A DNA stretch of 64,000 bases. Source: Christiangramia sabulilitoris. GTDB taxonomy: Bacteria > Bacteroidota > Bacteroidia > Flavobacteriales > Flavobacteriaceae. The stretch lies in the NCBI RefSeq assembly GCF_007050985.1, contig NZ_VHSF01000001.1, forward strand, positions 372,001 to 436,000, given 5' to 3'. Each line of letters begins with the position of its first letter. Position 1 is the stretch's first letter. Made by a program: the position numbers and the translations under genes. Below, piece after piece: positions 1 to 64,000 of this stretch. A model generated the notes under the pieces. The model did not search any database. It was not told where the DNA came from and saw nothing but the letters and a program-made list of their open reading frames with translations.

Positions 1-1
1 G

Positions 2-610
2 GTGAACCGTGAAAATACAGAGATAATTTTTGAGATCACCCTTTCCAATTTACGAGCAGAAGGTGAGATAGATGAAAGGGATTTCATGGACCGGGCGAAA
101 TTACTTTGTTCTCTTGGTCAAACGGTAATGATCTCAAACTTCCAGGAATACTATCGCGTGGTGGAATATTTCTCAAGGTACTCCAAGCAAAGAATGGGTC
201 TTACCATGGGTGTACAAAACCTGATTGATGTTTTTGATGAAAAATACTATCGCCATTTAAGTGGAGGTATACTTGAAGCCTTTGGTAAATTATTTTTCAA
301 AGACCTTAAGGTTTACCTGTATCCACTCAAGGATCCTGAAACAGGAGAAATCACTAATAGCGAAAACGTTAAGGTTCATCCAAGAATGAAAGAACTTTAT
401 AAGTTCTTTAAATATAACGGCAGGGTTGAAGACATTAAGGATTTTAATCCAGATATAATGGATATTTACTCCAGAGAGGTTCTTAAAATGATTAATGAAG
501 GAAAGGCCGGATGGGAAGAAATGCTACCGGACAGAACCACTAAAATGATCAAAGAACATAACCTATTCCACTACAAGGAACACAAAAAAGAAGCTAAGGA
601 AAAAGTTTAG
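2..610 (+). CDS. Conserved Bacteroidota protein of unknown function, C-terminal part
   Basis: The frame is open to the left window edge, and the GTG at base 2 is probably internal, so this is read as the C-terminal ~200 residues of a longer protein. The segment is soluble, charged and helix-rich, with no signal peptide or membrane segment. It ends in a lysine-rich tail (HKKEAKEKV). A motif-like stretch, MGVQNLIDVFDEKYYRHLSGGILEAF cut here to its core DEKYYRHLSGG, lies near residues 79-89. I do not recognise an enzymatic motif and give no function. It converges with murA, and both genes share a bidirectional terminator just downstream. Confidence 0.7.
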   Translation: MNRENTEIIFEITLSNLRAEGEIDERDFMDRAKLLCSLGQTVMISNFQEYYRVVEYFSRYSKQRMGLTMGVQNLIDVFDEKYYRHLSGGILEAFGKLFFKDLKVYLYPLKDPETGEITNSENVKVHPRMKELYKFFKYNGRVEDIKDFNPDIMDIYSREVLKMINEGKAGWEEMLPDRTTKMIKEHNLFHYKEHKKEAKEKV

Positions 611-626
611 TTCATTATGGATACAA

Positions 627-662
627 AAAAAAAAGCTGTTCGTTTGAACAGCTTTTTTTTTA
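627..662. terminator. Bidirectional intrinsic terminator
   Basis: A 12-bp stem AAAAAGCTGTTC / GAACAGCTTTTT with a GTTT loop is flanked by A and T runs on both sides. It can end transcription of the upstream plus-strand gene and of murA arriving on the minus strand. Confidence 0.85.
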
Positions 663-679
663 TTTGATAACTATAGATT

Positions 680-1993
680 TTAGTCCAGCCTGGTGATCTT
701 AGCCCCTATCCCCTGTAATCTTTCCACAATATGTTCGTAACCCCGATCTATCTGTTCTATATTATGGATCGTAGAAGTTCCTTTGGCAGATAGTGCGGCG
801 ATCAATAGAGAAATACCAGCCCTGATATCTGGAGAAGTCATGGTAGTAGCTTTTAACTGAGATTTAAAGTCATGGCCTATAACTGTAGCCCTGTGCGGAT
901 CACAAAGAATAATCTTTGCTCCCATATCTATTAACTTATCCACAAAGAATAACCTACTCTCAAACATCTTTTGATGTATAAGCACACTTCCTCTTGCCTG
1001 TGTTGCTGTAACCAGCATGATACTTAAAAGGTCTGGAGTAAACCCGGGCCATGGCGCATCACTTATATTCATGATAGATCCATCGATAAAACTCTGCACC
1101 TCGTAACCTTCTGTATGCGCAGGTATATGTATATCATCTCCCTTCTTCTCTACCGTAATTCCAAGTTTTCTGAAAGTTGTAGGGATAATCCCCAACATCT
1201 CCCAGTTTACATTCTTTATTGTTATTTCACTTTTGGTCATTGCAGCGAGACCTATCCATGAACCAATTTCTATCATGTCTGGCAAAACACGATGTTCGCA
1301 ACCTCCCAGTTTTTCAACACCTTCTATGGTAAGTAAATTAGAACCTACACCCTTAATGTTAGCTCCCATAGAATTCAACATTTTGCAAAGCTGCTGAAGA
1401 TATGGCTCGCAAGCGGCGTTATAAATAGTGGTGGTTCCTTTAGCAAGAACTGCCGCCATGACAATATTCGCCGTACCGGTAACCGAAGCTTCTTCCAGAA
1501 GCATATAATCACCCTTAAGACCGTTTGGAGCTTCTACCCCGTAAAATCTTTCTTCCTTATTATATCTGAAATCTGCGCCGAGCTTCATGAAACCTTCGAA
1601 GTGGGTATCCAGTCTTCTGCGGCCTATCTTATCACCTCCCGGCTTGGGAATATATCCCTTACCAAACCGGCCCAACATTGGTCCTACGATCATGATAGAC
1701 CCGCGAAGTCCACCACCATCGATCTTAAATTGTTCGCTATCGAGATATTCCATATCCAGATCATCGCTCTGAAAAGAATAACTACCCTTTCCGGTATTTT
1801 CAACCTTCACCCCAAGATTTCGAAGCAGAGTGATAAGTTTATTTACGTCTAAAATATCCGGAATATTGTGAATTGTTACTTTTTCATCAGTTAACAATAC
1901 AGCGCAAAGTATTTGTAGTGCCTCGTTCTTTGCTCCCTGGGGTTGTATATCCCCGCTTAAACGATGACCACCTTCAATTTGAAAAGTTCCCAT
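680..1993 (-). CDS. murA: UDP-N-acetylglucosamine 1-carboxyvinyltransferase MurA (Asp-type)
   Basis: MurA transfers enolpyruvate from PEP to UDP-GlcNAc, the first committed step of peptidoglycan synthesis in the cytoplasm. At 437 aa it has the family length, with the N-terminal GAKNEAL PEP/UDP-GlcNAc binding motif at residues 20-26 and the repeated EPT-synthase fold throughout. In the active-site loop the sequence is PKPGGDKIGRR: Asp121 stands where E. coli has Cys115, the residue alkylated by fosfomycin. The C-terminal DIRAGISLLIAAL motif, which includes the catalytic Arg region, is present. The gene follows the DUF4290 gene by 15 bases and is probably cotranscribed with it. Identification is certain; reduced fosfomycin sensitivity is inferred from Asp-type enzymes of Mycobacterium and Chlamydia. 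Confidence 0.97.
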   Translation of the reverse strand: MGTFQIEGGHRLSGDIQPQGAKNEALQILCAVLLTDEKVTIHNIPDILDVNKLITLLRNLGVKVENTGKGSYSFQSDDLDMEYLDSEQFKIDGGGLRGSIMIVGPMLGRFGKGYIPKPGGDKIGRRRLDTHFEGFMKLGADFRYNKEERFYGVEAPNGLKGDYMLLEEASVTGTANIVMAAVLAKGTTTIYNAACEPYLQQLCKMLNSMGANIKGVGSNLLTIEGVEKLGGCEHRVLPDMIEIGSWIGLAAMTKSEITIKNVNWEMLGIIPTTFRKLGITVEKKGDDIHIPAHTEGYEVQSFIDGSIMNISDAPWPGFTPDLLSIMLVTATQARGSVLIHQKMFESRLFFVDKLIDMGAKIILCDPHRATVIGHDFKSQLKATTMTSPDIRAGISLLIAALSAKGTSTIHNIEQIDRGYEHIVERLQGIGAKITRLD

Positions 1994-2008
1994 TAAAAGA
2001 TGTTGAGT

Positions 2009-2650
2009 TTAGTGGCGTTTGCGGCCTCCTTTACGGCCTGTTTTTTTTGGATTCTTGGTGTATTTTTTCTTAGTACCTCCACTCCTGATAAGCTCAGAAG
2101 CCTGGCTAAGATCTTCATCTATATTCTTTGGATTGATCTTACCATTACTTAGATCCCTTAAGTGTTCCAGAATTACTTCATCATCTACAGAATCCCGGTT
2201 CCAGTTAAGGTAAGATTTCTTCATATGATTAGCGATGGTAAGCACCAGAGCTTCTTTTAATTCCCCCTCTTCATAATCCTTTGCTGCATCGATCATCCTC
2301 TTGATGTTATTCCCATAGAATCTGTACTTGGGATTATTTTCAGGATATTGCAACATATCTGGTCTTTCAGCTAACATCTCTCTTGTTGGCTTCGGAAAAG
2401 GTGAATCAACTTCAAGTTTGAAATCACTTATAATGAATAACTGATCCCAGAGTTTATGCTGAAAATCGGGAACATCACGAAGGTGTGGATTCATATTTCC
2501 CATTACCGAGATAATGGAATTTGCTACTTTATTCCTTTCCTCATCGTCCTCGATACTCACGGCATGTTCTACCATTTTCTGAAGATGTCTGCCATATTCG
2601 GGAATTATCAATTTACTCCTTTCAGAGTTATATTCTAATGCGTTTGTCAA
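2009..2650 (-). CDS. DUF4290 family protein
   Basis: A 213-residue cytoplasmic protein with an N-terminal EYNSERSKLIIPEYGRHLQ motif typical of DUF4290, which in Bacteroidota is habitually found directly upstream of murA, as here (15-base gap). The body is helical. The last 35 residues are strongly basic (KKKYTKNPKKTGRKGGRKRH), suggesting contact with nucleic acid or another polyanion; this is inference. No catalytic motif is visible and the function is unknown. A link to cell-wall precursor synthesis rests only on conserved neighbourhood. Confidence 0.88.
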   Translation of the reverse strand: MTNALEYNSERSKLIIPEYGRHLQKMVEHAVSIEDDEERNKVANSIISVMGNMNPHLRDVPDFQHKLWDQLFIISDFKLEVDSPFPKPTREMLAERPDMLQYPENNPKYRFYGNNIKRMIDAAKDYEEGELKEALVLTIANHMKKSYLNWNRDSVDDEVILEHLRDLSNGKINPKNIDEDLSQASELIRSGGTKKKYTKNPKKTGRKGGRKRH

Positions 2651-2749
2651 AATTGAAGTTTAATTAGGTAATTACTGAAGTTCTACTCCTGCCTGCAAAA
2701 TACTAAATATTAATAAAGATGCACAATAAAAAGGTTTTTTATGTAGTGA

Positions 2750-3043
2750 TTATAGAGAAATCACCCCTTCCACCTTTTCTGCGACTTCCTTGTATTTTTC
2801 TATAACTGCATCAGGATTTTTCATTCTTACATTTATAGATACACTGGTATATTTTCCTTTTTTGGATTGCTTGTTTTCAATGACGGCACCCATATTGTCA
2901 AAAATATCCTGAACCTGCCCTACCTGGTCACCTTTGGTGGGAACAATAAATTTATATAGATATTCAGAAGGCCACATGGCCGTATCCTGAAGCTGCTTTT
3001 TTAATTTCTTATAAAATTCTTCGGTATTCCTGGATTCACTCAT
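2750..3043 (-). CDS. DUF493 family (YbeD-like) small protein
   Basis: A 97-residue protein with the compact alpha/beta ACT-like fold expected for DUF493. Its core reads YLYKFIVPTKGDQVGQVQDIF, shown here only to point at residues ~24-44, followed by SKKGKYTSVSINVRMKN at ~60-76. E. coli YbeD is the best known relative; no enzymatic activity is established for the family. It is divergent from the ATPase gene at 3125 with an ~80-base gap that must hold both promoters. Start ATG at 3043 agrees with family length. Confidence 0.85.
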   Translation of the reverse strand: MSESRNTEEFYKKLKKQLQDTAMWPSEYLYKFIVPTKGDQVGQVQDIFDNMGAVIENKQSKKGKYTSVSINVRMKNPDAVIEKYKEVAEKVEGVISL

Positions 3044-3124
3044 AATTTTCTCCTTCGTTTAGATGCAAAGATACAAGTAATGCCTGCATTTTTATAATCA
3101 AATTCATTTGTCGAAATTTGCGCT

Positions 3125-3658
3125 GTGAAAAATAGAAAAATAGTCATAACCGGTGGCCCGGGAACCGGTAAATCTTCCATTATCCATAACCTGGAAGATA
3201 AAGGAGAAAAGTGTCTGCATGAAATTTCCCGGCAGGTTACCCTTGAAGCGCAGAAAGAAGGCATAGATCAATTATTCCTTGAGCAACCCTTACTTTTTAG
3301 CGAAAAATTACTGCAAGGCAGGTTAAATCAATTTAAAGAAGCAGAGCAATTAAAGGGAAATCATATTTTTATTGATCGTGGTTTACCAGATGTAGTCGCC
3401 TATATGGACTATTTCGGCACAAATTACCCGGAGCTTTTTGAAGACACCTGCAAACAAAATCAGTATGACCTTATATTTATTCTTCCGCCCTGGAAAGAAA
3501 TTTATACGAGCGATAATGAGCGATACGAAAGCTACGAGGAAGCCTTAAAAATTTCGTCTTATCTTTATTCCACCTACAGGCGTTATGGATATACGCCTAT
3601 TGAAGTTCCTAAATCGAGTGTGGAAGAACGCACTAACTTTATTCTGGATAAGATTTGA
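3125..3658 (+). CDS. AAA family ATPase (AAA_28-type P-loop protein)
   Basis: A 177-residue P-loop protein. Walker A GGPGTGKSS lies at residues 10-18. A second conserved segment, FIDRGLPDVVAYMDYFG at ~80-96, resembles the LID/acceptor region of kinase-like NTPases in the AAA_28 group. The substrate is unknown; relatives are annotated only as ATP/GTP-binding proteins. The start codon is GTG, since the first ATG would remove the P-loop. The gene is followed after 6 bases by recQ, which it probably precedes in one transcript with fmt. Confidence 0.85.
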   Translation: MKNRKIVITGGPGTGKSSIIHNLEDKGEKCLHEISRQVTLEAQKEGIDQLFLEQPLLFSEKLLQGRLNQFKEAEQLKGNHIFIDRGLPDVVAYMDYFGTNYPELFEDTCKQNQYDLIFILPPWKEIYTSDNERYESYEEALKISSYLYSTYRRYGYTPIEVPKSSVEERTNFILDKI

Positions 3659-3664
3659 TATAAT

Positions 3665-5566
3665 TTGCAGGAGCAAGCTTTAAAAATACTAGAAAAATAC
3701 TGGGGCTTCCGGGAGTTCAGACCGCAGCAGCTTGAAGTAGTTCAGTCTATTCTCGAAGGAAAGGATACCTTAACCCTTTTTCCAACCGGGGGAGGTAAGT
3801 CTATTTGCTTTCAGGTACCCGCCCTTATACAAGACGGGATCTGTATAGTGGTCTCACCACTTATATCTTTGATGGAAGACCAGGTAAATGCTTTGAAGCA
3901 AAAAAACATCAAGGCGATGGCCATAACCGGTGGGATCACCTATGCTGACCTGGACCGAAATTTAGACAACTGTATTTTTGGAAATTTCAAGTTCCTTTAT
4001 CTTTCTCCGGAAAGGTTACAACAGGATCTAGTGAGAGAGCGTCTTAAGCAGATGAATATTAATTTAGTTGCAGTAGATGAAGCTCATTGTATTTCGCAAT
4101 GGGGACATGACTTCAGGCCCGCATACAGGAATATTGCAGAGCTCCGGGAGTTATTACCAGAAATTAATGTCGCTGCTTTTACAGCTACGGCTACGAAAAG
4201 TGTGGTTAAAGACATTTGCGAGCAACTACTCCTCAAAGATCCTGAAATTCACCAGAAATCTTTTGAACGCACCAATCTGCGCTACGAGGTTATTAAAACT
4301 GAAGATAAATATTTTCGCCTTACCCAGATCTTAGGAGATAGTTCTGCTATTATTTATGTACGTAGTAGAAATGCCACCCAGGAGATCGCACATTTTCTGA
4401 ATAAGCAGGGTATTACCGCGGCAGCCTATCACGGCGGAATGAAGAAAGAAGATAAATCGCGGAAGTTTGAAGAGTGGCTTACCAATAAAGTAAATGTCAT
4501 GGTAGCCACCACAGCTTTTGGAATGGGGATAGATAAAGCAGATGTAAGGACGGTGATCCACATAGATCTTCCTGAAAGTATGGAAAGTTATTTCCAGGAA
4601 GCCGGGAGGGCAGGAAGAGACGAAAAACCTTCCAGGGCGATTATCTTAACTAATTCTGGAGATATTCCAGTGCTGAAAAACCAGTTTTTGAACAATCTTG
4701 CTTCAGTAGAAGATGTTAAGTTGCTTTACAAAAAATTAAATGCCTACTTCAGGATTGCCTATGGTGAAGGAGAGAATACAGTTCACGACTTCAATTTTGC
4801 CAGTTTTTGTCATCAATATCAATTCAATTCTCATAAAGCCTTTAATGCGCTTCAGTTATTGGATCGTTGCAGTATTCTTAGATTATCACAGAACTATCAA
4901 AAAAGTACTGAAATACAGATCCTGCTCAGTGGTAATCATCTGGATAATTATTTGGATGAAAATCCCAGGTACGCCAGCCTGATTCGTACAATACTCAGAA
5001 ATTACGGAGGGGTGTTTGAAAATCTTATCACATTCAACCTTTCATCGGTATGTGATAAGGCCAGAATTTCTGAAAAAGAAAGCATACAGATCCTAGAAGA
5101 ATTAAATGAGAAAGAGATCATTGATTTTCATTTATCAAAGCATGATGCCAGCATAACCTTCCTGGTACCCAGGGAAGATGACACTACAATAAATCCGGTA
5201 GCGCGGTTTATAAGGGATTATAATACAACTAAAAGGGAGAAGATCGAAGCAGTCCTGGAGTTTGTCCAAAATGACAATATTTGCAAACAGGTTCAACTAC
5301 TTACCTATTTTGGAGAAAGCAATCCACCTTCCTGCGGCAAATGTTCAGTATGCAAAAAAGAAAGAAAAGAATTAAGCAGGGACGATATGAATGAAATCTA
5401 CCTTAAAATCCTGCAGATTTTAAAAGTAGCTCCCAGGGATTCCAGGGAAATCATATCCCGGCTAGAGTATAATGAAACAGATGTTTTAAAAGTTCTAAGC
5501 CTGCTTTGTGAGAAAGGTGTGCTCGATAGAACACCGAATAACAAATATAAAATATTAAATCAATGA
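3665..5566 (+). CDS. recQ: ATP-dependent DNA helicase, RecQ family, lacking HRDC domain
   Basis: A 3'-to-5' superfamily 2 DNA helicase acting in recombinational repair. Walker A TGGGKS is at residues 41-46 and the DEAH box at 138-141, followed by the aromatic-rich loop CISQWGHDFRPAYR diagnostic of RecQ. The second helicase domain contains QEAGRAGRDE (motif VI). Four cysteines at ~540-563 (ICKQ..., SCGKCSVC) form the RecQ zinc site, followed by a winged-helix-like C terminus. At 633 aa the HRDC domain of classical RecQ is missing, so this is the short paralogue type. The start is TTG at 3665: an in-frame stop nine bases upstream leaves no alternative. The last 4 bases overlap fmt (ATGA). Confidence 0.95.
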   Translation: MQEQALKILEKYWGFREFRPQQLEVVQSILEGKDTLTLFPTGGGKSICFQVPALIQDGICIVVSPLISLMEDQVNALKQKNIKAMAITGGITYADLDRNLDNCIFGNFKFLYLSPERLQQDLVRERLKQMNINLVAVDEAHCISQWGHDFRPAYRNIAELRELLPEINVAAFTATATKSVVKDICEQLLLKDPEIHQKSFERTNLRYEVIKTEDKYFRLTQILGDSSAIIYVRSRNATQEIAHFLNKQGITAAAYHGGMKKEDKSRKFEEWLTNKVNVMVATTAFGMGIDKADVRTVIHIDLPESMESYFQEAGRAGRDEKPSRAIILTNSGDIPVLKNQFLNNLASVEDVKLLYKKLNAYFRIAYGEGENTVHDFNFASFCHQYQFNSHKAFNALQLLDRCSILRLSQNYQKSTEIQILLSGNHLDNYLDENPRYASLIRTILRNYGGVFENLITFNLSSVCDKARISEKESIQILEELNEKEIIDFHLSKHDASITFLVPREDDTTINPVARFIRDYNTTKREKIEAVLEFVQNDNICKQVQLLTYFGESNPPSCGKCSVCKKERKELSRDDMNEIYLKILQILKVAPRDSREIISRLEYNETDVLKVLSLLCEKGVLDRTPNNKYKILNQ

Positions 5567-6510
5567 AAGACCTGAGAATAGTATTCATGGGAACACCGGA
5601 ATTTGCGGTAAAAAGCCTTGAAGCTATCATTGACGCCGGATATAATGTAGCGGGTGTCATCACTGCACCAGACAGACCTGCCGGAAGAGGTAGAAAATTA
5701 AGGGAAAGCGCGGTAAAAATTTATGCAAAATCGAAAGATCTGCCGGTACTGCAGCCTACAAATTTAAAAGCTAAAGATTTCCAGGATGAACTTAAGGCCT
5801 TAAATCCAAATGTCCAGGTGGTAGTGGCATTTAGAATGCTACCTGAATCTGTTTGGTCTCTACCAGAATACGGAACCTTCAACCTGCATGCCTCGCTCCT
5901 GCCACAATACAGAGGTGCAGCTCCCATAAATTGGGCGATTATCAATGGTGAAAATAAAACCGGGGTCTCCACCTTCTTCCTTGACGAAAAAATTGATACT
6001 GGTGCAATGATACTTCAGGAGGAAATTTCTATAGAAGAGACTGAAAATGTTGAATCGCTTCATGACCGTCTTATGGAAATCGGTTCCAGGCTGGTGGTTA
6101 AAACTTTAGACACCATAGCAAGTGGTGAAGTTGAAACCAGGTTGCAGGTTGATTCCGGGAACCTTAAAGATGCGCCCAAATTAACCCGCGAAAACACGAA
6201 AATTGACTGGAACCAGCCCTTAGACGAAATTTATAACTTAATAAGAGGGCTCAACCCATATCCGGCAGCGTGGTGTTACCTGGAAAATTCTTCGGAAGAA
6301 ATGCAGGTAAAGATCTACGATATCGAAAAAATGCCACATGAACACAGACTGCCTTATGGCACCGTTTCTATAAAAGACGATAAGATAATGGTAGCAGCTC
6401 AAAACGGATTTATTTCGATTAAGGAAATACAACTTCCGGGAAAAAAGAAAATGCCTTCAAAAGCACTTCTTAATGGATTTAATTTTGCCCCGGAGGCGAA
6501 AATGCGCTAA
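5563..6510 (+). CDS. fmt: Methionyl-tRNA formyltransferase
   Basis: Formylates the methionyl group on initiator tRNA using 10-formyltetrahydrofolate. The N-terminal Rossmann domain begins RIVFMGTPEFAV. The catalytic region contains FNLHASLLPQYRGAAPINWAI (residues ~105-125; Asn/His of the formyl-transfer site) and the SLLP-RG signature, followed by the C-terminal OB-like tRNA-binding domain. The 315-aa length is normal. The 4-base ATGA overlap with recQ indicates translational coupling. Convergence or co-transcription with HU is unlikely because a separate promoter precedes HU. Confidence 0.97.
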   Translation: MKDLRIVFMGTPEFAVKSLEAIIDAGYNVAGVITAPDRPAGRGRKLRESAVKIYAKSKDLPVLQPTNLKAKDFQDELKALNPNVQVVVAFRMLPESVWSLPEYGTFNLHASLLPQYRGAAPINWAIINGENKTGVSTFFLDEKIDTGAMILQEEISIEETENVESLHDRLMEIGSRLVVKTLDTIASGEVETRLQVDSGNLKDAPKLTRENTKIDWNQPLDEIYNLIRGLNPYPAAWCYLENSSEEMQVKIYDIEKMPHEHRLPYGTVSIKDDKIMVAAQNGFISIKEIQLPGKKKMPSKALLNGFNFAPEAKMR

Positions 6511-6613
6511 AGCCTTATTAACACTGATTTGGTTGCATTTTAATAAAAAACAATTATCTTTATTAACAAATCATGCAAGTTATTAACAAATAAGGGCTTT
6601 TCCCTTGTCATTA

Positions 6614-6644
6614 CTTGTGTGGACAAGAAATCCGTATAAATTTG
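6614..6644 (+). promoter_or_regulatory. Bacteroidota-type promoter of the HU gene
   Basis: CTTG at 6614-6617 and TAAATTTG at 6637-6644 match the -33 (TTTG) and -7 (TAnnTTTG) elements of the Bacteroidota primary sigma factor, with the usual 19-base spacer. The predicted start of transcription is about 45 bases before the HU start codon. Confidence 0.7.
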
Positions 6645-6696
6645 TATACCAGTTTAACAGAATGTTTAACCAACAATTTAATTTAAAATTCAAATT

Positions 6697-6969
6697 ATGA
6701 ACAAAACAGATTTAATCGATGCAATGGCTGAAAACGCTGGAATTTCTAAAGCAGCAGCAAAAAAAGCATTAGAGTCTTTCCTTGAGAACGTAGAGAAGTC
6801 TCTTAAAAAAGGAGATAGAGTATCATTAGTAGGATTTGGATCTTGGTCTGTATCTAAAAGAGCAGCCCGTGAAGGAAGAAACCCACAAACCGGGAAAACT
6901 ATCAAGATCGCTGCTAAGAACGTAGTGAAATTTAAGGCCGGAGCTGATTTACAAAAAGCTGTGAACTAA
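6697..6969 (+). CDS. HU family DNA-binding protein
   Basis: A 90-residue histone-like nucleoid protein. The helical N terminus ([21 protein letters not shown]) leads to the beta-arm signature [22 protein letters not shown] (residues ~47-68; the G-F-G-x-[W/F] and RxGRNPxTG motifs), with the intercalating Pro in NPQTG. It binds DNA as a dimer and bends it. It is monocistronic, with its own promoter and an intrinsic terminator 23 bases after the stop. Codon use is the adenine-rich pattern of highly expressed genes in this group. Confidence 0.96.
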
Positions 6970-6991
6970 TAATTTGCATAAGTAAATTTCT

Positions 6992-7020
6992 AAAAGCCTT
7001 CTTAACAGAAGGCTTTTTTT
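6992..7020 (+). terminator. Intrinsic terminator after HU
   Basis: An 11-bp stem AAAAGCCTTCT / AGAAGGCTTTT with a four-base loop is followed by a T run. Confidence 0.9.
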
Positions 7021-7089
7021 ATTAAAATATTTGCCATTGTATTGTATTATTAATAGGAAATAATTAGTTTAGATAAAAAGACTGCTACA

Positions 7090-7650
7090 ATGATCGCGTT
7101 AAAACCAACCAAAGGCCATCTTTTAGTCGCAGAACCATCCATAATTGGAGATGTGTCTTTTAATCGTTCTGTGGTGCTACTTGCTGACCATTCAGATAAT
7201 GGATCGGTTGGATTTATCCTGAATAAAATTCTTGATTTTACGCTCAAAGATCTCATCCCCGAGGTGAAAGGAGATTTCAAGGTCTATAACGGCGGTCCTG
7301 TAGAGCAGGATAATCTTTACTTCATACATAAGATCCCCGATCTAATCCCGGATAGTATTGAAATTGCCCACGGCATCTTCTGGGGTGGAAACTTTGAAGT
7401 GGTGATGGATCTTATCGCAAAAGAGCTTATCGATGATAAACAGATCAAATTCTTTTTAGGCTATTCCGGCTGGGATGCCAATCAACTTGATGAGGAACTT
7501 AATTCTCACTCCTGGGTGGTTACCGCGAATGAAGACAACAAAGATCTGCTGGAAAAACCTTACAATTCTTTCTGGAAAGACAAGATGCTAGAGTTAGGTG
7601 GAGAGTATATGCTTTGGTCTAATTCTCCTGAAAACCCTACCTACAATTAA
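7090..7650 (+). CDS. YqgE/AlgH family protein (UPF0301)
   Basis: A 186-residue protein with the family hallmarks: N-terminal KPTKGHLLVAEPSI, FNRSVVLLADH at ~19-29, GSVGFILNK at ~33-41, and YNGGPVEQDNLYFIH at ~65-79. The C-terminal half carries FLGYSGWDANQLDEEL, where the GYSGW motif is invariant. The biochemical role is unsettled; AlgH was first described as a positive regulator of alginate synthesis in Pseudomonas. Here it is single, convergent with the class IV aminotransferase gene, and the two stop regions overlap by 4 bases. Confidence 0.93.
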   Translation: MIALKPTKGHLLVAEPSIIGDVSFNRSVVLLADHSDNGSVGFILNKILDFTLKDLIPEVKGDFKVYNGGPVEQDNLYFIHKIPDLIPDSIEIAHGIFWGGNFEVVMDLIAKELIDDKQIKFFLGYSGWDANQLDEELNSHSWVVTANEDNKDLLEKPYNSFWKDKMLELGGEYMLWSNSPENPTYN

Positions 7651-8492
7651 CCCAGTCTCGCTTTCACATTAAGCTTACTTAACAGCTCCTTAGCCACTTT
7701 ATTTTCAAATGTTTTTTTACGGTACTTGCTAATTGGTTGAATACCCAATGCAACATTAGTTATAAAAATTTCATCGGCCTTTTGTAATTCAAAAGGGGAT
7801 ATAGAGGTTTCTTCCAGGGTATATTCTTCAGTCTTCTTTAAAATATTGACCAGTTGTTTCCTTATAATACCATTAAGCGCACCATCTGAAATAGGTGGAG
7901 TTTTAACCACTTGCCCTTTTACCAGGAATACGTTTCCGTTTAGAGCCTCCACTACTCCTTTTTTCTCATTTAACAACAGGCAATTGTCATAACCATTCTC
8001 TCTGGCAAAGATACTTCCCAGAACATTTACTGCCCTGTTATTGGATTTTATAGTAGAAAGTAAACCACTATTTACGTAATGATCTTTGAATAGCTCGACT
8101 TCATAATTCCCATCATTGAAAAGATAGAAAGAGTTTTCCAGGGCTTCAGCGGTGATCACATACCCTATATCCCTGGTCGCCGGTGTATAATATCCTCCCT
8201 GCAACCGGTATACCGCGAACCTGATTCGTGCGGGAGAGGTTTCCAGGTTATTCGCTTCGATCACCTCTATGATCTGTTTTTCGAGAAATTCCGGAGAAAA
8301 ACTGGATGGAATTTCCATACGCATGATACGCATAGATGCCATCAACCTAAAGTAATGATCTTCCCAGAACATGATCTTGCCGCTAATTATCCGTATAGTC
8401 TCAAATACCGAGTCTCCATAGGCGAATCCACGGTTACGCACAGATAATATTGCATCTTTTTCTTCTACTATTTTTCCGTCTAAATTGATCAT
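7647..8492 (-). CDS. Class IV PLP aminotransferase, probable aminodeoxychorismate lyase or branched-chain type
   Basis: A 281-residue fold-type IV PLP enzyme. It shows NRGFAYGDSVFETIR (residues ~20-34) and the Schiff-base lysine in LSTIKSNNRAVNVLGS (~150-165). The phosphate-binding EALNGNVFLVK segment sits at ~190-200, and the DEIFITNVALGIQPI segment at ~250. The family includes 4-amino-4-deoxychorismate lyase (folate), branched-chain and D-amino acid aminotransferases. The length and lone placement favour the lyase group, but I cannot discriminate. The start codon at 8492 lies directly after the T run of a terminator hairpin, which leaves no normal leader if transcription comes from upstream. 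Confidence 0.88.
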   Translation of the reverse strand: MINLDGKIVEEKDAILSVRNRGFAYGDSVFETIRIISGKIMFWEDHYFRLMASMRIMRMEIPSSFSPEFLEKQIIEVIEANNLETSPARIRFAVYRLQGGYYTPATRDIGYVITAEALENSFYLFNDGNYEVELFKDHYVNSGLLSTIKSNNRAVNVLGSIFARENGYDNCLLLNEKKGVVEALNGNVFLVKGQVVKTPPISDGALNGIIRKQLVNILKKTEEYTLEETSISPFELQKADEIFITNVALGIQPISKYRKKTFENKVAKELLSKLNVKARLG

Positions 8493-8520
8493 AAAAAAAG
8501 CCCCGATTTAAGAACGGGGC
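8493..8520 (-). terminator. Intrinsic terminator abutting the next start codon
   Basis: On the minus strand a GCCCCG / CGGGGC stem is followed by seven T residues and then directly by the ATG at 8492. It lies 25 bases after the START-like gene and would end that transcript, or attenuate read-through into the aminotransferase gene. Confidence 0.8.
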
Positions 8521-8545
8521 AAAGTTACTATTTATAATAAGATTT

Positions 8546-8932
8546 TTAAGCTGAACCCAAAATCTGTTTAAGGTCTGAAATCATATTTTCCCATAACATT
8601 TTACCTTCATCCACCTCGTCATCCTCAGCGAAATCTGTGATCATTAAGGAAACATCTTTAGTTATATCGTCTACCTGAATGCGTAATTCGAAAAAATAGG
8701 GAGTATCTTCATCATCTATCCATTTGAATTTGATACGTTCATCGCTTTTCTTACTTAAAAGCTTTGCTTTTTCTTCACTACCTTCCCATATAAAAGTAAA
8801 AAATTCCCCACGGGAATTAACATTATCGGCATACCACTCGCTTAAACCAGAGGGGGTTGAAATATATTGGTAAAGTAACGAAGGAGAAGCCTGAATTGGA
8901 AACTCCATTTCGTATTTAATCTTTTCTTCCAT
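8546..8932 (-). CDS. START-like domain protein (SRPBCC fold)
   Basis: A 128-residue cytoplasmic protein: KIKYEMEFPIQASPSLLYQYISTPSGLSEWYADNV at residues 4-38 is the helix-grip entry of the SRPBCC/AHA1-like superfamily. Three more beta strands follow, then a long C-terminal helix (GKMLWENMISDLKQIL). The family is nearly universal in Flavobacteriia and its ligand is unknown. The gene is acidic throughout and highly conserved in style with its neighbours. It faces the tRNA-Met promoter divergently. Confidence 0.85.
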   Translation of the reverse strand: MEEKIKYEMEFPIQASPSLLYQYISTPSGLSEWYADNVNSRGEFFTFIWEGSEEKAKLLSKKSDERIKFKWIDDEDTPYFFELRIQVDDITKDVSLMITDFAEDDEVDEGKMLWENMISDLKQILGSA

Positions 8933-9014
8933 TCTTAATTAATTAGTTTCGGGCAATATAGATATTAATTGGAAAGATAAAAAGAAATCAAAATAAATAT
9001 TTTAGAAAATAAAG

Positions 9015-9045
9015 TTTGCGCCAATACAAATTGTTTTTATATTTG
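9015..9045 (+). promoter_or_regulatory. Promoter of the tRNA-Met gene
   Basis: TTTG at 9015-9018, a 19-base spacer and TATATTTG at 9038-9045 form a perfect Bacteroidota promoter. About 70 bases of leader follow, including a small GCCTT/AAGGC hairpin (9072-9088), before the tRNA begins. Confidence 0.88.
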
Positions 9046-9121
9046 CACCCGCATTAAGGAAATCCTGCGAGGCCTTTTATGACAAGGCGTTAGACGGAAT
9101 AAGCTAATGTAAAATTTCTAT

Positions 9122-9195
9122 GGCGAGGTAGCTCAGTTGGTTAGAGCGTCGGATTCATAACCCGGAGGTCACGAGTTCAAATCTCGTTCTCGCTA
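9122..9195 (+). tRNA. tRNA with CAU anticodon, probably elongator tRNA-Met
   Basis: A 74-base cloverleaf: acceptor GGCGAGG / TCTCGCT with two G-U pairs, D-arm GCTC/GAGC, and anticodon loop TTCATAA (CAT at 9156-9158). The T-arm is ACGAG/CTCGT with loop TTCAAAT, and the discriminator is A. CCA is not encoded. The acceptor has a G-U rather than the unpaired first position of initiator tRNA, and the T loop is elongator-like, so tRNA-Met is preferred. A lysidine-modified tRNA-Ile2 also has CAU and cannot be strictly excluded. Confidence 0.9.
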
Positions 9196-9200
9196 CGACC

Positions 9201-9231
9201 AAAAAACCCTTCAATATTGAAGGGTTTTTTT
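9201..9231 (+). terminator. Intrinsic terminator after tRNA-Met
   Basis: The perfect inverted repeat AAAAAACCCTTCAAT / ATTGAAGGGTTTTTT starts five bases after the tRNA. Confidence 0.92.
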
Positions 9232-9312
9232 ATTTCTTAATTTTTCATTTTATTGGTCACTCTATTCTCTGAACCTGATCCAATTGCAATAACTAAAAAC
9301 AATATTCAGGAA

Positions 9313-9858
9313 TTAATCTTCTTCAGGTATTTCTGCACCCCTGTTTACATAAGCTGAAACACCTCTTATCCAATCATTCACGGTTTCCTCTAAAACCATT
9401 CTTGCGTCTGTAGTTAAAGGATATGGCTCATTATTTAAGGCGAAAAAGGCCCAGTCATCTCTACCTCCTACTATTTGAAAAGTTGGGGCTTCAGGACTGG
9501 ATAGTTCAACTATTTCAACATCATAGCGTATACTACCATCTTTATAACGGAATGCCAGGTCAAACATCGCATCCCAGGTGTAAACCTGCCCATTATCTTT
9601 GATTGAAATAGCCTGGGGCACAAAAACTTTGTATTCAAGATATTGGTTTTCAACCTCTCTGCTTATAGCATCTTTAGGATTGGATATCATATTAGAAGCC
9701 CACCTGCGAGTCGCCAGAAATAGGTCTGAATCAGATTTACCGGGATAATCACGTATCACTGAATCTTCAAAACCTGCCGGAGACAAGGTAAATTTATCAG
9801 CTATTTTCTGTGCGCTTAAAAAGGCAGGAAGCATGAAAAATAAAATTAACAATCTCAT
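9313..9858 (-). CDS. Secreted protein, DUF4468-like (TBP-like fold)
   Basis: A 181-residue exported protein: the signal peptide MRLLILFFMLPAFLSAQ is cut after SAQ (residue ~17). The mature part has alternating beta strands with AFRYKDGSIRYDVEIVEL at ~105-122, a pattern seen in DUF4468 proteins of Bacteroidota. The C terminus is acidic (EIPEED). No catalytic motif is visible. Its start overlaps the preceding small minus-strand frame by 4 bases (ATGA), which suggests the two were once translated together. The DUF assignment is from pattern memory and less sure than the signal peptide. Confidence 0.75.
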   Translation of the reverse strand: MRLLILFFMLPAFLSAQKIADKFTLSPAGFEDSVIRDYPGKSDSDLFLATRRWASNMISNPKDAISREVENQYLEYKVFVPQAISIKDNGQVYTWDAMFDLAFRYKDGSIRYDVEIVELSSPEAPTFQIVGGRDDWAFFALNNEPYPLTTDARMVLEETVNDWIRGVSAYVNRGAEIPEED

Positions 9859-10195
9859 AATAGAATTTTTTTTAGGTTGTAAAGAAGGTAAGGAAAAGGC
9901 CAGCTATAAATAGTTAAGATAAATATATTAGCTGTTAAACTATTGAAAAACAAATACCACATATCTAGATCCAAAATCCTGAAAGGATAAATCAATTCCC
10001 TCAGTTTTTTTCTCCCTAAAAAATTTTTAGGCCGCATATACCAATCCTTCAAAAATTTTTCTTCAACCTGCTCTTCCGTAAGGCCAGATTCAGGATCTGA
10101 TTCTAAACTGTTTAAAACATCAGGGATCTCTAAAAATGGGCATTCCAGATCATTACATTGTTTGGCAATTATTTGGATTTGTATTCCTTAATCAA
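9855..10195 (-). pseudogene. Small membrane-protein frame with a probable 5' frameshift
   Basis: The frame open from 10187 to 9855 encodes ~110 residues. It has a coding-like acidic stretch (DPESGLTEEQVEEKF), then DWYMRPKNFLGRKKLRELIYPF, then two hydrophobic segments ending in LKKILL. No ATG begins it: the only starts are an internal TTG at 10052 and an ATG at 10037, both losing the acidic part. A TTG at 10195, preceded by TAAAA, opens a short frame (IKEYKSK) that stops near 10171; one frameshift would join it to the main frame. The end overlaps the next gene by ATGA. No homology is recognised. It could be a decayed gene, a real gene with an unusual start, or a sequencing error. Confidence 0.4.
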
Positions 10196-10233
10196 TTTTA
10201 GGTTAAAGGAACTTTTAAGACGAATTACAGGAT

Positions 10234-11067
10234 TCAGGCCTGCACTGTTAAAACAGGTGTGGCAGATTGATTTGCCATTTTTTCTCCATAACTGTTGAAA
10301 ATAACCTTGGATAAACCTTTTCTTCCATGGGTAAGTATTACAATCAAATCTGCATCGACCTTTTTTGCGTAATTATATATACCTGCCTCGATGTTATAGT
10401 CATCATACATGATTATCTTTTCACTAATGTTTTCTTCTGTATCATTTAAAGAAGCGGAAAATTTTTCGATCCCTTTTTCCATAAGTGCGGTGCTCATAAA
10501 ATCTTCCGGAGTGTTCACATAAAAAATATCAAAATCCAAATTGTTATCTTTTAAAAACCGGGAAGCTTTCTCAAAAGCATCGGTCATTTCTAAATCTAAA
10601 TCACACGCGAGCACTACTTTATCCAATTTAAATGAAGAGCGGTTCATTTTTACAATAAGTGTTGGAACCTTCGAGGTCCTAACGACTTTTTCTGCATTAG
10701 AACCAAAGAACATACCACCCAGGCCGTGTGCTCCATGAGTTCCCATAACAATAAGGTCAATTTCTAACTCTTCTAAAAGCTCTGAAATCCTCGTGAAATC
10801 CACGTGCCTTTTTATAACAGTATGCACCTTGATGCCTGAGAGATAATCCTTATTGAGAAAATCTTTAAACGATTGCTCAATCCTTTTGCGATAATCTATA
10901 TTCTCAAAAAGTTGCATTGCTTCTTGCCTGGTTAGAAAAGCATCTTCACGATCTATCATATATAAAGCCACTATCTCGGCATTATATTTTTTAGCAAGAT
11001 TTGCTGCGTATCTTAAGGAATAATCGGCGACTTCTGAAAAATCTGTGGGCAATAGAATTTTTTTCAT
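10234..11067 (-). CDS. Universal stress protein, tandem Usp domains
   Basis: 277 residues made of two UspA folds. Domain 1 (about 1-142) begins MKKILLPTDFSEVADYSLRYAA and ends with the ATP-binding motif MGTHGAHGLGGMFFGSNAEKV, so nucleotide binding is likely. Domain 2 (about 150-277) keeps LTHGRKGLSKVIFNSYGEK, where the second Gly of the G-2X-G-9X-G(S/T) pattern is replaced (FNS), so it is probably degenerate. It acts in the cytoplasm in general stress responses. It is divergent from the patatin gene, with 260 bases between them. Confidence 0.93.
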   Translation of the reverse strand: MKKILLPTDFSEVADYSLRYAANLAKKYNAEIVALYMIDREDAFLTRQEAMQLFENIDYRKRIEQSFKDFLNKDYLSGIKVHTVIKRHVDFTRISELLEELEIDLIVMGTHGAHGLGGMFFGSNAEKVVRTSKVPTLIVKMNRSSFKLDKVVLACDLDLEMTDAFEKASRFLKDNNLDFDIFYVNTPEDFMSTALMEKGIEKFSASLNDTEENISEKIIMYDDYNIEAGIYNYAKKVDADLIVILTHGRKGLSKVIFNSYGEKMANQSATPVLTVQA

Positions 11068-11327
11068 GACTGTAATTATTTAATATACAACACATTAAAT
11101 ATAACCAGGGACTAAATATATAAATATGACAATAGTCAGTTCCACAGAATTTATCTAAATCCTCACACTGGCTAACGCCTTTTATGAGTTGAAAAAAAAT
11201 GCACGACATTGATGATACTGTTTTCAACTGGGCACAATAATCTTATAAGAAGATAGACAGGTAAATAGATATTGATTATTAGAATCTGGTAATTTATTTC
11301 TAAATTCTGAACTATAAGCTTAATTAT

Positions 11328-12146
11328 ATGGAAACAGGATTGGTTTTATCTGGCGGAGGTGCCCGGGGAGTTGCGCAAATTGGTTTAATTAAAGCACTGG
11401 AAGAGTTTGATATTGAAGTTACACATATATCAGGTAGCAGCGCAGGGGCTGTTATCGGGGCGATGTATGCATCAGGAGCATCTGTAGAAAGAATGCTTGA
11501 TTTTTTTAAATCTGTTCCAATTTTTCATTTTAAGAGATATGCCCGCAATAAACCCGGATTTATTGATACCATGAAGTTCTATAAAGATTTTTTGAATTTT
11601 TATAAGGAAGATAATTTCAGTATTCTGGACAAAAAACTATTTGTAAATACCACGAATCTTGGCAATGGAAAAATTGAAATTTTCGAAAATGGTGAATTAA
11701 TCAGACCTTTACTTGCTTCAGCATCCATTCCCGGAATATTCACTCCGGTAGCTTTTAACGATGGTTTATATGCTGATGGCGGTATCACCAACAATTTTCC
11801 GGTTAAACCCTTAATACCCTTCTGTGACCACATCATTGGTGGCTATGTTAATCCTTTAAAAGAAATAGAACCGAACGGACTTAAACATTCCTACCAGGTA
11901 ATTACCCGCGCCTACCAGATAAGCCTAGATCACCAATGCCATGCCAATTTTAAAGATTGCGATCTGGTCATTATTCCAAGGGAACTTGAGAATCATGGTC
12001 TTTTCAGCTTGAAGAATATTGATAAAATTTTTGAAATTGGGTACCAGGAAAGCAGGAAAGTCTTAAAAAATCACACCGAAAAAAAACGAAAATTATCAAA
12101 TCGAAAGATTTTTAATCTTTTTGGAAAATGGAGTAATTCCAACTGA
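11328..12146 (+). CDS. Patatin-like phospholipase (RssA-type)
   Basis: A 272-residue serine hydrolase of the patatin family. The oxyanion-hole motif SGGGARG is at residues 8-14, the nucleophile elbow GSSAG with the catalytic Ser at ~38-42, and the catalytic Asp in DGGITNNFPV at ~150-159. The length matches the bacterial RssA group. There is no signal peptide, so it is cytoplasmic or peripheral. It likely acts on membrane lipid esters; the natural substrate is unknown. The C terminus is basic (KKRKLSNRK), consistent with membrane contact. The upstream 260 bases (11068-11327) show no further gene. Confidence 0.93.
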   Translation: METGLVLSGGGARGVAQIGLIKALEEFDIEVTHISGSSAGAVIGAMYASGASVERMLDFFKSVPIFHFKRYARNKPGFIDTMKFYKDFLNFYKEDNFSILDKKLFVNTTNLGNGKIEIFENGELIRPLLASASIPGIFTPVAFNDGLYADGGITNNFPVKPLIPFCDHIIGGYVNPLKEIEPNGLKHSYQVITRAYQISLDHQCHANFKDCDLVIIPRELENHGLFSLKNIDKIFEIGYQESRKVLKNHTEKKRKLSNRKIFNLFGKWSNSN

Positions 12147-12239
12147 ACTCGGTATACTCTATTGTTAAACTATAATTAAATGAATAGCAGAACTTTGAAA
12201 CCGCTTCTGTAAAAATTATCTTCCTGAAAAAACTACCCG

Positions 12240-13184
12240 ATGAAAAAACTAGGTAATACAGACTTACAGAGTCCCCCAATAATATTTGGAGGAAATGTTT
12301 TCGGCTGGACGGCAGATGAGAAGGAATCGTTCAATTTAATGGATCAATTCCTGGATATGGGCATTAATATGATAGATAGTGCAGATGTTTATTCCCGCTG
12401 GGCAGATGGTAATGAAGGTGGAGAATCTGAAAGAATAATAGGAAAATATCTAAAAGATAGAGGTAATAGAGATAAAATCATCCTTGCCACGAAAGTGGGT
12501 TCCAGTATGAAGCAGGGAGGCCCAAAAGATATATCTGAGCGTCATATAATGACCGCGATCGAAGATTCTTTAAGAAGACTTAAAACAGATTATATAGATC
12601 TGTATTTCACCCATTGGGATGATAATAAAACTCCGGTAGAGGAAACTTTAGGTGCGTACCAGAAATTAATTGAACAGGGAAAAGTAAGATATATTGGCGC
12701 ATCCAATCTATCTGCGGAAAGACTGAAGGACAGCCTAAAGGCATCAATAGAAAATAACCTCCCTAAATATGAGGTATTTCAGCCTGAATACAGCCTCGTG
12801 GAAAGAGAGAAATTTGAAGGAGAAATTCAACAGATCTGTCGCGATAATAATTTAGGGGTTACCTCTTATTTTTCTCTATCAAGTGGATTCCTTACCGGTA
12901 AGTACAGTACACTGAAAGACACTAAGGGAACAGACCGGGAACCGTTCCTTAAGAATTATTTTGATGAGCGGGGACAAAAAATACTTAAAGTCCTGAAAGA
13001 CATCTCAGACCATCGTAATATTAGCCAGGCTGCCATTGCCCTTAGATGGTTGATGCAGAAACCCGATGTGACTGCTCCTATCGCCAGTGCATCGAAAACT
13101 GATCATTTAAGATCCTTCAAAGAAGCGATGAGCATGAAACTCACAGAGGAAGAAATGAATAATCTAAATGAGGCTAGTACATAA
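12240..13184 (+). CDS. Aldo/keto reductase
   Basis: 314 residues forming a TIM-barrel NADPH-dependent oxidoreductase. The catalytic tetrad is visible: Asp and Tyr in MIDSADVYSRW (~40-50), Lys in IILATKVGSS (~81-90), and His in IDLYFTHWDD (~121-130). The cofactor-binding end contains IASASKTDHLRSF. It resembles the YdhF/YajO-like subgroup; the substrate cannot be predicted. It is a single gene ending in a bidirectional terminator shared with hisS. Confidence 0.94.
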   Translation: MKKLGNTDLQSPPIIFGGNVFGWTADEKESFNLMDQFLDMGINMIDSADVYSRWADGNEGGESERIIGKYLKDRGNRDKIILATKVGSSMKQGGPKDISERHIMTAIEDSLRRLKTDYIDLYFTHWDDNKTPVEETLGAYQKLIEQGKVRYIGASNLSAERLKDSLKASIENNLPKYEVFQPEYSLVEREKFEGEIQQICRDNNLGVTSYFSLSSGFLTGKYSTLKDTKGTDREPFLKNYFDERGQKILKVLKDISDHRNISQAAIALRWLMQKPDVTAPIASASKTDHLRSFKEAMSMKLTEEEMNNLNEAST

Positions 13185-13185
13185 A

Positions 13186-13212
13186 AAAACCTTCATCCTG
13201 GATGAAGGTTTT
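13186..13212. terminator. Bidirectional intrinsic terminator
   Basis: The inverted repeat AAAACCTTCATCC / GGATGAAGGTTTT lies between the convergent aldo/keto reductase and hisS genes, with an A run on one side and T-rich sequence on the other. Confidence 0.82.
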
Positions 13213-13230
13213 CAATTTTTGGTAAGCTCT

Positions 13231-14601
13231 CTATTTGAGAGCAGTCTCCAACCCATTTAAATCATGGCTTGTTTGTTCTCCAGACTTCATATGCTTCAAG
13301 GTGAATTTACCGGCATTCATTTCTTCTTCCCCAGCAAGCACGGTAAATGGAATATTTCTCTTATCGGCATACTTCATTTGCTTGCCCATTTTAGCTGAAT
13401 CTGGATATAATTCTGCCATGATATTAGCTTCTCTCAACTTCGTTACAGCTTTCATCGCATAGAACGCTTCTTTCTCCCCAAAATTGATAAAAAGCACCTT
13501 CGTATTCTGCGTAACGGTATCAGGGAAAAGACTAAGCTCTTCAAGCACAAGGTAGATCCTGTCCAAACCAAAAGAGATCCCAATCCCACTCATATTCTTC
13601 AGTCCAAAAATACCGGTTAGATCATCGTAACGGCCTCCTCCACCAATAGATCCCATCTTCACCTTTTCTGGTGCGGCAACTTCAAATATCGCACCTGTAT
13701 AATAGTTCAAACCACGGGCCAGGGTGACATCAAGGTCTAATTTCGCAGTTTTCAATGGCATAGCTTCGATGGCATTCTGGATGAATTGCAATTCCTCAAT
13801 ACCTTTCAACCCCTTCTCAGAACCTTCCAGAATTGATCTGAGGCCTTCGATCTTTTCAGCAAAACTTCCGGAAAGATTAAATATTGGCTGAATCTTATCC
13901 AGCGCTTCTTCAGAAATACCTTTTTCACGCATCTCTTTTTTCACCCCTTCCTCACCTATTTTGTCAAGTTTATCAAGAGCTACCGTAAAATCGATTAGTT
14001 TATCCTGCTCTCCAATAACTTCGGCAAAACCAGAAAGAACCTTTCTGTTATTGATCTTAATAGTCACACCTTCCAGCTTAAGTTTGGAAAAGACTGCATC
14101 ATATAATTGGACAAATTCTACCTCCTGCCAGAGACTATTGCTCCCTACAACATCTGCATCACACTGGTAAAATTCTCTGAATCTTCCTTTCTGAGGTCTA
14201 TCTGCTCTCCAGACCGGTTGGATCTGGTACCTCTTAAAAGGAAATTCGATCTCATTCTGATGCTGCACCACGTATCTGGCAAAAGGCACGGTAAGATCAT
14301 ATCGCAAAGCTTTTTCACTTATAGAAGAAGTCAAGCCTGTGCTGTCTTTTTCTGCAAGTGCTTTTTCATCTGCTTTTTTAAGAAAATCCCCTGAATTCAG
14401 GATCTTAAAAATAAGGCGGTCACCTTCGTCGCCATATTTTCCCATTAGGGTAGAAGAATTCTCAAAACTTGGGGTTTCAATAGGCTGAAAACCAAATCTT
14501 TTAAATTCTGTTCTTATAGTATCAAAAATGTAATTTCTCTTTATGACTTCTTCCGGTGAAAAATCCCTGGTACCTTTTGGTATGGATGGTTTTTGTGCCA
14601 T
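13231..14601 (-). CDS. hisS: Histidyl-tRNA synthetase
   Basis: A class II aminoacyl-tRNA synthetase charging tRNA-His. Motif 1 is near [27 protein letters not shown], indicated at residues ~21-47. Motif 2 is [27 protein letters not shown] at ~125-150. The HisA motif is ARGLNYYTG at ~300, followed by GGGGRYDDL and motif 3 in [13 protein letters not shown]-terminal anticodon-binding domain follows. At 456 aa the length is normal. The start at 14601 is preceded by an A/T-rich leader with TTTG and ATATTTGC elements resembling a promoter with an 18-base spacer. Confidence 0.97.
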
Positions 14602-14735
14602 GATCTGTTTTAAGCTGAATTTGCTATTAAGGATTGCAAATATCTTAATTTTTAAGTGAACCCAAACAAATTTGAAATTTTAAGTAACAAAGTTCTAAAT
14701 TTATAGTCTAACGGGTAAGCCAGAAATATCAACTC

Positions 14736-15974
14736 ATGTTTTCACTCTTTCGAGAAAATATAAGGATTGCACTTAATTCCATAAAAAACCAATCCTTAAG
14801 AACCATTCTTACCGTTTTAATCATCGCGATTGGAATCACTGCCCTTGTGGGTATTTTAAGTGCTGTAGCTGCCCTCGAAAACACCATTAGTAAGGATTTT
14901 GCTTCCATGGGCTCCAACACATTCAATTTGCAGCGTTATGAGTTCCGTACGCAGAGTTCCCGGAATGAGGACAGGAAAGTAAATCCTATTATCAGTTACC
15001 GCGAGGTGAAAGAATTTGAAGAGAAATTTGAATATCCATTTACCGAGACAGCCATATCATTTACCGGGACTTCTTCCGCAGAAATTAAATACGAAAACGA
15101 AAAGACAGATCCGGAGATTTCTGTTTTGGGAGTGAATGAGTATTTTCTGGAAAATTCAGGCCTGGAAATTGAAGACGGCCGTGAATTCAACGTTTTTGAT
15201 ATTGACAACAATAATAATGTCGCTGTAATTGGTTCAGACTTTAAAGATGGTATTTTTAATGGCTTTGATCCTGTGAACAAGATCATAAGTATAAGGGGAG
15301 CTAAATTTAAAGTTATCGGTGTCCTGGAATCCAAGGGAAGCACTTTTGGCAATAACCATGACCTAAGGGTTTTTATACCAATTCAACAAGCGAGATCAAT
15401 TTTCTCACAGCCTAATATTAATTATAGCCTGAGCGTAAAAGTAGATGATAAGGAACTGCTTGATGCCGCCATGGATGAAGCGATCATTACTTTTAGAAAT
15501 ATTCGCGGACTTAATCCTAAAGAAGAGAATAATTTTGGACTGGAACGCAGTGACGACCTTATAAACAGGATTTTATCCATAACCGGCGCACTTAATATTG
15601 CAGCATGGATCATTTCAATCATTACCATCTTTGGTTCTTCGATCGCTTTGATGAATATCATGCTGGTAACCGTTACCGAAAGAACCAGGGAAATAGGAGT
15701 TAGAAAAGCTTTGGGTGCAAAGAAGAATACTATCGCTACACAGTTCTTTTTAGAAACGCTGGTTATTGGCCAGATTGGCGGATTCTTGGGAATCATCCTG
15801 GGAATTCTGATAGGATACGCTGTTTCCAGCTCGCTGGATTTTGCATTTACCACCCCGTGGAAAGCCATGTTATGGGCAACCGGTATCACAATTCTGGTAG
15901 CAATACTTGCAGGAAGTTACCCGGCAGCGAAAGCAGCTAAGCAGGATCCTATAGAATCACTTAGGTACGAATAA
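14736..15974 (+). CDS. ABC transporter permease, MacB/FtsX type
   Basis: 412 residues. The N-terminal cytoplasmic stretch and TM1 (TILTVLIIAIGITALVGIL, ~29-47) are followed by a large periplasmic MacB_PCD domain (to ~285). Three more membrane segments (285-310, 340-365, 385-400) form the FtsX domain, with the conserved ERTREIGVRKALGAKK coupling motif at ~312-327. Such permeases work by mechanotransmission with a partner ATPase and often with periplasmic adaptors; no ATPase gene is adjacent. The stop codon abuts the stop of the next convergent gene with no gap. Confidence 0.93.
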   Translation: MFSLFRENIRIALNSIKNQSLRTILTVLIIAIGITALVGILSAVAALENTISKDFASMGSNTFNLQRYEFRTQSSRNEDRKVNPIISYREVKEFEEKFEYPFTETAISFTGTSSAEIKYENEKTDPEISVLGVNEYFLENSGLEIEDGREFNVFDIDNNNNVAVIGSDFKDGIFNGFDPVNKIISIRGAKFKVIGVLESKGSTFGNNHDLRVFIPIQQARSIFSQPNINYSLSVKVDDKELLDAAMDEAIITFRNIRGLNPKEENNFGLERSDDLINRILSITGALNIAAWIISIITIFGSSIALMNIMLVTVTERTREIGVRKALGAKKNTIATQFFLETLVIGQIGGFLGIILGILIGYAVSSSLDFAFTTPWKAMLWATGITILVAILAGSYPAAKAAKQDPIESLRYE

Positions 15975-16448
15975 TTATCCCTGAACTATTTTTTGGAAAT
16001 AGCCATATAATTGACCCTGGGTGATATTCGCTCCCTGCTTGATAAGTGCAAAAATATCCTTATTCCTGTCTTCACTAATAGCCTTGGTAGAAGTATATAT
16101 ATTCACTGCAGGATCCATCAAATTGGTCTGTAACCATTGATATCCTTCTCGTGTGGTAATATCTATAGCTTCGTTTTCAACCTTTATAGCGATCAGTTCT
16201 ATAGTGGCCGTAGTTATATGAAACAGGAAGACCTGGTTTGGAGAAAAGTGTTCCAGGTACTCAACCTTATTAAGCACTCCTTCCCAGATAAGGTCACTAA
16301 AAATATCCAGCTCCTCTTCAGCCGCTTCAGGTTTATCCTTTTTAATCTGCTCCCATTCATCTGCAGTTATAGACTGAGTAGCCAAGAAGTTAATAAATTC
16401 CTGATGCATCTCTTCAAACTGCTCTTTAGTTAATCTTGCGTATTTCAT
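15975..16448 (-). CDS. DUF6495-type conserved flavobacterial protein
   Basis: A 157-residue acidic cytoplasmic protein beginning MKYARLTKEQFEEMHQEFINFLA. It has two helical halves: DEWEQIKKDKPEAAEEELDIFSDLIWEGVL at ~31-60 and a C-terminal IFALIKQGANITQGQLYGYFQKI. The family is found in Flavobacteriaceae next to the rpsF-rpsR-rplI operon, as here. No function is known and no catalytic motif is evident. The DUF number is from memory; the conserved-gene status is well supported. Confidence 0.75.
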   Translation of the reverse strand: MKYARLTKEQFEEMHQEFINFLATQSITADEWEQIKKDKPEAAEEELDIFSDLIWEGVLNKVEYLEHFSPNQVFLFHITTATIELIAIKVENEAIDITTREGYQWLQTNLMDPAVNIYTSTKAISEDRNKDIFALIKQGANITQGQLYGYFQKIVQG

Positions 16449-16498
16449 AAGTCTGTTTAAATACTCCCAGAAGTTCGCGGGAAATAATTAAGAAAAAG

Positions 16499-16527
16499 AA
16501 AAGCCCACTCATAAATGAGCAGGCTTT
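16499..16527 (-). terminator. Intrinsic terminator of the rpsF-rpsR-rplI operon
   Basis: The stem AAGCC-ca-CTCAT / ATGAG-ca-GGCTT lies 20 bases past the rplI stop, with T-rich sequence following on the minus strand. Confidence 0.75.
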
Positions 16528-16546
16528 ATACTATAGGTAAAATAAA

Positions 16547-16996
16547 TTAAGCTTCTCCTACCACGTCAAAGGTAAAGTTAGAAACTACTTCACGGTGAAA
16601 ACGCAAAGTTGCTTCATACTGTCCCAGACGCTTGATGTTACCACCGGCGATGTTAATATATTTCTTTTCGATCTCTACACCTTCTTTAGCAAGAGCCTCA
16701 GCAAGATCACCATTGGTGATGGAACCGAATAACTTATCACCTGCTCCTGCCTTCGCAGTCATTTTTATTTCAAGGTTGTTAAGTTTTTCAGCCTGTTTCT
16801 TAGCTTCGTCAATATGCTTCTGTTCTTTATAGGCGCGCTGCTTCAAAGTTTCAGATAAAACTTTTCTTGCAGATGGAGTTGCCAGTTCAGCAAAACCATG
16901 TGGAATAAGATAATTTCTACCGTAACCGTTCTTTACAGCTACTACATCATCTTTAAAACCTAAATTATCTACGTCTTTTTTAAGTATCACTTCCAT
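16547..16996 (-). CDS. rplI: 50S ribosomal protein L9
   Basis: 149 residues. The N-terminal RNA-binding domain MEVILKKDVDNLGFKDDVVAVKNGYGRNYLIPHGFA contains the family signature (given as a position marker, residues 1-36). A long connecting helix rich in K/A/E (~45-75) and the C-terminal domain (GDKLFGSITNGDLAEAL...) follow. It binds 23S rRNA at the L1 stalk base and helps maintain reading frame. Last gene of the rpsF-rpsR-rplI operon. Confidence 0.97.
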   Translation of the reverse strand: MEVILKKDVDNLGFKDDVVAVKNGYGRNYLIPHGFAELATPSARKVLSETLKQRAYKEQKHIDEAKKQAEKLNNLEIKMTAKAGAGDKLFGSITNGDLAEALAKEGVEIEKKYINIAGGNIKRLGQYEATLRFHREVVSNFTFDVVGEA

Positions 16997-17008
16997 AACT
17001 GCCTCTTT

Positions 17009-17308
17009 TTATTTTAATAAATCACCTACGTAAGGCATTAATGCTAAGTGACGAGCACGTTTTACCGCTGTCGCCACTTTTCTCTGAAATTTCAAAGAAG
17101 TACCTGTTAAACGACGAGGTAATAATTTCCCCTGTTCGTTTACAAAGCCCATTAAGAAATCAGGATCTTTGTAATCCACGTACTTAATACCAGATCTTTT
17201 GAATCTACAGTATTTTTTCGCTTTGGTAGTCTCTATATTAAGAGGAGTAAGATACCTGATCTCTCCGTCTTTTTTTCCTTTTGCTTGTTGTTCAATAGAT
17301 GTTGCCAT
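17009..17308 (-). CDS. rpsR: 30S ribosomal protein S18
   Basis: 99 residues with the S18 core [62 protein letters not shown] (marker, residues ~32-94; key motifs DYKD and PRRLTG). The N-terminal extension of ~25 residues is typical of Bacteroidota. It pairs with S6 on the 30S platform. It lies between rpsF (2-base gap) and rplI (12-base gap). Confidence 0.97.
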
Positions 17309-17310
17309 GA

Positions 17311-17649
17311 TTACGCTTTTTCCTTGTTACGTTTTCTTCTTTTTTCAGCCCAAGCTACAGCATGCTTATCTAACTTTACAGTTAAGTAACGCATCATACG
17401 CTCGTCTCTTCTGAATTCTAATTCTAATGGCTCAATAACTTCACCAGGAGCTTGAAATTCAAATAAGTGATAAAAACCACTTTTCTTGTGTTGGATTGCA
17501 TAAGCCAGTTTTCTTAGGCCCCAATCTTCTTTAGCTACCATCTCAGCCCCTTTCGAAACAAGAAAATCTTCGTATTTCTTAACTGTCTCCTTTATCTGCT
17601 CATCAGATAAAACGGGATTCAAGATGAAAACAGTTTCATAATTGTTCAT
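17311..17649 (-). CDS. rpsF: 30S ribosomal protein S6
   Basis: 112 residues with the ferredoxin-like S6 fold: [19 protein letters not shown] at the start, [23 protein letters not shown] in the middle, and [19 protein letters not shown] near the end. The highly basic C-terminal tail is [10 protein letters not shown]. First gene of the operon. No ssb or priB gene intervenes, as usual in this phylum. The leader predicted from the promoter below is only about 25-30 bases. Confidence 0.97.
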
Positions 17650-17677
17650 AAATGTATTCTTTAAATTAAATCGGCTG

Positions 17678-17708
17678 CAAAAATATAATTAATATTCCTT
17701 ATTTCAAA
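17678..17708 (-). promoter_or_regulatory. Promoter of the rpsF operon
   Basis: On the minus strand, TTTG (17705-17708), 19 bases, then TATTTTTG (17678-17685): a full match to the Bacteroidota -33/-7 promoter, ending about 28 bases before the rpsF start codon. Confidence 0.85.
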
Positions 17709-17812
17709 GCTTATTAAGAATCATAAAACACTATTTTTACCGAGCTTATATTATTTACCCTTGTATTTCTTATTATTAATCCCTAATATTGTTAGTAACT
17801 AACCTATTAACC

Positions 17813-18523
17813 GTGGAAGAAGTATTACTCAAATGTGCTGTCGTTGATGACTCTAGCCTGCAAAGGCTATCTATAGTTAAACTCATCAAGGATCATCCTA
17901 ACCTTAAACTGGTAGCTGAATACAATAATGCCATTGAAACAAAGAATGGCCTTCTGGACACTGAAATAGATCTTATATTTCTAGATATCGAAATGCCAAT
18001 CCTATCTGGTTTCGAACTTTTAGATAACCTGCCTAATAAACCTCAGATTATTTTTGTTACCGGAAAGACGAAATATGCTTTTAAAGCTTTCGATTATGAT
18101 GCAGTGGATTACATTCACAAGCCGGTTACCAAAGACAGGTTCAATAATGCGGTTAATAAAGCAGTCAATCTCTATAAGCTTAAACATCAAACTGCGGTTC
18201 CCGAAGATGATGATTTTATTTTTGTTAAAAGCAACCTGAAAAACAGGAAAGTATTTCTCAGCAAATTAAAATACATACAAGCACTAGGCGACTATGTTAA
18301 ATTCGTGACTGAAAAAGACAATTTTGTGGTGCTGGCGACAATGAAGTCTTTTGAAAAGCAACTTCCCAGCGATCGTTTTTTAAGAACACACAAATCTTAT
18401 ATTGTAAATCTGGATAAGATAGAGCGATATAACAGTAAGAACATAGAAATAGACAAGGAAAAACTTCCGCTGAGCAGGCACAAGAAAGCTAACCTGGTAG
18501 AAGCACTAAGTGCTATACAATAA
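17813..18523 (+). CDS. LytTR-family two-component response regulator
   Basis: A receiver domain with the acidic pair in CAVVDDSS, phospho-acceptor Asp in LIFLDIEMP (~52 residues further on), Thr in FVTGK and Lys in IHKPV is joined to a C-terminal LytTR DNA-binding domain (~138-236). The latter carries FVKSNLKNRKVFLSKLKYIQALGDYVK and FLRTHKSYIVNLDKI. It binds direct repeats as a dimer. No sensor kinase is adjacent, so the signal is unknown. I take GTG at 17813 as the start because it places the first strand correctly; a TTG at 17789 would add eight residues. An intrinsic terminator follows. Confidence 0.92.
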   Translation: MEEVLLKCAVVDDSSLQRLSIVKLIKDHPNLKLVAEYNNAIETKNGLLDTEIDLIFLDIEMPILSGFELLDNLPNKPQIIFVTGKTKYAFKAFDYDAVDYIHKPVTKDRFNNAVNKAVNLYKLKHQTAVPEDDDFIFVKSNLKNRKVFLSKLKYIQALGDYVKFVTEKDNFVVLATMKSFEKQLPSDRFLRTHKSYIVNLDKIERYNSKNIEIDKEKLPLSRHKKANLVEALSAIQ

Positions 18524-18547
18524 TTTAAATAAGATACCTTAATATAT

Positions 18548-18574
18548 AAAGCCACTTTTAAAGTGGCTTTTTTT
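18548..18574. terminator. Intrinsic terminator overlapping the priA 3' end
   Basis: AAAGCCACTTT / AAAGTGGCTTT stem with a T run on the plus strand. The T run overlaps the priA stop codon (18573-18575), so the stem lies immediately downstream of priA on the other strand. Confidence 0.85.
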
Positions 18575-21026
18575 ATTGGGGATCTACATTCACCACTACC
18601 TTTACCGAACGGTAAGCACCTATTGCCCGGAAAGTGGTGAGAATTCTATGGACCACTTTTTTGGTTTTCCCCAGGGATTGTTTTTTCGGGATCTTAATTA
18701 AAATGTTCTTGTAATATTCATTTCTTATCCTTGCCACCGGAGGAAATTCCGGTCCTAATACATAACGATCAAAAACATTTTCCAGGGCGCGGGCTAACCA
18801 TTCTGCGGCTTCATTAGTTTTTGAGTAATCCCTGCATTTTAGAGTTAACCGTATCAACCGAAAATAAGGCGGATATTGATACTGATACCTGTCTTCCAGT
18901 TGCTCCTTATACATGGCTTCATAATCTCCTGTAGAGACCTGCTGAATGATCTGGTGATGTGGATTGTAAGTCTGCACCAGTACTTTCCCCCTTTTTTTCG
19001 TCCTTCCCGATCTGCCGGCCACCTGAAGCATTAGCTGAAAACTTCTTTCATGAGCTCTGAAATCAGGAAAATTAAGAAGGTTGTCTGCATTCATAATACC
19101 TACCAGGCTTACCTTTCTAAAATCCAGCCCCTTGGTTAACATTTGAGTACCAATAAGAATATCTGTTTCTTCATTTTCAAATGCCGAGATAATCTTTTCG
19201 TAAGCGTATTTTCCGCGGGTGGTATCCTGATCCATTCTACCCACAGAATGTTCCGGAAACAAAGCTTTCAACTCTGTTTCCACCTGCTCTGTTCCAAATC
19301 CTTTGGTGGTCACTTCATTACTGCTACAGGCCATGCATTGAAACTGCATTGCTATGTGATAACCACAATAATGGCAGCGCAGTTGGTTGTTATGACTATG
19401 AAAGGTCAAACTAACATCACAATTAGGGCACTGCGGGGAATGCCCGCAAGTATTACATTCCATAATAGGAGAAAATCCTCTTCTGTTTTGAAAAAGAATT
19501 ACCTGCTCCTTCTCCTTCAGGCTTTCTCTTATTTCCTCGATCAATCTTTCAGAAAAATGACCTGTCATTTTCTTCTTCTTATGAGCCATTTTAATGTCCA
19601 CGATCTCTACCTCGGGCATCATTACATCTCCATATCTCCGGTTTAGTTCAACCAGGGCATATTTGCTATGCTCAGCATTAAAGTAAGACTCTATAGAAGG
19701 AGTTGCGGAGCCAAGAATTATATTTGCCCCGAACATATTTGCCAATACCACTGCCGCGTCCCGGGCATGATACCTTGGAGCAGGATCAAATTGTTTGAAC
19801 GTGGACTCATGCTCTTCATCAACAACTACAAGTCCAAGATCCTGATAAGGGAGAAAAATGCAGGACCTGGCGCCAATTACTATTTTACCCTTTTCTGAAT
19901 TTTCGAGCACATGCCTGTAAATTTCAACTCTTTCGTTTACAGAATATTTACTATGATAAACAAGTACCTTGTCCCCAAAATAATTCTGAAGTCGCTTGAT
20001 AAGCTGTGTAGTAAGGGCTATCTCCGGTAAAAGATACAGCGCTTGTTTACCTTTATTAACTACTTCTTCAATTAATTTAATGTAGATCTCAGTTTTTCCA
20101 GAAGATGTTACCCCATGGAGTAAACACACGCTTTTCTCTGCAAAATGCGATCTGATCTGGTCATAGGCTTTTTGCTGGAATTCATTGAAGTTGATCTCGT
20201 GAGAGCTGATCTCCCCGTGAAAATTCACCCGATCTGTCTCCTGATAGAACTCTTCGAAAATTCCTTTTTGAATAAGGCTTTTTAAGATAGATGCTGAGGC
20301 ACCTGATTCACTTAGCAGTTCTTTTACTTTTAATGCTTTTTTTGATTTCGCAGTAATTGAGAAATAAGAAAGAAGGATCTCCCTCTGTTTTGGAGCGCGG
20401 GAAAGATCGTCAAGCAAGACATGCATCTCGCTCTCTGCTTCATACGCAGGATTTAGCCTTACATAGCGGATTTCTTTGGGCTTAAATTGCTCATAGATCT
20501 CCTGATTAAGATCCACAAGTCCCCTGGATACTAACCTGTTAATAACCGGAAGCACTTTTTTCCTGTCCAGTAATTGTTCTATTTCCTGGATCTTCATGGA
20601 AGACTGTCGCTGCAAAGCTTCTGCCACCAGGTATTCATCATCATTTAATTCTTCAGATTGCAGATCTACTTCCCCGGAAAGTTTGACGATACTTTCGCTT
20701 TCGAGTAAAAATGCTCCTGGTAGTGCCGCTCGCATCACTTCCCCTTCAGTGCATAAATAATAGGTGGAGATCCAATTCCAGAACTTCAGCTGAATATCAG
20801 AAATTAAAGGCTTTTCATCCAGGATCTGGTGTATAGGCTTCGCTTCATATACTTCCGGAGGATTTTGATGTACCCCGGCCACTATCCCAGTATAAATCCT
20901 GTTCTTACCAAATTGAACGGCTAAGCGCATTCCCGGTTGAATAAAATTCGCTTCAGCTTCAGAAAGACTATAAGTAAATCTATTGTCCAAAGGAAGTGGA
21001 AGAATTAGGTCTGCAAAATAGGGCAT
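18573..21026 (-). CDS. priA: Primosomal protein N' (replication restart helicase PriA)
   Basis: PriA recognises stalled forks and reloads DnaB. The N-terminal 3'-DNA-binding domain begins MPYFADLILPLPLDNRFTYSL. Walker A is GVTSSGKTEIY, and the DEEH box is in VVVDEEHESTFKQ. The eight-cysteine double zinc site CNTCGHSPQCPNCD...CHYCGYH...CMACSS sits near the centre. Motif VI lies in LMLQVAGRSGR. I place the start at the ATG at 21026; the TTG at 21050 would add eight residues (CQLIQEY-) not expected in the family. With that start the protein is 817 aa, slightly longer than E. coli PriA. Confidence 0.96.
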   Translation of the reverse strand: MPYFADLILPLPLDNRFTYSLSEAEANFIQPGMRLAVQFGKNRIYTGIVAGVHQNPPEVYEAKPIHQILDEKPLISDIQLKFWNWISTYYLCTEGEVMRAALPGAFLLESESIVKLSGEVDLQSEELNDDEYLVAEALQRQSSMKIQEIEQLLDRKKVLPVINRLVSRGLVDLNQEIYEQFKPKEIRYVRLNPAYEAESEMHVLLDDLSRAPKQREILLSYFSITAKSKKALKVKELLSESGASASILKSLIQKGIFEEFYQETDRVNFHGEISSHEINFNEFQQKAYDQIRSHFAEKSVCLLHGVTSSGKTEIYIKLIEEVVNKGKQALYLLPEIALTTQLIKRLQNYFGDKVLVYHSKYSVNERVEIYRHVLENSEKGKIVIGARSCIFLPYQDLGLVVVDEEHESTFKQFDPAPRYHARDAAVVLANMFGANIILGSATPSIESYFNAEHSKYALVELNRRYGDVMMPEVEIVDIKMAHKKKKMTGHFSERLIEEIRESLKEKEQVILFQNRRGFSPIMECNTCGHSPQCPNCDVSLTFHSHNNQLRCHYCGYHIAMQFQCMACSSNEVTTKGFGTEQVETELKALFPEHSVGRMDQDTTRGKYAYEKIISAFENEETDILIGTQMLTKGLDFRKVSLVGIMNADNLLNFPDFRAHERSFQLMLQVAGRSGRTKKRGKVLVQTYNPHHQIIQQVSTGDYEAMYKEQLEDRYQYQYPPYFRLIRLTLKCRDYSKTNEAAEWLARALENVFDRYVLGPEFPPVARIRNEYYKNILIKIPKKQSLGKTKKVVHRILTTFRAIGAYRSVKVVVNVDPQ

Positions 21027-21172
21027 GTACTCTTGGATTAGTTGACACAATTAAAAAAGCTGCACTTAAAGCCCAACTTACTTTCTAACTATTCAATTCA
21101 AAAATATTAAGAATCTTTAGTTTTCTGAAAGTAAACCTGAAGTTTAAATACAGCTTTTATAATTTGAAATAA

Positions 21173-21598
21173 TTATTCGGCTCTACTCCATTCTCTGGTT
21201 TGGTAAAAAAAAGAGATATAGCCCCTGACCTTTAGAATATCAGGATTCTCTTCATCAAGCCAGATCTTACACCGGTATTCTTTTCCCGACTTTGGATCCA
21301 CAATGGTTCCGCCGGCAAATTCATCTCCGCTTTTTGTAAGCCCCTGCATGATGACCATTCCTTCAATGGGCTCATTTCTGAGATCGCCTTCGCATTTTGT
21401 ACAAACACGATCACGATCTTCTTCACGCATAATTCGGGTAACTCTTCCATAGACTTCATTATCCTGCTCATAGACTTCAACGATAGAATTTACTCTACCC
21501 TTTTCATTTCTATTTTCCCATTTCCCAAATACGGTCTGTGCCTGTAAAGGAAGATTAAGGAACAGTGATAACACTATTAAAAGAGATGAATTTTTCAT
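21173..21598 (-). CDS. Secreted DUF2147 protein
   Basis: 141 residues: signal peptide MKNSSLLIVLSLFLNLPLQAQ (cut after QAQ, ~21), then FGKWENRNEKGRVNSIVEVYEQDNEVYGRVTRI, the opening beta-barrel strands of DUF2147. A CTKC pair at ~83-86 could bind metal or form a disulfide. KVRGYISFFYQTREWSR closes the domain. A periplasmic lipocalin-like role is plausible; the ligand is unknown. It is spaced one base from the chalcone-isomerase-like gene, so the two are probably one operon. Confidence 0.88.
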   Translation of the reverse strand: MKNSSLLIVLSLFLNLPLQAQTVFGKWENRNEKGRVNSIVEVYEQDNEVYGRVTRIMREEDRDRVCTKCEGDLRNEPIEGMVIMQGLTKSGDEFAGGTIVDPKSGKEYRCKIWLDEENPDILKVRGYISFFYQTREWSRAE

Positions 21599-21599
21599 T

Positions 21600-22160
21600 T
21601 TATTTTCCTAGCATAGCTTCTTTAAGGTCATCGTCTGCTGGCTTATTAGATAACCAGATCCCGAATAAGGCCTTTTTGAAATCCATTCCTTCGATGACGC
21701 CTAATTCTTTGTTATTCTTATACACCACTACTCCCTGAGCCGGCATATACACAATATCAAAAACATCATTCTTTTTGATCTCTTCCATAAAGAAGTCCTG
21801 GAATTTTTTGATCTTGGCAGATAATGGCTTGGTATTTCCATTCGTAGAATTTGCAAAGCCTTCATTTACTGCATCCATCATTTTCTCGCTGGTAATAAGC
21901 TTGGAAACTATATGTAGTTTAATGCTCATAGGCTCATCTGCAGCGACTATTGCGGAAGCATTTGAAGATTTTTGTGAAAGGTACAAACCTCCGGCATAAA
22001 GGTCTATCCACAATTTTTCTCTAACTCCGGCACCATTGAGCATAAGATTTTTTCCCTGATAGGTTTCTGTGTTAGGAAGATTTACTCCACCAACTTCAGT
22101 TTGCGCGAAAGTTAAGCCTGCACTCATAAGTGCGATAAATACAAAAATTACTTTTTTCAT
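21600..22160 (-). CDS. Secreted chalcone isomerase-like protein
   Basis: 186 residues: signal peptide MKKVIFVFIALMSAGLTFAQ, then VGGVNLPNTETYQGKNLMLNGAGVREKLWIDLYAGGLYL (marker ~22-60), which is the characteristic start of the bacterial chalcone_isomerase-like family. Despite the name, these periplasmic proteins lack evidence of flavonoid chemistry and are thought to bind fatty acid-like ligands (inference from the plant fatty-acid-binding relatives). The C terminus has FKKALFGIWLSNKPADDDLKEAMLGK, with the conserved G-IWLG/S-like motif. Confidence 0.9.
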   Translation of the reverse strand: MKKVIFVFIALMSAGLTFAQTEVGGVNLPNTETYQGKNLMLNGAGVREKLWIDLYAGGLYLSQKSSNASAIVAADEPMSIKLHIVSKLITSEKMMDAVNEGFANSTNGNTKPLSAKIKKFQDFFMEEIKKNDVFDIVYMPAQGVVVYKNNKELGVIEGMDFKKALFGIWLSNKPADDDLKEAMLGK

Positions 22161-22186
22161 TTTTAAAGGTTTAGTTTGGATTAAAG

Positions 22187-23110
22187 TTATCTATAATTTT
22201 TCTTTAGTTTAATTAATGATGCATTAAGTTCAAATCCTAATAACAACATATTGGAATTCAGCCATATATAAAACATAAGGATTAATAAAGCCCCGATAGA
22301 ACCATACAATTCGTTATAATTTGAAAAGTTCGTGATATACAAACTAAACAAAAAAGTAGTTATCATTATTAAAATGGTAGTAAATAATGCACCTATTGAG
22401 AAAAATCTCGCCTGTCTTGCTTCTCTGGTTCCAAAATAATAAAGTATCGCCACCGCCGTATAAATTAAAATCACAAAACCTATATATTTAATAAGATCGG
22501 CGCCAAATCCATCCGGGCTTACAATACCTAGTTGACTTAGATCATCTATCGCATAAGTAATATAGACTGCTCCTATAACTGAAATTAGCAACAACAATGC
22601 CAATATGAGAGATACTCCTACGGCGACCGCATATTGCCTGGGGATAGACCTATTTGTTTTAGTATGGTAGCTAAATTCAAAACCGGTGAATATCGCATTT
22701 ACACCGTTAGTCATTAAAAAAATAGACAGAACAAATGCCACAGATAACAAACCACCCCGGGGAGTGTTGGCAATATCTTCAAAAATATTCCCGAAAAAAT
22801 CTGAGGTTTCCGGAGGCAATAGACCATCCATGAATACCAGGAATTCTAATTGAAAATCATCTATAAATGTGATATATGGAATAAGGTTAAGTACAAACAA
22901 CAAAAAAGGAAAGATGGCCATAAAGAAGCTAAAAGCGATCGAACTGGCACGCGTTGAAAACGTACCTTTTACAATTCCGCCCCAATAAATAATCCATAAA
23001 TTATAAAAGGATAAGCCATTTAAACCTGGTAAAATTAACTTTTTGGTCTTACGTTTCCACCAGGCTGATAATTCATCAAATTTATTGTTGATTGCTTCCC
23101 TTGGGGCCAT
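22187..23110 (-). CDS. YihY/virulence factor BrkB family membrane protein
   Basis: 307 residues with six or so membrane segments. Between them lie the family motifs FSTRASSIAFSFFMAIFPFLLFVLNLIPYI (~47-76) and GVNAIFTGFEFSYHTKTNRSIPRQYAVAVGVSL (~129-161), and YGSIGALLILMFYIWLNSNMLLLGFELNA near the end. Old databases called this family ribonuclease BN, which is wrong; the function is unknown. It is one base from nadC and probably co-transcribed with it. Confidence 0.93.
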   Translation of the reverse strand: MAPREAINNKFDELSAWWKRKTKKLILPGLNGLSFYNLWIIYWGGIVKGTFSTRASSIAFSFFMAIFPFLLFVLNLIPYITFIDDFQLEFLVFMDGLLPPETSDFFGNIFEDIANTPRGGLLSVAFVLSIFLMTNGVNAIFTGFEFSYHTKTNRSIPRQYAVAVGVSLILALLLLISVIGAVYITYAIDDLSQLGIVSPDGFGADLIKYIGFVILIYTAVAILYYFGTREARQARFFSIGALFTTILIMITTFLFSLYITNFSNYNELYGSIGALLILMFYIWLNSNMLLLGFELNASLIKLKKNYR

Positions 23111-23111
23111 T

Positions 23112-23969
23112 TTATACGGCTTTTAAACTCAGATCAAGATTATGCACGGAATGAGTCAGCGCTCCGCTGGAGATAAAATCCACACCGCATTCTGCATAAC
23201 TACTGGCTGTTTCCAAGGTGATGCCACCACTGGATTCTGTGAGACATTTCCCGTCGATAAGAGCGACGGCCTGTCGTGTCTCCTCAAAATTGAAGTTATC
23301 GATCAAAATCCTGTAAACCCCATCTGATTTTAGGATCTCCCTGATCTCTCTCATATCCCTGGCTTCTACAATAATCTTTAGATCTAATCCCTTTTCTTTT
23401 AAGTAAGATTTGGTTTTCTCTATAGCTTTAGTGATTCCACCGGCGAAGTCTATATGATTATCCTTAAGCATGATCATATCATATAAGGCAAAGCGATGAT
23501 TTTCTCCGCCACCTATTTTTACAGCCCACTTCTCTAAAGCCCTTATACCCGGTGTGGTTTTCCTGGTGTCAAGGATCCTGGTATTGGTCCCCTGAAGTTT
23601 TTCTACAAATTCTGAAGTTTTAGTAGCTATGGCGCTCATTCTTTGCATAGCATTCAGGACCAGTCTTTCTGCTTTCAATATAGATTGAGAACTACCCTCT
23701 ACATAAAATACAATATCCCCGTATCTCACACGCTCTCCATCCTTAAGTTTCTGCTCTACCTTTAATTCGGGATCTATATGAGCAAAGACTTTTTTAGCAA
23801 ATTCCACTCCTGCAATAATTCCGTTATCCTTTACCAGAAGCTTTGCCTTACCCCTGGCATCTTCAGGAATACAGGCCAGAGAACTGTGATCACCGTCTCC
23901 AACATCTTCTCTTATGGCATTTTTAATAATTAACTCAATTTCTTTTTCGAATTGTTCCGGTGAGATCAT
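23112..23969 (-). CDS. nadC: Quinolinate phosphoribosyltransferase (carboxylating)
   Basis: 285 residues; converts quinolinate and PRPP to nicotinate mononucleotide in de novo NAD synthesis. Recognisable elements are REDVGDGDHSS near the N terminus, ERLVLNAMQRMSAIAT (~102-117), TRKTTPGIRALEKWAVKIGGGENHR (~137-161, PRPP/quinolinate site) and ESSGGITLETASSYAECGVDFISSGALTHS at the end. nadA and nadB are not in the window. Divergent from rlmH with a 51-base gap. Confidence 0.96.
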   Translation of the reverse strand: MISPEQFEKEIELIIKNAIREDVGDGDHSSLACIPEDARGKAKLLVKDNGIIAGVEFAKKVFAHIDPELKVEQKLKDGERVRYGDIVFYVEGSSQSILKAERLVLNAMQRMSAIATKTSEFVEKLQGTNTRILDTRKTTPGIRALEKWAVKIGGGENHRFALYDMIMLKDNHIDFAGGITKAIEKTKSYLKEKGLDLKIIVEARDMREIREILKSDGVYRILIDNFNFEETRQAVALIDGKCLTESSGGITLETASSYAECGVDFISSGALTHSVHNLDLSLKAV

Positions 23970-24020
23970 ATTCTCTGCTTATTTTTGTAAATGTAGTAAA
24001 GTCTGTACTAAAATCACGGG

Positions 24021-24494
24021 ATGACGATAAAATTAGTCTGTATAGGACAAACAGATAAAAAAGAACTGGAGACGCTTATCAACTTATATTCTGATAGACT
24101 TCAGCACTATATCAAATTTGAGCTGGATCTTATCCCTGACCTCAAAAAAACTAAAAATCTGGACGAGAATCAGCAAAAATCAAAAGAAGGTGACCTGATC
24201 CTTGCAGGAATACAGAACTCAGATTTTGTGATTTTACTTGATGAGAATGGAAAGCAATTCAGTTCAGAATCTTTTTCAGAATATTTACAAAAACGAATGA
24301 ATACGGGCTTGAAAAGACTGATTTTCATAATTGGTGGCCCTTATGGATTTTCTGAAGAAGTCTATAAAAGGGCCAACTCCAAAATATCCCTTTCCAAAAT
24401 GACCTTTTCGCATCAAATGGTGCGATTATTTTTTACAGAACAACTATACCGAGCCTTTACCATCTTAAAAAACGAACCATATCACCATAGATAA
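24021..24494 (+). CDS. rlmH: 23S rRNA (pseudouridine1915-N3)-methyltransferase RlmH
   Basis: 157-residue SPOUT methyltransferase. The trefoil-knot SAM site is seen in FVILLDENGKQFSSESF (~70-86) and FIIGGPYGF (~102-110), and the diagnostic C terminus is RAFTILKNEPYHHR. It modifies the pseudouridine in helix 69 of 23S rRNA after subunit joining. It is followed by rdgB after 9 bases; the two probably form an operon. Confidence 0.97.
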   Translation: MTIKLVCIGQTDKKELETLINLYSDRLQHYIKFELDLIPDLKKTKNLDENQQKSKEGDLILAGIQNSDFVILLDENGKQFSSESFSEYLQKRMNTGLKRLIFIIGGPYGFSEEVYKRANSKISLSKMTFSHQMVRLFFTEQLYRAFTILKNEPYHHR

Positions 24495-24503
24495 TCCAAT
24501 TAT

Positions 24504-25076
24504 ATGAAATTAGTTTTCGCCACCCACAACATGAACAAGCTGAAAGAGATTCAGACCATGCTGCCAGACCATATAGAATTACTCTCTTTGGATGATATAG
24601 ATTGTAATGAAGATATTCCAGAAAGCGGAGACACTATAGATGAAAATGCCATTTTAAAAGCTGAATACGTCAAAAACAATTATGGATATGACTGTTTCGC
24701 AGACGATACAGGTCTGGAGGTAGAGGCACTGGCAGGCGCACCCGGGGTCTATTCTGCCAGGTATTCTGGAGAAGAAAAAAATGATGACGCAAACATGGAT
24801 AAAGTGCTTAGCCAGTTAATAGATAAAAAAGACAGGTCTGCAAGATTTAAGACTGTAATCGCACTTACCTTAAAGGGTAATCAAAGTCTTTTTACAGGAG
24901 TTTGCGAAGGAAGTATCCTTAATGAAAAAAGGGGTAATAAAGGTTTTGGCTATGACCCTATATTTCTTCCAAAGGGATATGATAAAACCTTCGCTGAAAT
25001 GAACATAGACGAGAAAACTAAAATTAGCCACCGGGGAATTGCCTTCAGGCAATTAATTGAATATCTTTCTAAATGA
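24504..25076 (+). CDS. rdgB: Non-canonical purine NTP pyrophosphatase (Ham1/RdgB)
   Basis: 190 residues; hydrolyses dITP, XTP and related nucleotides to monophosphates, preventing their incorporation. Motifs: FATHNMNKLKEI (nucleotide binding, ~4-15), DCFADDTGLEVEALAGAPGVYSARYSGEE (~67-95; the catalytic Asp in DDTGL), and GNKGFGYDPIFLP with ISHRGIAF near the end. The length is normal. Confidence 0.97.
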   Translation: MKLVFATHNMNKLKEIQTMLPDHIELLSLDDIDCNEDIPESGDTIDENAILKAEYVKNNYGYDCFADDTGLEVEALAGAPGVYSARYSGEEKNDDANMDKVLSQLIDKKDRSARFKTVIALTLKGNQSLFTGVCEGSILNEKRGNKGFGYDPIFLPKGYDKTFAEMNIDEKTKISHRGIAFRQLIEYLSK

Positions 25077-25130
25077 TTTGAAAAATGGAGGCAAGCCTCT
25101 GAGTTTCTCTTTGGAATGCTAATAGATCCA

Positions 25131-25823
25131 TTATCTCACATTAAAGTTTACATACCTGTTGTTACCATTATCGACTATTGTTAAGTTAACCGTCCTCTCT
25201 TCAGTAGCATCATCATTACATGTTTCAGTTTGTGTCTCTTCATCAAACGTAGTAGTCTCGTTGCTTAGCTTTACATTTGAAGCCTTAAAAGTATAAGCAT
25301 TCTCAAATGGATCTCTTACAAAATATGATTTTCCAAAAGGTCCCTCATCAACTTCCAAAAATCCTTTAAAACTCACATTTAATTTACCTTTGGGTTCTTC
25401 GTCGCAGAAATTCCCAAAACTTATGGGATTAGAAATATCAAACCAAAAGCTACTTACGTCATTCGAATTGAGGGTGATTGAACCAGTTCCATCTGGAAAA
25501 ATCTTTAAAGTTGGAACCTCATCATTCGAAATAAAAAATATAAAACCAGAACCAGTTCCGAATCCAAAGAAACCACTTCCACTATCCATAAAAATGATTC
25601 CTTTGCCATTATTCTCCCTAGCTTTATCTGAACCTATTTGTTGAAATGTTCTCATCATGTAATCCTGGAATTTTGCATCGCTAACAATCTCCTTTGCCCT
25701 TAAGGTTTTTAAAGAAGCTTCTTGAAGATCACTTACTGGTACAGATAACTGGTCTTCTTTGCTACAGCTTAAGAACAAGCTTATAACTATAATTGATAAT
25801 AAATAATTGATTAGATTCTTCAT
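25131..25823 (-). CDS. Lipoprotein of unknown function
   Basis: 230 residues. The lipoprotein signal MKNLINYLLSIIVISLFLSC has the lipidated Cys at 20, followed by SKEDQ. The mature part is beta-rich with a glycine/phenylalanine-rich hairpin FMDSGSGFFGFGTGSGF at ~79-95, and an acidic C-terminal portion (ETQTETCNDDATEE). I recognise no family. It is isolated, its 3' end faces rdgB, and its 5' end faces the helicase leader, so it is expressed alone. Confidence 0.75.
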   Translation of the reverse strand: MKNLINYLLSIIVISLFLSCSKEDQLSVPVSDLQEASLKTLRAKEIVSDAKFQDYMMRTFQQIGSDKARENNGKGIIFMDSGSGFFGFGTGSGFIFFISNDEVPTLKIFPDGTGSITLNSNDVSSFWFDISNPISFGNFCDEEPKGKLNVSFKGFLEVDEGPFGKSYFVRDPFENAYTFKASNVKLSNETTTFDEETQTETCNDDATEERTVNLTIVDNGNNRYVNFNVR

Positions 25824-26032
25824 AACTCTGAATTTTAGGTTGATAAAAATTAAACCAGAGCTTGAACAGGAATAGTAGTAGGGACTAATCTACTGTAAAG
25901 ATAGTACCTGAAATACTTTCGAGAAAAACGGGAAAACCCGTAATTATTCCCCAAAACACCTTTAAACAGTCTGATTTACAATGATTTACATCAATTAATC
26001 CTGATTTAATCATTTAATCGGAAATAAAAGTG

Positions 26033-26155
26033 TACATTTGCCGCTTGAAAAAATTCCTCAGGGTGAGGATGTGTTACTGGAAGTTTAGGTTTAAGTATGT
26101 CGATTCGCTTCTTATGTAACACCTACATATTATAATCGAATACTTACAAAAACGA
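26033..26155 (+). promoter_or_regulatory. Promoter -7 element and structured leader of the DEAD-box helicase gene
   Basis: TACATTTG (26033-26040) matches the -7 consensus; no good -33 is seen. The ~110-base leader holds a small hairpin CCTCA/TGAGG (26056-26068) and a stem GTGTTAC/GTAACAC (26071-26077 with 26116-26122). A 12-13-bp pairing of 26092-26105 with 26134-26146 has one bulged G. The last two stems interlock as in a pseudoknot and end 9 bases before ATG 26156. The region 25824-26032 shows nothing else. Confidence 0.6.
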
Positions 26156-27955
26156 ATGAACGCATTCCAAAAACTTGGACTTGACGCAGACTTGCTTAAG
26201 GCCATTGAAGACATGGGGTTTGAAACTCCAAGTGAAGTACAGGAAAAATCAATCCCAATTTTATTAGAACAGGAAACTGACCTTGTGTCATTAGCACAAA
26301 CCGGAACTGGTAAAACAGCTGCTTTTGGTTTTCCGCTAATTCAGAAAATTGATTCAAATTCTAAAAAAACACAGGCATTAATCCTATCACCTACCCGTGA
26401 ACTGTGTTTACAGATCACTAATGAACTTAAGAACTACTCGAAGTATAAAAAATCTTTAAACGTAGTGGCAGTTTATGGTGGAGCAAGTATTACAGATCAG
26501 GCAAGAGCCATCGAAAGAGGAGCTCAGATCATCGTAGCTACTCCAGGTAGAATGCAGGATATGATCCGCAGAAGAATGGCAAACATCTCCTCTATTGGAT
26601 ATTGTGTGCTGGATGAGGCTGATGAAATGCTGAATATGGGATTCTATGAGGATATTAAAAGTATCCTATCTCATACCCCACAGGAAAAGAAAACATGGTT
26701 ATTCTCTGCAACTATGCCAAAGGAGGTTGCAAAGATCGCCAAGAAGTTCATGACCAACCCGGTAGAAATTACAGTTGGTTCCAAAAACATGGGTACTTCT
26801 AACGTTTCTCACGAATGGTACCTGGTAAATCATCGTAACCGTTACGATGCATTAAAAAGACTGGCAGATGCTAACCCTGATATTTTCTCAGTGATCTTCT
26901 GTAGAACAAAAAGAGACACTCAAAAGGTAGCTGAAAAACTTATTGAAGACGGATATAATGCTGCGGCATTGCACGGTGATCTAAGTCAGAATCAACGTGA
27001 CCTGGTAATGAAGAGTTTCAGAAGCCGCCAGATCCAGATGCTGGTAGCAACAGATGTTGCTGCACGTGGAATTGATGTTGATGATATTACTCACGTAATC
27101 AACTACCAGTTACCAGACGAAATAGAAACCTACACTCACCGTAGTGGTAGAACAGGTAGAGCCGGTAAAAATGGAGTTTCTATGGTGATCATTTCAAAAA
27201 GTGAAGTTCGCAAGATCAGAACTATTGAAAAGATCATCCAGCAAAAATTCGAGGAGAAATCTATTCCAGACGGAAAAGAGATCTGTAAGACCCAGCTATT
27301 CCATTTAGCTAATGATATAAAGAAGACCGAGATCAATCATGATATTGATCCTTATCTTCCTGCAATTAATGAAGCCCTGGAAGATTTTACAAAAGAAGAA
27401 CTTATCAAAAAATTCTTCTCTGTAGAGTTCACCCGTTTCTTCAATTATTATGAGAAAGCTCCAGATCTTAGTTCAGAATCTGCCGGGGGAAGACCAGAAG
27501 TTTCTGAAGGTAATACCAGGTATTTCATCAACGTTGGATCTAAAGACGGTTACGACTGGAAAAGTTTAAAAGACTTCCTTACCGAGGAACTTAACCTGGA
27601 TAGGGATGACGTCTTCAAAGTAGACTGTAAAGCAAGTTTTTCTTTCTTTAATACAGATGAGAAGCATACAGATCTAATTTTGAAAACTTTTACTGAATAC
27701 AAACAAAACGGAAGATTTGTAAATGTTGAAGTTACCAAAGACCAGCAATCTGGGAGAGGTGGCGGAGGCCGAAAGAGAGAACGCAGCGGAGGCGGCGGAG
27801 GTGGACGAAGAAATTCGAAAAGCTTTGACGACAACAAAGGCGGTAAATTCAGCGGGAAAAGAAGATCTGAAAGAAGAGACGATAAAGGCCCGAGAAAAGG
27901 AAGCCGGAACAAGAATATCGAAAACTCCATCAAGAGAAGAAGATCTAAAGCTTAA
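26156..27955 (+). CDS. deaD: DEAD-box ATP-dependent RNA helicase, DeaD/CsdA type
   Basis: 599 residues. The Q motif region MNAFQKLGLDADLLKAIEDMGFETPSEVQ precedes motif I AQTGTGKTAA (~47-56), Ia PTREL, II VLDEADEML (~157), III SATMP and VI HRSGRTGRAG (~326). A DbpA-like RNA-binding domain follows (FINVGSKDGYDWKSLKDFL, ~460-535), then a disordered Gly/Arg/Lys-rich tail (~545-599; GRGGGGRKRERSGGGGGGRR). Such helicases assist ribosome assembly and mRNA turnover, especially in the cold. The tail probably increases RNA affinity. The gene has a long structured leader and a strong terminator. deaD is the closest symbol; paralogues cannot be excluded. Confidence 0.94.
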   Translation: MNAFQKLGLDADLLKAIEDMGFETPSEVQEKSIPILLEQETDLVSLAQTGTGKTAAFGFPLIQKIDSNSKKTQALILSPTRELCLQITNELKNYSKYKKSLNVVAVYGGASITDQARAIERGAQIIVATPGRMQDMIRRRMANISSIGYCVLDEADEMLNMGFYEDIKSILSHTPQEKKTWLFSATMPKEVAKIAKKFMTNPVEITVGSKNMGTSNVSHEWYLVNHRNRYDALKRLADANPDIFSVIFCRTKRDTQKVAEKLIEDGYNAAALHGDLSQNQRDLVMKSFRSRQIQMLVATDVAARGIDVDDITHVINYQLPDEIETYTHRSGRTGRAGKNGVSMVIISKSEVRKIRTIEKIIQQKFEEKSIPDGKEICKTQLFHLANDIKKTEINHDIDPYLPAINEALEDFTKEELIKKFFSVEFTRFFNYYEKAPDLSSESAGGRPEVSEGNTRYFINVGSKDGYDWKSLKDFLTEELNLDRDDVFKVDCKASFSFFNTDEKHTDLILKTFTEYKQNGRFVNVEVTKDQQSGRGGGGRKRERSGGGGGGRRNSKSFDDNKGGKFSGKRRSERRDDKGPRKGSRNKNIENSIKRRRSKA

Positions 27956-27962
27956 ACAAATA

Positions 27963-28003
27963 ACAACATGCCAAACTTTAATATAAAGTTTGGCATTGTT
28001 TTT
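27963..28003 (+). terminator. Intrinsic terminator after the RNA helicase gene
   Basis: A long stem AACATGCCAAACTTTA / TAAAGTTTGGCATTGTT with an ATA-containing loop and a T run. Confidence 0.92.
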
Positions 28004-28036
28004 TAAGAGGATTTTATATTTTTAGCCTCGATTGTT

Positions 28037-28789
28037 ATGAAAAACTCCTTTCTATTTTTTTTCCTGTTCCTTTCTGGTATTGTTACTGCTCAGGATATGG
28101 TTAGCGGTACCGTGATGAACGCTGCCAATGATAAGCCCATTGAAAATGTTCATATAGTTAACCTTAACCAGGTAAAAGGTGCTGTAACCAATGAAAATGG
28201 AGAATTTCAGCTTCAGGCTACCGTAAACGATACCTTATATTTTTCTTATCTGGGATTCAGATCCATACGGGTAAGGGTTACCAATGACTGGCTAAAGTAT
28301 GGTAACGTAAAGGTTAAGATGACCGAACTTGGTTTTGCACTTGAAGAGGTAACGGTAAACACTATAAAATTAACGGGTTATCTTGAAATAGACGCTAAGA
28401 ATATTCCTATTTACGATAATTACCGCTATAGTATTTCCGGATTAAATTCCGGTTATGAAGGTGGTGATTCTTCCCCGAATGCAGTCACAAAGGCAATTAG
28501 ATCCTTATCTAATCCTGCAGACCTGGTCTACAATATTTTTGGAACCAGGCCAAGGCAAATGAAAAAATTGCGACAGATGAAGAAAGACAATAATATTCGT
28601 GACCTGCTGCGCAACAAATTTGACCGGGAAACCCTAATGGCACTCCTTCAAGTGAACCGGGCAGAGATTGACGAAATTCTGAATAATTGTAATTATTCCC
28701 AGGATTTCATGAAAACCGCAAATGACCTACAGATACTGGACGCGATCAATAGCTGTTATGAGGAATACAAGGTCTTACAGAAAAATTAG
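28037..28789 (+). CDS. Secreted carboxypeptidase regulatory-like domain protein
   Basis: 250 residues: signal peptide MKNSFLFFFLFLSGIVTAQ, then a CarboxypepD_reg-like beta-sandwich (~20-110) with the pattern DMVSGTVMNAANDKPIENVHIVN...GAVTNENGEFQLQA...LYFSYLGFRSIRV, as found at the N terminus of SusC-like receptors. The remainder is helical and charged (RPRQMKKLRQMKKDNNIRDLLRNKF) and has no recognised domain. There is no TonB receptor downstream, so it stands alone. Location is periplasm or outer-membrane inner face; function unknown. It overlaps the SRPBCC gene tail to tail by 4 bases. Confidence 0.85.
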   Translation: MKNSFLFFFLFLSGIVTAQDMVSGTVMNAANDKPIENVHIVNLNQVKGAVTNENGEFQLQATVNDTLYFSYLGFRSIRVRVTNDWLKYGNVKVKMTELGFALEEVTVNTIKLTGYLEIDAKNIPIYDNYRYSISGLNSGYEGGDSSPNAVTKAIRSLSNPADLVYNIFGTRPRQMKKLRQMKKDNNIRDLLRNKFDRETLMALLQVNRAEIDEILNNCNYSQDFMKTANDLQILDAINSCYEEYKVLQKN

Positions 28790-29316
28790 TTTAATTCGAG
28801 GATTTGCTTTAACTCCCTGAGGCCTTCATCAAATTTTTCCCCGAGAGCTTTTTCAGGAGAATAGAATATACTTATTATTGTAAGTGGGAAAGGTAGTTGC
28901 CCTCTTGTTCCCCATACCATTTTAGTTTTTTCAGATTCCAGCTCTTTTACTCCTACATAAGTTAGAGCGTTAACCTTGACAGGTTTTACAAATAGCACTT
29001 TTGTTTCAAAAACCCTTCCCTGCTTGGTTTTTACAATTCTTTGTATCCCCTCGCCTACTTTACTGTTCCCTTTCCAGTAAAAACTAGCTCCAACTTTACC
29101 ATCCTCTCCCTTGTACTTGAGCACAGCGTTAGTATCCCTGTTAAAAAGAGGATTCCATAAAGGTTGTTTTTTCAACTGCCTCACGAAATTAAAAACCTCC
29201 TCTCTTGGCTTATTTATTACCACGGTTCTACTAACATCATAATCTTTTTTAGCCCATGCGTGCAGGAAAGCAAAAAAAGTGATCAATGCTATTATTAAAT
29301 AAAAAAAGAGGGTCAT
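28786..29316 (-). CDS. Membrane-anchored SRPBCC family protein
   Basis: 176 residues. One N-terminal membrane anchor (FFYLIIALITFFAFLHAWA, 4-22) is followed by a polyketide-cyclase/START-like domain. The domain opens YDVSRTVVINKPREEVFNFVRQLKKQPLWNPLF (marker ~26-58), and its long closing helix contains GEKFDEGLRELKQILE. It is expected to bind a hydrophobic ligand; none can be named. The N-anchor suggests the domain faces the cytoplasm or periplasm at the inner membrane. Confidence 0.85.
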   Translation of the reverse strand: MTLFFYLIIALITFFAFLHAWAKKDYDVSRTVVINKPREEVFNFVRQLKKQPLWNPLFNRDTNAVLKYKGEDGKVGASFYWKGNSKVGEGIQRIVKTKQGRVFETKVLFVKPVKVNALTYVGVKELESEKTKMVWGTRGQLPFPLTIISIFYSPEKALGEKFDEGLRELKQILELN

Positions 29317-29351
29317 TAATAAGGTTTAAGGCGATGAAAAGTTACAAATAA

Positions 29352-30005
29352 TTACTGATTCAGGAATCTTTCAATGATTTCTTCTGAATTTTTTATGGTT
29401 TTCTTAGTCCAGCTCAGTCGGATCTTTGTTTTTTCTTCCTCACTAAACTGCCATTCAATTTTAGATCTTTTCAGCCTCGCCGTTAAACTATGCAAAATGA
29501 TCGCCGCAGAAACCGAAATATTCAAACTCTCTGTAAAACCAACCATTGGTATTTTCAGTAAAGAATCGGCCTCAGACAATATTTCGTTAGAAAGGCCATC
29601 TTTTTCGGTTCCAAAAAAGAGTGCTGCCGGCTTATGAATATCAAAATCATCCAGTAGTTCTGCTCCTTCATGAGGACTTGTAGCAACTATCCTGTACCCG
29701 TTTTCCCTGAGTTTCTTTACACAATCCTGAGTGGAAGTATATCTATTTATATCCACCCACTTCTGTGCCCCCATGGCAATCTCTTTATCTATTCGCCGCG
29801 GAATCTTTTCTTCTATTATATGTATGTTCTGTATGCCGAAAACATCACAGCTTCTCACGACAGCGCTGGTATTATGTAATTGATAAACATCCTGCGCAAC
29901 CACGGTAAAATGATTGGTTCTTTCTGCAAGTACTTTTTTAAATAAGTCTTTTCTCCTCGGAGTAAGAAAACCCTGTAAGTGTTCTAAGATTTCGGTTTCA
30001 TTCAT
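29352..30005 (-). CDS. trmH: tRNA (guanosine-2'-O-)-methyltransferase, TrmH/SpoU family
   Basis: 217-residue SPOUT methyltransferase. The catalytic Arg is in NTSAVVRSCDVFGIQNIHI (~44-62), SAM-knot motif 2 in AALFFGTEKDGLSNEILSEAD (~127-147), and motif 3 in IPMVGFTESLNISVSAAIILHSL (~152-174). The length and the N-terminal region match TrmH, which methylates G18 in the D-loop. Target assignment is by family; other SpoU substrates are possible. The small C-terminal basic extension fits tRNA binding. Confidence 0.9.
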   Translation of the reverse strand: MNETEILEHLQGFLTPRRKDLFKKVLAERTNHFTVVAQDVYQLHNTSAVVRSCDVFGIQNIHIIEEKIPRRIDKEIAMGAQKWVDINRYTSTQDCVKKLRENGYRIVATSPHEGAELLDDFDIHKPAALFFGTEKDGLSNEILSEADSLLKIPMVGFTESLNISVSAAIILHSLTARLKRSKIEWQFSEEEKTKIRLSWTKKTIKNSEEIIERFLNQ

Positions 30006-30017
30006 ATTGCCGTAAAA

Positions 30018-30051
30018 ATAAAAAACCCGACATCAAGTCGGGTTTTTTTTA
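30018..30051. terminator. Bidirectional terminator between CHRD gene and trmH
   Basis: AAAAACCCGAC / GTCGGGTTTTT stem with A and T runs on both sides. It acts on the minus strand to end the CHRD lipoprotein transcript before trmH. Confidence 0.88.
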
Positions 30052-30065
30052 TCAAATAAATTTTC

Positions 30066-31643
30066 TTAGGATGCATTTGCGCCCACATTCCCCTGCGCAA
30101 CCAGTGTAGCTAAGTCCTCGGGACTCAAATGCACATTGATATAACCATCGTACTGGATCAGGGTTTCATAAGTGACCTCTTCGTCCCCGTTAAAAGAAGA
30201 CACATTGGTTCTGCTGATTCCTGTAGTTCCATTAACGCTGTTCAAGGTAATAGCTATATCGCCCGGAGCATCGGCTACAGATCCCATATGAATATGAGCC
30301 GGATGCATTTCTCCATCTATCGTATTAACCAGGGATAATATCACCAGGGTTTCTCCATTTACCCTTTCCTGGAAAATAGCTGTTCCAGAAATTGAAGCCA
30401 CAGCAACCGGGCTTAATTGATATGTCATAGATTCACCTGTCAGTTCATTTTGACCAATATCTCCCTGAGCAACGATTACTCCAAGTTCTTCTGCACTCAG
30501 GTGTACATTTATGTAACCATCATATTCAAGAACATCTGCATATCCAAATTCTTCTCCTCCGTCCAGAGCTGATACGTTTGTTTCACTCATGCCCGTAGTA
30601 CCGTCTACCATATTAAATGTAAACGCAATATCACCACCTTCAGCAGCGGTATTCATATGTATATGTGCTGGGTGCATTCCACCATCCGGAGTGTTTTCAA
30701 GCATTAAGGTTGCTAGAGCTTCTCCATTTACCCTTTCTTCGAAAAGAGCAGTACCCATGATTCCTTCAACATCCTTCTCTCCTAATTCGTAAGATTTGGA
30801 TTCACCGGTAAGTTCATTCTGCCCTATATCGCCCTGAGCCACGATAACTCCCAGTTCATCTGCGCTCAAATGAACATTAATATAACCATCATAATCCAGG
30901 ATATCTGCATAACCAAGCGCCTCTCCTCCATTAAGAGCAGAGACATTTGTCTTACTCATTCCTGTTGTCCCGTTAACCGCATTAAAGGTAAAGTCGATAT
31001 CACCACCTTCTACGGCTGTGTTTAAATGTATATGCGCTGGATGCATACCTCCATCTGGTGTATTCTGAAGCATTATTGTAGCAAGTGCCTCACCATTAAC
31101 TCTTTCTTCGAAAATAGCCGTACCCATAATACCATCTATATCTCTCTCACCTAATTCATAAGATTTAGATTCTCCCGTTAGGTCATTTTCACCAATATCT
31201 CCCTGCGCAACCAGTGTTGCCAGGTCGTCTGAGCTTAAATGCACATTAATATATCCGTCAAAATTTACAATTTCATCATAGGTAACAGGAGTACCATCGT
31301 TCAATGCTGAAAAAGTTGTAGTACTGGTTCCGGTAGAACCATCAACCGGCTCGAATGTTAAGGCAATATCACCACCTTCGGCCGCCGTATTAAAATGTAT
31401 ATGTGCAGGATGCATTCCAGAAGAAGTTCCAGTTAGCTCTATTTCAACGGTAGTACTGTTGTCTTCATTTTCAATAAAAGTAGCCGTCCCGCTTATAGAA
31501 GGATCACTAACCGCTGAAAGGTCAAAACTTTGAGTATCTCCCATAAATTGCTGGCCTACCGGCTGCATTGCATCATCATCACTACTACAACTTAGTAGAA
31601 TAAAAGGTAATGCTAAGAAAATAGCACGTAATAAATTTTTCAT
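30066..31643 (-). CDS. CHRD-domain lipoprotein with four tandem repeats
   Basis: 525 residues. The lipoprotein signal MKNLLRAIFLALPFILLSC (Cys19) is followed by four CHRD units of ~120 residues (about 38-155, 160-278, 280-400, 402-525). Each has the motifs MHPAHIH, GDIAxT, TGxSxTxxSAL and YDGYINVHLS; unit boundaries carry LTGESKSYELGE. The CHRD domain is known from chordin; in bacteria it is extracytoplasmic and of unknown function. The conserved His pairs in HPAHIH and NVHLS could bind metal (inference). Units 2 and 3 are the most alike. It is monocistronic, between its own leader and a terminator. Confidence 0.92.
   Translation of the reverse strand: MKNLLRAIFLALPFILLSCSSDDDAMQPVGQQFMGDTQSFDLSAVSDPSISGTATFIENEDNSTTVEIELTGTSSGMHPAHIHFNTAAEGGDIALTFEPVDGSTGTSTTTFSALNDGTPVTYDEIVNFDGYINVHLSSDDLATLVAQGDIGENDLTGESKSYELGERDIDGIMGTAIFEERVNGEALATIMLQNTPDGGMHPAHIHLNTAVEGGDIDFTFNAVNGTTGMSKTNVSALNGGEALGYADILDYDGYINVHLSADELGVIVAQGDIGQNELTGESKSYELGEKDVEGIMGTALFEERVNGEALATLMLENTPDGGMHPAHIHMNTAAEGGDIAFTFNMVDGTTGMSETNVSALDGGEEFGYADVLEYDGYINVHLSAEELGVIVAQGDIGQNELTGESMTYQLSPVAVASISGTAIFQERVNGETLVILSLVNTIDGEMHPAHIHMGSVADAPGDIAITLNSVNGTTGISRTNVSSFNGDEEVTYETLIQYDGYINVHLSPEDLATLVAQGNVGANAS
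30090..31540 (-). repeat. Four tandem coding repeats (CHRD units)
   Basis: Four in-frame units of roughly 360 bases within the CHRD lipoprotein gene. The two central units are closely similar in protein sequence but differ at many third positions, so the duplication is not very recent. Confidence 0.85.
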
Positions 31644-31784
31644 TGGTTTAATTTTAATTAATAAAAATTCATTTAAAGGAAAATTGGTATTTTCAAAAAT
31701 GTTTCCTTGTACGTTTCAATTTACGGAGCAACAAACAAGAACAGACGTTAAGGGAATTTCAAATGAGTGTTAAAGAAAGTTAAA

Positions 31785-32468
31785 ATGAAAAATATAGTAA
31801 TTCTTACCGGAGCCGGAATAAGTGCCGAAAGTGGTATTAAAACTTTCAGAGATGCTGATGGATTATGGGAAGGACATGATATTATGCAGGTTGCATCTCC
31901 TCAGGGCTGGAGAAACAATATGGAACTGGTATTAGATTTTTACAATAAGAGAAGGAAACAACTATTAGGGGTGAAACCTAATGCTGCGCATGATGCCCTG
32001 GTAAAACTTGAAGAGGCCTATAATGTGAATATTATTACCCAAAACATTGACGATCTGCATGAAAGGGCCGGTAGTTCCAGGGTTATTCATTTACATGGAG
32101 AACTCTTGAAAGCACGAAGTACCTTTGATGAAGCTCTGATTATGGATTGGAAAAAAGATATTAATCCTGGCGACTATTGTGAGCATAACAGGCAGCTTCG
32201 ACCCCATGTAGTATGGTTTGGTGAAGCTGTTCCTTTATTTGAGAAGGCAGCTGAAATAACGAATGAGGCAGATATCATTATCGTAATTGGAACATCCATG
32301 CAGGTTTATCCTGCCGCAAGCCTGGTTGAATTTGCGCCTGAAAGCGCACTCATATATTTCATAGATCCAAAACCAAATATAAGGGAAGATGGTAAGATTA
32401 AGATCATCAATAAAAAAGCGGTAGAAGGAGTGCCTGAAGTTGTTCAGTACCTGCTAAACAATATGTAA
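31785..32468 (+). CDS. cobB: NAD-dependent protein deacylase, SIR2 family
   Basis: 227 residues from the ATG at 31785. The NAD site is GAGISAESGIKTFRDADGLW (~9-28), then TQNIDDLHERAG (~94-105, with Gln/Asn/Asp) and the catalytic His in VIHLHGEL. A small domain follows, lacking the four zinc cysteines (only DYC remains), then GTSMQVYPAASLVEF. The lost zinc site is common in short class III/U bacterial sirtuins. The YxxR-type desuccinylase residues are not clearly present, so acyl preference is open. A GTG at 31767 would add six residues; the A-rich leader just before the ATG favours 31785. Confidence 0.93.
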   Translation: MKNIVILTGAGISAESGIKTFRDADGLWEGHDIMQVASPQGWRNNMELVLDFYNKRRKQLLGVKPNAAHDALVKLEEAYNVNIITQNIDDLHERAGSSRVIHLHGELLKARSTFDEALIMDWKKDINPGDYCEHNRQLRPHVVWFGEAVPLFEKAAEITNEADIIIVIGTSMQVYPAASLVEFAPESALIYFIDPKPNIREDGKIKIINKKAVEGVPEVVQYLLNNM

Positions 32469-32571
32469 AAATCCTTGCCCTAAGAAAAGACATGTTTAGG
32501 AAATTGAAGCAGTAGTTTTTTTGTAAAATCTGAAGCGGTATCTTTACGCCTTAAATTTTTAAAAGCAAACA

Positions 32572-33909
32572 ATGACATCTCTTTCTGCAGTTTCTCCAAT
32601 CGATGGAAGATACAGGTCCAAAACCAGGACTCTTTCAGCATTTTTCAGTGAAGAAGCTCTAATTAAATATAGAATACTTGTTGAAGTTGAATACTTCATC
32701 GCTCTTTATGAACAAGGCCTGCCACAACTAAGCGATGTAAATACAGAGAATTTTAAGAAGTTGCGGGGTTTATACGAAAATTTTAGCCCCCTGGACGCCC
32801 AGGCGATTAAGAAAATCGAAAGTGTCACTAATCACGATGTAAAAGCCGTGGAATACTTCCTTAAAGAAGAGTTTGATAAATTAGGGATGCAGGACTCGAA
32901 GGAATTTATTCACTTTGGACTCACTTCACAGGATATAAACAACACGGCGATTCCTTTGAGTTTGAAAGAAGCCATTCATGAAGTTTATTTACCAGACCTT
33001 CAGAAAATAATTTCCAGGCTGGAAGAACTTTCTGTTGAATGGAAAGATATTCCCCTGCTAGCCAGGACTCATGGTCAGCCGGCCTCTCCTACCAGGCTTG
33101 GAAAAGAGATTGAAGTATTCGTGGTACGCCTCAAGGAACAATTAAAGTTATTAAACGACATTCCACATGCAGCAAAATTTGGTGGCGCTACAGGTAATTA
33201 CAATGCTCATAAAATAGCTTACCCAAATATCGACTGGAAGAAATTTGGAAATCATTTTGTTGAAAATAAATTAGGTTTACACCACTCTTTCCCTACCACA
33301 CAAATAGAGCATTATGATCATATGGCTGCTTTATTCGATGGTCTAAAAAGGATCAATAATATTTTACTCGATCTGGATCGTGATATATGGACCTATGTAT
33401 CCATGGATTATTTCAAACAAAAGATCAAGAAAGGGGAAATTGGATCTTCTGCCATGCCTCATAAAGTAAACCCTATCGATTTTGAAAATAGCGAAGGGAA
33501 TCTTGGAATCGCCAATGCATTATTCGAGCATCTATCGGCCAAACTTCCTGTGAGCAGACTACAAAGGGATTTAACAGACAGCACAGTATTAAGAAATATT
33601 GGTGTCCCTGTGGGACATACTATCATAGCTTTCCAGTCTACTCTCAAAGGGCTTAACAAACTTTTGCTGAATGAAGAAAAGCTTGATGCAGACCTGGAAA
33701 ATAACTGGGCTGTGGTTGCCGAAGCCATCCAGACTATTTTAAGACGTGAGGGATATAAAAATCCTTACGAAGCCTTGAAAGGTCTAACCCGAACGAATGA
33801 AAGAATTACCCGGATGAGTATGTCACAATTCATTGACCGGCTGGACGTCTCAGATGAGATAAAAAAGGAACTGCACCAGATTACTCCGCAGAATTATACC
33901 GGTATTTAA
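32572..33909 (+). CDS. purB: Adenylosuccinate lyase
   Basis: 445 residues; catalyses two steps of purine synthesis (SAICAR to AICAR, adenylosuccinate to AMP). Fumarase-superfamily motifs: FIHFGLTSQDINNTAI (~112-127), ARTHGQPASPTRLGKE (~165-180), and the signature loop GSSAMPHKVNPIDFENSEGN (~288-307) with the catalytic Ser. The beginning LSAVSPIDGRYRSKT is typical of the E. coli-like group. It is followed closely by an intrinsic terminator. Confidence 0.97.
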   Translation: MTSLSAVSPIDGRYRSKTRTLSAFFSEEALIKYRILVEVEYFIALYEQGLPQLSDVNTENFKKLRGLYENFSPLDAQAIKKIESVTNHDVKAVEYFLKEEFDKLGMQDSKEFIHFGLTSQDINNTAIPLSLKEAIHEVYLPDLQKIISRLEELSVEWKDIPLLARTHGQPASPTRLGKEIEVFVVRLKEQLKLLNDIPHAAKFGGATGNYNAHKIAYPNIDWKKFGNHFVENKLGLHHSFPTTQIEHYDHMAALFDGLKRINNILLDLDRDIWTYVSMDYFKQKIKKGEIGSSAMPHKVNPIDFENSEGNLGIANALFEHLSAKLPVSRLQRDLTDSTVLRNIGVPVGHTIIAFQSTLKGLNKLLLNEEKLDADLENNWAVVAEAIQTILRREGYKNPYEALKGLTRTNERITRMSMSQFIDRLDVSDEIKKELHQITPQNYTGI

Positions 33910-33912
33910 CGA

Positions 33913-33937
33913 AAAAAGCCCCAGGAAGGGGCTTTTC
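33913..33937. terminator. Intrinsic terminator after purB
   Basis: AAAAGCCCC / GGGGCTTTT stem with a five-base loop, flanked by A and T runs. It can also end the DUF4252 operon arriving on the minus strand. Confidence 0.9.
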
Positions 33938-33955
33938 TTTCAACTAATTAAATTA

Positions 33956-34570
33956 CTAGTCTTCTGCAGACTCATTAACTTTTTCTGTGCTTTTTTCTGA
34001 TTCTTCGGCACTAACTTTTGAAGAATCGGTTTTGGTATCACTGCCAAACATTTTACTAAAACTTTTGATACCTTCAACGTCTATATTATCCTCATCTAAA
34101 GATTTCATCATTTCCATGATTTTCTCTGGATTCATATCTTCTCCCAGAACTCTGGCAATTCCCAGCCCCTGTTCATTATCATAGCCATACACAATAATTT
34201 CATCAATGGCATCCTCCTCACCTGTAAAATATAGTGCAGCTTTTCTTCCGGAACCACCATATTTCATTAGCAGCTGATATTTTTCATTTTGAAAGATCTC
34301 ATCAAGTTTTAGCTTTTCCTCTTCAAATTTCTCAGGATTGTCTTCTCTTTTCAGGGCCAGAACATTGATCTTCTTGATACTTTCTAAAGTTGCTTTTTTC
34401 TCAGCGTCGAGAGACTCACTATTGGTAAACATGCTGGTAGGCACATCAAGAGCTAGAAAATCTGAATCTTCCTGATTTTCTACATAATATTTTTGCAGCG
34501 ATTTTCCGTCATTACAAGAACTAAGAACTGCGATTAAAAATATTCCGAATAAAATTTTAATAGTTTTCAT
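33956..34570 (-). CDS. DUF4252 lipoprotein
   Basis: 204 residues: lipoprotein signal MKTIKILFGIFLIAVLSSC (Cys19). A DUF4252 body (~35-165) contains INVLALKREDN, YQLLMKYGGSGRKAALYF and DEIIVYGYDNEQGLGIARVLG. A Ser/Glu-rich tail (~170-204; KVSAEESEKSTEKVNESAED) looks disordered. Last gene of the sigma factor operon, 3 bases after the paralogous DUF4252 gene. Surface or periplasmic; function unknown. Confidence 0.88.
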   Translation of the reverse strand: MKTIKILFGIFLIAVLSSCNDGKSLQKYYVENQEDSDFLALDVPTSMFTNSESLDAEKKATLESIKKINVLALKREDNPEKFEEEKLKLDEIFQNEKYQLLMKYGGSGRKAALYFTGEEDAIDEIIVYGYDNEQGLGIARVLGEDMNPEKIMEMMKSLDEDNIDVEGIKSFSKMFGSDTKTDSSKVSAEESEKSTEKVNESAED

Positions 34571-34573
34571 TAT

Positions 34574-35101
34574 CTATGATTTTTTGTTGGCTTTCTTTAA
34601 TTTTTCTGCACCCGGAACTTTCAGATCTGAGGTTAATTTTGATAATTGCGAAAGGTCTATTTCTCCGGTTATACTTAAAATAACGGCCATTGGCTTATCC
34701 CCTTCAGATCCTTCGAGATACATAAATAATTCTTTTACATAATTATCATTTTTCCCGGGTAAAGAGTAAAATTTAATATTCTGCCCGTCATCATTAATAC
34801 GCATTAATTCTTCGAGGGATCCTTTCTGCAAATATGATTTCACATCTACCGCCATTTGATCCATTATTTTTGAGTTGGAAGACTTATAGATCTGTATGCG
34901 GTTAAGATTTTCTATAAGCTTCATATATTCCCTGGCTTCAGGGTCATTTTCACTTAAATCTACTTTTGCCAGCATTTTAAACATTTTACTGGTCATCACC
35001 ATGGCATCGACATCTTTCATGTCCTCATACTTCTCAAAATTCTGAGATTGTGAAAACATTGGTGCCAGGGCTAACAAGAGGGTAATTACTAATCTATTCA
35101 T
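34574..35101 (-). CDS. Secreted DUF4252 protein
   Basis: 175 residues: signal peptide MNRLVITLLLALAPMFSQSQ, then a DUF4252 fold with DVDAMVMTSKMFKMLAKVDL, NLNRIQIYKSSN, IKFYSLPGKNDNYVKELFMYLEG and VILSITGEIDLSQLSKLTSDL. It is paralogous to the next gene but lacks the lipidation Cys. Such pairs behind an ECF sigma gene are a recurrent flavobacterial arrangement. Co-transcribed with the sigma factor. Confidence 0.88.
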   Translation of the reverse strand: MNRLVITLLLALAPMFSQSQNFEKYEDMKDVDAMVMTSKMFKMLAKVDLSENDPEAREYMKLIENLNRIQIYKSSNSKIMDQMAVDVKSYLQKGSLEELMRINDDGQNIKFYSLPGKNDNYVKELFMYLEGSEGDKPMAVILSITGEIDLSQLSKLTSDLKVPGAEKLKKANKKS

Positions 35102-35112
35102 GATTTCTGTTT

Positions 35113-35559
35113 TTAGTCTATTTGTATTATTTTATTGGTTGTTTTATTAAATTCCTTGAGGTAAACCAGGTCAGATTTACCTTCGTTCATTATTTGAGAA
35201 ACCATGGCCAGGGTTTCCCTTGCTTTTTCAAGAGCTACCTCTTCCTCTGTAATCGTTCCCAAATCATTCTCATTTAAGCGACTACTGGTATCATTAAAAA
35301 AGAACAGACCCAGGGCAAGTATAAGAATGGCAGCAACAGAAGACCAGGCATACCAGTTTTTTCTCGGGTTAATCTCAGGTTCTTTCCTTAATTTTTCCTG
35401 CGCCTGATGGTTAGCATAGGTGAATATCATCTGGTAACTTCTCAAATATTCCGGAACATCATTATTAAGAAAATAATTACGAAGTATTTTTTCCTCAGCC
35501 AGGGAAGTTTCTCCTTCTTCGTAGCGTGCTAACAGCCTTTCGATCTTATCTAATTCCAT
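35113..35559 (-). CDS. Membrane protein, candidate anti-sigma factor
   Basis: 148 residues. A cytoplasmic N-terminal region (MELDKIERLLARYEEGETSLAEEKILRNYFLN, marker 1-32) resembles zinc-less anti-sigma domains. One membrane segment (WYAWSSVAAILILALGLFFF, ~69-88) and an extracytoplasmic helical part (~90-148) follow. It overlaps the sigma factor gene by 14 bases. The size, topology and overlap are those of an anti-sigma factor, but no ASD signature is unambiguous; the role is inferred. Confidence 0.8.
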   Translation of the reverse strand: MELDKIERLLARYEEGETSLAEEKILRNYFLNNDVPEYLRSYQMIFTYANHQAQEKLRKEPEINPRKNWYAWSSVAAILILALGLFFFNDTSSRLNENDLGTITEEEVALEKARETLAMVSQIMNEGKSDLVYLKEFNKTTNKIIQID

Positions 35560-36055
35560 AGTTGTGTTTTTTTATCAATTGTTCCCTGATTGCTTTTCTG
35601 GCCCGGGATAAGGCCACTCTGATTGCTGTCTGCTTCATTTCCATAATTTCAGCGATCTCTTCAAAATCATATTGTTCAATATCTCTTAACTGAAATATCA
35701 TTTTTTGTTGTTCAGGCAAACCGGCAATTATCCTGCTTAACCATTGGATTTCGTCATTAACTTCAATCTCAGTTTGCAAGGAGCTATTACTGCTTTCATA
35801 ATTTTGATGAACGATACGCAGATTATTGTTCTGCTTTGATTTTAACTGATCTAAACAGTAATTCCGGGTAACGGTCATGGCAAAAGCTTCAACATTGGCA
35901 TAGTGCTTGATTCTATTCTTACGATTCCAAAGTTTGAGGATCACCTCCTGTGTGGCATCTTCAGCTGCTTCTCTTGAGGTAAGTAGCCTAAGAGCCAAAC
36001 GATACATTTTATCCTTTACCGGATTAATAATATTCAGGAAGGTAGATTCTTTCAT
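35546..36055 (-). CDS. ECF-type RNA polymerase sigma factor
   Basis: 169 residues. Sigma region 2 is at ~10-75 (KDKMYRLALRLLTSREAAEDATQEVILKLWNR, with the DATQEVxLKLW core). Region 4 is at ~110-160 (LPEQQKMIFQLRDIEQYDFEEIAEIMEMKQTAIRVALSRARKAIRE). Region 3 is absent, as in ECF sigmas. It probably transcribes its own operon (candidate anti-sigma, two DUF4252 proteins) and perhaps the divergent S41 protease. The inducing signal is unknown. Confidence 0.94.
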   Translation of the reverse strand: MKESTFLNIINPVKDKMYRLALRLLTSREAAEDATQEVILKLWNRKNRIKHYANVEAFAMTVTRNYCLDQLKSKQNNNLRIVHQNYESSNSSLQTEIEVNDEIQWLSRIIAGLPEQQKMIFQLRDIEQYDFEEIAEIMEMKQTAIRVALSRARKAIREQLIKKHNYGIR

Positions 36056-36193
36056 TTGATGTTGGTTAGTTTAAATGCCTTCTCAACTTTACGACGAATC
36101 AGCAATAGTTTTGTTACAAATTATTTTTTTATTCTATTTAAGTAGCTATTTTTAGCGAAAATTGTTATAAAAATGTTAACCCTAAATGCTAAT

Positions 36194-37699
36194 ATGAAAT
36201 TGAGAAATTTTTTACCAATAGCAATGCTTGCCATGGCATTGTTCGTTTCGTGTTCAGATGATGATATCGCTGAACCAGAAACTACAGAATTACCGGGCGA
36301 AGTGCCAGATAGCAACGTGCAACTGGAAATAAAAGATTTTCTATGGAAAGCGATGAATAACATCTATTTATATAAAGAAGATGTTCCATTTCTAGCCGAT
36401 GATTACTTTGCCACCCAGACCGAATTAAATAACTGGTTAGCTAACTGGGATTCTCCGGAAGAATTATTTTATGAGGGCCTGGCATACAATTATCCTAATG
36501 TAGATAGATTTAGCTGGGTAGTATCTGATTATGAAGTGCTTGAAAGCCAGTTTCAGGGTACCGGAAAATCTGCCGGTTTTACTTATGGCTGGTCTTATGC
36601 ACCTAATAGTACTACAGAGGTTATTGCCTATATTCTTTACGTTGCTCCAGGGGGACCTGCAGATGTTGCCGGTTTAAAGCGTGGTGATTTTATTTCTGAA
36701 GTAAATGGTGAGACTATCACGATTAATAATTACAATAAAGGAATTTTAAGTCCAGATTTCTTAGAGGTAGGCTTATCTACTATAGAAAATGGAGCGCTTG
36801 TACCACAGGAAGGCACTCTTGAAATTACCAAAACTTCATTTAAGGAAGATACTTCGCCCATTAGTAAAGTGTTCATTGTAGACGGCGTTAGAGTCGGCTA
36901 TTTGTATCTTTCGTCCTTCTTAGGTGAATTTGGAGTTGACGACGTAAAATTAAACGATGCCTTTGGATTTTTTGATTCCGAAAATATTGATGAATTAATT
37001 GTCGATCTAAGATATAACCGTGGTGGTTATTCTGAATTTTCCGCTGACCTTGGAAGTATGGTAACAGGACAGTTTGAAGGGGAAATTTTTACCAAGCAAC
37101 AATGGAATGCACAGTATCAGGCTTATTTTGAGCAGGAAGACCCGGAAAGACTATTGAATAAATTCGATGGTGCTGTCTCCAACGGTGATGCCATTAACGG
37201 ATTGAATTTAAATCGCGTATATGTATTGGGAACCGGCAGAAGTTTTTCAGCTAGTGAAAGCTTTATTATTGGCTTAGAACCTTACATCGATGTTGTTCAT
37301 GTTGGAACAGAAACAGGAGGAAAATTCCAGGGTTCTGTAACTCTTTATGACGGTGATGGTTTCGGAAAACAAAATATAAACACGAACCATAAATATGCCG
37401 TACAACCTTTGGTTTACAAATTCGCTAACGCCAATGGATTTACAGATTTTGTAGATGGCCTTGTTCCGGATATCGTAAAAGAAGAAGACATATTAAACCT
37501 TGGTCAATTGGGAGAACTTGATGAACCATTGCTAGCCAGAGCTGTTGCAGATATTACTGGTAGCGCAGACAGATCATTCTTGTCTGAAGGTCCTAAACTC
37601 CAGAAGATCAAAGTCGAAGAAGAAAGAGGATTCTTTATAGAAACACCGCTTACGGGTAAGGAATTGCCAATAAAAAAGAGATTGTTTGAAGAAAAATAA
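36194..37699 (+). CDS. S41 family peptidase, lipoprotein (C-terminal processing protease type)
   Basis: 501 residues from ATG 36194. The lipoprotein signal MKLRNFLPIAMLAMALFVSC (Cys20) leads to a helical N domain, a PDZ domain with APGGPADVAGLKRGDFISEVNG (~150-175), and a peptidase core. The nucleophile is in GTGRSFSASESFIIGLE and the general-base Lys in GTETGGKFQGS, the Ser/Lys dyad of CtpA proteases. It is outer-membrane or periplasm anchored. ATG 36173, preceded by ATAAAA, would add seven residues (LTLNAN-) before an equally good signal; I prefer 36194. It diverges from the sigma factor gene with ~120 bases between. Confidence 0.92.
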   Translation: MKLRNFLPIAMLAMALFVSCSDDDIAEPETTELPGEVPDSNVQLEIKDFLWKAMNNIYLYKEDVPFLADDYFATQTELNNWLANWDSPEELFYEGLAYNYPNVDRFSWVVSDYEVLESQFQGTGKSAGFTYGWSYAPNSTTEVIAYILYVAPGGPADVAGLKRGDFISEVNGETITINNYNKGILSPDFLEVGLSTIENGALVPQEGTLEITKTSFKEDTSPISKVFIVDGVRVGYLYLSSFLGEFGVDDVKLNDAFGFFDSENIDELIVDLRYNRGGYSEFSADLGSMVTGQFEGEIFTKQQWNAQYQAYFEQEDPERLLNKFDGAVSNGDAINGLNLNRVYVLGTGRSFSASESFIIGLEPYIDVVHVGTETGGKFQGSVTLYDGDGFGKQNINTNHKYAVQPLVYKFANANGFTDFVDGLVPDIVKEEDILNLGQLGELDEPLLARAVADITGSADRSFLSEGPKLQKIKVEEERGFFIETPLTGKELPIKKRLFEEK

Positions 37700-37736
37700 T
37701 GAGTAATAATATACTCTAAATTAAAATACAGGCAAT

Positions 37737-37769
37737 AAAAAACCCTCGCTTTCGGCGAGGGTTTTTTAT
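37737..37769. terminator. Bidirectional intrinsic terminator
   Basis: AAAAAACCCTCGC / GCGAGGGTTTTTT stem with loop TTTCG, between the convergent S41 protease and the btuB operon. Confidence 0.92.
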
Positions 37770-37782
37770 TGCTTCAAACTTT

Positions 37783-38853
37783 CTAATTAAAGTATACACC
37801 GTTAGGATTAATTCCGGTATTAAATTGATCCAGTAAACTTCCATCATTCAGATCATAGATATATAGATTTCCATTCCCGGTAAAATCAGCTCTGGGAGAA
37901 GCTACATATACTTTATTTTCATGGATCGCGAAGCCATAAAGAAAGGCCACTTCTTCAAAGCTGTACTCTTCAGTTACGGGCAACGCATTACCAGGCTCAT
38001 ATTTATATAAAGACTTCCCAATGGTCATATAAGCAGAATTCCCGACCAGGTTTAAATTGGCAGGATGAATGGTTTTATCTGGAAATTGAAAACTCTCCGC
38101 AACCTCATTGGTGCCAAGATCGATTCTACTCAATTCCCCGGCTGTTTCAACATCTGCATAAGAAGGTTTTCCCGCGGCTAGAACCCAAAGATCATTTCCA
38201 TTTATAGTCATAGAGTTTGGCAGGTCCCCTACCTCTATTTCTTTAACAACGCTATTTACCTGACTGTCGATCAAACTTATAAGGTTATTGAATGAAAACC
38301 CGCCTTTATGCGCTACGTATATAGAGGTATTATGAGCTATCATCTTCTCAGGCCCTTCAGCTACGTTAATAGATTCATCAAAACTGAAATCTGCCAAATT
38401 AAAAACTGCGACAAAGTCGTCATCCGGGTTCGTGCCGTCTCCCCAATTAGTTACATATATTTTATTTCCGATTATTTCAGCAAATCGCGGATTAGATAAA
38501 TTCGTAGTAATTGCTCCCAAACTTTCAAATGTGTACCTGTTTACAATTTCAATTTTATTCGAAACGTTAACCACGATCATAGCAAGATTCTCATGTAATT
38601 CAATACTTTGCGCGGTGTCGCCAAGGGAATATCCATTTACATCATTAAAAATTCCGCTGAGATTTAATTGATCTTCAGAATTTATAAAGCTCACCGACGC
38701 ATTAGCCGATCCAAAATTTCCTTCATTTAATACTATTATTCCCGATTCAAATTGCGCTTCCTGCTCCGGGGCAGGACAACATTCACTGTCATCATCGCAG
38801 CTCTGGGATAAAAATGCCAGTGCAAATACCAATAATAAATTCTTGTAATTCAT
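37783..38853 (-). CDS. btuG: YncE-like beta-propeller lipoprotein, probable BtuG (surface B12-binding)
   Basis: 356 residues: lipoprotein signal MNYKNLLLVFALAFLSQSC (Cys19) followed by DDDSECC, an acidic start typical of surface-exported Bacteroidota lipoproteins. The rest is a seven-blade propeller: repeated units such as GSANASVSFINSEDQL, FVAVFNLADFSFDESINVAEGPEKM, SLIDSQVNSVVKEIEVGDLPNSM and NLYIYDLNDGSLLDQFNTGINPNGV. In Bacteroides, BtuG proteins of this fold bind cobalamin extremely tightly on the BtuB receptor. Position directly after btuB under the same riboswitch supports that role. A second iron- or siderophore-type role is less likely. Confidence 0.85.
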   Translation of the reverse strand: MNYKNLLLVFALAFLSQSCDDDSECCPAPEQEAQFESGIIVLNEGNFGSANASVSFINSEDQLNLSGIFNDVNGYSLGDTAQSIELHENLAMIVVNVSNKIEIVNRYTFESLGAITTNLSNPRFAEIIGNKIYVTNWGDGTNPDDDFVAVFNLADFSFDESINVAEGPEKMIAHNTSIYVAHKGGFSFNNLISLIDSQVNSVVKEIEVGDLPNSMTINGNDLWVLAAGKPSYADVETAGELSRIDLGTNEVAESFQFPDKTIHPANLNLVGNSAYMTIGKSLYKYEPGNALPVTEEYSFEEVAFLYGFAIHENKVYVASPRADFTGNGNLYIYDLNDGSLLDQFNTGINPNGVYFN

Positions 38854-38855
38854 AA

Positions 38856-40685
38856 TTAAAATTTAAGTGTTAGTGTAGTTCTGTAAGACCTGCCAGGCAT
38901 AATTCGTGAAGGCAGACTTTCATATTTTTTGTTAAATGCGTTATCTATGGTGGCGCTTAGGTTTATCTCAGGTTTAGTATTCAGGGTATAGCTAACCCCA
39001 AGGTTTGCCAGAGTATATCCATCCAGTTGGTACTCATTATCACTGGAAGTATAAATACTACCGTTGTAGAGCGATTGTAAATTCAATGAAAACCGTTTTA
39101 TTGAATAACCGGCTGAAATAGTTGCTTTGTTCCCGGGAACATAAATCAATTGATTATCTGTTTCTTTATCGATAGAGCGGGTAAAGGCATAAGTCCCGGT
39201 TAGATTGAGATCATTTCCATAAAAGCTTGTTTTCCATTCAGCAAAAGCTTCGATCCCATAATTATAGACCTCTTTTGTGTTTACAGGTCGCCACAAGCCT
39301 GTAGCATCAGGGGTCCACCGTATAAGGTTCTCTATATCTATCACATAAGCTGAAAGATCTATTTTGAAATTTTCAAATACTATACCCGATCCAATCTCTG
39401 CCTGCAGCGAGGTTTCAGGATCAAGATCTGGATTACCACCATTCTGCCAGAACAGATCATTAATTGTGGGCATCCTGAAATTCCTGGAAGAATTGAACCG
39501 AAGGAGATAATTTTCGGAAAGCTGAAAAGATAAACCTGCAGAAAATAACAAGGGAGACTTATAGCTATCTGTGATCTCCTGCCTGAAACTCAGCTGGTAA
39601 TTAAATTTTTCAATGTTGTGATCCCAGAGAAACGAGATTCCCCCAATTTTTCTCTTTGCATGAAATATCCCCGTACCTTCTCCATTAACGTCAGTGTAAT
39701 CTGCGATAACGTTCAGTTTTGTGTTATCAGTAATCCTGTATCCAAGGTCATACTTGATGATCGCCGTTTCAGCTTCGCCAAAGTTAAATTCAGAACTTTC
39801 CCGGTTTTCGTAGTATTCAAACTTTTCTTTGATCCACGCGAACTTTAGATTGCTATTCAAATTTCCGGAGAAGTATTTCCATTCCAGCAAATTCCTGGAA
39901 TTTTCATCTACATATTTACTGTTGGAATTCAGGTTGATAGTGCCCGAAAATCCTCTTTCTCCCTGGTAATAATTTGAATAGAATTTTAAAAGGTGCCTGG
40001 AATCCAGCCAGTGCGCAATTGAGGCATTGACCGAGGCATTATAGAAATCTCCGTTTTCATTAATTAACTCCGTACCGGTATACTTGTAATCATTTACAGA
40101 ACTTATACCCGAAATCCCAATACTTAAACTTGTTTTTTCAGAAGAGAAATCTCCTTTATAATTTGCCTGAATAGTTTCAAAACTACCCACTCCCGTGCTA
40201 ATTCTATTATTTACACTGCCATTGAATTGAAAATCATCATTCAAATGAATAGTTCCCCCAATCGCTCCACTCCCGTAAACCACGCTTCCACCTCCGGGCT
40301 TTACACTCACATTATCATAAACCCTGGTATTTATCGTATTGAAATCTGTCTGCCCGGTAAATTGAGAATTTATATTGATGCCATTCCAGACCACCGCAGT
40401 TTGAGCGGCTCCCGTTCCCCTAACAGATGCTGAAGCAACCATTCCGTAACCGTTTTCACGAAAGAAAAATGGTGAATTGAATTTTAAGAGGGAGGTAAGT
40501 AATGGTTCTGATTGCTGAATAACTGAATCTTCCAGCTTCCTAACCAGCTGAGCTTTTGAATTGTTAATCAATTTAGCATCGCTAAGCACAACCTCATCAA
40601 GCCAGTTGATGGAATCGATCTGTGCCGATGCAGACGTACAACAGCAAATTGATATAGTAAATAATAGATTTAGAAGTTTTTTCAT
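38856..40685 (-). CDS. btuB: TonB-dependent outer-membrane vitamin B12 receptor BtuB
   Basis: 609 residues. A signal peptide (MKKLLNLLFTISICCCTSASAQ) precedes a plug domain with VASASVRGTGAAQTAVVWNGININS and KPGGGSVVYGSGAIGGTIHLND (~85-150). The 22-strand barrel ends in TTLTLKF with the C-terminal Phe required for assembly. It belongs to the BtuB/FepA class, not the SusC class (no carboxypeptidase-like N domain). The cobalamin riboswitch in its leader and the adjoining btuG and btuFCD genes identify cobalamin as substrate. Confidence 0.94.
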   Translation of the reverse strand: MKKLLNLLFTISICCCTSASAQIDSINWLDEVVLSDAKLINNSKAQLVRKLEDSVIQQSEPLLTSLLKFNSPFFFRENGYGMVASASVRGTGAAQTAVVWNGININSQFTGQTDFNTINTRVYDNVSVKPGGGSVVYGSGAIGGTIHLNDDFQFNGSVNNRISTGVGSFETIQANYKGDFSSEKTSLSIGISGISSVNDYKYTGTELINENGDFYNASVNASIAHWLDSRHLLKFYSNYYQGERGFSGTINLNSNSKYVDENSRNLLEWKYFSGNLNSNLKFAWIKEKFEYYENRESSEFNFGEAETAIIKYDLGYRITDNTKLNVIADYTDVNGEGTGIFHAKRKIGGISFLWDHNIEKFNYQLSFRQEITDSYKSPLLFSAGLSFQLSENYLLRFNSSRNFRMPTINDLFWQNGGNPDLDPETSLQAEIGSGIVFENFKIDLSAYVIDIENLIRWTPDATGLWRPVNTKEVYNYGIEAFAEWKTSFYGNDLNLTGTYAFTRSIDKETDNQLIYVPGNKATISAGYSIKRFSLNLQSLYNGSIYTSSDNEYQLDGYTLANLGVSYTLNTKPEINLSATIDNAFNKKYESLPSRIMPGRSYRTTLTLKF

Positions 40686-40726
40686 AATCTGCAGACCTTT
40701 ATCCCGAAAGTCACTCGATATTTGTT

Positions 40727-40978
40727 GAAATTCGGGCAGGTCTCCTGGCTCGCGTACTGCAATTCACCTTCCCATCTTAAAAAGACAGTGGTTTGAAGAA
40801 TTATTGCAGCCACCCAAAGGGCTAAGCTTACAGTTGCGGGAACAGCTCAGGTTTATGAAGTAAAAAATATGAAAATGGAATTACGAAATTGAAAATTCGC
40901 TCTTCTAAAATAGCATATTACACTTCCCCTGATTCCCTTTTAATCCACGCAGAATTGTCGGCGTTGAACCAAAATTTC
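40727..40978 (-). ncRNA. Cobalamin riboswitch upstream of btuB
   Basis: The minus strand carries the B12 box GAGCCAGGAGACCTGCC (complement of 40735-40751), the conserved CCGCAACTG segment (near 40831-40839), GGGTGGCTGC and GGGAAGGTG. The closing stem P1 can form from GAAATTTTGGTT at the 5' end (40967-40978) with GACC...AATTTC at the 3' end. The aptamer ends 41 bases before the btuB start. A downstream hairpin (40693-40743) reuses P1 bases and is the likely expression platform. No polyT tract follows, so control is probably translational. Confidence 0.95.
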
Positions 40979-40982
40979 GAGG

Positions 40983-40990
40983 CAAAATTA
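40983..40990 (-). promoter_or_regulatory. -7 element of the btuB riboswitch transcript
   Basis: TAATTTTG on the minus strand matches TAnnTTTG and puts transcription start just before the first P1 strand of the riboswitch. No convincing TTTG lies 19 bases upstream. Confidence 0.6.
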
Positions 40991-41032
40991 AACAATTTAG
41001 TTTGGTAAGTGATCCAAAAAGTTAAATAATCT

Positions 41033-41058
41033 TACTTTTGAGATCAAATCTTTGATCT
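41033..41058 (+). promoter_or_regulatory. -7 element and palindrome at the btuF start
   Basis: TACTTTTG (41033-41040) matches the -7 consensus. It is followed at once by the palindrome AGATCAAATCTTTGATCT (41041-41058), whose last base is the first base of the TTG start. Transcription would begin inside the palindrome, giving a leader of only about 10-15 bases; the palindrome may be an operator or an initiation-blocking hairpin. Confidence 0.5.
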
Positions 41059-42191
41059 TGAAAAAAATCCTCTTCCTCTTATTCATATTTGTGATTTTCT
41101 CCTGCAGGGAGGAAAAGAAGGCAAATACCCAAAAATTAACAGAGGGTTCTCAGGTTAGGATAGAACACGCAAAAGGTTTTAGCATTACCAACTTTAACGG
41201 ATATAGTATAATAAAAGTCAATTCAGCCTGGCCAGATGCGAAGGATCATTTCACATATTTGCTGAAAAAGCAAGGCTCAGAAATTCCTCCAGATCTTAGT
41301 TATGACCAGTTGGTCGAGGTTCCTGTAGAAAAAATAGTCGTTACCTCTACTACCCACATTCCGGCACTTGAAGCTCTTGAAGTAGAAAATAGCCTTAAAG
41401 GTTTTCCCGGACTAAATTATATTTCATCTGAAAAAACAAGAAAGCTTATCAATTCTGGAAGAATTTCCGAGCTGGGACAGAATGAAAATATAAATACCGA
41501 AGTTCTGATAGATCTTTCACCTGATGTAGTAATTGGTTTTGCTATCAACTCCTCAAATAAAAGCTTTGAAACTATACAGAAAACAGGTATTCCTGTCATC
41601 TACAATGGAGACTGGACAGAACGAACGCCTTTGGGTAAAGCTGAATGGATCAAATTTTTTGGAGCACTATATGGGAAAGAAAAGAAAGCTGAGGCCATTT
41701 TCAATGAGATCCAGGAAGAATATCTAGCAGCCAAAAAACTGGCTAAAACTGCTGCTAATGCTCCTGAGGTTATTAGCGGCTCCATGTACAATGATAATTG
41801 GTATATGCCTTATGGCAACTCCTGGCAGGCGCAGTTTATTGAAGATGCCAATGCTAATTATTTGTATTCAGACACCAGTGGTGATGGTAGTCTTTCTCTC
41901 GCGTTTGAAAGTGTACTGGAGAAAGCTGAAGAAGCCGATTATTGGGTTAGTTCCGGGCAATTCACTTCCTATGAGCAATTGTTCAATGAGTCTGAGCACT
42001 ATAAAAGATTTAAAGCTGTTCAGGAAAATAATGTATACAGTGTTAGTTTAACGCAGGGAGAAACAGGGGGGATTTTGTTCTACGAATTGGGTCCTCAAAG
42101 ACCAGATCTCATATTAAAAGATCTTATTTCTATCTTTCATCCTGAACTATTAAAAGATTATGAACCGGTATTTTATAAACCGTTAGATTAA
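41058..42191 (+). CDS. btuF: Cobalamin ABC transporter substrate-binding lipoprotein BtuF
   Basis: 377 residues from TTG 41058. The lipoprotein signal MKKILFLLFIFVIFSC (Cys16) precedes a helical-backbone metal-receptor fold: RIEHAKGFSITNFNGYSIIKV, IVVTSTTHIPALEALE, GLNYISSEKTRKLINSGRISELGQNENINTEVLIDLSPDVVIGF and a long linker helix. It carries B12 in the periplasm to BtuCD; location beside btuB supports cobalamin over ferric siderophore, which the fold alone would not separate. Two TTG codons (41052, 41058) are the only starts; no ATG is available. The stop overlaps btuC by one base (TAATG). Confidence 0.88.
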   Translation: MKKILFLLFIFVIFSCREEKKANTQKLTEGSQVRIEHAKGFSITNFNGYSIIKVNSAWPDAKDHFTYLLKKQGSEIPPDLSYDQLVEVPVEKIVVTSTTHIPALEALEVENSLKGFPGLNYISSEKTRKLINSGRISELGQNENINTEVLIDLSPDVVIGFAINSSNKSFETIQKTGIPVIYNGDWTERTPLGKAEWIKFFGALYGKEKKAEAIFNEIQEEYLAAKKLAKTAANAPEVISGSMYNDNWYMPYGNSWQAQFIEDANANYLYSDTSGDGSLSLAFESVLEKAEEADYWVSSGQFTSYEQLFNESEHYKRFKAVQENNVYSVSLTQGETGGILFYELGPQRPDLILKDLISIFHPELLKDYEPVFYKPLD

Positions 42192-43222
42192 TGTTGAATC
42201 AGAATAAATACACTTTTTCTATCATTTTGCTGTTTCTGGCCTTAATCCTCTCAGGATTATTTAATATTAGTCTGGGCTCTGTCAATATCCCGATTTCTGA
42301 AGTTATTTCATCTTTACTCGGTTTAGAAGTTGAAAAAGATACCTGGAAATATATCATTACCAATTATAGACTGCCAAAAGCAATAACTGCAGTAATTACT
42401 GGATCTGGTTTAGCCGTAAGCGGACTTTTAATGCAAACGCTTTTTAGAAATCCTCTAGCCGGTCCTTATGTACTTGGACTAAGTAGTGGTGCCAGTCTTG
42501 GAGTAGCAATTGTTTTTATGGGTGCTTCTCTTTTTGGAGCTTCCTTCGCTGTAGTCCTACTATCTAAATGGAGCCTGGTTATTGCTTCAAGCATTGGTAG
42601 TTTGTTTGTTTTATTTGCCGTTATCCTGGCTTCTATTCGTTTACGTGATACAATGGCCATATTGATCATAGGATTGATGTTTGCCAGCCTCACCGCAGCT
42701 ATTGTAAGTGTTTTAGCCTACTTTAGCCCTGCTTCTCAATTACAGCAATATGTTTTCTGGTCCTACGGAAGCCTGGGAGATCTTAGCTGGGAGGAAGTCG
42801 GTATTTTAGGAATATTCTGGTTCCTTGGTATACTTATAAGTATTGGCAGCATAAAGAATCTTAATTCATTACTTCTGGGAGAGCAATACGCCAGAAGTTT
42901 AGGAACGAACATCAGGAAGAACAGGATGGCCATTATAATTGCAACTAGCCTGCTAGCCGGAAGCATCACCGCCTTTGCCGGCCCGATTGCCTTTGTAGGG
43001 CTGGCGGTGCCTCACTTAATTAGGCAAATCATCCCTTCTGCCAACCACCTTACCCTGGTACCTGCTGTGATCTTTGGGGGAGCAATCCTGATGCTTTTAT
43101 GTGACATTATCGCACAACTACCGGGAAGCGATTACAGTTTACCCATAAATGCGATAACTTCGCTTATAGGAGCACCGGTGGTCATCTGGCTACTGGTAAG
43201 AAAACGAAAGTTTAATTTTTGA
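42191..43222 (+). CDS. btuC: Cobalamin ABC transporter permease BtuC
   Basis: 343 residues, FecCD family with about ten membrane helices. Motifs: LPKAITAVITGSGLAVSGLLMQTLFRNPLAGPYVLGLSSGASLGVA (marker ~56-101), GLMFASLTAAIVSVLAYFSP, and the ATPase-contact region GPIAFVGLAVPHLIRQIIPSANH (~255-277). It starts in the TAATG overlap with btuF and ends in a one-base overlap with btuD, so translation of the three genes is coupled. Confidence 0.93.
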   Translation: MLNQNKYTFSIILLFLALILSGLFNISLGSVNIPISEVISSLLGLEVEKDTWKYIITNYRLPKAITAVITGSGLAVSGLLMQTLFRNPLAGPYVLGLSSGASLGVAIVFMGASLFGASFAVVLLSKWSLVIASSIGSLFVLFAVILASIRLRDTMAILIIGLMFASLTAAIVSVLAYFSPASQLQQYVFWSYGSLGDLSWEEVGILGIFWFLGILISIGSIKNLNSLLLGEQYARSLGTNIRKNRMAIIIATSLLAGSITAFAGPIAFVGLAVPHLIRQIIPSANHLTLVPAVIFGGAILMLLCDIIAQLPGSDYSLPINAITSLIGAPVVIWLLVRKRKFNF

Positions 43223-44016
43223 TGAATTCTACAAATTCTCATACAGTAATAAAAACCAAAGATCTGAGCATTGGATACAGGAAAAAAAATCTTGTAGACC
43301 TGGTCGCTTTAGAGATCAATCTGGAAATCAAAAAGGGTGAGCTGGTTGCGGTATTAGGGATTAATGGAGCAGGAAAATCCACCTTACTTAAAACTTTAAG
43401 CGGAATAACCAAACCTATTAAAGGTGAGGTAGTTATAAAAGATAAAAAAATACAAAACACTGATCCTTCTGAGCTTGCCAGGAGCATAAGCCTGGTTTTG
43501 ACAGAACAAGCCTTATCCAGAAACCTTAGTGTGATTGAACTGGTTGCGTTAGGCAGACAACCTTACACAAACTGGATAGGCAGGTTAACCAACACAGATC
43601 TTAAAAAGATCATGTATGCTATACAATTAGTGAACATTGAGGATATAAGAGATAAAAAATGCCATGAGCTTAGTGACGGGCAATTTCAAAAGGTTTTAAT
43701 CGCCAGGGCACTTGCTCAGGACACTCCGCTAATCATTCTGGACGAACCTACCACTCACCTGGATCTGTTTCATAAAGCATATGTACTTAAATTACTTCAG
43801 AAACTTAGCAAAGACACTAATAAAGCCATATTGTTTGCTACTCATGAGATCAATCTTGCGCTTCAGTTATGTGATAAATTAATAATAATAAAGGATAAGA
43901 AGACCTTGTATGGAACACCAGCGGAACTTATAAAATCGGGTGCATTCAATAATTTATTCCCGGGAAATCTTATCCGGTTTGATAATGATTCAGCAAGTTT
44001 TAAAATAAAACAATAG
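43222..44016 (+). CDS. btuD: Cobalamin ABC transporter ATP-binding protein BtuD
   Basis: 264 residues from ATG 43222. Walker A is GINGAGKST (~47-55), signature motif LSDGQFQK (the usual Gly-Gly replaced by Asp-Gly), Walker B LIILDEPTTHLDL and switch His in FATHEIN. It energises BtuC. The LSDGQ variant occurs in FecE/BtuD-type ATPases and is not a defect. TGATG overlap with btuC. The next gene, rmuC, starts 67 bases on and looks separate. Confidence 0.92.
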   Translation: MNSTNSHTVIKTKDLSIGYRKKNLVDLVALEINLEIKKGELVAVLGINGAGKSTLLKTLSGITKPIKGEVVIKDKKIQNTDPSELARSISLVLTEQALSRNLSVIELVALGRQPYTNWIGRLTNTDLKKIMYAIQLVNIEDIRDKKCHELSDGQFQKVLIARALAQDTPLIILDEPTTHLDLFHKAYVLKLLQKLSKDTNKAILFATHEINLALQLCDKLIIIKDKKTLYGTPAELIKSGAFNNLFPGNLIRFDNDSASFKIKQ

Positions 44017-44082
44017 CTCATTTTACTAAATTCCACTTCTCTAAAATCTGCAATTAAGTATCTTTGAGTAAACCCCCAGCCT

Positions 44083-45522
44083 ATGAACGATTATCTATTG
44101 ATAACCTTAATTTCTCTTTTTACTCTTGGGTTGGGATTCTATTTCGGAAGGTTAATAGCAGGTCTTAAACTTAAAGCTGAAACCGGCAGACTGGAAGAAA
44201 AAAACATTCAACTTTTACTTCATATTGAAAATCTTAAAAAACAAACAGACAGTGATTTAGAAGAATATAAAACTCAAATTAATCAACTAAAAACTGAAGC
44301 TAGAAACGATATAGAAAAGTTAGAAATTTCCCGGGAGGATATCCGCAGGGAAAAAGAAAACCTGCGCCTGCAATTAACTAGAAAAATTTCAGAATTTAAT
44401 AACCTTGAAGAACGAAATCTGGAACAAAAAGCAGAGGTGGAAAAGCTTCAGGAAAAATTCTCTAAAGAATTCGAAAATCTTGCCAATAAGATCCTGGAAC
44501 AGAAATCTGAAAAATTCACTACCCTGAACAAGCAGAACATTGAAAATATTCTGGATCCCCTGAAAGAAAAGATCAAAAGTTTTGAGGAGAAAGTAAATTC
44601 AAATAATGAAAATTTCATTCAGCGACACAGTGAACTTGGAGAACAGCTTCGCAATTTGAATGAGCAAAATATCAAGATAAGCGAAGAGGCGAATAATCTA
44701 ACCAAAGCCCTGAAAGGTGAGAATAAAACCCAGGGTAACTGGGGCGAATTGATCCTGGAAAAGGTGCTGGAAAAATCGGGACTCGAGAAAAACCGGGAAT
44801 ATTTTATTCAGGAATCCCATGAGGACGAAGACGGTAATAGATTTTATCCAGATGTGGTGATACATTTACCAAATGACAAGCGCATGGTGATCGACTCTAA
44901 AGTATCACTGCTTGCCTACGATAAATATGTAAATGAAGAAGACAAAACACTTAAGGATAAATATCTGAAAGAGCATATAAAATCATTAAGTAATCATATC
45001 CATCAGTTAAGCAATAAGAAATATGAAGATCTGCATACAACCAAATCTCCTGATTTTGTACTGATGTTTATTCCAATTGAACCCGCACTTTACCTGGCTC
45101 AGAATGCCGATAATACTTTTTTCTTAACTGCCTTTCAAAAAAATATCCTTCTGGTGAGTCCTACCACCTTGCTTTCCACCCTAAGGACTATAGATACCAT
45201 ATGGAGTAACGAAAAGCAACAACAGAATGCATTAGCGATCGCAAAACATGCTTCCAGCCTGTATCATAAGTTTAAAATTCTCCTGGATGACCTCAAAACC
45301 GTTGGAGACAGGATTTCTTCTACTAAAACTGCCTATGATGGGGCTATGAAAAAGTTAACCGGGCAACAAAATCTCATCAAAGATATTGATAGATTAGAAG
45401 AGCTGGGCATTTCTCCCAAGCAGAAAATTAACAAGCTATGGCTGGAAAAAGCCAACCTCAATATTGATGAAGTTGGAGAAACCAAAAGCCCTACCTTAGA
45501 CCTGAACAATAAGAACTCATGA
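44083..45522 (+). CDS. rmuC: DNA recombination protein RmuC
   Basis: 479 residues. An N-terminal membrane anchor (DYLLITLISLFTLGLGFYFGRLI, 3-25), a coiled coil (~30-210; E/K/L/N-rich) and a RmuC nuclease-like domain (~215-430). The last holds GNWGELILEKVLEKSGLEKNREYFIQES, YPDVVIHLPNDKRMVIDSKVSLLAYDKY (PD-(D/E)xK-like Asp...DSK) and FVLMFIPIEPALYLA. It limits DNA inversions at short repeats in E. coli. It leads an operon of four overlapping genes; its stop overlaps the next start by 4 bases (ATGA). Confidence 0.95.
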   Translation: MNDYLLITLISLFTLGLGFYFGRLIAGLKLKAETGRLEEKNIQLLLHIENLKKQTDSDLEEYKTQINQLKTEARNDIEKLEISREDIRREKENLRLQLTRKISEFNNLEERNLEQKAEVEKLQEKFSKEFENLANKILEQKSEKFTTLNKQNIENILDPLKEKIKSFEEKVNSNNENFIQRHSELGEQLRNLNEQNIKISEEANNLTKALKGENKTQGNWGELILEKVLEKSGLEKNREYFIQESHEDEDGNRFYPDVVIHLPNDKRMVIDSKVSLLAYDKYVNEEDKTLKDKYLKEHIKSLSNHIHQLSNKKYEDLHTTKSPDFVLMFIPIEPALYLAQNADNTFFLTAFQKNILLVSPTTLLSTLRTIDTIWSNEKQQQNALAIAKHASSLYHKFKILLDDLKTVGDRISSTKTAYDGAMKKLTGQQNLIKDIDRLEELGISPKQKINKLWLEKANLNIDEVGETKSPTLDLNNKNS

Positions 45523-45884
45523 AAAAAACTTTAATTGCCATCCTATCCGGGATATTTGTGTTATGGCTGCTATATTTCGCCTTCGTCTATTTTGTGCCCT
45601 ATAGTGAGGGAACCAGAAGTGGTGAGTTAATAAAATTCAGCCACAAGGGAGTGATCATAAAAACCTGGGAGGGAGAAATAAGCCAGGGAATTAGCGGAGC
45701 CCAGATATTCGAATTTTCAGTACTGGATAGTAATGATGAGGTAATTGAAAAATTACAGGAATACGAAGGAAATTACGTCAAGCTCACCTACAAGGAACGC
45801 TTTGCAACCTTTTTCTTTTGGGGCGACACTAAATATTTTATCACCAATGTGGAAAAATCAGAAAGTCCGCATTTTAGAAAATAA
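45519..45884 (+). CDS. Small membrane-anchored conserved protein
   Basis: 121 residues: one membrane segment (TLIAILSGIFVLWLLYFAFVYFV, 4-26) then a beta-rich extracytoplasmic part with SEGTRSGELIKFSHKGVIIKTWEGEI (~29-54) and NYVKLTYKERFATFFFWGDTKYFI. The GTRSGEL-FSxKG-KTWEGE pattern recurs in Bacteroidota; automatic annotations sometimes call it 6-phosphogluconate dehydrogenase, which its size and sequence do not support. It is coupled by ATGA to rmuC and precedes the thioesterase by two bases. Function unknown. Confidence 0.8.
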   Translation: MKKTLIAILSGIFVLWLLYFAFVYFVPYSEGTRSGELIKFSHKGVIIKTWEGEISQGISGAQIFEFSVLDSNDEVIEKLQEYEGNYVKLTYKERFATFFFWGDTKYFITNVEKSESPHFRK

Positions 45885-45886
45885 TC

Positions 45887-46438
45887 ATGCAAAAGGATTT
45901 CAAGACCGTTAAAGATAGCCAGGTGGTTATTTCAGAATTAATGCTTCCCTCCCATTCTAATTTCAATGGTAAGATACATGGAGGGTATATTTTATCCCTG
46001 CTGGATCAAATAGCTTTTGCCTGTGCGTCCAAACATTCCGGTGCCTATTGCGTGACTGCCAGCGTAGATACTGTGGATTTTCTTAGACCTATAGAGATTG
46101 GTGAACTCGTGACCATGAAAGCCTCTGTGAATTATGTGGGCCATAGTTCAATGGTTATCGGCATTCGAGTGGAAGCTGAAAATATACAGACCGGTGATAA
46201 GAAACACTGCAATTCATCCTATTTTACTATGGTAGCGAAAGATGACCAAGGAAAATCTGTATCTGTACCCGGGCTTATCCTGAAAACCAACAACCAGGTG
46301 AGACGATTTGCCAAAAGCATTAAAAGGAAAAACATGAAAGTGAACCGGACTAAAGAATTCCAGGAAACCGATTTTTCTTCAGAAAAATATTTACACATTC
46401 TGGAAGATCATAAAGCAAAAATCGAATTTAATTCTTGA
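45887..46438 (+). CDS. Acyl-CoA thioesterase, hotdog fold
   Basis: 183 residues. The hotdog domain at ~10-130 contains SHSNFNGKIHGGYILSLLDQIAFACASKHSGAYCVTASVDTVDFLRPIEIGE (marker), with the catalytic Asp in LLDQIAF and NxxGxxHGG loop. It resembles the YciA/BFIT group hydrolysing acyl-CoA thioesters. The C-terminal ~50 residues are basic and helical. The stop overlaps the TTG of the next gene. Confidence 0.92.
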   Translation: MQKDFKTVKDSQVVISELMLPSHSNFNGKIHGGYILSLLDQIAFACASKHSGAYCVTASVDTVDFLRPIEIGELVTMKASVNYVGHSSMVIGIRVEAENIQTGDKKHCNSSYFTMVAKDDQGKSVSVPGLILKTNNQVRRFAKSIKRKNMKVNRTKEFQETDFSSEKYLHILEDHKAKIEFNS

Positions 46439-47385
46439 GGTCACACGGTTTTATATTCGCCATTTTTCTGGCTATAGGAGTTGCCTATTTTTTACCACAG
46501 GGAATAGGTATCTTCCCGTTAAGGACTATTACAGATATTGGTATAGGTCTTATATTCTTCTTTTATGGATTAAAACTATCGCCTGCAGAATTTAAAGCAG
46601 GACTGGTAAACTATAAGGTACACATAGTTATTCACTTAACCACCTTTATCATTTTTCCATTATTATGCCTGTTGTGCCTTCCTCTGTTTGAAGATGGAAT
46701 AAGATCTGAATTATGGATAGCACTTTTCTTCCTGGGCGCTTTACCTTCTACAGTTTCTTCATCTGTGGTAATGGTTGCACTGGCCAAAGGCAATCTACCA
46801 ACCGCTATCTTCAATGCAAGTCTTTCCGGGCTAATTGGAATCGTTGCCACCCCAGTCTGGATAGCATTCATCCTGGAAAGATCTACAGATTTTGATTTCC
46901 TGGTAGTATTTCAAAAATTATTTTTACAGATCATTATTCCGCTAACCCTGGGTTTATTTTTGCAAAGATCATTTGGACATCTGGCCAGGAAATACGGAAA
47001 ACAGTTAAGCCTGTTTGATAAAACGACCATTATCCTAATCATCTATTCCAGTTTCAGCGCTTCATTTACCTCAGAACTTATTGAAAATATAAAGATATCA
47101 GATCTGCTAAAGATGACCGGCATCGTACTAATTCTATTTCTGGTAGTATTTTTCGGACTTGCTTTAGTTTCAAAACTGATTGGCTTCAATACCGAAGATA
47201 AGATCGCCGCACAATTCTGCGGAACCAAAAAATCATTGGTACACGGATCTGTGATGGTTAAAGTACTTTTTGGTAATACTGCCGCCTCGGGCCTGCTTTT
47301 ATTACCAATAATGATATACCATTCACTACAGTTGATTCTGGTTGCCTGGGCAGCTGAAAGATATGCCAACAGAGAGATTGACTAG
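46435..47385 (+). CDS. Bile acid:sodium symporter family (SBF-like) transporter
   Basis: 316 residues with nine or ten hydrophobic segments. Features: RTITDIGIGLIFFFYGLKLSPAEFKAGL (~26-53), FLGALPSTVSSSVVMVALAKGNLPTAIFNASLSGLIG (~97-133; the core crossing region) and FCGTKKSLVHGSVMVKVLF (~262-280). It belongs to the SBF_like/YfeH group, whose substrates are organic anions and are not established in this phylum. The start is TTG 46435 inside the TTGA overlap with the thioesterase gene; the first ATG would remove several helices. Confidence 0.9.
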   Translation: MRSHGFIFAIFLAIGVAYFLPQGIGIFPLRTITDIGIGLIFFFYGLKLSPAEFKAGLVNYKVHIVIHLTTFIIFPLLCLLCLPLFEDGIRSELWIALFFLGALPSTVSSSVVMVALAKGNLPTAIFNASLSGLIGIVATPVWIAFILERSTDFDFLVVFQKLFLQIIIPLTLGLFLQRSFGHLARKYGKQLSLFDKTTIILIIYSSFSASFTSELIENIKISDLLKMTGIVLILFLVVFFGLALVSKLIGFNTEDKIAAQFCGTKKSLVHGSVMVKVLFGNTAASGLLLLPIMIYHSLQLILVAWAAERYANREID

Positions 47386-47397
47386 ACTCCGTTTAAT

Positions 47398-47796
47398 TTA
47401 AGGCCTTAAATAAAGGGCAATTTCGGCGAGATTAATGGTAAGCAGAATCCATCCTGCAACGAGCAAAAGTCCACCCAGAGGAGTTACCGGACCCAAAATC
47501 TTTATCTTTTTTCCCCTGGCTGAACTTAAAGTGAGGCCATAAATACTAAAGGAAAAAAGGATCATTCCAATCATAAAGAACCAGGCCATTATGTTCTGTA
47601 TACTGCTCGTAAAAGGAAAGGTGATACCAGATATAATCAATATAATTGCGTGGTACATTTGATACTTCACCCCCGTCTCAAAGCTTTTCAACTGCTCCTC
47701 GTTAAAATATTTCTTAAGTGCATGAGCTCCAAAAGCTCCGAATATTACAGAGAGGGCTCCAAAAATTCCACCTGCCACTAATACGACTTCTTTCAT
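47398..47796 (-). CDS. DUF423 small membrane protein
   Basis: 132 residues from ATG 47796, with four membrane segments. The opening GGIFGALSVIFGAFGAHALKKYF and the segment SFETGVKYQMYHAIILI are DUF423 signatures. The C terminus is GPVTPLGGLLLVAGWILLTI. Function unknown. An ATG at 47820 would add eight residues (TFFLFLN-) but lies inside the carB terminator stem, so 47796 is preferred. Confidence 0.88.
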   Translation of the reverse strand: MKEVVLVAGGIFGALSVIFGAFGAHALKKYFNEEQLKSFETGVKYQMYHAIILIISGITFPFTSSIQNIMAWFFMIGMILFSFSIYGLTLSSARGKKIKILGPVTPLGGLLLVAGWILLTINLAEIALYLRP

Positions 47797-47807
47797 ATTT
47801 AAAAATA

Positions 47808-47848
47808 AAAAAAAGGTCATTTCAGGATTAACAGAAATGACCTTTTTA
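47808..47848 (-). terminator. Intrinsic terminator after carB, just before DUF423
   Basis: AAAAAGGTCATTTC / GAAATGACCTTTTT stem with a ten-base loop, starting 15 bases after the carB stop. The T run on the minus strand ends about ten bases before the DUF423 start. Confidence 0.9.
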
Positions 47849-47862
47849 GAAATTATTCTATT

Positions 47863-50715
47863 TTATTTACTCAGATACATTTTTCTTCTCGAATACAGGT
47901 CGTAGAATTCATCATCCTTAAGGCTATCGATAAAAAGTATGCTTTCTCCAGTACTTTTCATTTCAGGCCCTAACTGTTTATTAACATTATAGAACTTATT
48001 GAAAGAAAAGACCGGTTGTTTGATCGCGTAACCCTCCAGGTGAGGTTTAAAATCAAAGTCCTTGACTTTCTTTTCGCCCAGCATGACTTTGGTCGCATAA
48101 TTCACATAAGGTTCCTTATATGCCTTCGCAATAAATGGTACTGTTCTGGACGCCCTTGGATTGGCCTCGATGATATAAACGTTATCATCCTTGATGGCGA
48201 ACTGAATATTTATAAGCCCCACTGTATTAAGTGCTAAAGCGATCTTTTTAGTATGATCCTTGATCTGTTGCATCACGAGGTCCCCAAGGTTAAAAGGAGG
48301 CAATAAAGCATGTGAATCTCCCGAGTGAATTCCGCAAGGTTCAATATGCTCCATAATCCCTATAATGTGAACATCTTCTCCATCACAGATCGCATCTGCT
48401 TCAGCTTCAATCGCACCATCCAGGTAATGATCCAGAAGCAGTTTATTATTTGGAATTTTCCTAAGAAGATCCACTACATGTGCTTCTAAATCATCTTTAT
48501 TAATCACAATCTTCATTCCCTGTCCTCCCAATACGTAAGAAGGTCTTACCAGGATTGGGAAATCAAGTTCAGCTGCCAGGGCGAGGGCTTCATCTGCATT
48601 CTCGGCTGTACCAAAATCAGGATAAGGAATATTATTCTCCTGAAGTAATTTTGAGAAACTTCCACGATCTTCTGCAAGATCCAGTGCCTTATAGCTTGTT
48701 CCCATGATCTTGATACCATACCTATCCAGCTTTTCAGCCAGTTTAAGAGCTGTTTGACCACCGAGCTGCACAATGACACCCTCTGGTTTTTCGTGCCTTA
48801 TAATATCATATATGTGCTCCCAGAATACAGGTTCAAAATATAATTTATCTGCAATATCAAAATCTGTCGAAACAGTCTCGGGATTACAGTTGATCATAAT
48901 TGTTTCATAACCGCATTCAGCCGCGGCAAGAACTCCATGCACACAACTATAATCAAACTCGATCCCCTGCCCAATCCTATTAGGACCAGAACCCAGAACT
49001 ATGATCTTTTTACGGTCTGAGACTTTACTTTCATTATCAACATAAATTTCTCCATCTTTAGATTTGATCTCTTCCTCGAAAGTTGAATAATAATATGGAG
49101 TTTCAGCCTTGAATTCTGCAGCACAGGTATCTACCAGTTTGTAAACCCGGTTAACCCCAAGTTCCTCACGTTTATTATACACCTGGCTTTCCAGACAATC
49201 TAGCATATGCGCGATCTGCCTGTCTGCAAATCCTTTTTGCTTGGCTTCCAGCAGCAAATCCTTAGGCAATGAATCTATATCATACTTACTTACCTCTGTT
49301 TCCAGGGCAAATAATTCTTCATACTGCTTCAGGAACCACATATCGATCTTTGTGATATCATGAATCCTGCTTAGCGGAATCCCTATCTGTATAGCGTCAT
49401 AGATTACAAATACCCTGTCCCAGCTGGGATAAGTAAGTTTTTCTATTATTTGCTCATAGTTTCTATAGCCTTTTCCATCGGCACCTAAACCATTTCGTTT
49501 GATTTCAAGTGACTGTGTGGCTTTATGTATCGCCTCCTGAAACGACCTTCCAATTCCCATAACCTCTCCAACAGACTTCATCTGTAGACCTAAGGTCCTG
49601 TCTGAACCTTCGAACTTGTCGAAATTCCATCGGGGGATTTTTACGATCACATAATCCAGCGAAGGTTCGAATAAAGCAGAAGTAGATTGGGTGATCTGGT
49701 TATCCAATTCGTCTAGGTTATAACCTAAGGCCAGTTTCGTTGCGATCTTTGCAATTGGATACCCCGTAGCTTTTGAAGCCAGGGCAGAAGACCTGGATAC
49801 ACGCGGATTTATCTCGATGGCGTAAACCTCTTCCTTTTCATCAGGACTAACCGCGAACTGGACATTACATCCACCTGCGAAATCCCCAATACTCCTCATC
49901 ATTTTAATCGCCTGGTCTCTCATTTTCTGAAAGGCCTGGTCGCTTAAGGTCATTGCAGGAGCTACAGTTATAGAGTCACCAGTATGGATCCCCATAGGAT
50001 CCATATTTTCTATGGTACAAATAATTACCACATTGTCATTACGGTCACGCAACAATTCCAGCTCATATTCTTTCCAGCCAAGTAAGGCTTTATCTATAAG
50101 CACTTCGTGAATTGGAGAAGCCTCCAAACCACGAGAAAGCATTTCATCAAAATCTTCGGCTTTATGCACAAAAGAAGCTCCACCTCCGCCAAGGGTGAAA
50201 GAAGCACGAATAACCAGAGGGAAACCGAATTCCTGAGCTACCTCTTTACCCTGAAGATAGGATGTAACAGTTTTTGCCGGAGCAACCGGAACACCTATAC
50301 GTCCCATTAACTGCTTAAACTGCTCTCTGTCTTCACAAATATTAATGGCGTCTATATCTACACCAATGAGTTTAATTCCAAAATCATCCCAAATTCCTTT
50401 TTCGTCTGCCTCAATACATAGGTTAAGAGCAGTTTGCCCTCCCATAGTTGGTAAAACAGCATCGATCTCCGGATGTTCTTTAAGAATTTCTATTAAAGAT
50501 TTAGTGGTAAGCGGTTTTAAGTAAACATGATCGGCCATGGAAGGATCGGTCATGATGGTTGCGGGATTGGAATTGATCAAAATGGTTTTAATCCCATCTT
50601 CCCTAAGGGAACGCAGGGATTGAGTACCAGAATAATCAAATTCACAGGCCTGCCCGATAACGATTGGTCCAGATCCTATAATTAAAACGCATTTAATGTC
50701 TTGGTTCTTCGGCAT
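47863..50715 (-). CDS. carB: Carbamoyl phosphate synthase large subunit, lacking the allosteric domain
   Basis: 950 residues with two homologous ATP-grasp halves (carboxyphosphate ~1-400; carbamoyl phosphate ~550-930). Each starts with VLIIGSGPIVIGQACEFDYSG / IVLGSGPNRIGQGIEFDYS, and the oligomerisation domain lies between. It makes carbamoyl phosphate for pyrimidines and arginine with CarA, which is not in the window. The protein ends at GPEMKSTGESILFIDSLKDDEFYDLYSRRKMYLSK (marker), where E. coli CarB continues for ~120 residues with the MGS-like domain that binds UMP and ornithine. The stop is followed at once by a terminator, so this is a clean domain loss. Confidence 0.96.
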   Translation of the reverse strand: MPKNQDIKCVLIIGSGPIVIGQACEFDYSGTQSLRSLREDGIKTILINSNPATIMTDPSMADHVYLKPLTTKSLIEILKEHPEIDAVLPTMGGQTALNLCIEADEKGIWDDFGIKLIGVDIDAINICEDREQFKQLMGRIGVPVAPAKTVTSYLQGKEVAQEFGFPLVIRASFTLGGGGASFVHKAEDFDEMLSRGLEASPIHEVLIDKALLGWKEYELELLRDRNDNVVIICTIENMDPMGIHTGDSITVAPAMTLSDQAFQKMRDQAIKMMRSIGDFAGGCNVQFAVSPDEKEEVYAIEINPRVSRSSALASKATGYPIAKIATKLALGYNLDELDNQITQSTSALFEPSLDYVIVKIPRWNFDKFEGSDRTLGLQMKSVGEVMGIGRSFQEAIHKATQSLEIKRNGLGADGKGYRNYEQIIEKLTYPSWDRVFVIYDAIQIGIPLSRIHDITKIDMWFLKQYEELFALETEVSKYDIDSLPKDLLLEAKQKGFADRQIAHMLDCLESQVYNKREELGVNRVYKLVDTCAAEFKAETPYYYSTFEEEIKSKDGEIYVDNESKVSDRKKIIVLGSGPNRIGQGIEFDYSCVHGVLAAAECGYETIMINCNPETVSTDFDIADKLYFEPVFWEHIYDIIRHEKPEGVIVQLGGQTALKLAEKLDRYGIKIMGTSYKALDLAEDRGSFSKLLQENNIPYPDFGTAENADEALALAAELDFPILVRPSYVLGGQGMKIVINKDDLEAHVVDLLRKIPNNKLLLDHYLDGAIEAEADAICDGEDVHIIGIMEHIEPCGIHSGDSHALLPPFNLGDLVMQQIKDHTKKIALALNTVGLINIQFAIKDDNVYIIEANPRASRTVPFIAKAYKEPYVNYATKVMLGEKKVKDFDFKPHLEGYAIKQPVFSFNKFYNVNKQLGPEMKSTGESILFIDSLKDDEFYDLYSRRKMYLSK

Positions 50716-50775
50716 AATGTTGTGTTGTGTTTGCGTTAGTTGAGTTGGGTCTAAAATAAGAAGCGTCTGGGTATA

Positions 50776-50808
50776 AAAAAAGGCGTTACTTAAAAAGTAA
50801 CACCTTTA
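50776..50808 (-). terminator. Intrinsic terminator between rpmH and carB
   Basis: On the minus strand AAAGGTGTTACTT / AAGTAACGCCTTT with a T run, 22 bases after rpmH and ~60 before carB. The stem has one mismatch. Confidence 0.82.
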
Positions 50809-50830
50809 TTATTTCGAACACCTTGATTCA

Positions 50831-50989
50831 TTAGTGTTTGTGTCTGTTTTCAGAAGATACAGATAATTTCTTTCTACCTTTAGCTCTTCTACGAGCAAGG
50901 ACTTTTCTTCCGTTTGCACTGGCCATACGCTCCCTGAATCCGTGCTTGTTTTTTCTTTTCCTTTTAGATGGTTGAAACGTTCTTTTCAT
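50831..50989 (-). CDS. rpmH: 50S ribosomal protein L34
   Basis: A 52-residue gene with the whole-family signature [18 protein letters not shown] at the start, then [24 protein letters not shown], then the tail [10 protein letters not shown]. It binds domain III of 23S rRNA. The start at 50989 lies about 50 bases after a perfect promoter. It precedes carB with a terminator between, rather than the dnaA/rnpA arrangement of many bacteria. Confidence 0.97.
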
Positions 50990-51045
50990 TGTGAATATCT
51001 TTTATCTTCTGTAAAATTCGTTTTGTCTGTCTTTAAAACTGCGTG

Positions 51046-51076
51046 CAAATATACAAAGCTTTTTAAGTACTGCAAA
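51046..51076 (-). promoter_or_regulatory. Promoter of rpmH
   Basis: On the minus strand TTTG (51073-51076), a 19-base spacer and TATATTTG (51046-51053): identical in both elements to the tRNA-Met promoter. Confidence 0.88.
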
Positions 51077-51141
51077 TACTAAATTAAAATAATTTTTAAT
51101 TGTTTTTATTACCTTTGCCGCCTGGAAAATCAAGATAAAGT

Positions 51142-51657
51142 ATGTTCAATAAGAATATCAAGTTAGTTTTAGCAGGTTTAATTATTGCTGCAGCCGTCTG
51201 GCAATTCATCGAAGGTAAGATAGGAAACGGCATCGCCCTTATCCTATTATCTGGAATCTTTATATTCCTTTACTTTAAAAATGAGATGATCTTACTGGCC
51301 TTTTTAAGGCTAAGGAAGCAGGATTTTCCGGGTGCAAAAAAATGGCTGGACAAAATCAAAGACCCTGAAAAAGCTTTAATACAAAAGCAACAGGGCTATT
51401 ATTGGTACCTACATGGGCTTATGGTCTCTCAAACCAATATTACCCAGGCTGAAAAATTCTTTAAAAGAGCACTTAAACTAGGATTATCCATGGATCATGA
51501 TCTTGCCATGGCAAAATTAAACCTTGCCGGGATCGCCATGACCAAAAGAAGAAAACGTGAAGCGACTACCCTTTTAAATGAGGCCAAGAAACTTGATAAG
51601 CACGGGATGATGAACGACCAGATTAAAATGATGAAGGAACAGATGAAAAAGATTTAA
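51142..51657 (+). CDS. Membrane-anchored TPR-like protein
   Basis: 171 residues. Two N-terminal hydrophobic segments (KLVLAGLIIAAAVWQFIEG and GIALILLSGIFIFLYF, ~6-46) precede a helical repeat region (~50-165). The latter carries TPR-like units (YYWYLHGLMVSQTNITQAEKFFKRALKLG and AMAKLNLAGIAMTKRRKREATTLLNEAKKLDK). Probably a small inner-membrane scaffold. A TACCTTTG element at 51110-51117 lies 25 bases upstream of the ATG. Function unknown. Confidence 0.8.
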   Translation: MFNKNIKLVLAGLIIAAAVWQFIEGKIGNGIALILLSGIFIFLYFKNEMILLAFLRLRKQDFPGAKKWLDKIKDPEKALIQKQQGYYWYLHGLMVSQTNITQAEKFFKRALKLGLSMDHDLAMAKLNLAGIAMTKRRKREATTLLNEAKKLDKHGMMNDQIKMMKEQMKKI

Positions 51658-51781
51658 GTCTCACTTTATTAACATTTTAAGAACAATTTCTGTTTCAACT
51701 AATTTATAGGTACTTCAACGATATTTTTTTTCTGTAAGAAACGGCTGACCTACTTTAGCTTAAACCAGCCCCACTGATTAC

Positions 51782-52483
51782 ATGAAAAAACTACTTTTAG
51801 TTTTTCTGCTTATTGGACCTACCGTATTTTCTCAGCAAGACCTGCAGAAAAAAACCTATTTTTCTGAAGCCCTTTTTTTTAACCTTGCAGATTATAACCG
51901 AAAAGCAGATATAGCTTATCGTTTCAACGATTACGAAAAAGGTAAAGAGCTATTCGAACAATTTACCAGCACCCACCTTGAAGGATCCTATATGGACAAC
52001 TTCAAATTCCATAATTTAAAAAACAGGGAAGTTTCCTTATATCAGTTTGAAAAACCGGTATTTCTAATAACCTATGCCTCCTGGTGTATACCCAGTAAAG
52101 GTGAAGTACCGGCTATAAATAAACTGTCCGAAGAGTACAGGAATAGAATAGATTTTGTTGTTTTATTCTGGGACACACGCGATAAGGCAAAAAAACTAGC
52201 CGATGAATTTTCTTCTGATGTTACTATAGTATACGTGGACGAGAAGAAAAACAATGGGGCTTACGTGGTAAGGCAATTGAAACACTCCTTAGGCTTACCC
52301 ACCTGCTTCTTGCTCTCTGATGACAAAAAGATAATGGATATAAGAAGAAGCATATTCCCCCCTTTGCATACAGAGGAGGAAACTGCTTATCGTGAAAACT
52401 ATATCGCCCTGGAAACTTCCATATCCAACAATCTAATTAATAGCTTTGAAGAGACGTATGCTGATAATGTACAGGTAGAATAA
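51782..52483 (+). CDS. Secreted thioredoxin-fold protein with degenerate active site
   Basis: 233 residues: signal peptide MKKLLLVFLLIGPTVFSQ, a helical N-terminal extension (~20-75), then a TlpA/redoxin-like fold starting GSYMDNFKFHNLKNREVSL. The active-site position reads ITYASWCIPSKGEVP (~100): the first Cys of WCxPC is kept but the resolving Cys is Ser. The cis-Pro loop reads GLPTCFLL with an additional Cys next to it. It could act as a one-cysteine isomerase, use the loop Cys as partner, or only bind. Single gene. Confidence 0.85.
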   Translation: MKKLLLVFLLIGPTVFSQQDLQKKTYFSEALFFNLADYNRKADIAYRFNDYEKGKELFEQFTSTHLEGSYMDNFKFHNLKNREVSLYQFEKPVFLITYASWCIPSKGEVPAINKLSEEYRNRIDFVVLFWDTRDKAKKLADEFSSDVTIVYVDEKKNNGAYVVRQLKHSLGLPTCFLLSDDKKIMDIRRSIFPPLHTEEETAYRENYIALETSISNNLINSFEETYADNVQVE

Positions 52484-52486
52484 GAA

Positions 52487-53440
52487 TTACTTCAATTTTG
52501 GATAATATCCTTGCTCGGGAATATCAATATAATAGGTCTTTCCTGAAGCATTTTTCAAGTGATCGTCCCGCAACCAGGGATTATGGATTTTCAGTATTTT
52601 ATAATTAATGCCGAATTTCTCTGCAAAATCAGGAAAGTCTTTAACTACCGTATCTACCTTTACTTTCTCTACTGGAATAAATTGATATAAATCTGTTTCA
52701 TCATAATTAAATCCATAGTTCTGTGGATTATTCATGATCTCCTTCAAGGCCATTATTCTGAATACATATCTTCCGGTCTCCTCACCAAGCAATAGATCGT
52801 AGTAATCTTCGACTTTCTGTCTTTCCAATTGCTTATCAACTCCATATTGCCCCGCATTATAAGAAGCGGCTGCTAAAGTCCATGATCCAAATCTTTCTTT
52901 TGCCTTTTTCAAATAATCTGCAGCTACCCTAGTAGATTTTTCAACATTATATCTTTCATCTACATTAGAATTGATTTCAAGACCATATTCTTTACCAGTA
53001 CCTTCAAGGATCTGCCAGAAACCCACAGCTTTTGCAGGGGAAACCGCCTGGGTAAGTCCGCTTTCTATGACGGCCAGATATTTAAAATCATCAGGGATAC
53101 CTTCTTCTTTCAAAATTGGCTCTATTACAGGAAAGTATTTATTCGCTCTCTTGATTAGCAAGAGTGCATTAGATTGCCAGTAGGTATTTACTAATAACTC
53201 CCGGTCCATTCTTTCATAAACATCTGGATCTTCCAGGGGTATTTTCTCCCCGGCAAATTCCAGGTTTACAGGCATAGGAAGGGCTTTTATTTCATAAGTA
53301 ACTGAAACACTTTTATTTATTTTCTTTTCAGAAACTTCCCCGCTGCCTGCTGCACCTTCCTCCTGCTGTACTGCATGTATACTCACTGCACACACGGTGA
53401 ATAATCCCACGATCAATAGCGCATTCTTCAAAATTTTCAT
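52487..53440 (-). CDS. Lytic transglycosylase (SLT/MltD-like)
   Basis: 317 residues: N-terminal signal/anchor (MKILKNALLIVGLFTVCAVSIHAVQ), a linker, then an SLT domain (~110-235). The catalytic Glu is in LAVIESGL, then SPAKAVGFWQILEGTGKEYGL, NVDERYNVEKSTRVAADYL and AAASYNAG. A C-terminal part (~250-317; FAEKFGINYKILKIHNPWL) resembles a single LysM-like peptidoglycan-binding unit. It cleaves the glycan strand to 1,6-anhydro-muropeptides in the periplasm. Its start is 7 bases from the hydrolase gene upstream; they may be co-transcribed. Confidence 0.92.
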   Translation of the reverse strand: MKILKNALLIVGLFTVCAVSIHAVQQEEGAAGSGEVSEKKINKSVSVTYEIKALPMPVNLEFAGEKIPLEDPDVYERMDRELLVNTYWQSNALLLIKRANKYFPVIEPILKEEGIPDDFKYLAVIESGLTQAVSPAKAVGFWQILEGTGKEYGLEINSNVDERYNVEKSTRVAADYLKKAKERFGSWTLAAASYNAGQYGVDKQLERQKVEDYYDLLLGEETGRYVFRIMALKEIMNNPQNYGFNYDETDLYQFIPVEKVKVDTVVKDFPDFAEKFGINYKILKIHNPWLRDDHLKNASGKTYYIDIPEQGYYPKLK

Positions 53441-53447
53441 AGCTCTC

Positions 53448-54155
53448 TTAATTTACCTGTTTGTTTTTTTCTTTATTTTCCAACTTACCGCTTTCTATCA
53501 AGGATGGCAAATTTTCATTAAACCAACGGAAACGGTTAATGATCATTATATGCGTTCCTCCCTCTACCACGATCACATCTCTTATATTCTTAATAGGAAA
53601 AACTTCATCCTTATCACCGTGAACATGAATCACCTTTTCATCTGGCTTTTCACATTTCCAATTCACCATGTTCCTTATGGACCAGTTTAAATAATGCTTA
53701 TCTGTAATAGAAATATACTGTTTATATAATCTCGCTCTTTTCTTTAAAAAATCACCAATGGCAACCTTTTCAAAATAATCTACGTAATCCACCAGCCCGG
53801 TAGGGATCAATTTAAACAAGCCCGTTTTAGAAGCGAATTTCATCCGGGGCGGCAATTCCTCAGTACATTTAACACTGGAAATAATAATTAGTCTTTTCAG
53901 ATCTAAAAATCTGGCCATTTCCTGAACGATCACACCTCCAAAAGAAACTCCTATTAAAACCGAATTCTCATGGTTAACAAAATTCAGCATTCTTTTAGCA
54001 TAATCTTCCAGGCTTTCATTCACCCGGGGCATCTCCCATTCCAGAGGATGTATTTTGTATTTATCTTCCGGAAGGTTTAAATTTTCAAAAATTCTGGAAT
54101 CTGCGGCCATACCAGGCATTAAATATACATGTGTGAGAGTCTCTTGCTGTTTCAT
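53448..54155 (-). CDS. Alpha/beta hydrolase
   Basis: 235 residues. A fold start YLMPGMAADSRIFENL (oxyanion region, ~11-26) leads to the nucleophile elbow IGVSFGGVIVQEMAR (Ser at ~77). The acid is probably in VIHVHGDKDEVFP (Asp ~191) and the His in VEGGTHIMIINR (~206). There is no signal peptide, so it is cytoplasmic. The C terminus is charged. The substrate is unknown; the short lid between the elbow and the acid resembles small-ester hydrolases. Confidence 0.88.
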   Translation of the reverse strand: MKQQETLTHVYLMPGMAADSRIFENLNLPEDKYKIHPLEWEMPRVNESLEDYAKRMLNFVNHENSVLIGVSFGGVIVQEMARFLDLKRLIIISSVKCTEELPPRMKFASKTGLFKLIPTGLVDYVDYFEKVAIGDFLKKRARLYKQYISITDKHYLNWSIRNMVNWKCEKPDEKVIHVHGDKDEVFPIKNIRDVIVVEGGTHIMIINRFRWFNENLPSLIESGKLENKEKNKQVN

Positions 54156-54256
54156 TTTAACATGTATATAACAAAGAATACTGGCATTTAGTTGTAAATT
54201 TATAGATCAAAATTACTGCATAATACTTGACTTTCAAATTTACGAACTCACAAAAA

Positions 54257-54970
54257 ATGGAGAAAGTATTTCATCCTGCAAGTTCGCGGGGTACATCCAA
54301 TTATGGATGGTTAAACGCCAACTATTCTTTCAGCTTTGCCAATTATTTTGATCCTGAAAAATTACAATTCGGATTATTGCGAGTACTTAATGATGATTAT
54401 GTAAAATCAGGAATGGGATTTGGAACACATCCGCATAAGGACATGGAAATAATCTCCATCCCGTTAAAGGGAGAAATAAGACATAAAGATTCCTTAGGTC
54501 ATACGGCGGTGATAAAAGCCGGCGAGGTTCAGGTAATGAGTGCAGGAACCGGTGTGGAACATAGCGAACTAAATTCTTCTAATGAAGAGTTGAATATGTT
54601 ACAGATCTGGATATTTCCTGAAGAAAATGGCCTGGAACCCAGATATGACCAAAGAGATTTTTCAGATAAAATGGGCCAGAATGGTTTGGTTAATGTGGTT
54701 TCTCCCAGGAAAGATCAGGTAGAAAATTCATTATTTATAAATCAGCAAGCTTATTTGCACCTTGGAGAATTACAGGATGGCAGGGAAGTTGATTATAAGT
54801 TGAAGAAGAAAGATCATGGGGTTTATATTTTTCTGATTGAAGGAGAAATAGAAGCTGCAGATACCACCCTCAAGGACCGTGACGCTATAGGTTTATGGAA
54901 TACCGAAAAGATTTCCTTCAAAACAAAGAAACCATCGAAAGTACTTCTTATTGAAGTCCCGATGAATTAA
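54257..54970 (+). CDS. Pirin family protein
   Basis: 237 residues from ATG 54257. The pirin N-terminal cupin contains FGTHPHKDMEIISIPLKGEIRHKDSLGHTAVIKAGEVQVMSAGTGVEHSELN (marker), including the metal-binding His-His...Glu...His set (HPHKDME, EHSE). A degenerate C-terminal cupin follows. Bacterial relatives include quercetin 2,3-dioxygenase YhhW; the substrate here is unknown. A TTG at 54227 would add ten residues (TFKFTNSQK-), but the A-rich run before 54257 marks the likelier start. The small GNAT gene follows 13 bases after. Confidence 0.92.
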   Translation: MEKVFHPASSRGTSNYGWLNANYSFSFANYFDPEKLQFGLLRVLNDDYVKSGMGFGTHPHKDMEIISIPLKGEIRHKDSLGHTAVIKAGEVQVMSAGTGVEHSELNSSNEELNMLQIWIFPEENGLEPRYDQRDFSDKMGQNGLVNVVSPRKDQVENSLFINQQAYLHLGELQDGREVDYKLKKKDHGVYIFLIEGEIEAADTTLKDRDAIGLWNTEKISFKTKKPSKVLLIEVPMN

Positions 54971-54983
54971 AAAATTATAAGTG

Positions 54984-55280
54984 ATGAGTATGGAAGATTT
55001 AGTGATTACAGATAATGAGTTTCTTAGACAATTCGAAACACAGATCAATGATGAGCTTGCCTGCATAGAATACTCGCAGCAAGACCGAAAGATATTTTTG
55101 ACCAAGCTTAGGATGCCAGACGGCACAGAACACAGACAGGAGGATTTTATCGTGGCTGTACTCAACGAAATTAAAGAAAGAAATACCAGGGTAGTACCTA
55201 CCAGCCCGGAAATTGCAGGCTACATAAGAAAACACCGTCGAAAATACAAAGATCTTCTACCAGTAGGAATTAATATTTAA
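54984..55280 (+). CDS. Small GNAT-like N-acetyltransferase (Gcn5-type 2)
   Basis: 98 residues from ATG 54984 (GTG 54981 and ATG 54990 are near alternatives). The short domain has FETQINDELACIEYSQQDRKIFLTKLRMP and, near the end, TRVVPTSPEIAGYIRKHRRKYKDLLPVG, typical of the YjdJ-type single-domain acetyltransferases. The full acetyl-CoA pyrophosphate loop (Q/RxxGxG/A) is not present in classical form. Possibly co-transcribed with pirin. It overlaps mtaB tail to tail by 4 bases. Confidence 0.78.
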   Translation: MSMEDLVITDNEFLRQFETQINDELACIEYSQQDRKIFLTKLRMPDGTEHRQEDFIVAVLNEIKERNTRVVPTSPEIAGYIRKHRRKYKDLLPVGINI

Positions 55281-56608
55281 ACAGATACTGCTTCAGGGAA
55301 TTCCTCGAATCTCACTAACCCGTCTTCGTCGATCTCAGTCAATTTTATTTTCTGAAGCGTATTTACTTTCGCAGGATCCCACGGAGCTTTAACCTTCACA
55401 TAATTCTCTGTAAAACCGTGAATATAACCTTCCTTGTTTTCACCTTCAAAAAGAACCGTAAAGGAATCTCCTAACTGACTTTCATAAAACGCGCGTCGCT
55501 TTTTAGCGGAAAGACCACGTAGCATCTTACTTCTTTTCTTTCTGACTTTTAACGGCACAACACCTTCCATTTCGGCTGCGGGAGTATTATCTCTTTCAGA
55601 ATAGGTGAAAACATGCAGATAAGAAATATCAAGTTCATTAAGAAAATTATATGTTTCCAGGAAATGTTCTTCTGTTTCTCCAGGAAATCCTACAATTACA
55701 TCTACACCTATACACGCATGCGGCATTACTTCCCTGATTCTGCTAACCCTGTCTACATACAGATCACTCATATATCTTCTTCGCATGAGCTTTAAGATCT
55801 CATCGCTTCCACTCTGAAGTGGAATATGAAAATGAGGTACGAACGTTCTGCTTTGGGAAACAAAATCTATAGTTTCATTCTTCAATAAGTTAGGCTCAAT
55901 GGAAGAAATTCTTAATCTCTCTATTCCATCAACTTCATCCAGCGCCTTTACCAGGTCTAAAAAGGTATGCTCGTGCTTCTTATTACCGAACTCTCCTTTA
56001 CCATAATCCCCTATGTTAACTCCGGTTAGAACGATCTCTTTAATTCCCTGCTGCGATATTTCTGCTGCATTTTGAAGAACATTTTCCAATTTATCGCTTC
56101 GTGAGATTCCCCGGGCCAGTGGAATAGTGCAATAAGTGCATTTGTAATCACAACCATCCTGCACCTTCAGAAATGCCCTGGTACGATCCCCGATGGAATA
56201 TGATCCTACGTAAAAATCTGCTTCGTCAATTTCACAGGAGTGTACTTCACCATGATCATTTTTAGTTAGGTCATTCAAGTAATCTGTGATCTTGAATTTT
56301 TCAGTAGCACCCAGTACGAGGTCCACCCCGTCTACATCAGCTAACTCTTCAGGCTTTAATTGAGCATAGCAGCCTACAGCCACCAGGTAAGCATCCTCGT
56401 TAGCTTTTTGGGCCTGTTTAACAATTGTTTTAAATCGCTTATCTGCATTTTCAGTTACAGAACAGGTATTAATTACATAAATATCTGCTTTTTCAGAAAA
56501 CTCAACCCTTTCAAAACCTTCATTTTCAAAGGATCTTGCTATAGTTGATGTTTCAGAAAAGTTAAGCTTACAACCGAGTGTATAAAATGCTACTTTTTTC
56601 GCGCTCAT
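55277..56608 (-). CDS. mtaB: tRNA t6A37 methylthiotransferase MtaB
   Basis: 443 residues. The UPF0004 domain has cysteines at TLGCKLN, INTCSVTE and VGCYAQL. The radical-SAM domain has CDYKCTYCTIPLARG (CxxxCxxC, ~150-164). A C-terminal TRAM domain (~375-435) closes it. It converts t6A37 to ms2t6A37 in ANN-decoding tRNAs using two 4Fe-4S clusters. The GCKLN pattern and length distinguish it from MiaB and RimO. A TATCTTTG element with TTTA 19 bases upstream (56647-56677) is a good promoter. Confidence 0.95.
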   Translation of the reverse strand: MSAKKVAFYTLGCKLNFSETSTIARSFENEGFERVEFSEKADIYVINTCSVTENADKRFKTIVKQAQKANEDAYLVAVGCYAQLKPEELADVDGVDLVLGATEKFKITDYLNDLTKNDHGEVHSCEIDEADFYVGSYSIGDRTRAFLKVQDGCDYKCTYCTIPLARGISRSDKLENVLQNAAEISQQGIKEIVLTGVNIGDYGKGEFGNKKHEHTFLDLVKALDEVDGIERLRISSIEPNLLKNETIDFVSQSRTFVPHFHIPLQSGSDEILKLMRRRYMSDLYVDRVSRIREVMPHACIGVDVIVGFPGETEEHFLETYNFLNELDISYLHVFTYSERDNTPAAEMEGVVPLKVRKKRSKMLRGLSAKKRRAFYESQLGDSFTVLFEGENKEGYIHGFTENYVKVKAPWDPAKVNTLQKIKLTEIDEDGLVRFEEFPEAVSV

Positions 56609-56646
56609 ATTGCCTCATTTATTGCCCGCTCCGGAGATTGGGGCTG

Positions 56647-56677
56647 CAAAGATACCAACTTAAAACGTTTCTATAAA
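56647..56677 (-). promoter_or_regulatory. Promoter of mtaB
   Basis: On the minus strand TTTA (56674-56677), 19 bases, TATCTTTG (56647-56654): one mismatch to the TTTG element; about 40 bases before the start codon. Confidence 0.65.
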
Positions 56678-56780
56678 ACGATTTCCTAATTGTAATTTAA
56701 AGAAGATTAGAAACTTACAGATTAAACTATTACTGGTAAAACGAATTTACTTTCACCGCCCTAATCTGAAGAATTACAAG

Positions 56781-57959
56781 TTAATCCCTACGCCATTTAG
56801 CAGAATAATCAAAGGCGTGTTTCATGATTTCCCGGTCTTCGTCGCTAAGGTCTATATTTCTTCTTTTCATAACCAGTTCTGCAGTTTCCAGTGCCTTTTC
56901 CAGTTTGTAGGTAGTAGTTCCGCCACTTCCGCCCCAACTGAATCCCGGGATGAAATTTCGAGGAAAACCACTTCCAAAAATATTGGCGCTTACACCTACG
57001 ACCGTCCCTGTATTGAACATAGTGTTGATCCCGCATTTACTGTGATCACCCATGATCAACCCACAAAATTGTAATCCTGTTTTTGCGAAGTTTTCGGTTT
57101 TGTAGTTCCAGAGCCTCACTTCTGCGTAATTGTTCTTTAGGTTAGAATTGTTTGAATCGGCTCCTATATTACACCACTCCCCTAATACAGAATTTCCTAA
57201 AAAGCCATCATGACCCTTGTTGGAGTTCTGAAAGAAAACAGAGTTATTCACTTCACCCCCAACCTTGCAGGATGGTCCTACCGTGGTAGGTCCATAGATC
57301 TTTGCACCCAGTTTAATCGTAGCATCCTCACATAATGCAAACGGCCCTCTAATCAAAGAACCTTCCATTATCGTTGCATTCCTGCCAATATATATAGGGC
57401 CCGTTGAAGCATTAAGCGAACAATTTTCCACTTTCGCACCTTCTTCTATGAAAATATTCTCTGGAGATCTTACAAAATTAGATTCATCTATAACCTGAGA
57501 TTCACGACCCGCGGTAACCAAAGAAAAATCCATTTCCAACGCCTGGCCATTTTTCGAAAAAATATCCCAGGTATTCAAAACCATTAAAATATCTGAATTA
57601 AACTCTACAGAGTTCAATGAATCTACATCAATCTTAGTGTCTCCTTTCTGAAAATATGCGATGACCTGATCTTTATAAACTAAAGCGTCCCCATTCTGCA
57701 AACTTTTAACCTTTGCTGCCAGTTCTCTGGTAGGAATTACTGAAGAATTTATGCAGATGTTCTCTTTATCTATTTTGAGCGGCCATTTTGCACTTAGGTG
57801 GTCTTCTGTGTTAGTTGAAGTTGTTGCACCTAAAAGTTTTTCCCATTTTTCTCTGAAGGTTAAAATTCCTATTCTAATTTCTGCAACAGGTCTGGTAAAA
57901 GTAAAAGGCAAAAGATCCTCTCTGGCAGGACCATCAAAAAGAATATAATTCATCGACAT
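56781..57959 (-). CDS. GlmU-family protein (degenerate nucleotidyltransferase with left-handed beta helix)
   Basis: 392 residues. The N-terminal part (MNYILFDGPAREDLLPFTFTRPVAEIRIGILTFREKWE..., marker 3-40) aligns in pattern with nucleotidyltransferases, but the G-x-G-T-R-M signature is replaced by FDGPAREDLLPFT. A left-handed beta helix follows (~165-350) with hexapeptides such as SLIRGPFALCEDATIKLGAKIYGPTTVGPSCKVGG. A short helical tail ends it. This family is typical of Bacteroidota and is annotated GlmU-like; sugar-nucleotide chemistry is unproven. Acyl or nucleotidyl transfer remains possible. It follows L31 with a terminator between. Confidence 0.88.
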   Translation of the reverse strand: MSMNYILFDGPAREDLLPFTFTRPVAEIRIGILTFREKWEKLLGATTSTNTEDHLSAKWPLKIDKENICINSSVIPTRELAAKVKSLQNGDALVYKDQVIAYFQKGDTKIDVDSLNSVEFNSDILMVLNTWDIFSKNGQALEMDFSLVTAGRESQVIDESNFVRSPENIFIEEGAKVENCSLNASTGPIYIGRNATIMEGSLIRGPFALCEDATIKLGAKIYGPTTVGPSCKVGGEVNNSVFFQNSNKGHDGFLGNSVLGEWCNIGADSNNSNLKNNYAEVRLWNYKTENFAKTGLQFCGLIMGDHSKCGINTMFNTGTVVGVSANIFGSGFPRNFIPGFSWGGSGGTTTYKLEKALETAELVMKRRNIDLSDEDREIMKHAFDYSAKWRRD

Positions 57960-58024
57960 TGAAATTTTATCAAAAATAGCAGTTCCCTGTTAATCTTAAA
58001 GGATTTGCTACAAAATCATTAATG

Positions 58025-58049
58025 CAAAAAAGCCGCTGAATAGCGGCTT
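58025..58049. terminator. Intrinsic terminator after L31
   Basis: AAAGCCGCT / AGCGGCTTT stem with loop GAAT, with T run on the minus strand. It ends the rpmE2 transcript before the GlmU-family gene. Confidence 0.88.
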
Positions 58050-58075
58050 TATATATCTTGAAAAGACCAGAAAAA

Positions 58076-58330
58076 TTACTTTTTCTTGAATTTTGAGTAT
58101 TTGTTCTTAAACTTGTCAATTCTACCTGCACTATCCACAAGCTTGGTTTGTCCTGTGTAGTAAGGGTGAGAAGTTCTGGAGATCTCCAGTTTTACCAACG
58201 GGTATTCAGTTCCGTCAACTTCAATACTTTCTTTTGTTTTTGCAGTAGACTTTGTAATAAATACGTCATCATTAGACATATCTTTAAAAGCTACTAATCT
58301 ATAATTTTCCGGATGGATTCCCTGCTTCAT
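58076..58330 (-). CDS. rpmE2: 50S ribosomal protein L31, type B (zinc-free)
   Basis: 84 residues: MKQGIHPENYRLVAFKDMSNDDVFITKST at the start, then the type B features TEYPLVKLEISRTSHPYYTGQ and the tail GRIDKFKNKYSKFKKK. The CxxC zinc pair of type A is absent. In bacteria with both types, type B is made under zinc limitation; here it may be the only L31, which this window cannot show. The start is ~30 bases after a perfect promoter. Confidence 0.96.
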   Translation of the reverse strand: MKQGIHPENYRLVAFKDMSNDDVFITKSTAKTKESIEVDGTEYPLVKLEISRTSHPYYTGQTKLVDSAGRIDKFKNKYSKFKKK

Positions 58331-58357
58331 CGCTTTGATCTTTTAATTTTCGAGGTG

Positions 58358-58388
58358 CAAATTTAATTAATAAGTTCTCAACTACAAA
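58358..58388 (-). promoter_or_regulatory. Promoter of rpmE2
   Basis: On the minus strand TTTG (58385-58388), 19 bases, TAAATTTG (58358-58365): a complete match to the Bacteroidota promoter. Confidence 0.88.
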
Positions 58389-58480
58389 CTAAATTGCAAA
58401 AAGTTTTTCCTGATTTTAGAATGTAACGTTTTCCTATATTTGTTAACTAACTGCTAAACTAATCAAACTTCAATTAAACA

Positions 58481-59011
58481 ATGGAAAAACCAGCTAAAAA
58501 AATTTCTACGTCCTACGGCCTGTACCTGGGAATATCTTTGATCCTGATCGTTGTTCTTGCCTACGCCTTCGATTTGAGCCTATTCACCAAATGGTGGTTT
58601 GGCATATCATTACTACTCTTCGTGGTAATTATGGCAAGTATGGCTACAAGCAAAGCTAAAAAGGCCAGCACTAGTTTATTTAAATTTAAAGATGCCTTTG
58701 GAGCATATTTTCTAACAGTATTTATTGGAACTTTTATTTCTTTGTTGTTCGGAATTATCCTTTTCAATTTTGTAGATTCTGAAGCTGCTGAGACCTTAAC
58801 TGAACTCACAATTGAATCTACCAGAGATATGATGGAAGGTTTTGGAGCTCCGGAAGCTCAAATCAACGAAACCTTGCAGCAATTACAGGAGGAAAATCAG
58901 TACTCACTCCTAAATCAGCTGAAAGGATATGGTTTTCAGTTAATTATGTATGCTGTAATAGGATTAATTGTAGCATTGGTTTTCAAAGAAAAAGACACCA
59001 CTAACGCATAA
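58481..59011 (+). CDS. DUF4199 membrane protein
   Basis: 176 residues with four hydrophobic segments (~12-30, 36-52, 72-98, 150-168) and an amphipathic stretch between the third and fourth (LTIESTRDMMEGFGAPEAQINETLQQL), the DUF4199 layout. Function unknown. A TATATTTG element (58435-58442) lies upstream without a clear -33. It is followed 3 bases later by the glycosyltransferase gene, a pairing often seen in Flavobacteriaceae; they are likely one operon. Confidence 0.88.
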   Translation: MEKPAKKISTSYGLYLGISLILIVVLAYAFDLSLFTKWWFGISLLLFVVIMASMATSKAKKASTSLFKFKDAFGAYFLTVFIGTFISLLFGIILFNFVDSEAAETLTELTIESTRDMMEGFGAPEAQINETLQQLQEENQYSLLNQLKGYGFQLIMYAVIGLIVALVFKEKDTTNA

Positions 59012-59014
59012 TAA

Positions 59015-59974
59015 ATGCAGATATCGGTTGTAATACCACTTCTTAACGAAGAACAATCTCTAGTAGAATTATATAATTGGATCGTAAAGGTTTTACGATC
59101 CAATTCCTTTTCTTACGAAATCATTTTTATAGATGACGGCAGCACAGATGGCTCATGGAAGACTATTGAAGCATTAGCAAAAAGTGATGACCGGGTAAAA
59201 GGAATAAGATTTAATCGTAATTACGGAAAATCCCAGGCCCTGCATGCAGGTTTTTTAAAAGCCGAAGGGGATGTTGTGATCACTATGGATGCCGATTTGC
59301 AGGATAATCCTGAAGAGATCCCGGAGCTATACGATATGATCATTAAAGAGAAAAATGATCTTGTATCGGGATGGAAAAAGAAAAGGTATGATAATGTAAT
59401 TACCAAAAATATCCCTTCTAAGATATTCAATGCCGCCGCGCGGAAAACTTCTGGGGTGAAACTACATGATTTTAATTGCGGCCTCAAAGCCTACCGCAGA
59501 GAAGTTATCAAAAATATAGATGTATATGGTGAAATGCACCGATACATTCCTGTACTCGCAAAGAATGCCGGTTTCTCCAGGATTAGTGAGAAAGAAGTGC
59601 AGCATCAGGCCCGTAAATACGGCACCACCAAATTCGGGGTAAACAGATTCATTTACGGCTTTCTGGATTTGATTAGCATTTGGTTTCTTTCAAAATTTGG
59701 CAGAAGACCTATGCATTTATTTGGTGCCTTGGGAGTACTTATGTTCATCATTGGATTCTTTACTGCTGGCTGGATAGGCCTATCCAAATTATATAAGCTT
59801 TACCACGGGATACCAAATATACTTGTGGTAGATAATCCATGGTTTTATATTGCATTAATCGTTATGGTAATTGGGACCCAGTTTTTTCTCGCAGGGTTCG
59901 TAGGTGAACTTATCCTGAGATCTAAAAGAGATAAGGATCGATACCTAATTAAGAAAACCACCCCTAATATTTAG
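59015..59974 (+). CDS. Family 2 glycosyltransferase, polyprenyl-phosphate type
   Basis: 319 residues. GT-A motifs: SVVIPLLNEEQSL (3-15), FIDDGSTDGSW (~38-48) and ITMDADLQDNPEEIPELY (~90-107; DAD as the metal site). HDFNCGLKAYRREV and QHQARKYGTTKFG lie in the acceptor region. Two C-terminal membrane helices (~235-260 and 270-300) match GtrB/ArnC-type polyprenyl-phosphate glycosyltransferases, which make lipid-linked sugars at the inner membrane. Sugar and acceptor are not identifiable. Confidence 0.93.
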   Translation: MQISVVIPLLNEEQSLVELYNWIVKVLRSNSFSYEIIFIDDGSTDGSWKTIEALAKSDDRVKGIRFNRNYGKSQALHAGFLKAEGDVVITMDADLQDNPEEIPELYDMIIKEKNDLVSGWKKKRYDNVITKNIPSKIFNAAARKTSGVKLHDFNCGLKAYRREVIKNIDVYGEMHRYIPVLAKNAGFSRISEKEVQHQARKYGTTKFGVNRFIYGFLDLISIWFLSKFGRRPMHLFGALGVLMFIIGFFTAGWIGLSKLYKLYHGIPNILVVDNPWFYIALIVMVIGTQFFLAGFVGELILRSKRDKDRYLIKKTTPNI

Positions 59975-60023
59975 GGGCTTTCAGGTTTTAATCATTATTT
60001 TTGCCAAGCAAAACAATCTAATT

Positions 60024-61754
60024 ATGTCTACTATTAAACCGGAAATTCTGCAAAAGGCGGAAGAATGGCTTACCGATATTTTTGATGCCGATACTAAGGC
60101 TGAAATAAACAGACTCATCGAGGAAAATCCGAAAGAACTTGAAGAAAGTTTTTATAAAAACGCTGAATTCGGCACTGGCGGGATGAGAGGCGTAATGGGT
60201 GTTGGTACAAATCGAATTAACAGGTATACCCTTGGGAAAAATACCCAGGGACTTTCAGATTATTTAAAAAGATCATTTCCCGGCACAGATCTAAAGGTAG
60301 CTATTGCTTACGATTGTAGAAACAACAGCCAGGAACTGGCAAAGGTTGTGGCAGATGTATTTTCTGCAAACGGCATAAAAGTTTTTCTTTTTTCAGAATT
60401 AAGACCAACCCCGGAACTTTCTTTTGCAGTAAAATATTTAGATTGTCAATGCGGAATTGTTTTAACCGCGAGCCATAATCCTCCGGAATATAATGGCTAC
60501 AAAGTTTACTGGGCTGATGGAGGCCAGTTGGTTCCGCCACAGGATGCAGAATTGATCGAAACTATTAATAATCTAGATTATGCAGCTGTTAAATTTGACG
60601 CAAACGAAAACCTTATTGAAAAGATCGACTCAGATGTGGATAAGGCTTTTGCAGAAGCTTCGGTAAAAAACGGGAGCTTTGATATTCCTCCTGCTAACCG
60701 GGATGAACTTAAGATCGTTTTTACTTCCTTACATGGAACCTCGATCACTATGGTTCCTGAAGTACTTGAAAAAGCCGGTTTTAACAAAGTACATATCGTA
60801 GAGGAACAAAGAGAACCTAACGGGAATTTCCCAACCGTACAATCCCCAAATCCGGAAGAACCGGAAGCATTGAAGATGGCACTTGATATCGCAGAAAAAG
60901 AAAATGCTGATATCGTAATTGGAACAGATCCTGATTGTGACCGTTTAGGAATTGCCGTAAGAGATCTTGATGGCGAGATGATTCTGCTTAATGGAAATCA
61001 AACCATGCTGGTCATGACGTGGTTCCTGCTTGATCAATGGAAAAGAGCAGGCAAACTTAAAGGAAATGAATTTGTCGCCTCAACCATAGTTTCCACTCCA
61101 ATGCTCAAGAACCTTACCGAGGCCTTCGGAGTAAAATACATGGAAGTGCTTACCGGGTTTAAATGGATCGCTAAACTTATAAAAGACCATCCAGAAATGG
61201 AATTTATTGGTGGCGGTGAAGAAAGTTTTGGTTATATGGTTGGCGAGTTTGTTCGAGATAAAGATGCCGTGACCGCTACTCTACTCGCCTGCGAGATCGC
61301 AGCCATGATGAAAGGACAGGGAAGTTCATTTTATGAGAAATTACTTCAGCTATATACCCAGTACGGTTTATACCGCGAAGAACTAATTTCTCTGGTAAAA
61401 AAAGGTATAAAAGGCGAACAGGAGATCAAGCAAATGCTAATCGACCTGCGTGAAAACCCATGGGACGAAATAGACGGTGAGAAGGTTGTTCTAATTGAAG
61501 ATTATAAATTATCTGTCGCCAGGAATATCCAGGACCGTACTGAAAAAACCATCGATATACCCAAATCTAATGTGCTCATATATTACACTGAAGAGGGCAC
61601 CAAGATCGCGGCCAGACCAAGTGGAACGGAGCCAAAGATCAAGTTTTATATCAGTGTAAACTCAGATCTGGATTCGGTGGAAAATTACCGTGAAGAAGAT
61701 CAAAAACTTAGTGATAAAATTGCCCGGATTAGAGAAGAATTACAACTGGGCTAA
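60024..61754 (+). CDS. Phosphohexomutase (phosphoglucomutase/phosphomannomutase, long type)
   Basis: 576 residues. Four-domain alpha-D-phosphohexomutase: the phosphoserine loop is in VLTASHNPPEYNGYKVYW (Ser ~151), Mg site GTDPDCDRLGIAV (~300), sugar loop GGGEESFGYMVG (~390) and phosphate loop ARPSGTEPKIKFY (~530). The N-terminal 20 residues and the length match the PGM2-like group interconverting hexose or pentose 1- and 6(5)-phosphates. Specificity is not decidable from sequence. MsbA-type transporter follows 10 bases later, so they may share a transcript. Confidence 0.94.
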   Translation: MSTIKPEILQKAEEWLTDIFDADTKAEINRLIEENPKELEESFYKNAEFGTGGMRGVMGVGTNRINRYTLGKNTQGLSDYLKRSFPGTDLKVAIAYDCRNNSQELAKVVADVFSANGIKVFLFSELRPTPELSFAVKYLDCQCGIVLTASHNPPEYNGYKVYWADGGQLVPPQDAELIETINNLDYAAVKFDANENLIEKIDSDVDKAFAEASVKNGSFDIPPANRDELKIVFTSLHGTSITMVPEVLEKAGFNKVHIVEEQREPNGNFPTVQSPNPEEPEALKMALDIAEKENADIVIGTDPDCDRLGIAVRDLDGEMILLNGNQTMLVMTWFLLDQWKRAGKLKGNEFVASTIVSTPMLKNLTEAFGVKYMEVLTGFKWIAKLIKDHPEMEFIGGGEESFGYMVGEFVRDKDAVTATLLACEIAAMMKGQGSSFYEKLLQLYTQYGLYREELISLVKKGIKGEQEIKQMLIDLRENPWDEIDGEKVVLIEDYKLSVARNIQDRTEKTIDIPKSNVLIYYTEEGTKIAARPSGTEPKIKFYISVNSDLDSVENYREEDQKLSDKIARIREELQLG

Positions 61755-61764
61755 CAAAATATAA

Positions 61765-63588
61765 ATGACCTACTTCAGGAAAATACTTCAATTCGCAATT
61801 CCTTATAAGCGATTTGCGATACTGAATATTATTTGCAATGTTTTATATGCAATCTTCAGCACCCTATCCTTTATCGCGCTTATTCCTGTAATCCAGGTTC
61901 TGTTCGATAAGACAAAGCGGGTTTCCCGGAAACCGGTTTGGGATGGCATAGGAAGCGCCAAGGACTATGTAACAGATTATTTCAATTACCAGGTCACACA
62001 AAGAGTGAACGAAGATGAAGTTGCTGCGCTGGTTTTTATTTGTGGGATCGTAGTATTACTGTTTTTTCTAAAAAACTTTTTTGGTTATCTAAGTTCGTTC
62101 TTTCTTACTTTTTTGCGCAACGGGGTACTTCGAGATCTTCGGGATGCTATGTATAAGAAAATCTTAGCCTTGCCGGTCTCCTACTTTTCTGAAAAGAAAA
62201 AAGGGGATACAATTTCCAGGATCACGGCAGATGTTAACGAAGTACAGACTTCATTTCTTTCTATTTTAGAATTGATCGTTAGGGAACCTTTAACTATTCT
62301 CTTCACTATCATCGCAATGCTTTTAATGAGTGCCAAGCTGACGCTTTTTGTTTTTCTGTTTCTTCCCGTAGCCGGTTTTATAATCTCTGTTATAGGTAAG
62401 AAATTAAAAAAACAATCGAACCTGGCTCAGGAAGAAAACGGTCATTTTCTAAGTATAGTCGAAGAAACTCTTTCCAGCCTTAAGATCGTTAAAGGATTTA
62501 ATGCCGAGGATAAGTTCTACAAACGTTTTCAGCAATCCACTAACCGATTGAATCATATTCTCAACCAATTGGTGAACCGCCAGAATATGGCATCCCCAAC
62601 AAGTGAGTTCCTGGGAATTTTTGTAATTGTGATCATTCTATGGTTCGGCGGAAATATGGTACTTGTAGAGGGCAGCCTTGATGCGGCCACCTTTATTGCT
62701 TTTTTAGGTCTTGCCTATAATATCCTTACTCCTGCCAAGCAAATTTCCAAGGCCACTTACAGCGTTAAAAAAGGGGACGCTGCCGCAGAAAGGATACTTG
62801 CAGTACTGGAAACTCCATCCTCGATTACAGACGCTCCAAACGCAATAGATAAAAAGACATTTGACTCTGAGATAAGTATTGAGAATATTAATTTTAAATA
62901 CGAAAAGGAGAAGGTATTAAAGAACTTTAGCATTAGCGTACCTAAAGGTCAGACGGTAGCCCTGGTTGGACAGTCAGGTTCAGGAAAGTCTACCATAGCG
63001 AACCTTATTACCAGGTTCTATGACGTGAATGAAGGCGCCATAAAAATCGACGGGATAGATATAAGGCAGATCACAAAGGTTTCATTAAGAAATTTGATGG
63101 GACTGGTTACCCAGGACTCGATCCTTTTTAATGACAGTATTAGAAATAATCTTTCCCTGGGGAAAGAAAATGCTACAGATGAAGAGATCATAGATGCCCT
63201 CAAGATCGCGAATGCCTGGGAATTTGTAAAAGAGCTTCCTGCGGGACTGGATACCAATATTGGAGATAGCGGAAATAAACTAAGCGGCGGACAAAAGCAA
63301 CGTCTTTCTATTGCCAGAGCCGTACTTAAAAATCCACCGGTCATGATCCTGGATGAAGCAACATCTGCCCTGGATACTGAAAGTGAAAAACTCGTACAGA
63401 AAGCTTTGGAGAATATGATGAAAAATCGAACTTCTGTTGTGATCGCACACCGGTTATCTACTATACAAAATGCAGATAAAATTATTGTAATGCAACGTGG
63501 TGAAATCGTGGAACAGGGAAAACATGCTGATCTAATTGCTGCCAACGGTGCATACAGGAAACTGGTCGAGATGCAGTCGTTCGACTAA
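61765..63588 (+). CDS. ABC transporter, fused permease and ATPase (MsbA-like)
   Basis: 607 residues. Six membrane helices in the N half (~15-330, type I exporter fold) carry the intracellular loop SYFSEKKKGDTISRITADVNEVQ. The nucleotide-binding domain (~355-600) has Walker A GQSGSGKST, Q-loop LVTQDSILF, signature LSGGQKQR, Walker B VMILDEAT and H-loop IAHRLST. It probably exports a lipid, possibly lipid A core, working as a homodimer. The insert at ~45-95 (RVSRKPVWDGIGSAKDYVTDYFNYQVTQRVNE) between TM1 and TM2 is longer than in E. coli MsbA and typical of this phylum. Confidence 0.94.
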   Translation: MTYFRKILQFAIPYKRFAILNIICNVLYAIFSTLSFIALIPVIQVLFDKTKRVSRKPVWDGIGSAKDYVTDYFNYQVTQRVNEDEVAALVFICGIVVLLFFLKNFFGYLSSFFLTFLRNGVLRDLRDAMYKKILALPVSYFSEKKKGDTISRITADVNEVQTSFLSILELIVREPLTILFTIIAMLLMSAKLTLFVFLFLPVAGFIISVIGKKLKKQSNLAQEENGHFLSIVEETLSSLKIVKGFNAEDKFYKRFQQSTNRLNHILNQLVNRQNMASPTSEFLGIFVIVIILWFGGNMVLVEGSLDAATFIAFLGLAYNILTPAKQISKATYSVKKGDAAAERILAVLETPSSITDAPNAIDKKTFDSEISIENINFKYEKEKVLKNFSISVPKGQTVALVGQSGSGKSTIANLITRFYDVNEGAIKIDGIDIRQITKVSLRNLMGLVTQDSILFNDSIRNNLSLGKENATDEEIIDALKIANAWEFVKELPAGLDTNIGDSGNKLSGGQKQRLSIARAVLKNPPVMILDEATSALDTESEKLVQKALENMMKNRTSVVIAHRLSTIQNADKIIVMQRGEIVEQGKHADLIAANGAYRKLVEMQSFD

Positions 63589-63599
63589 TAATTTTAAAG

Positions 63600-63953
63600 T
63601 CAAACCTTATTAAGTTCCCCGGAAACTAAAGCTTTTGGATAACTTGCCTTAATAAAGGGGAATTTTCCAAAGAATTTTTTACCATCCTTTCTTTTCAAAA
63701 TGACAGTTTTCTCATCATTACCTGAAGGCTTAATTTTAGAGACAACAACCTGGGTTCCTTTAAGATCATTAAAATTAAGCATCCCAACTTGCTTAAGAAT
63801 AAAATTTGAAGGTGGTAATTTAATTTGAGCGTAGCCATATTGTTGGGCCTCCCCGATCTCCAGGGTTTCCCCTACAACAACTTCTGGAATCTCCTGAGCG
63901 TGTGCAGATATACTAATAAAGAATCCAAATAATAAAGAAAGAATAGTTTTCAT
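63600..63953 (-). CDS. Small secreted protein of unknown function
   Basis: 117 residues: signal peptide MKTILSLLFGFFISISAHAQ (cut ~20), then a beta-rich domain with VVVGETLEIGEAQQYGYAQIKLPPSNFILKQVGMLNFNDLKGTQVVVSKI and LKRKDGKKFFGKFPFIKASYPKALVSGEL. The V-GETL-IG ... KLPPSNFIxKxxG ... LKRKDGKKFFG pattern recurs in small flavobacterial secreted proteins. Function unknown; faces the ABC transporter gene tail to tail. Confidence 0.8.
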   Translation of the reverse strand: MKTILSLLFGFFISISAHAQEIPEVVVGETLEIGEAQQYGYAQIKLPPSNFILKQVGMLNFNDLKGTQVVVSKIKPSGNDEKTVILKRKDGKKFFGKFPFIKASYPKALVSGELNKV

Positions 63954-64000
63954 ATCGTGAATTTTAATTTGAAGATTTCAGATTGTGCAAAAATAAAAAA

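Follow-up and report, generated by a model that had tools for sequence, protein, structure and literature searches.

A candidate pseudoknotted cis-regulatory leader of a DEAD-box RNA helicase gene in the Flavobacteriaceae

Within the window, the 64,000-nt stretch of the Christiangramia sabulilitoris genome analyzed here, a gene for a DEAD-box RNA helicase is preceded by a promoter-like box and a leader that can form several short stems (Table 1). The earlier assignment of the gene as an RNA helicase is borne out by its DEAD, Helicase_C and DbpA RNA-binding domains; of the 25 NCBIfam models shown for it, CshA comes nearest but all stay below their cut-offs, and residues 445-535 alone have no match among solved structures. 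On the minus strand, between an RdgB/HAM1-type gene and the helicase, positions 25131-25823 encode a 230-residue protein that begins like a lipoprotein and matches nothing in Pfam or NCBIfam at E 0.001. The window also holds a cobalamin riboswitch (Rfam RF00174, 91.9 bits) on the minus strand at 40718-40988. Across the whole window, no Rfam 15 family matches the leader at its gathering threshold, and at E values up to 5 the matches to window positions 25900-26300 and to the related leaders L032 and L036 all fall far below threshold.

Table 1. Features of the helicase leader and gene, in window coordinates
Feature	Position	Strand	Remarks
Promoter-like box TACATTTG	26033..26040	+	Matches TAnnTTTG, the -7 box of flavobacterial sigma-A
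Leader RNA, about 111 nt	26045..26155	+	5' end inferred; match to covariance model R1, E 2.5e-23
P0 hairpin	26055..26069	+	TCCTC 26055-26059 with GAGGA 26065-26069
P1 (stem 1), 5' strand GTGTTAC	26071..26077	+	Seven pairs; covariation and swap test
P1 (stem 1), 3' strand GTAACAC	26116..26122	+	Covariation and swap test
P2, 5' strand GGAAGT	26079..26084	+	Covariation and swap test
P2, 3' strand GCTTCT	26107..26112	+	Covariation and swap test
Stem 2 (pseudoknot stem), 5' strand TAAGTAT-g-TCGATT	26092..26105	+	Within the apical loop of P2
Stem 2 (pseudoknot stem), 3' strand AATCGAATACTTA	26134..26146	+	Ends 9 nt 5' of the ATG
P3, 5' strand TATGTA	26113..26118	+	Overlaps the P1 3' strand at its first bases
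P3, 3' strand TACATA	26124..26129	+	Swap windows, alignment A4, hairpin count
DEAD-box RNA helicase gene, 599 aa	26156..27955	+	DEAD, Helicase_C and DbpA RNA-binding domains; glycine-/arginine-rich tail

The earlier note had described two interlocked stems in this leader, and on rereading the sequence we find stem 1 (P1) with the seven pairs attributed to it. Stem 2 comprises 13 pairs, TAAGTAT (26092-26098) with ATACTTA (26140-26146) and TCGATT (26100-26105) with AATCGA (26134-26139). Its position and the bulged G26099 had been given correctly, but T26091 is unpaired, so that the 5' strand starts at 26092; the distance of 9 nt between the end of the stem and the start codon at 26156 is also as noted. 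The linkers are 14, 10 and 11 nt long, as measured before, but they are not empty, since the P2 stem can form there. A further hairpin, P0, precedes stem 1.

Taken as a single sequence, the leader makes a modest case for a pseudoknot. With unbulged stems only, the arrangement is not above chance, and this way of judging it was set aside: the same number of pairs occurs in 310 of 500 dinucleotide shuffles, and the weighted score is equalled by 131 of those 500 shuffles and by 88 of 400 random window segments. Once a single bulge is allowed, the score is equalled by none of 300 shuffles and by 3 of 300 random window segments. The question is decided by comparative evidence, from covariation and from a swap test among relatives, rather than by chance estimates on one sequence.

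Relatives of the leader fall into two subtypes, each represented by a covariance model from which stem 2 was left out: R1, made from 11 type A leaders including the window's own, and R2, made from 14 type B leaders. In its own genome the leader is the sole R1 match at E values up to 1. In a sample of 397 genomes from the family, R1 has 173 matches in 172 genomes and R2 has matches in 66; no genome is in both lists, which gives 238 of the 397 with type A or type B. This count is probably a lower bound because two divergent-looking forms (L316 in genome G074 and L331 in G079) were missed by both models, their genomes being in neither match list. Each genome has one match, except that G044 has two adjacent matches that make up one interrupted element (L334:1215-1620). 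There, an insertion of about 162 nt in the apical loop separates P2 from the 5' strand of stem 2; P0, P1, P2 and stem 2 all look still pairable, a natural loop-insertion variant, and we found no terminal inverted repeats in the insertion.

The element is tied to one gene. All 145 examined type A matches of the 173 (30 loci, 114 fetched sequences and the window's own, with the helicase aligned from its first methionine) lie directly 5' of the orthologous helicase gene, as do all 66 type B matches, and none of these 211 matches (145 from R1 and 66 from R2) precedes another gene. Among the 28 R1 matches outside the examined set, those in G039, G054, G078 and G101 were later seen to place the element before the helicase, and another makes up the remaining half of the interrupted G044 element. 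The leader has the properties of a cis-regulatory element, a fixed same-strand place 5' of one gene class and 3' of a promoter-like box recognized by sequence match.

The orthologous helicase also occurs without the element, for example at Flavobacterium, Salegentibacter and Zunongwangia loci, and the element is therefore dispensable. Among the best 80 helicase orthologs of the matches listed, we recognize it by eye in 30 (14 type A and 16 type B); run against the same 80 loci, R1 recovers 14 with E values below 1e-6 and misses every type B leader. A set of 29 more or repeated helicase loci includes six in which no element is seen by eye (L305, L306, L309, L319, L322 and L332). On a tree of 81 helicases, made by a quick method that leaves 29 of the 78 inner branches weak, the states type A, type B and none require 4 changes, compared with 28.3 when labels are shuffled. 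The window's helicase groups with those of Salegentibacter and Zunongwangia (support 87), both of which are without the element, and because these are its closest helicases, loss in those genera or regain near the window's lineage is possible. By eye, the window leader closely resembles that of L015, though its tree neighbors L008 and L009 (Salegentibacter and Zunongwangia) have no such leader.

Outside the family, no convincing R1 match was found in samples of the class (247 genomes) and the order (196 genomes), both of which contain family members and were searched with stricter filters than the family itself. Matches in the class sample were the leader's own genome and, weakly, L299 (E 0.007); those in the order sample were five genomes of the family, among them the leader's own, and, again weakly, L303 (E 0.007). 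The helicase is absent from both weakly matching loci. In the Sphingobacteriaceae ortholog leaders L055, L064, L068 and L071, a short GGC...GCC hairpin follows the promoter box and the element is absent by eye. Several type A leaders (L031, L034, L036, L039, L040 and L042) have an extra variable hairpin between the promoter box and P0, for example AAATCC/GGATTT or AAACTC/GAGTTT by eye, that is absent from the window leader.

The counts of leaders that follow carry two qualifications. One species can be represented more than once, as the identical-looking pairs L044/L218 and L025/L220 suggest, and the leaders in the raw counts are therefore not independent of each other. In addition, 4 of the 241 parsed leaders (L200, L216, L231 and L294) were mis-parsed and excluded from the swap, promoter and motif counts; some of these have divergent stems, so that their exclusion may flatter the result slightly, and five other odd parses were kept.

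Of 237 leaders, 227 have a TAnnTTTG box upstream of the element, where 7.8 would be expected from shuffles. In Flavobacterium psychrophilum, TAnnTTTG is the -7 box, found at -12 to -5, and the median 5' UTR is 24 nt (PMC9723704). The box TACATTTG of the window matches this pattern, so that transcription would be expected to start near 26045 and to include the whole element. A start at about this position is likely on the strength of the sequence, and it would make the helicase leader long relative to the F. psychrophilum median. A start 3' of 26105, which the earlier note had named as evidence against the pseudoknot, is made unlikely by the recurrence of this box.

Compensatory changes, on whose presence the proposal had been staked, are found both in alignments and in the swap test. 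In the type A alignment (A4, 71 selected leaders), 92.4% of cells are paired, compared with 37.5-43.1% when partners are slid by 1-3 columns; both sides change in 20 of 30 pairs, and none of 500 shuffles reaches any of five measures. Since A4 and its type B counterpart (A5, 55 selected leaders) were fitted to P0, P1 and P2, the counts for those stems lean to the model, whereas stem 2 and P3 lie outside the models. The paired fractions in A4 are 98.6% for P0 (both-side changes in 3 of 5 pairs), 98.6% for P1 (5 of 7) and 96.1% for P2 (2 of 5), and in L211, L223 and L316 the P0 stem sequence is replaced. Stem 2 alone is paired in 85.2% of cells (slid, 25.6-44.1%), and its covariation score of 0.145 is reached by none of 500 shuffles (slid, 0.012-0.062). 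Its both-side changes, in 10 of 13 pairs and equalled by 3 of 500 shuffles, are not distinctive alone because sliding can give as many as 11 pairs and 29 changed cells, compared with the observed 10 and 29.

For type B, 88.8% of cells in A5 are paired, compared with 28.3-53.6% when slid. Stem 2 alone reaches 81.3% (slid, 30.0-54.4%), and its covariation score is matched in 2 of 500 shuffles. The both-side changes seen there, in 7 pairs and 17 cells, do not stand out from those of slid versions. The inner half of the stem is 95.2% paired and nearly constant, and the outer half is 67.3% paired and variable.

The swap test is free of alignment and pairs each apical loop either with its own tail or with the tails of other species, using representatives less than 80% alike (31 type A and 23 type B). 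For type A, stem 2 has a pairing energy of -11.58 kcal/mol with its own tail vs -8.37 with others (N 31, z -7.9, 0 of 2000 permutations), and for type B, -10.48 vs -6.80 kcal/mol (N 23, z -7.4, 0 of 2000 permutations). The same preference is seen for P1 (z -6.2 in type A and -5.2 in type B) and for P2 (z -2.3 and -2.9), and the controls, 12 segment pairs divided equally between the types, stay within z -1.0 to +1.9. Replaced stems can also be recognized by eye: in L331, TTATATTTT pairs with AAAATATAA and P1 is TTGTTA/TAACAA, and in L227, P1 is GTACT/AGTAC and stem 2 is GTTTATTTGT/ACAAATAAAC. Overall, comparison among relatives shows that P0 is followed by a hairpin of P1 and P2, and that the apical loop of this hairpin forms stem 2 with the tail immediately 5' of the start codon. 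The interlocked order proposed in the earlier note is that of an H-type (hairpin-loop) pseudoknot in which P1/P2 and stem 2 both covary, and the comparative data strongly support it as a real structure.

A further hairpin, P3, is likely but not proven. It can form in 123 of 156 type A leaders and in 15 of the 31 divergent representatives, and in 48 of 81 type B leaders, mostly with four pairs. The first swap window gave z -1.9 for type A and -1.3 for type B. Adjusted windows, which were chosen after the pattern had been seen, gave z -1.0 to -7.9 for type A (best, -4.1 with N 31 and -7.9 with N 74) and a weak +0.7 to -3.3 for type B. P3 is paired in 74.0% of its A4 cells. Both-side changes affect 15 cells, a count that none of 500 shuffles attains, but as many pairs with such changes arise in 203 of 500 shuffles, and pairing still amounts to 64.9% at a slide of +3 and 58.0% at -3. 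Because P3 and P1 have bases in common, they would be alternatives or parts of a more complex joint fold.

Energy minimization yields a nested fold in which stem 2 encloses P3, and the nested fold of 25990-26200 has a z of -2.68. At 37 C the combination of P0, P1 and P2 (-17.8 kcal/mol) and that of P0, stem 2 and P3 (-19.3 kcal/mol) are nearly equal. The nested fold also hinted that the apical loop or the tail might pair with the first codons; this candidate was dropped, as no within-species preference is seen (z -1.4 to +2.4).

Parts of the leader are conserved as sequence. GTGTT is present in nearly all leaders of both subtypes (type A, 151 of 156; type B, 77 of 81) and is steadier than pairing alone requires, and this constancy in both subtypes suggests recognition beyond pairing. 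P0 of type A is nearly constant (CCTCAG[AG]G[TA]GAGG in 142 of 156), and that sequence occurs in none of the 81 type B leaders. Among 12 patterns tried, we found no single-stranded motif common to both subtypes besides the P1 strands. The RNA-binding domain of the helicase YxiN has helix 92 of 23S rRNA as its target (PMC3695512), and mimicry of this helix by the leader was considered and rejected. When seven leaders are compared with helices 89-93 of L336, their scores are equalled by 113 to 189 of 200 shuffles, and when they are compared with a wider 23S stretch of L336, by 50 to 164 of 200.

We lean toward reading the element as a pseudoknotted cis-regulatory leader of a single DEAD-box helicase gene that gates translation, most plausibly through feedback by the helicase. 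Stem 2 would keep the ribosome off the start region, so that helicase translation would depend on how often the leader opens, and the helicase itself is the most likely sensed factor. When free helicase is ample, its binding or remodeling of the leader would keep translation low; when it is drawn to other structured RNA, as with new ribosomes or in the cold, translation would rise. We favor negative feedback as the direction of control, though by little. Gating is supported by the covariation of P0, P1, P2 and stem 2 in both of the divergent subtypes and the swap-test results for the last three, by the link to one gene, the closeness of stem 2 to the ATG and the recurrent promoter box, and by an RNA-binding domain in the product, the constancy of GTGTT and the precedents of crhR, RNase E and RNase J. 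Against it stand the orthologs without the element, the outer half of stem 2 in type B, with its 67% pairing and both-side changes not above slid controls, and the presence of stem 2 in both alternative folds, neither of which is an obvious 'on' state. The lack of rRNA mimicry in the seven leaders compared counts against the helicase as ligand.

Since P3 shares bases with P1, the second nested fold, stem 2 around P3, may be a partner state of the first. The leader could then be a bistable sensor in which the P1/P2 pseudoknot and stem 2 with P3 are exclusive, selected folds that the helicase interconverts, setting its own level; we regard this more elaborate reading as possible but on balance doubtful. 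Temperature alone might instead move the leader between the same two folds with no protein sensor, a cold-responsive cis switch after the manner of the E. coli cspA leader that we consider unlikely. Helicases of this kind are often cold-induced, the two base-sharing folds are nearly equal in energy and P3 covaries in type A, but the signal for P3 in type B is weak, and 33 of the 156 type A leaders fall short of the pairing criterion used for it. The cold-sensitive switch suggested in the earlier note is likewise not favored by nearest-neighbor energies (computed without pseudoknot loops), in which the two nested folds keep their order at 4, 15, 30 and 37 C.

Another trans-acting factor, such as a ribosomal protein, an sRNA or an RNA chaperone, could bind the conserved GTGTT/P0 region and control the helicase. 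The near-constant P0 sequence of type A and the presence of GTGTT in both types suggest recognition of some kind, but type B is without that P0 sequence and the element accompanies no other gene in the 211 matches examined, which makes this explanation improbable. An effect on message stability only, with the 5' hairpin and pseudoknot shielding the RNA from decay and no switch involved, would suit the place of P0 near the predicted 5' end and the extra hairpins upstream of P0 in several type A leaders. Simple hairpins would do for that purpose, however, and the retention of stem 2 beside the ATG in both subtypes would be left unexplained, so we give this possibility little weight. A small-molecule riboswitch is less credible still, and we think it very improbable: the compact pseudoknotted form near a start codon is riboswitch-like, but metabolite riboswitches would be looked for ahead of several genes of one pathway and with a conserved ligand pocket, whereas here one gene alone follows the element in all 211 examined matches, Rfam holds no match and, among the 12 patterns tried, no single-stranded motif other than the P1 strands is shared by the subtypes.

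Structured leaders of genes for RNA enzymes are a known kind of element, and the gating proposed here can be set beside several of them. The deaD/csdA gene of Escherichia coli has a very long leader and is autoregulated; it too encodes a DEAD-box helicase, but the leader described here, at about 111 nt, is compact and pseudoknotted. In the cold-shock leader of E. coli cspA, alternative folds, one of them pseudoknotted, govern translation; alternative folds with one pseudoknot are predicted here as well, but the energies of ours predict no thermal flip between the two nested folds. Feedback control has been described for crhR of Synechocystis (PMC3485376) and for RNase E and the RNase J of Helicobacter pylori (PMC5874925), RNA enzymes whose own 5' region or message responds to the activity of the enzyme, and the feedback that we propose would be analogous. 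Unlike the present leader, these systems belong to other phyla, and the accounts consulted mention no pseudoknot in the passages concerned. A 2010 survey of 104 candidate RNAs (PMC2864571) includes the Bacteroidota motifs Flavo-1, 6S-flavo and Bacteroid-trp, which resemble the leader in being structured RNAs of the same phylum found by comparison; no Rfam model matches the leader, however, and the word 'helicase' is absent from the main text of the survey. Among the hits listed from the open-licence PMC literature, for such a leader as well as for helicase autoregulation and cold switches, there is no description of this leader or of its architecture.

The leader would represent a new regulatory RNA family that is dedicated to an RNA helicase and occurs in 238 of the 397 genomes sampled from one bacterial family. 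As a compact system, it would allow one to ask how cells sense their capacity for RNA unwinding, and the two subtypes, the losses and the loop insertion would be natural, ready-made controls. If the bistable reading is true, the leader would measure the cell's spare RNA-unwinding capacity.
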